Assembly: GCA_938023895.1 (NCBI GenBank)
Contig: CALJDH010000324.1
Coordinates: forward strand, 1-11,819
DNA: 11,819 nucleotides
Direction of reading: 5' to 3'
Source: an uncultured Aliiroseovarius sp.
Lineage (GTDB): Bacteria > Pseudomonadota > Alphaproteobacteria > Rhodobacterales > Rhodobacteraceae
Shown: piece after piece, positions 1 to 11,819 of the stretch
How the letters are laid out: every line of letters starts with the position of its first letter
Numbering within the stretch: the stretch's first letter is position 1
The notes under the pieces: model-generated
What the model was told of the DNA's origin: nothing
Seen by the model: the letters and a program-made list of their open reading frames with translations, nothing else
Databases searched by the model: none
Made by a program: the position numbers and the translations under genes

Positions 1-25
1 GCAACCTAGCTAGGGAGATGCGCTC

Positions 26-592
26 GTGTCACACGCCGACGACCACGAAGGAACCCGCCGGGATTTCCTTTACTATGCGACCGGTGGCGCCGCAGCCGTA
101 ACGGCTGGTGCTGCTGTTTGGCCGCTCGTCAATCAAATGAACCCCTCTGCCGATGTTCGGGCGCTCAGCTCGATCCGCGTTGATATTGCTGACGTTGCCG
201 TCGGCAGCCAGATCACCGTGAAGTGGCTGGGCAAACCGGTATTCATCCGCCGCCGTACTCAGGAAGAAATCGATGTTGCTCGTGCAGACAACACCGCCGA
301 CAACCTGATCGACGCGTTTGCTCGTAACGACAACCGCGATGCGGCCCTGTCGGCTGACGACCAGAACCGCGCGATGGACGAAGCTGGTGAATGGCTGGTG
401 ATGATGGGTGTGTGTACCCACCTTGGCTGTGTGCCTCTGGGCGACGGCGCTGGCGAGTTTGGCGGCTGGTACTGCCCCTGCCACGGTTCGCACTACGACA
501 CCTCGGGCCGTATCCGCAAAGGTCCGGCACCTGAAAACCTGCCCGTTCCCGTCGCCGAGTTCGTCGACGAAACGACGATCAAACTGGGATAA
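26..592 (+). CDS. petA: Ubiquinol-cytochrome c reductase, Rieske iron-sulfur subunit
   Basis: This is the [2Fe-2S] subunit of the cytochrome bc1 complex. It takes the first electron from ubiquinol at the Qo site and passes it to cytochrome c1 at the periplasmic face of the inner membrane. The 188-residue protein starts with a twin-arginine-type signal anchor ([11 protein letters not shown], residues 11-21, then a hydrophobic stretch to about 36) and a short hinge (about 38-49). The cluster-binding boxes are CTHLGC (130-135) and CPCHGSHY (150-157). Cluster ligands are C130, H132, C150 and H153, C135/C152 form the usual disulfide, and S155 and Y157 are the hydrogen-bonding residues that raise the potential. 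Length and the acidic insert at about 90-120 are normal for alphaproteobacteria. The start is GTG at 26, chosen because GGGAG (13-17) lies 8 bases upstream; the ATG at 18 is in another frame. It is first of three co-directional genes, 11 bases before petB. The identification is firm. Confidence 0.97.
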
Positions 593-603
593 GGGAGGCT
601 TAC

Positions 604-1917
604 ATGTCTGGAATTCCTCACGATCACTACGAGCCCAAGTCGGGCTTTGAAAAGTGGCTGGACGAGCGTCTGCCCATCGTTGGCCTTGCCTATGGCACGC
701 TGATGATCCCCACCCCGAAAAACCTGAACTGGTGGTGGATTTGGGGCATCGTACTGGCGTTCTGCCTGGTGATGCAGATTGTCACCGGTATCATTCTGGT
801 GATGCACTACACCCCGCATGTTGATCTGGCATTTGCTTCGGTCGAACACATCATGCGTAACGTGAACGGCGGTCACATGATCCGCTATATTCACATGAAC
901 GGCGCATCGCTGTTCTTCCTTGCTGTGTACATCCACATCTTCCGTGGCCTGTTCTACGGTTCGTACAAAGCCCCCCGCGAGATCACATGGATCGTCGGCA
1001 TGATCATCTATCTTCTGATGATGGCCACCGGCTTCATGGGTTACGTTCTGCCTTGGGGTCAGATGTCCTTCTGGGGCGCAACGGTTATCACCGGCCTGTT
1101 CGGTGCGATCCCGTTTATCGGCGAGCCGCTGCAGACCTTCCTTTTGGGCGGACCTGCTGTGGACAACGCCACGCTGAACCGCTTCTTCTCGCTGCACTAC
1201 CTGCTGCCCTTCGTGATCGCCGCGCTTGTCGCCGTTCACATCTGGGCCTTCCACACCACGGGCAACAACAACCCGACCGGTGTTGAGGTTCGCCGTGGTT
1301 CGAAAGAAGAAGCCAAGAAAGACACTCTGCCGTTCTGGCCCTACTTCGTGATCAAAGACCTGTTCGCGCTGGGCCTGATCCTGGTTGGTTTCTTCGCAAT
1401 CGTCGGCTTCATGCCCAACTATCTGGGTCACCCCGACAACTACATCGAGGCAAACGCTCTGGCGACGCCCGCACACATCGTTCCGGAATGGTACTTCCTG
1501 CCGTTCTACGCGATCCTGCGTGCCTTCACTGCGGACGTTTGGGTTGTGCAGCTGGTCAGCTTCGTGACCGGTGGCATCATCGACGCGAAATTCTTCGGCG
1601 TGCTGGCCATGTTCGGCGCCATCATCGTGATGGCTCTGGCACCTTGGCTGGACACTTCGTCGGTACGTTCGGGTCAGTATCGCCCTGCCTTCAAATGGTG
1701 GTACCGCCTGCTGCTGATCGACTTCGTCGTTCTGATGTGGGTTGGCGCTCGTGACACGAACTTCCCGCATGACTGGATTTCGCTGATCGGGTCGACCTAC
1801 TGGTTCGCCTACTTCCTGGTTATCCTGCCGCTGCTGGGTCTGTTCGAGAAACCGCAGACGCCTCCGGCAACGATCGAGGAAGACTTCAACGCCCACTATC
1901 CCGGCGCAGCCGAGTGA
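604..1917 (+). CDS. petB: Cytochrome b of the bc1 complex
   Basis: This is the membrane-embedded diheme subunit of ubiquinol-cytochrome c reductase. It holds hemes bL and bH and forms the Qo and Qi quinone sites. The 437-residue protein is full length for the bacterial type and has eight predicted membrane helices. Axial heme ligands are visible as two histidine pairs, H97/H198 and H111/H212, the same numbering as in R. capsulatus. The Qo-site PEWY motif is at residues 294-297, with E295 as the conserved proton-accepting glutamate. The loop rich in charged residues at about 228-242 ([11 protein letters not shown]) lies on the cytoplasmic side between helices D and E. The ATG at 604 is preceded by a strong Shine-Dalgarno sequence (AGGGAGG, about 592-598). 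It sits between petA and petC, with only 14 bases before the petC start. No key residue is missing, and expression together with petA and petC is expected. Confidence 0.98.
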
Positions 1918-1931
1918 GAGGATTGAGAACA

Positions 1932-2729
1932 ATGATCAAACAACTCACAGCATCCGCGATCGTCGCTCTGGGTCTCGCCACTGGCGCGGCTCAGGCCGCT
2001 GGCGCCGGCGGTGAAGTCCATGACACGGCCTTCTCGTTCGAGGGTCCGTTCGGCAAGTACGACAAGGAACAACTGCGTCGTGGCCTGAAAGTGTACACCG
2101 AGGTCTGCTCGGCCTGTCACGGTCTGCGCTACGTTCCGCTGCGTACCCTGTCGGACAAAGGTGGCCCCGAGTACACCGAGGACGAAGTGCGCGCCTATGC
2201 CGCCGAAAACTTCACCATCTACGATCCGGAACTGGATGACGACCGCGCCCGCGTGCCGGCTGACTTCTTCCCGACCGTATCGGGTGAAGGCATGGGTCCC
2301 GACCTGTCGCTGATGGCCAAAGCCCGCGCTGGCTTCCACGGCCCGGCCGGCACCGGCATCAACCAGCTGGTCAAAGGCATGGGTGGCGCTGAATACATCG
2401 CCTCGTTCCTGACGGCCTTCAACGGCAAAGAACAGGAAGTCGCTGGTCAGTACCTGAACGGCAACGACGTGTTCCCGGGCGGCTGGACCTCGATGCCTCC
2501 GCAGCTGGAAGATGGCACCGTCGAATTCGACGATGGCCACAACAACTCGGCCCATCACCTGGCCGAAGATGTTGCAGCCTTTCTGATGTGGACTGCCGAG
2601 CCCAAGATGATGGCCCGCAAACAGACCGGCTTTATCTCGGTCCTGATGCTGGTCCTGCTGACCTCGCTTCTGTACCTGACCAACAAGAAGCTTTGGGCTC
2701 CGCACAAGGGCAAAAAATTCGACGCATAA
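1932..2729 (+). CDS. petC: Cytochrome c1 of the bc1 complex
   Basis: This membrane-anchored c-type cytochrome carries electrons from the Rieske protein to soluble or membrane cytochrome c. The 265-residue precursor has a Sec signal peptide (about 1-22, ending GAAQA), the heme attachment motif CSACH (C59, C62, H63), the distal heme ligand M188 in a SMPPQL context, and a C-terminal membrane anchor (about 233-249) followed by a lysine-rich tail. I chose the ATG at 1932 over a GTG at 1914 in the same frame. The ATG gives a clean signal peptide and is preceded by GAGAGGA, whereas the GTG overlaps the petB stop and would add six residues in front of the signal. The only cysteines are the two that bind heme, so the second disulfide known from Rhodobacter cytochrome c1 is absent; see findings. 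It is the last gene of the operon, followed by a terminator. Confidence 0.97.
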
Positions 2730-2752
2730 GCGTTGGATTTGATGGAATAGAG

Positions 2753-2778
2753 AAGGGCGCCGCAAGGCGCCCTTTTTT
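2753..2778 (+). terminator. Rho-independent terminator of petABC
   Basis: A perfect 7-bp stem (GGGCGCC at 2755-2761 with GGCGCCC at 2766-2772) closes a GCAA tetraloop and runs into six T residues (2773-2778). Two A-T pairs can extend the stem outward. It starts 24 bases after the petC stop, where the operon should end. On the opposite strand the same hairpin is followed by TTCTCT rather than a T run, so it may also weakly stop the convergent catabolic transcript. Confidence 0.93.
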
Positions 2779-2780
2779 GT

Positions 2781-2859
2781 TGTCCGCTGAACGAGGAGGG
2801 ATGTCCGTGTTGCGGACAGAACCGCCACTCACCCAACTGAGTGCCACATCTGCCGGCAG
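2781..2859. repeat. Cluster of small inverted repeats in the convergent spacer
   Basis: Three short dyads lie between the petC terminator and the end of the aminotransferase gene. They are TGTCCG/CGGACA (2802-2807 with 2813-2818, 5-base loop), CACTCA/TGAGTG (2826-2831 with 2838-2843, 6-base loop), and the 10-bp palindrome CTGCCGGCAG (2850-2859). A further copy TGTCCGC (2781-2787) can pair instead with GCGGACA (2812-2818), so two foldings exclude each other. None has a T run, so none is a classical terminator. They may act as 3' end structures of the leftward transcript or be chance. Confidence 0.35.
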
Positions 2860-2885
2860 TTCAAAGCAGACCAGCGGGAAGAACG

Positions 2886-4163
2886 CTATTCGGCACTAAG
2901 TGATTGCACCGCCATCCGAACCGCATTTTGTGTTAACTCAAGATCCATCGCGGATATCGCCAAAGACGGATAGAGCTTGCCGGGTGACTTAAAAATGCCA
3001 TGTCGTCGTAGCGTTGCGTTGTAAGTCGCGTTGCGCTGCGGGTCATCGTGTTTGGCGGTCCGGTAGTCCCGGCAGGTGCCGCTTGTGAAGAAGATGTCGA
3101 ACAGGGTCTCGTCCCCACATATCTGGTGCGGAATATCCGCCGCGCTCAACGCCTCGCTTTGCATGTCTTGCAGCTGTTTCCCGATGGCGCGCAGGCGGTC
3201 ATAGTTGCCCTCGCGCCGCAGGATCTCCATCGTTTTCAGCCCCGCGGCTGCCGCAATCGGGTTCCCCGATAACGTGCCCAGTTGCATCAGCCACTTATCC
3301 GCGCCGACGCTGGACTTGTCGAAATGCTGCATGATCTCGGCACTTGCGCCAAGCGCGGCCAGAGGGAAGCCGCCGCCGATGATCTTGCCCAAGGTGCAGA
3401 TGTCGGGCGTCACGCCATAGCGTTCCTGCGCGCCGCCATAGGCCAGCCGGAAGCCCGTTACGATCTCGTCGAAAATCAGCAGAACGCTGTGCTTGTCACA
3501 CAGATCACGCAGCCCTTGCAGATAGCCCGGATCGGCGGGAATGATCCGTTGCAACGGCTCGACGATGATCGCGGCGACGTCGTTGTGCTCGGTCAGCAGC
3601 GCCTCGACCGCAGCCAGATCGTTGAACGGTGCGATCAACATCTGGTCGGCGACCCCTTGCGGAATGCCTGCGCTGTCCGGCACGGCTTGGGGGAAGTTGA
3701 CGCGGGCTTCGGGCGCAAGGCTCATCTGCGCCTCAGCGCTCATCCCGTGATAGCCGCCTTCGAATTTCAGGATCTTGTCGCGCCCGGTATAAGCGCGCGC
3801 AAGGCGGATGGCGTACATATCGGCCTCGCCCCCTGACGCGACGAACCGCACTTGTTCACAGCAGGGCACCGCATCGACGATCGCTTCGGCCAGTTCGATG
3901 CCTTTTGCGTTGTTCGCAAAGAAGGTCATGCCCTTGGGGAGTTGCTCCAGCACGGCTTCCATGACCTCGGGGTGGCCATGGCCCAAAAGCATCGGACCGG
4001 ACCCGATCAGATAGTCGATATATTCGTTCCCATCCTCGTCCCAGACATGACTGCCTTCCCCGCGCGCGATGACAATGCCGGGGTCGAAATTTCCAAAGCC
4101 GCCAGCGGGCAACACGGCGCGGGCGCGGGCGATCCAATCAGCTTGAGAGGTCAGTTTCTGCAT
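2886..4163 (-). CDS. Class III PLP-dependent aminotransferase, GSAM-like
   Basis: This 425-residue enzyme belongs to fold-type I, class III aminotransferases and resembles glutamate-1-semialdehyde 2,1-aminomutase (HemL). Visible features are the N-terminal D-x-D-G-N-EYIDY segment (42-51), the phosphate-binding region ASGGEADMYAIRLARAYTG (109-127), the aromatic pair Y138-H139 that stacks on the cofactor, D232 in LIFDEIVTGFR for the pyridine nitrogen, and K260 in TLGKIIGGG as the Schiff-base lysine. All catalytic residues are present, so it should be active. HemL itself is unlikely because the gene is the last of a catabolic operon, only 3 bases after the preceding enzyme. A role in removing the amino group of a demethylated pathway intermediate is inferred; the amino donor and keto product are unknown. 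The ATG at 4163 has a GGAG element about 6 bases upstream. Confidence 0.9.
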   Translation of the reverse strand: MQKLTSQADWIARARAVLPAGGFGNFDPGIVIARGEGSHVWDEDGNEYIDYLIGSGPMLLGHGHPEVMEAVLEQLPKGMTFFANNAKGIELAEAIVDAVPCCEQVRFVASGGEADMYAIRLARAYTGRDKILKFEGGYHGMSAEAQMSLAPEARVNFPQAVPDSAGIPQGVADQMLIAPFNDLAAVEALLTEHNDVAAIIVEPLQRIIPADPGYLQGLRDLCDKHSVLLIFDEIVTGFRLAYGGAQERYGVTPDICTLGKIIGGGFPLAALGASAEIMQHFDKSSVGADKWLMQLGTLSGNPIAAAAGLKTMEILRREGNYDRLRAIGKQLQDMQSEALSAADIPHQICGDETLFDIFFTSGTCRDYRTAKHDDPQRNATYNATLRRHGIFKSPGKLYPSLAISAMDLELTQNAVRMAVQSLSAE

Positions 4164-4166
4164 GGG

Positions 4167-5270
4167 TCACTCCAGTTCAAGAATGGGGGTTCCAAGGATG
4201 TCCGGGTCAGGCGTGACACCAAGCCCCGGACCATCAGGCGGGGCGATGCGCCCATCCTTGCGGGTCGGGCAATCGGGCGCAATGCGCGGGCCGACATAGG
4301 ACGACAGATCGCAGGTATTCAGCAGCGCGCCTTGCGGGGTCGAGGCCGCGAAATGCAGCGATGCCGCCGTTACGATGTCCGATCCCCAAGTGCATTCGGC
4401 GCAGATCTCCGCCCCCAGATGCACGGTCAAATCGCGGGCGCGGCGCGTGGCAGAGAGCCCGCCGAATTTCGACAGCTTCAAGGCGACCGCATCCAACACG
4501 CCAAGCTCATGCGCGCGGATGAGCGACGCCAGATCGAAGGCGCCTTCGTCGACTTTCATGGGCAGGCCCGTTGCCTGCCGAACCGCGGCGCAATCCTCAA
4601 GCGTTTTGCAGGGCTGCTCTAGCATCACGTCCAGATGGGCCACCGCGCGGCCCGTCCGCGTGGCCTGCAACTTGGTCGCCCCACAGTTCCAGTCGCCATA
4701 GACGAGGGGACCTTCCCCCACCGCCTCGCGCACTTTGGTCAAACGCTCGGCATCGGCCTGCCAATCGGCGTCGGCGCCCAGCTTGACCTGAAACTGCCGG
4801 ATGCCCGTGGCATACGCCTCGCGCGCAATCAGCGCCATGTCGTCGGGTGCGATGCAGGTGATCGAGTGATACAGCGGCATGTCTGCGCGGGTGCGCCCGC
4901 CAAGCAACGCATAAAGCGGCTGTCCGGTCGCCTTTCCGAACAGATCCCAAAGCGCCATGTCGACGATGGATTTCGCATGGAGATGCCCCTGCAGAAATCC
5001 ATCCAACTTGCGCATGGGCGCATCCACACCAAAGGGCGAGACGCCAAGGATTTCCGGTGCCATTTCCACGACCGCGCTGGGGACGCCATCCGCAAAGGCC
5101 GGCAGATAATGCGGGATCGGGCAGACCTCGCCCCAGCCTTTCAGTCCGGTGTCCGTTTCCAGACACAGGACATGGCTTTTAACCGTGTCGCAGGTTTTCC
5201 CCTCGGCCATGTAATAAGTTTCATGGCTGGTCAGGTCGACGGACCACAGAGAGGTCTTGGTAACTTTCAT
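4167..5270 (-). CDS. Enolase-superfamily enzyme, betaine 2-epimerase-like
   Basis: This 367-residue protein is a complete mandelate racemase/muconate lactonizing enzyme family member: N-terminal capping domain (about 1-125), then a TIM barrel. Metal ligands are D193, E218 (in EQPC) and D241 (in KVDEG); the acid/base lysines are K163 (QVKLG) and K265 (KLSKFGG). From memory, 4-hydroxyproline betaine 2-epimerase (HpbD) has its lysines at the same positions and a similar QxK strand. It also has a Tyr near position 56 and a Trp in a D-x-W-G-G-D segment that cradle the quaternary ammonium. Here Y55 (PHY) and W295 (ECTWGSD) match both. An epimerase or racemase acting on a betaine alpha-carbon is therefore the best guess, but the substrate is inferred. 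The start ATG overlaps the stop of the upstream paralogue (ATGA, 5267-5270), so translation is probably coupled; no good Shine-Dalgarno sequence is seen. Confidence 0.88.
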   Translation of the reverse strand: MKVTKTSLWSVDLTSHETYYMAEGKTCDTVKSHVLCLETDTGLKGWGEVCPIPHYLPAFADGVPSAVVEMAPEILGVSPFGVDAPMRKLDGFLQGHLHAKSIVDMALWDLFGKATGQPLYALLGGRTRADMPLYHSITCIAPDDMALIAREAYATGIRQFQVKLGADADWQADAERLTKVREAVGEGPLVYGDWNCGATKLQATRTGRAVAHLDVMLEQPCKTLEDCAAVRQATGLPMKVDEGAFDLASLIRAHELGVLDAVALKLSKFGGLSATRRARDLTVHLGAEICAECTWGSDIVTAASLHFAASTPQGALLNTCDLSSYVGPRIAPDCPTRKDGRIAPPDGPGLGVTPDPDILGTPILELE

Positions 5271-6373
5271 GAATACACCGACACGGGATTGCCCAGCACC
5301 TTTTCTTCAGGATGAACCCCAAGGCCCGGAGCTTCGGGCAGGTGCAGATGCCCGTCAACGTTGCGCGGCCCACGCCCATCTGCAATGTCGACCGTAACCA
5401 TGTCTTGGCAAGCCCAGACGGCATGGCAGTTCTCGTCGGGGATGGTCGCGGCCAAATGAAGCGCTTCGGTATCCGCCAGAACCGACCCGCCGGTGGCCAT
5501 GACGAACATGTCGAGCCCATGCGCCAGCGCAACGTCCCGCATCCGCGCTGCTTTGGTCAAGCCACCAACACGGTTCAGTTTGATGTGGAGTATTTCGGCC
5601 AGCCCATCGCGCGCGATCCGCGTCGCGTCTTGCAAGGTGACCAACGTCTCGTCCACGGACACGGGCGCGGCATGTTTGCCGCTGATCGCCGCAATATCAT
5701 CTAACGTCTCGCAGGGCTGCTCGAACATGACGTTCAGGTCCTCGCAGGCCCGCATCACACGCAAAGCCTGTTGCCGCGTCCAACCACGGTTGACGTCATA
5801 AAGCACGATCTCTCCGTCGCGACGGATACTTTCCACATCGCGAACACGGGCAATATCACGTTCCACGTCTCCACCGATCTTTACCGAGTGCGCTACGTAT
5901 CCCCTCTTTCGATACCGCTCGATCACTTCTCGGGTTTCTTCGACAGTTTTCGCCCCAACGGACGAGGCAATCGGGCGCGGAGTGCGTGACCCGCCACCCA
6001 TCAGATCGGCAATCGGCAGGCCAGCTGCCTGACCCGCAATGTCCCAGCATGCCATATCAATTGGGCTTTTTGCATAAAGGTGGCCCGGCAAAGCCAGATC
6101 CATCGCGCGTTCCACATCCAGCACGCGGCGCGGGTCAAGGCCAAGGACAAATGGCGCCATGGTCTGTATCCCCGCTCGGATGCCCGGTCCGTGGGCGGGC
6201 ACATAGGTGTGCCCCCACGGCGTGCCTTCGCCCCAGCCGATGATGCCTGCATCAGTTTCGACTTTGACCAGCGTGGCATCCAGCACCTCGAACTTCAGCC
6301 TTCCGCCAGACAGCCAATAGGGATGCTCTAGCGGCAGGTCGATTTGAAAGACTGAGATGCGCGTTATCTTCAT
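5267..6373 (-). CDS. Enolase-superfamily enzyme (MR/MLE group), second paralogue
   Basis: This 368-residue protein is a distant paralogue of the next gene in the operon, with the same layout and no gap in the core. The catalytic set is intact: K165 (SVKIGG), D193 (YDVNRGW), E218 (EQPC), D241 (VDET) and K265 (KLNRVGG). The segment that in its neighbour reads E-C-T-W-G-S-D reads M-A-T-G-G-S-V here (292-298), so the Trp and acidic residue that would bind a quaternary amine are absent. The capping domain keeps W20, the WGEGTPWGHTY stretch (47-57) and Y57. It likely acts on a different intermediate. The conserved HSVKIGG strand recalls hydroxyproline dehydratase-type members, but that is a weak resemblance from memory. 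Epimerase, racemase, dehydratase and cycloisomerase are all possible. Its ATG overlaps the stop of the upstream dehydrogenase gene (ATGA, 6370-6373). Confidence 0.87.
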   Translation of the reverse strand: MKITRISVFQIDLPLEHPYWLSGGRLKFEVLDATLVKVETDAGIIGWGEGTPWGHTYVPAHGPGIRAGIQTMAPFVLGLDPRRVLDVERAMDLALPGHLYAKSPIDMACWDIAGQAAGLPIADLMGGGSRTPRPIASSVGAKTVEETREVIERYRKRGYVAHSVKIGGDVERDIARVRDVESIRRDGEIVLYDVNRGWTRQQALRVMRACEDLNVMFEQPCETLDDIAAISGKHAAPVSVDETLVTLQDATRIARDGLAEILHIKLNRVGGLTKAARMRDVALAHGLDMFVMATGGSVLADTEALHLAATIPDENCHAVWACQDMVTVDIADGRGPRNVDGHLHLPEAPGLGVHPEEKVLGNPVSVYS

Positions 6374-7452
6374 GGTGTCACCACTATGTTGCCGACGTGT
6401 TTCTTTGCGATGAATGCTGCTTGTGCTTCGCGTAGTTGCTCAAGGGGGTACGCGGCGGCCAACAGCGACTTGATCTCGTCCTCTTCAATATAGCGGATGA
6501 GGTTTGGCATGACCTGAGGCGGGATCACCGTTGACCCGGTGAACGTCAGATCGCGCAGATAGAAGGTGCGCAGGTCCAGCTCGACCATCGGCCCTGCAAT
6601 TGCACCAGAACAGGTATAGCGCCCGCCACGCTCGAGGATGTCGACAAGGGTTGGCCAATAGGGGCCGCCCACAACATCCGCAACGACGCTGATCTTTTCA
6701 CCCCCAAGCGCCGCGCGCAGGTTTTCGGGTGCGCGCGGCAGGATCACATCGGGTCCAAGCGCAGCGACCTCATCGTGCTTCGTCTCTGAGGACATAGCGA
6801 TGACGCGCGCGCCACGACGCTTGGCCAGTTGTACCAATGCGCCCCCCACGCCGCCCGATGCACCGGGGACAAGCACCGTGTCTTTCGCGGTGACATTGGC
6901 GCGGGTCAGCATGCCTTCGGCGGTGGAATAGGAACAGGAAAATGTCGCGAGCTCTGCATCCGTCAGGTCGGATTGTACCGCCAACGCGTTGCGCGCGGGG
7001 ATGGTGGTGTACTCGGCAAAGCCTCCATCCCGTTCTGACCCATAATAGCCAGTCTTGTTGATGTTTTCCGGATCATCTGCGTCGCGCAGCCAGTTGTCTG
7101 TGATTACACGCTCTCCGATCCGGCTTGCATCTACACCGTCGCCAACAGCCACGATTTCGCCGCAGACATCTGCTCCTTGAATACGTGGGAAGGTGATCGG
7201 AGCGCCTCCCCATGTAGGATCGTCTTTGCCGACCTCGTCAAACGCCCCACCCGTCGTCGCGTCGGTCACGGTCTTGGAGTACCAACCCGAGCGCGTGTTC
7301 ACGTCCGTGTTGTTCAATCCGCAGGCCCCGACTCGGATTAGCACCTCGCCCGGCGCAGGGTCGGGGCGCGGCCAGTCGGTGTGCAACACCATCTGGTCAA
7401 GGTCGCCGTGCCCTATCGTGACCATCGCTTTCATTGTGTCGGGAATTGTCAT
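6370..7452 (-). CDS. Medium-chain dehydrogenase, quinone-oxidoreductase type
   Basis: This 360-residue protein has a GroES-like N-terminal domain (about 8-150) and a Rossmann domain with the nucleotide-binding loop PGASGGVGGALVQLAK (196-211). The end of the second Rossmann strand (IAMSSETK, 219-225) has serines instead of Asp/Glu, which points to NADP(H). The four-cysteine structural zinc lobe of alcohol dehydrogenases is missing, and the usual GHE catalytic-zinc motif reads GAD (93-95), although C44 and C173 occupy places where zinc ligands could sit. A zinc-free, quinone oxidoreductase-like or enoyl reductase-like activity is therefore more likely than a classical alcohol dehydrogenase. A roughly 30-residue insertion follows residue 57. 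The ATG at 7452 overlaps the stop of the upstream flavoprotein gene (ATGA, 7449-7452) and has AAGGA upstream. In the pathway it probably oxidises or reduces an intermediate; which one is unknown. Confidence 0.85.
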   Translation of the reverse strand: MTIPDTMKAMVTIGHGDLDQMVLHTDWPRPDPAPGEVLIRVGACGLNNTDVNTRSGWYSKTVTDATTGGAFDEVGKDDPTWGGAPITFPRIQGADVCGEIVAVGDGVDASRIGERVITDNWLRDADDPENINKTGYYGSERDGGFAEYTTIPARNALAVQSDLTDAELATFSCSYSTAEGMLTRANVTAKDTVLVPGASGGVGGALVQLAKRRGARVIAMSSETKHDEVAALGPDVILPRAPENLRAALGGEKISVVADVVGGPYWPTLVDILERGGRYTCSGAIAGPMVELDLRTFYLRDLTFTGSTVIPPQVMPNLIRYIEEDEIKSLLAAAYPLEQLREAQAAFIAKKHVGNIVVTP

Positions 7453-9881
7453 GCGTCCATCCTTGGCTTCAGACTTCCGGGATCATAGGCGGGTTCGCCC
7501 AGCACACGCGCCGCGCGGGGGGTGCCGTGGATCACGACCTCAAGTGCCGTACCGGGGGTGGCGGCGTCGGGTTTGATATAGGCAAAGGCCAGGACCTTCC
7601 CGACCGTCGGCCCGAACACCACAGACGCGGTAGAGCCGACAACCTGCCCGTCCAGCATCACCGCCTCGCCGCCGTGGCCGTCTGCCTTGCCGTCGGGCTC
7701 GATTTCCAAATAGGCGCAGACCCATGGCAGGTCGGTGTTCAGGGTCTTGTCACGGCCCAGATAGTCCTTGTCCGTCCGGGCGAAGCGCAGCACGTCGGCC
7801 TCGGCCAGCGTGACTTCGTTGGTTAGTTCGCCCGCGCCCTTAAAGCCCTTCTCCATCCGCATCGCGTTCATGGCAAAGCTGCCGTAGTCGGCAATACCAT
7901 ACGCCTCGCCCGCAGCCCAAAGTGCGGTGTAGACATCCAGACAAGCAGCGTGCGGCATGTGGAATTCCCAACCAAGCTCGCCCGCATAGGACATGCGGAA
8001 GGCCCAGATCTTGTGGCCTGCGACGGTGATTTCCTGCGCAGATAGCCAACGGAAGCCGGCGTTTGACAGGTCCGCCTCGGAGCAAGCGGCCAGCACGTCA
8101 CGCGACTTCGGCCCGTTCAGCGACAGCGCACTCCAATCGGACGACAAGGCCGTGATCGTCACGTCTTCGCCCGCGCGCTGATGGTTCAGGTGGTCCAGCA
8201 ATCGTTGTTCGAAGAAGGCGGCACAGACCAGATAGAAGCTCTCCTCACCCATCCGCACAATCGTCGTTTCCAGCTCGATCCGCCCCGCACGGTTCAGCAT
8301 GTGGGTCAGGGTAATGGACCCCACTTTCTGCGGCATTCGGTTCGCGGTCAGGCGATCCAGCAGCGCATAGGCATCCGGCCCCTCGACCATCACCTTGGTG
8401 AAGGCAGTCACATCCATGATGCCGACGCCGTCGCGCACCGCTTTCACCTCGGCCGCGACCATGTCGTCAACGGGGGAGCGGTTGAAGGAATAGTGGTCGC
8501 GCTGCTCGATCCCCTTGGCGAAGAAGCGGGGGCGCTCGAAGCCATAGACCTCTTCATGTACGGCGCCTTTGGACTTCAGAAGGTCATGCAGGGGGGACGG
8601 CTTGATCGGACGTCCGGCCAAGCGGTTGAAATGCGGGAAGGGGATTTCGTGGCGCAGGCAGTAATCCTCTTCCGCCTTCACCACCTGCCAGTCCTTCGTG
8701 GCGTAGCTGCCGAAGCGACGCGGATCGAACTCGCGCATCGAGATATCGGCGGCCCCATGCACCATCCAGCGTGCCAGCTCGCGGGTCAGACCGGGGCCCC
8801 AGCCGATGCCGATCTGGGTGCCACAGCAGCACCAGTAGTTGCGCACACCGGGCGCAGGACCGATCAGCGGGTTGCCATCTGGCGGGTGGCTGATCGCGCC
8901 ATGGACATCGCGCTGGATGCCCAGTTCGGCAAAGAGCGGCATCCGGTTCAGGCTTTCTTCCAGATACGGCATGACGCGATCGTAATCCGCGTCAAACAGC
9001 CAGTTTTCGTATTCCCACGGGCATTCATCATGCCAGACCGAGTTCGGGTTCTCTTTCTCGTATATCCCGATCAGCCCCTTCTTTTGCTCCATCCGGATAT
9101 AGCCCGAGACCTTCTTGTCGTCGCGAATGACCGGCAGTTCGGTGTCGAGGTCTTGGAACTCGGGCACCTCGTCCGTCACGAAATAATGGTGCGTCATCGA
9201 GGTCATCGGCAGTTGCAGCCCCGACCATTCGCCCATCTGACGGGCATAGGTGCCGCCCGCGTTGACGACATGCTCGCAGGTGATCGTGCCTTTCTCGGTC
9301 TCGACCACCCATTCGCCGCTGTCGGTCTGCGTGATGTTGGTGGCGCGGCATTGGCGAATGATCCGCACGCCCTTTTGGCGGGCGCCTGCCGCCATCGCCA
9401 TAGTGACGTTGGTCGGATCGACGTGCCCGTCATCCGGCGTATGAAGCGCGCCCAGAACGCCATCGAGATTGTAGAAGGGATGCAGCTCGGCCACTTTCTG
9501 GGGTTCGACCAGTTCGATGTTGAACCCCAGCGACCGGCCCACTGACAGCGTATGCCGCAGCCAGTCCATTTCGTCTTCCGTATAGGCCAGACGGAACGAC
9601 CCGCATCCGTGCCATGTCACGGGCTGACCGGTTTCGGCCTCCAAGCCGCCGGAATAGAGACCAATATTATAGTCCACGCATTTCCCCAGCCCGAAGGACG
9701 AGGTCGAATGCGTGATCTGCCCAGCGGCGTGCCACGTGCTGCCCGATGTCAGCTCGGCCTTTTCCAGAAGGACGGTATCTTCACCCCAGCCTTCATGCCC
9801 AAGATGATAGGCCAGCCCGACGCCCATGACGCCTCCGCCGACGATGACCACGCGTGCGTGGGATGGAAGAGTTGCGGCCAT
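7449..9881 (-). CDS. Dimethylglycine/sarcosine dehydrogenase-family flavoprotein
   Basis: This 810-residue protein has the full two-part layout of dimethylglycine dehydrogenases. An N-terminal DAO-type FAD domain (dinucleotide loop GGGVMG at 15-20) is followed by a linker and a C-terminal aminomethyltransferase (GCV_T-like) folate domain (about 430-810, with SYAGELGWEF at 631-640). The motif GSTWHAAG (47-54) places H51 where mitochondrial dimethylglycine dehydrogenase carries covalently bound FAD. The family oxidatively removes an N-methyl group from a tertiary or secondary amine and can hand the one-carbon unit to tetrahydrofolate. The start is ATG at 9881, with GGGAA 7 bases upstream. A longer reading from 9950 would run through the divergent promoters and add 23 unlikely residues. 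It is the first gene of the leftward operon. The exact amine cannot be read from the sequence. C351-C353 form an odd CCC run; see findings. Confidence 0.9.
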   Translation of the reverse strand: MAATLPSHARVVIVGGGVMGVGLAYHLGHEGWGEDTVLLEKAELTSGSTWHAAGQITHSTSSFGLGKCVDYNIGLYSGGLEAETGQPVTWHGCGSFRLAYTEDEMDWLRHTLSVGRSLGFNIELVEPQKVAELHPFYNLDGVLGALHTPDDGHVDPTNVTMAMAAGARQKGVRIIRQCRATNITQTDSGEWVVETEKGTITCEHVVNAGGTYARQMGEWSGLQLPMTSMTHHYFVTDEVPEFQDLDTELPVIRDDKKVSGYIRMEQKKGLIGIYEKENPNSVWHDECPWEYENWLFDADYDRVMPYLEESLNRMPLFAELGIQRDVHGAISHPPDGNPLIGPAPGVRNYWCCCGTQIGIGWGPGLTRELARWMVHGAADISMREFDPRRFGSYATKDWQVVKAEEDYCLRHEIPFPHFNRLAGRPIKPSPLHDLLKSKGAVHEEVYGFERPRFFAKGIEQRDHYSFNRSPVDDMVAAEVKAVRDGVGIMDVTAFTKVMVEGPDAYALLDRLTANRMPQKVGSITLTHMLNRAGRIELETTIVRMGEESFYLVCAAFFEQRLLDHLNHQRAGEDVTITALSSDWSALSLNGPKSRDVLAACSEADLSNAGFRWLSAQEITVAGHKIWAFRMSYAGELGWEFHMPHAACLDVYTALWAAGEAYGIADYGSFAMNAMRMEKGFKGAGELTNEVTLAEADVLRFARTDKDYLGRDKTLNTDLPWVCAYLEIEPDGKADGHGGEAVMLDGQVVGSTASVVFGPTVGKVLAFAYIKPDAATPGTALEVVIHGTPRAARVLGEPAYDPGSLKPRMDA

Positions 9882-9915
9882 TGTCAGTTCCCGTTCGTGG
9901 TACAAAGATTCCCTC

Positions 9916-9944
9916 TCGACAGGGTAAGCAAACAAATATACCAT
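9916..9944 (+). promoter_or_regulatory. Candidate promoter of the regulator and Rieske operon
   Basis: TCGACA (9916-9921, five of six matches to -35) and TACCAT (9939-9944, four of six to -10) are 17 bases apart. Transcription would start at about 9951-9953, at the regulator's ATG itself, which fits the lack of a Shine-Dalgarno sequence and suggests a leaderless message. It covers nearly the same DNA as the leftward promoter, so polymerase could occupy only one of the two at a time. Identification is by eye. Confidence 0.38.
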
Positions 9945-9950
9945 CGTCAA
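9921..9950 (-). promoter_or_regulatory. Candidate promoter of the five-gene catabolic operon
   Basis: On the minus strand, TTGACG (9950-9945, five of six matches to the -35 consensus) is followed after 18 bases by TACCCT (9926-9921), which keeps the T1, A2 and T6 of the -10 box. Transcription would begin near 9914, leaving a leader of about 33 bases before the ATG at 9881 that contains the GGGAA ribosome-binding element. The -35 box is overlapped by the palindrome at 9946-9961. This is read by eye and has no experimental support. Confidence 0.4.
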
Positions 9951-9972
9951 TCATGAATGACACAAATGTATC
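9930..9972. repeat. Direct repeat pair flanking the palindrome
   Basis: AAACAAATATACC (9930-9942) and ACACAAATGTATC (9960-9972) match at 10 of 13 positions, with the core CAAATRTAYC. They are exactly 30 bases apart, close to three helical turns, and sit on either side of the 16-bp dyad. They could be half-sites for a second regulator dimer. The second copy lies inside the coding region of the regulator. Confidence 0.35.
9946..9961. promoter_or_regulatory. Candidate operator: palindrome on the regulator start codon
   Basis: GTCAATCATGAATGAC is a 16-bp dyad in which 7 of 8 symmetric pairs match; the single mismatch is A9950 against A9957. Its centre covers the ATG at 9953, and its left arm covers the -35 element of the leftward promoter. 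A protein bound here would block both the catabolic operon and the regulator's own gene. MurR/RpiR proteins commonly bind dyads near their own genes, so this is a sensible target, but binding is inferred. Confidence 0.42.
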
Positions 9973-10840
9973 ATCCGCCGTATTGACCCGCCTCTCTGAA
10001 GAGTGGGATGACCTCACACCCGAGGCGCAGAAAGCCGCGCGCTATGTGCTGGAAAACCCGCGCGATGTCGGGGTCTCGACCGTGCGCGAAATTGCGGAAG
10101 CCGCGAATGTGAAGCCCAACACGGTTGTCCGTATGGCGCGTCAGGTGGGCTTTGATGGCTACGACGATTTCCGCGAGCCCTTCCGCGAAGCCATTCGCAA
10201 CGGCAACGTGGACTTCCCTGATCGGGCCCGCTGGCTGCAGGATCTGTCCAAACGCGGCGAGTTGGGCGCTCTTTATGCCGAGACGGTCACCGGCCTTCTG
10301 GGCAATATCGAGGAAACCTTTGCCCGCGTAGACGTGGCTGAACTAAAGGCCGCAGCCGAAGAAATTTGGAACTGCCGCAATGTCTTTACGCTGGGCGTCG
10401 GCGTGAACAACGCAAACGCGCGCAATTTCACCTATTTGGCGTCCACCGGGATGACTCAGTTTCACGCCATCCCGCGATCCGGCTCGACCGCTGTCGACGA
10501 TCTGGCTTGGGCGGACGAGCGTGACGTTCTGATCGCCGTGACCTGCCATCCCTATCGATCCGAAGTGCTGGACGCGATCGGCGTTGCCCGCGAGCAGGGC
10601 GTTCGGATTATCGGCATCTCGGACAGCCCGGCAAGCCCGGTCCTGCGCGCTGCGGATCACCGGTTCGTTGTGCAGGCCGACGCACCGCAGTTTTTCCCGT
10701 CTTCCGTTTCGACCATCGCGCTTTTGGAAACGCTTCTCAGTTTCGTCATCGCAGTGGCCAGTGACGAGATCGTCGAGCGGGTCGAAAAATTCCACAGCCG
10801 ACGTCACCAGCTTGGCATCTATCGCGAGGATCCTGCATGA
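9953..10840 (+). CDS. MurR/RpiR-family transcriptional regulator
   Basis: This 295-residue protein has an N-terminal helix-turn-helix domain of the RpiR type (about 1-80, with VREIAEAANVKPNTVVRMAR at 44-63 as the recognition region) and a C-terminal SIS domain (about 125-270). In typical family members the SIS domain binds a sugar phosphate through a Ser-containing first loop and an SxSGxT loop. Here these read GVGVNNANA (148-156) and VTCHPYRSE (196-204), so the ligand may not be a phosphorylated sugar. I chose ATG 9953 because it gives the normal family N-terminus; an upstream frame open from 9854 would overlap the divergent gene. There is no Shine-Dalgarno sequence, which fits a leaderless message. 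Its stop overlaps the start of the Rieske gene (ATGA), and it lies divergent from the catabolic operon. It most likely controls both units, as repressor or activator. Confidence 0.88.
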   Translation: MNDTNVSSAVLTRLSEEWDDLTPEAQKAARYVLENPRDVGVSTVREIAEAANVKPNTVVRMARQVGFDGYDDFREPFREAIRNGNVDFPDRARWLQDLSKRGELGALYAETVTGLLGNIEETFARVDVAELKAAAEEIWNCRNVFTLGVGVNNANARNFTYLASTGMTQFHAIPRSGSTAVDDLAWADERDVLIAVTCHPYRSEVLDAIGVAREQGVRIIGISDSPASPVLRAADHRFVVQADAPQFFPSSVSTIALLETLLSFVIAVASDEIVERVEKFHSRRHQLGIYREDPA

Positions 10841-11819
10841 CGGCACCCCCCACGCGGTCCTTGGCCGCACGCTATTACACCGACCCTGATATCTATGCGC
10901 AGGAGTTGTCCGGCCTGCTTGCGCGGACGTGGCAGTTTGCGGGCCATGTCAGCCAACTGCCCAATGTCGGCGACTATTTCACCTTCGAGATCGCGGGCCA
11001 GAACCTGTTTTCGATCCGTGGCCGGGATCAGGTGATCCGCACCTTCTATAACGTCTGCCAGCACCGCGCGCATGAGATGGTCACAGGCACCGGCAACACC
11101 CGCGTGGTGGTCTGCCCCTATCACGCATGGACCTACGAGCTGACCGGCCATCTGCGGGCGGGTCCGAATATCAAGTCGGTACCGGGCTTTGATCGGTCAA
11201 AGATCTGCCTGACAGAAGTCCGGACCGAGGATTTCCACGGCTTCCTCTTCGTCAATCTGGATGATGCCGCCGCCCCGATGGACGACTGGTTCCCCGGCGT
11301 ACGCGATGAAATCGCTGCCTTCGTCCCTAATGTCGACACGCTAGCGCCTTTGGAGTGGGTCGAGGTGCCCGAGAACTGCAACTGGAAGGTCTCGGTCGAG
11401 AATTACTCCGAGTGCTATCACTGCCCCATTAACCACGCGACCTTCGCCGAGGGCGTGATCAAGCCGGAAACTTATGACATCCAACCGGATGCGGGCGGCG
11501 GCTATGTTCTGCGCCACACGACCGAATGTCAGTCTATGGACAAGATGACCTATCCCGTGGACCTCTCGGTGCCCCATGCGGGGGACTATCAAAGCTGGTT
11601 CCTATGGCCCATGTTCTCGTTCCAATGCTATCCGGGCAACGTGCTGAACACCTATCACTGGCGCGCGGATGGGCCCGAAAACTGCACTGTCTGGCGTGGA
11701 TGGTACACACCTGACGGCGCCGAAAGCGACGTGATCCGCGGGCTTGCGGTGCAGGATCGCGACACCACTGTTGAAGAGGATATTCGGCTGGTAGAAAGTG
11801 TGCAGCGCGGGCTGAAATC
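10837..11819 (+). CDS. Rieske non-heme iron N-demethylating monooxygenase, partial
   Basis: The reading frame is open from ATG 10837 to the window edge, giving 327 residues; the C-terminus lies outside. The Rieske box is C74-x-H76 with C93-P-Y-H96. The mononuclear iron site has H195 and H200 in NYSECYHCPINH (189-200), with D315 (in VEEDIRLVESVQRGL) as the likely third ligand. The residue bridging the two centres is E192, where ring-hydroxylating dioxygenases have Asp. From memory, Glu here is typical of carnitine, glycine betaine and stachydrine oxygenases, which cleave C-N bonds of quaternary amines. Removal of a methyl group as formaldehyde, or another C-N cleavage, is the inferred reaction. 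The ATG overlaps the regulator stop, with GAGGA 6 bases upstream, so translation is coupled. A ferredoxin-type reductase partner is needed and may lie just beyond the window. Confidence 0.92.
   Translation, partial: MTAPPTRSLAARYYTDPDIYAQELSGLLARTWQFAGHVSQLPNVGDYFTFEIAGQNLFSIRGRDQVIRTFYNVCQHRAHEMVTGTGNTRVVVCPYHAWTYELTGHLRAGPNIKSVPGFDRSKICLTEVRTEDFHGFLFVNLDDAAAPMDDWFPGVRDEIAAFVPNVDTLAPLEWVEVPENCNWKVSVENYSECYHCPINHATFAEGVIKPETYDIQPDAGGGYVLRHTTECQSMDKMTYPVDLSVPHAGDYQSWFLWPMFSFQCYPGNVLNTYHWRADGPENCTVWRGWYTPDGAESDVIRGLAVQDRDTTVEEDIRLVESVQRGLK

Follow-up and report, generated by a model that had tools for sequence, protein, structure and literature searches.

A modular, RpiR-linked gene cluster in the roseobacter dddQ neighbourhood, probably for the catabolism of a quaternary amine

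Genes and layout of the locus

The window, the whole stretch of 11,819 nucleotides analysed here, is an entire contig (C324) of a source genome that is 56% complete. Domains were assigned by Pfam and NCBIfam profile searches of the window proteins, and long antisense open reading frames (ORFs) were set aside as mechanical. All seven genes of the original prediction were found in an ORF check at the positions given for them (Table 1). Neighbouring genes overlap by 4 bp at four junctions, and a 3-bp gap separates AT from ENO1; this tight spacing is consistent with two divergent operons. The start codon chosen for the regulator gives a protein of the same length as in its relatives. The Rieske gene is open-ended, cut by the contig end. 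Neither a Rieske reductase nor a transporter was found among the window's genes, and the two linked transporters that were typed in relatives (L116 and L119) differ in kind; both observations count against the pathway proposed below.

Table 1. Features of the window
Feature	Position	Strand	Evidence
AT, class III (GSAM-like) aminotransferase, 425 aa	2886..4163	-	PF00202
ENO1, enolase-superfamily protein, 367 aa, candidate epimerase	4167..5270	-	PF13378/PF02746
ENO2, enolase-superfamily protein, 368 aa, candidate dehydratase	5267..6373	-	phmmer to PDB 3EEZ
QOR, MDR/quinone-oxidoreductase-type protein, 360 aa	6370..7452	-	PF08240/PF00107
DMGDH-type FAD/folate flavoprotein, 810 aa, proposed N-demethylase	7449..9881	-	DAO + FAO_M + GCV_T + GCV_T_C
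Conserved block, divergent promoter region	9915..9952	.	column identity, hexamers
RpiR-family regulator (HTH_6 + SIS), 295 aa	9953..10840	+	PF01418, PF01380
Rieske oxygenase alpha subunit, group V (CntA-like), proposed first N-demethylase	10837..11819	+	PF00355, PF00848

The conserved block abuts the RpiR start codon. Across 66 sequences its mean column identity is 0.87, against 0.63 elsewhere in the intergenic region. The block contains sigma-70-like hexamers (TCGACA-17-TACCAT, 9916-9944, plus strand) and is likely to be a promoter/operator, as predicted from its sequence. Searching the block by eye for a palindromic RpiR operator gave no convincing candidate.

Another contig of the same genome, C232, starts inside an ALDH gene, of which it encodes the final 79 residues (87% identical); a CMD-family gene (94% identical) comes next. 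The order Rieske, ALDH, CMD is that of several relatives. Judging from this gene order, C232 appears to continue C324 (the contigs are not joined). The locus thus probably has at least nine genes, and the original number of seven is probably too low.

Conservation and modularity of the gene set

We compared the locus with 149 sampled genomes of the family, with a set of named loci, and with 22 distant or plasmid loci. The 80 named loci are the best 80 of 529 by similarity to ENO2, and the frequency of ENO2 among them is therefore a matter of construction. Most counts use the 69 named loci that had both a full DMGDH-type flavoprotein and ENO2; ORF-based counts use 65, where a Rieske gene was also required. 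In assembling the 22-locus set, G212 and the window's own locus were left out of the 18 class-level matches. The ORF caller was crude; the 22-locus, 69-locus, and C232 counts are from tblastn.

The gene set is co-conserved and modular. The same gene order is seen in Ruegeria, Shimia, Sulfitobacter, Lentibacter, and others, and in other families the set is present but rearranged; this recurrence excludes a chance assembly. The 149 family genomes contain 26 orthologues of ENO1; for 23 of them the flavoprotein orthologue is no more than 10 kb away, and the other three sit on fragmented contigs. The flavoprotein and AT occur together in 20 of the 22 distant or plasmid loci, in which we also found Rieske (18), RpiR (17), enolase (13), CMD (11), and ALDH (8) genes. 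The expectation that the set is conserved together is borne out by this proximity and by these distant and plasmid loci.

Conservation does not extend evenly to all members. No enolase was found within 10 kb in nine of the 22 distant or plasmid loci; eight of these still contain some other members of the set, and the ninth (L156) lies at the edge of its contig. The inversion of an alpha-carbon, which had been proposed to explain every gene, is therefore an accessory step and not the theme of the locus; QOR and ENO2 also come and go.

The presence of QOR tends to coincide with that of ENO2. With shared ancestry uncorrected, an ENO2-type enolase was present in 15 of 16 family genomes with QOR and in 2 of 10 without it. 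These 26 are the 28 family genomes minus G098, whose contig ends after QOR, and G078, whose contig ends in the flavoprotein; G036 and G109 were scored as ENO2-type since their maps show the related ENOm form. When strict ENO2 orthologues were used and all 28 genomes were kept, the table became 13, 4, 3, 8 (p = 0.019, shared ancestry likewise uncorrected). Counting against an ENO2-QOR module, ENO2 occurs without QOR in 9 of the 69 named loci, and QOR occurs without an enolase in G059 and L155.

In 6 of the 65 named loci AT has given way to AT3b, a class III aminotransferase that is not its orthologue; in five of the six, AT3b occupies AT's own position (AT3b was seen in seven loci, of which L115 keeps AT too). 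The nearest solved relative of AT3b is the taurine:2-oxoglutarate aminotransferase 6JIX. This exchange of AT for an unrelated enzyme indicates that the transamination step is needed.

Predicted activities of the encoded proteins

The nearest relative of the Rieske protein among solved structures is CntA (6Y8J; 183 bits in phmmer). Motifs were counted in relatives with at least 50% identity, leaving out 3 of 86 that fell below. The [2Fe-2S] Rieske motif is present in all 83, and the group V signature (the equivalents of CntA Y203, E205, C206, H208, C209, and H213) in 82; the window protein contains NYSECYHCPINH, the NY-x-ECYHC motif. PMC7948474 and PMC10952381 describe the roles of the signature residues in CntA (bridging glutamate, Cys-x-x-Cys, ammonium tyrosine), and PMC10952381 states that the Cys pair is present in some group V members. 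We thus predict a group V enzyme of the quaternary-ammonium type, and the active-site signature, in the window and in 82 of 83 relatives, fits the original assignment as a Rieske C-N monooxygenase acting on a quaternary amine.

CntA itself cleaves off trimethylamine and does not demethylate, which counts against demethylation here. Although the six signature-residue equivalents are kept, the cluster differs from the CntA system in that no CntB-type reductase was recognised beside its Rieske gene, and the flavoprotein and a GFA-family (formaldehyde-activating) homologue suggest demethylation. The GFA gene was found in 16 of the 69 named loci, and in 15 of the 16 no more than 35 bp lie between the end of the Rieske gene and its start; this favours methyl loss over trimethylamine release. 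Counting against the pathway proposed below are two loci of one genus (L146 and L147), which have the flavoprotein and AT and no Rieske gene within 10 kb, and the presence of ALDH within 10 kb in just 8 of the 22 distant or plasmid loci.

The flavoprotein combines an FAD domain with an aminomethyltransferase fold and matches human DMGDH (5L46) with 485 bits in phmmer over residues 8-798; it is DMGDH-like over its whole length, as originally described. GSTWHAAG, which we take to be the flavin-linking His motif, is kept in all 95 relatives that reach 50% identity. ETF genes lie near the flavoprotein gene in Mesorhizobium, an observation that we counted in favour of the proposed pathway.

AT scored below the cut-off of the HemL model TIGR00713 (368 bits; cut-off 527) and narrowly below that of the PRK00062 subfamily model (385 bits; cut-off 398). 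Its LGKxxG lysine motif is found in 77 of 79 relatives, and the enzyme is expected to deaminate the demethylated amine. In the case of QOR, the best NCBIfam model is the PIG3 quinone reductase, below cut-off; the protein is probably a reductase.

Both window enolases carry all the motifs, that is, Lys bases on strand 2 and on strand 6 together with three acidic metal ligands, for which we assume catalytic roles. In ENO1 these are QVKLG, GDWN, LEQPC, VDE, and KLSK, and the lysine motifs are kept in 70 of 70 ENO1 relatives; ENO2, a close relative of 3EEZ (739 bits in phmmer), has SVKIG and KLNRVGG, found in 79 of 79 relatives. The acidic motifs have variable neighbouring residues and were not matched by our pattern in a few relatives. 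Both proteins are predicted to be catalytically competent, MLE-like members of the enolase superfamily.

The enolases bear on an unlikely alternative, in which the locus is a proline betaine or hydroxyproline betaine (Hpb-type) cluster: the enolases would epimerise the alpha-carbon of the ring, the Rieske protein and flavoprotein would demethylate, and the ring-opening enzymes would be encoded elsewhere. The known hydroxyproline betaine pathway employs the epimerase HpbD and demethylases, and thus likewise links an enolase-superfamily enzyme to Rieske and flavin demethylases. The cluster enolases also fall into the same sequence group as cis-3-hydroxy-L-proline dehydratase, with full-length matches to its model (NF043002), but ENO1, ENO2, and ENO3, a further enolase of relatives, score 323, 333, and 408 bits, all under the cut-off of 500. 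The structures 2PMQ and 4H2H, presumably HpbD, match only weakly (174-177 bits, below 4MGG, 2RDX, and 3EEZ), and no HpbD-named model was present among the enolases' NCBIfam matches. Furthermore, a class III aminotransferase is part of the core here, and on a secondary ring amine it would have no direct function; no ring-opening gene is present among the seven window genes, and the enolases are dispensable in the distant and plasmid loci. The stachydrine (proline betaine) demethylase Stc2, according to PMC10952381, is also a group V enzyme and speaks for this alternative.

The dddQ neighbourhood and the proposed pathway

The locus is the roseobacter dddQ neighbourhood, a context that is not visible from the window because this copy lacks dddQ. 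The window genes match the neighbours of dddQ in relatives, and a close known counterpart is the dddQ neighbourhood of R. pomeroyi (SPO1593-SPO1596) and R. nubinhibens (ISM_14095 region). DddQ and ENO3 are missing from the window copy; by its position, rather than its sequence, SPO1593 would be QOR. DddQ, a DMSP lyase known so far for producing the climate gas dimethyl sulfide (DMS), was found in 44 of the 69 named loci, with QOR directly upstream (in 36 of the 40 loci measured, no more than 50 bp separate the end of QOR from the start of DddQ). One neighbour gene of DddQ is noted in print, in PMC3338564.

It is very unlikely that this is a DMSP-catabolic locus with dddQ as its signature gene and the other genes processing DMSP or its products. 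In its favour are the frequency of DddQ and, from PMC5395565, the induction of dddQ by DMSP and the phenotypes of dddQ mutants, which make 97% (R. pomeroyi) and 20% (R. nubinhibens) less DMS. However, the same source gives DddQ a Km for DMSP of 22 mM, and PMC3338564 reports that acrylate sensitivity was not corrected by the MDR gene that belongs to the dddQ cluster of R. nubinhibens. DddQ is absent from 25 of the 69 named loci, and the window's own genome (56% complete) gave no PF16867 (DddQ) match. QOR fails the AcuI acrylyl-CoA reductase model (40 bits; cut-off 440), and an aminotransferase and a DMGDH-type enzyme have no evident role on DMSP.

Three associations involving DMSP-lyase genes were considered and rejected. 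Among family genomes, DddQ was on the same contig in 9 of 16 with QOR and in none of 10 without it; a strict tie to QOR was withdrawn because DddQ occurs in 40 of 60 named loci with QOR and 4 of 9 without it, G099 carries DddQ but lacks a QOR gene in the stretch from AT to the flavoprotein, and in G139, of the QOR-less group, a 35%-identical DddQ adjoins ENO3 and ENO1 on another contig. The pairing of ENO3 with DddQ is weak (both 26, DddQ only 14, ENO3 only 10, neither 15; n=65). A DddP-like M24 gene inside the distant cluster L152 (304 bits; DddP cut-off 600) might have been a second DMSP-lyase family. Matches at E <= 1e-70 occur in 76 of 385 class genomes, with more than 100 places among the matches listed, and L152 is the only case among the cluster loci compared; we regard it as a coincidence.

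Glycine betaine is degraded by GbcAB and then by dimethylglycine and sarcosine enzymes, and the locus shares with this route a Rieske protein followed by flavin/folate demethylation. Also very unlikely is a variant of a carnitine, gamma-butyrobetaine, or glycine betaine pathway: CntA is the closest solved structure to the Rieske protein and GbcA its closest NCBIfam model, and a carnitine dehydrogenase gene flanks the distant cluster L151, but that flank is a single case, no carnitine gene is present among the seven window genes, the GbcA model (NF058607; cut-off 670) is missed by three full-length relatives (161, 151, and 153 bits) as well as by the truncated window protein (140 bits), and AT, ALDH, the enolases, and RpiR set the locus apart from glycine betaine degradation, with the enolases, QOR, and AT left unexplained.

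Searching openly licensed articles, we found no published pathway that matches the full gene set, in agreement with the original suggestion of an uncharacterised locus. No pathway for the dddQ-neighbour genes and no article joining dddQ with mandelate racemase were found in the same literature, and a search for homarine catabolism gave a passing mention only. Among the articles listed there on the native substrate of DddQ, on hydroxyproline betaine epimerases and demethylases, and on dddQ together with enolase, Rieske or DMGDH genes, none describes such a pathway.

We consider it probable that the genes form an RpiR-controlled, modular locus for the catabolism of a quaternary amine (betaine), with a core of Rieske protein, DMGDH-type flavoprotein, AT, and ALDH. 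We infer its reactions, their order, and the substrate as follows. The Rieske protein would take the first methyl group from the quaternary nitrogen as formaldehyde, the flavoprotein would move further methyl groups onto folate, AT would deaminate the primary amine left after demethylation, and ALDH would oxidise the resulting aldehyde. In an additional module, ENO2 would act on a carboxylate substrate by eliminating a beta-leaving group, and QOR would reduce the double bond so formed; the module of relatives is often extended by DddQ, which is a beta-elimination lyase, and by ENO3. ENO1 would most likely epimerise the alpha-carbon. The substrate is most likely a betaine with a primary-amine backbone, and our best guess is a beta-amino-acid betaine.

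An unlikely possibility is that the beta-amino-acid betaine broken down here resembles the DGTA head group, hydroxymethyl-trimethyl-beta-alanine from an algal betaine lipid, and that DddQ natively belongs to that nitrogen pathway; DMSP is the sulfonium analogue of such a betaine. The compound 2-(trimethylammoniomethyl)acrylate would be formed by ENO2, or by DddQ if the ether is its substrate, and QOR would reduce it to the betaine of beta-aminoisobutyrate, with ENO1 fixing the stereocentre. The Rieske protein and flavoprotein would then demethylate the product, and AT and ALDH would convert it to carbon at the level of methylmalonate.

A widespread, uncharacterised operon thus gains a genomic pathway context, as do solved enolase structures (3EEZ in the case of ENO2) with PDB names that give no specific function, and any other role of DddQ becomes a question for knock-outs and assays. 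Much of the nitrogen and carbon released by marine algae is processed by roseobacters; if the locus does degrade the DGTA head group, DddQ would make DMS as a side reaction within a pathway for betaine lipids.

Gene content and transcription units of the window

The window is one complete contig (C324) of a genome that is 56% complete. All seven genes of the possible betaine catabolic locus that the original prediction had placed from position 2886 to the window end were found, from the sequence and by profile matches, as listed in the table. As the gene junctions in the cluster are 4-bp overlaps or a 3-bp gap, the arrangement suggests two operons flanking a single 71-bp promoter region (9882-9952). 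The petABC-like genes are not part of the cluster; a GC-rich hairpin with a T-run lies near 2756-2779, between the two. The closest named relatives of the window aminotransferase (AT) are from Aliiroseovarius (95% identity).

Features of the window and the basis of their assignment
Feature	Position	Arrangement	Basis
petABC-like genes (Rieske Fe-S subunit, cytochrome b, cytochrome c1; cytochrome bc1 complex)	26-2729	convergent with the cluster	named from sequence
AT, class III aminotransferase	2886-4163		profile match
ENO1 and ENO2, enolase superfamily	ENO2, 5267-6373		profile match
QOR, MDR superfamily		member of the seven-gene set	profile match
DMGDH-type flavoprotein		member of the seven-gene set	profile match
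RpiR and Rieske oxygenase		divergent from the other five genes; Rieske gene cut by the contig end	

In an alignment of 66 intergenic sequences (61 distinct rows), a 38-bp block abutting the RpiR start codon (9915-9952) had a mean column identity of 0.87, versus 0.63 in the other intergenic columns. Within the block, sigma-70-like hexamers on the RpiR strand have their downstream end 8 bases from the start codon, and a second such match lies on the opposite strand (9963-9935), both by consensus match only. If the predicted hexamers are used, the RpiR transcript would be nearly leaderless.

Conservation of the gene set and its common core

An ENO2 scan of one-per-species genomes gave at least 529 relatives, of which the best 80 were retained (the named loci; 69 have full DMGDH and ENO2). 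The commonest order was Rieske-, RpiR-, DMGDH+, QOR+, (DddQ), (ENO3), ENO2+, ENO1+, AT+, where DddQ is a DMSP lyase and ENO3 another enolase-superfamily protein. Rieske, DMGDH, and ENO2 occur together in 65 of the loci; 63 of these also have a called ENO1, 62 an RpiR, 57 a QOR, and 54 an AT.

Four proteins were also used as queries against 149 genomes of the family, a sample free of this ENO2-based selection. At 60% identity or more, ENO1 orthologues occupied 26 places, 23 of which lay within 10 kb of a flavoprotein orthologue on the same contig, and 15 of 16 ENO2 orthologues were likewise within 10 kb of the flavoprotein. The three remaining ENO1 places were in G139 and G078, fragmented assemblies with the genes on separate contigs, and in G099, on a 4.9-kb contig ending within the flavoprotein gene. 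Thus, the gene set is conserved together, in agreement with the proposal of one locus. In G099 (L251:3118-4829), the flavoprotein match breaks near 3420 into two parts that lie in different frames, possibly a frameshift or an assembly error. Flavoprotein orthologues (E <= 1e-280) were present in 28 of the 149 family genomes, in 18 of 385 genomes sampled across the class (the window's own counted), and in five of 299 genomes of the phylum sample, all five from the same class. Plasmid-borne copies of the cluster exist, one of them in Mesorhizobium.

We mapped 22 distant or plasmid loci, namely 18 from genomes (16 from the class search and two from the phylum search) and four from plasmids. The flavoprotein and an aminotransferase, either AT or the unrelated class III enzyme AT3b, occurred together in 20; the exceptions are L155 and L156, the latter at a contig end. 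Rieske was found in 18, RpiR in 17, and any enolase within 10 kb in 13. Because many of these loci (L146-L150, L152, L153, L155, and likewise L156 at its contig end) have the flavoprotein and other parts with no enolase within 10 kb, enolase chemistry is an add-on, and the theme common to nearly all loci is putative N-demethylation followed by transamination. The original prediction had explained every gene by alpha-carbon inversion, methyl removal, and transamination; the latter two steps remain the most likely reading, and the enolase part is accessory. AT3b, which among solved structures is nearest to taurine:2-oxoglutarate aminotransferase (384 bits), takes the place of AT in six of the 65 named loci. 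In five of these its position is that of AT, and in L089 it lies one gene earlier; L117 and L142 of the distant and plasmid set also have AT3b instead of AT. This non-orthologous substitution speaks for a requirement for transamination.

The cluster probably extends past the window. Several relatives have, after the Rieske gene, genes for an aldehyde dehydrogenase (ALDH) and then a carboxymuconolactone-decarboxylase family (CMD) protein. Of the 80 named loci, 45 have CMD and 17 have ALDH; of the 22 distant or plasmid loci, 11 have CMD and eight have ALDH at no more than 10 kb from the flavoprotein. Another contig of the window's own genome, C232 (4064 bp), starts with the last 79 residues of ALDH (87% identical), and the CMD gene is next (94%). 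From this gene order, we infer that C324 and C232 are adjacent.

The motif NYSECYHCxxNH of the Rieske oxygenase, which comprises the residues described for the carnitine monooxygenase CntA (ammonium tyrosine, bridging glutamate, cysteine pair, and both iron-binding histidines), was kept in 82 of 83 proteins, three of 86 having been excluded at below 50% identity. The flavoprotein motif GSTWHAAG was found in all 95 relatives. Both window enolases keep the lysine and acidic motifs. The lysine motifs do not vary among relatives; the acidic motifs vary in adjacent residues, some being missed by the pattern. The cut-offs for cis-3-hydroxyproline dehydratase, HemL (glutamate-1-semialdehyde aminomutase, GSAM), and GbcA (glycine betaine monooxygenase) were not reached by the cluster enolases, the aminotransferase, and the Rieske proteins, respectively. 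Solved structures exist for an ENO2 relative (3EEZ) and an ENO3-like protein (2RDX, judged by eye), and their molecule names give no specific function.

Some neighbouring genes were also observed. Genes of the MttB (trimethylamine-methyltransferase) family lie beside a DMGDH-type flavoprotein in L120 (10424-14409) and beside the Rieske gene in L149 (4206-5558). In L151 (15789-18369), the distant cluster is flanked by a gene of BKACE type and by one for a carnitine 3-dehydrogenase/thioesterase fusion, and L144 has a BKACE gene near the cluster. No Rieske reductase gene was recognised beside the cluster in the loci examined, save one for a candidate FAD-dependent oxidoreductase in L119.

QOR, ENO2-type enolases, and DddQ

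The gene after the flavoprotein in family genomes is mostly ENO1 (short form) or QOR (long form), and is ENO2 in G079 and G139. An ENO2-type enolase was present in 15 of 16 QOR-bearing versus two of 10 QOR-less family clusters (Fisher p = 0.0002, ignoring shared ancestry; two of the 28 genomes left out, and the enolase-superfamily protein ENOm counted as ENO2-type). The strict uncut ENO2/QOR table gave 13, 4, 3, and 8 (p = 0.019). In the distant set, seven of eight QOR loci had an ENO2-type enolase, and QOR was found in none of the six loci with only ENO1 or ENO3. QOR was present in 60 of the 69 named loci, a set picked for ENO2. As the window QOR has only four cysteines (44, 97, 173, and 281) and an Asn at the position of a Cys ligand of zinc alcohol dehydrogenases, it is more likely a C=C reductase than an alcohol dehydrogenase. 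In what we read as a second module of the locus, ENO2, and in relatives also DddQ or ENO3, would carry out an elimination, followed by reduction by QOR.

L038 and similar loci encode, between QOR and ENO3, a 192-residue protein that is DddQ, as it matches Pfam DMSP_lyase and scores 312 bits against the solved DddQ structure 4LA2. It was found in 44 of the 69 named loci, in 40 of 60 with QOR versus four of nine without, and on the same contig in nine of 16 QOR-bearing versus none of 10 QOR-less family clusters; in G099 and G139, DddQ occurred without any QOR seen. DddQ is thus a looser partner of QOR than the ENO2-type enolase is. In 36 of 40 loci that have both genes, no more than 50 bp separate the QOR end from the DddQ start. 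Outside full enolase clusters, a QOR homologue adjoins in four of ten DddQ loci examined (L155, L245, L249, and L259); the ORF map of L249 has QOR and not the DddQ by which the contig was found. The QOR-DddQ pair is followed by TRAP transporter genes in L259, and lies near an MmgE/PrpD gene and a choline-sulfatase-like gene in L245. A DddP-like M24 protein is encoded between CMD and AT in L152 (3010-4272; 304 bits versus a cut-off of 600), the sole case among the cluster loci examined. No DMSP_lyase match was found in the window's genome, which is incomplete.

PMC3338564 describes an MDR028 gene in close linkage with dddQ in R. pomeroyi and R. nubinhibens; the MDR028 gene of R. nubinhibens failed to correct acrylate sensitivity. 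PMC5395565 gives a Km of DddQ for DMSP of 22 mM, and reports that dddQ is induced by DMSP and that its mutants lose DMS production by 97% in R. pomeroyi and 20% in R. nubinhibens; DddQ thus acts on DMSP in cells. The 149 family genomes contain 31 DddQ-like places, 15 of them within this cluster (10 of 15 at 40% identity or more). Thus, about half of the sampled DddQ-like genes belong to an operon in which no DMSP role is evident for the other enzymes.

Putative chemistry and substrate

GFA proteins take their name from the handling of formaldehyde, and what the family does in general is under debate. Homologues of the GFA-family protein of L256 occur in 16 of the 69 named loci, and 15 of them begin no more than 35 bp from the end of the Rieske gene. 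This favours methyl removal rather than trimethylamine release. The locus would most likely turn a trimethylated amine into formaldehyde, methylene-folate, and an amine, and then into an aldehyde and an acid. On the Rieske side, sulfotransferase-like (L043:1776-2519) and arylmalonate-decarboxylase-like (L070:2890-3714) genes were seen in 30 and 31 of the 65 named loci, respectively; a pathway with a substituted malonate as its end would be well served by a malonate decarboxylase.

The kinds of enzyme are already known. In the openly licensed literature searched, we found no account of their combination, the modular build, or the placement of DddQ. By analogy, a beta-amino-acid betaine would fit best as the substrate, because both aminotransferase types have relatives acting on beta- or omega-amines (for AT, GSAM first and beta-transaminases further off; for AT3b, taurine aminotransferase), and because DMSP, the known substrate of DddQ, is a beta-onio propionate. 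The algal betaine lipid DGTA has been detected on the surface of a Rhodobacteraceae-carrying seaweed (PMC7111306), and its head group is a candidate substrate that would employ every gene of the cluster in the window.
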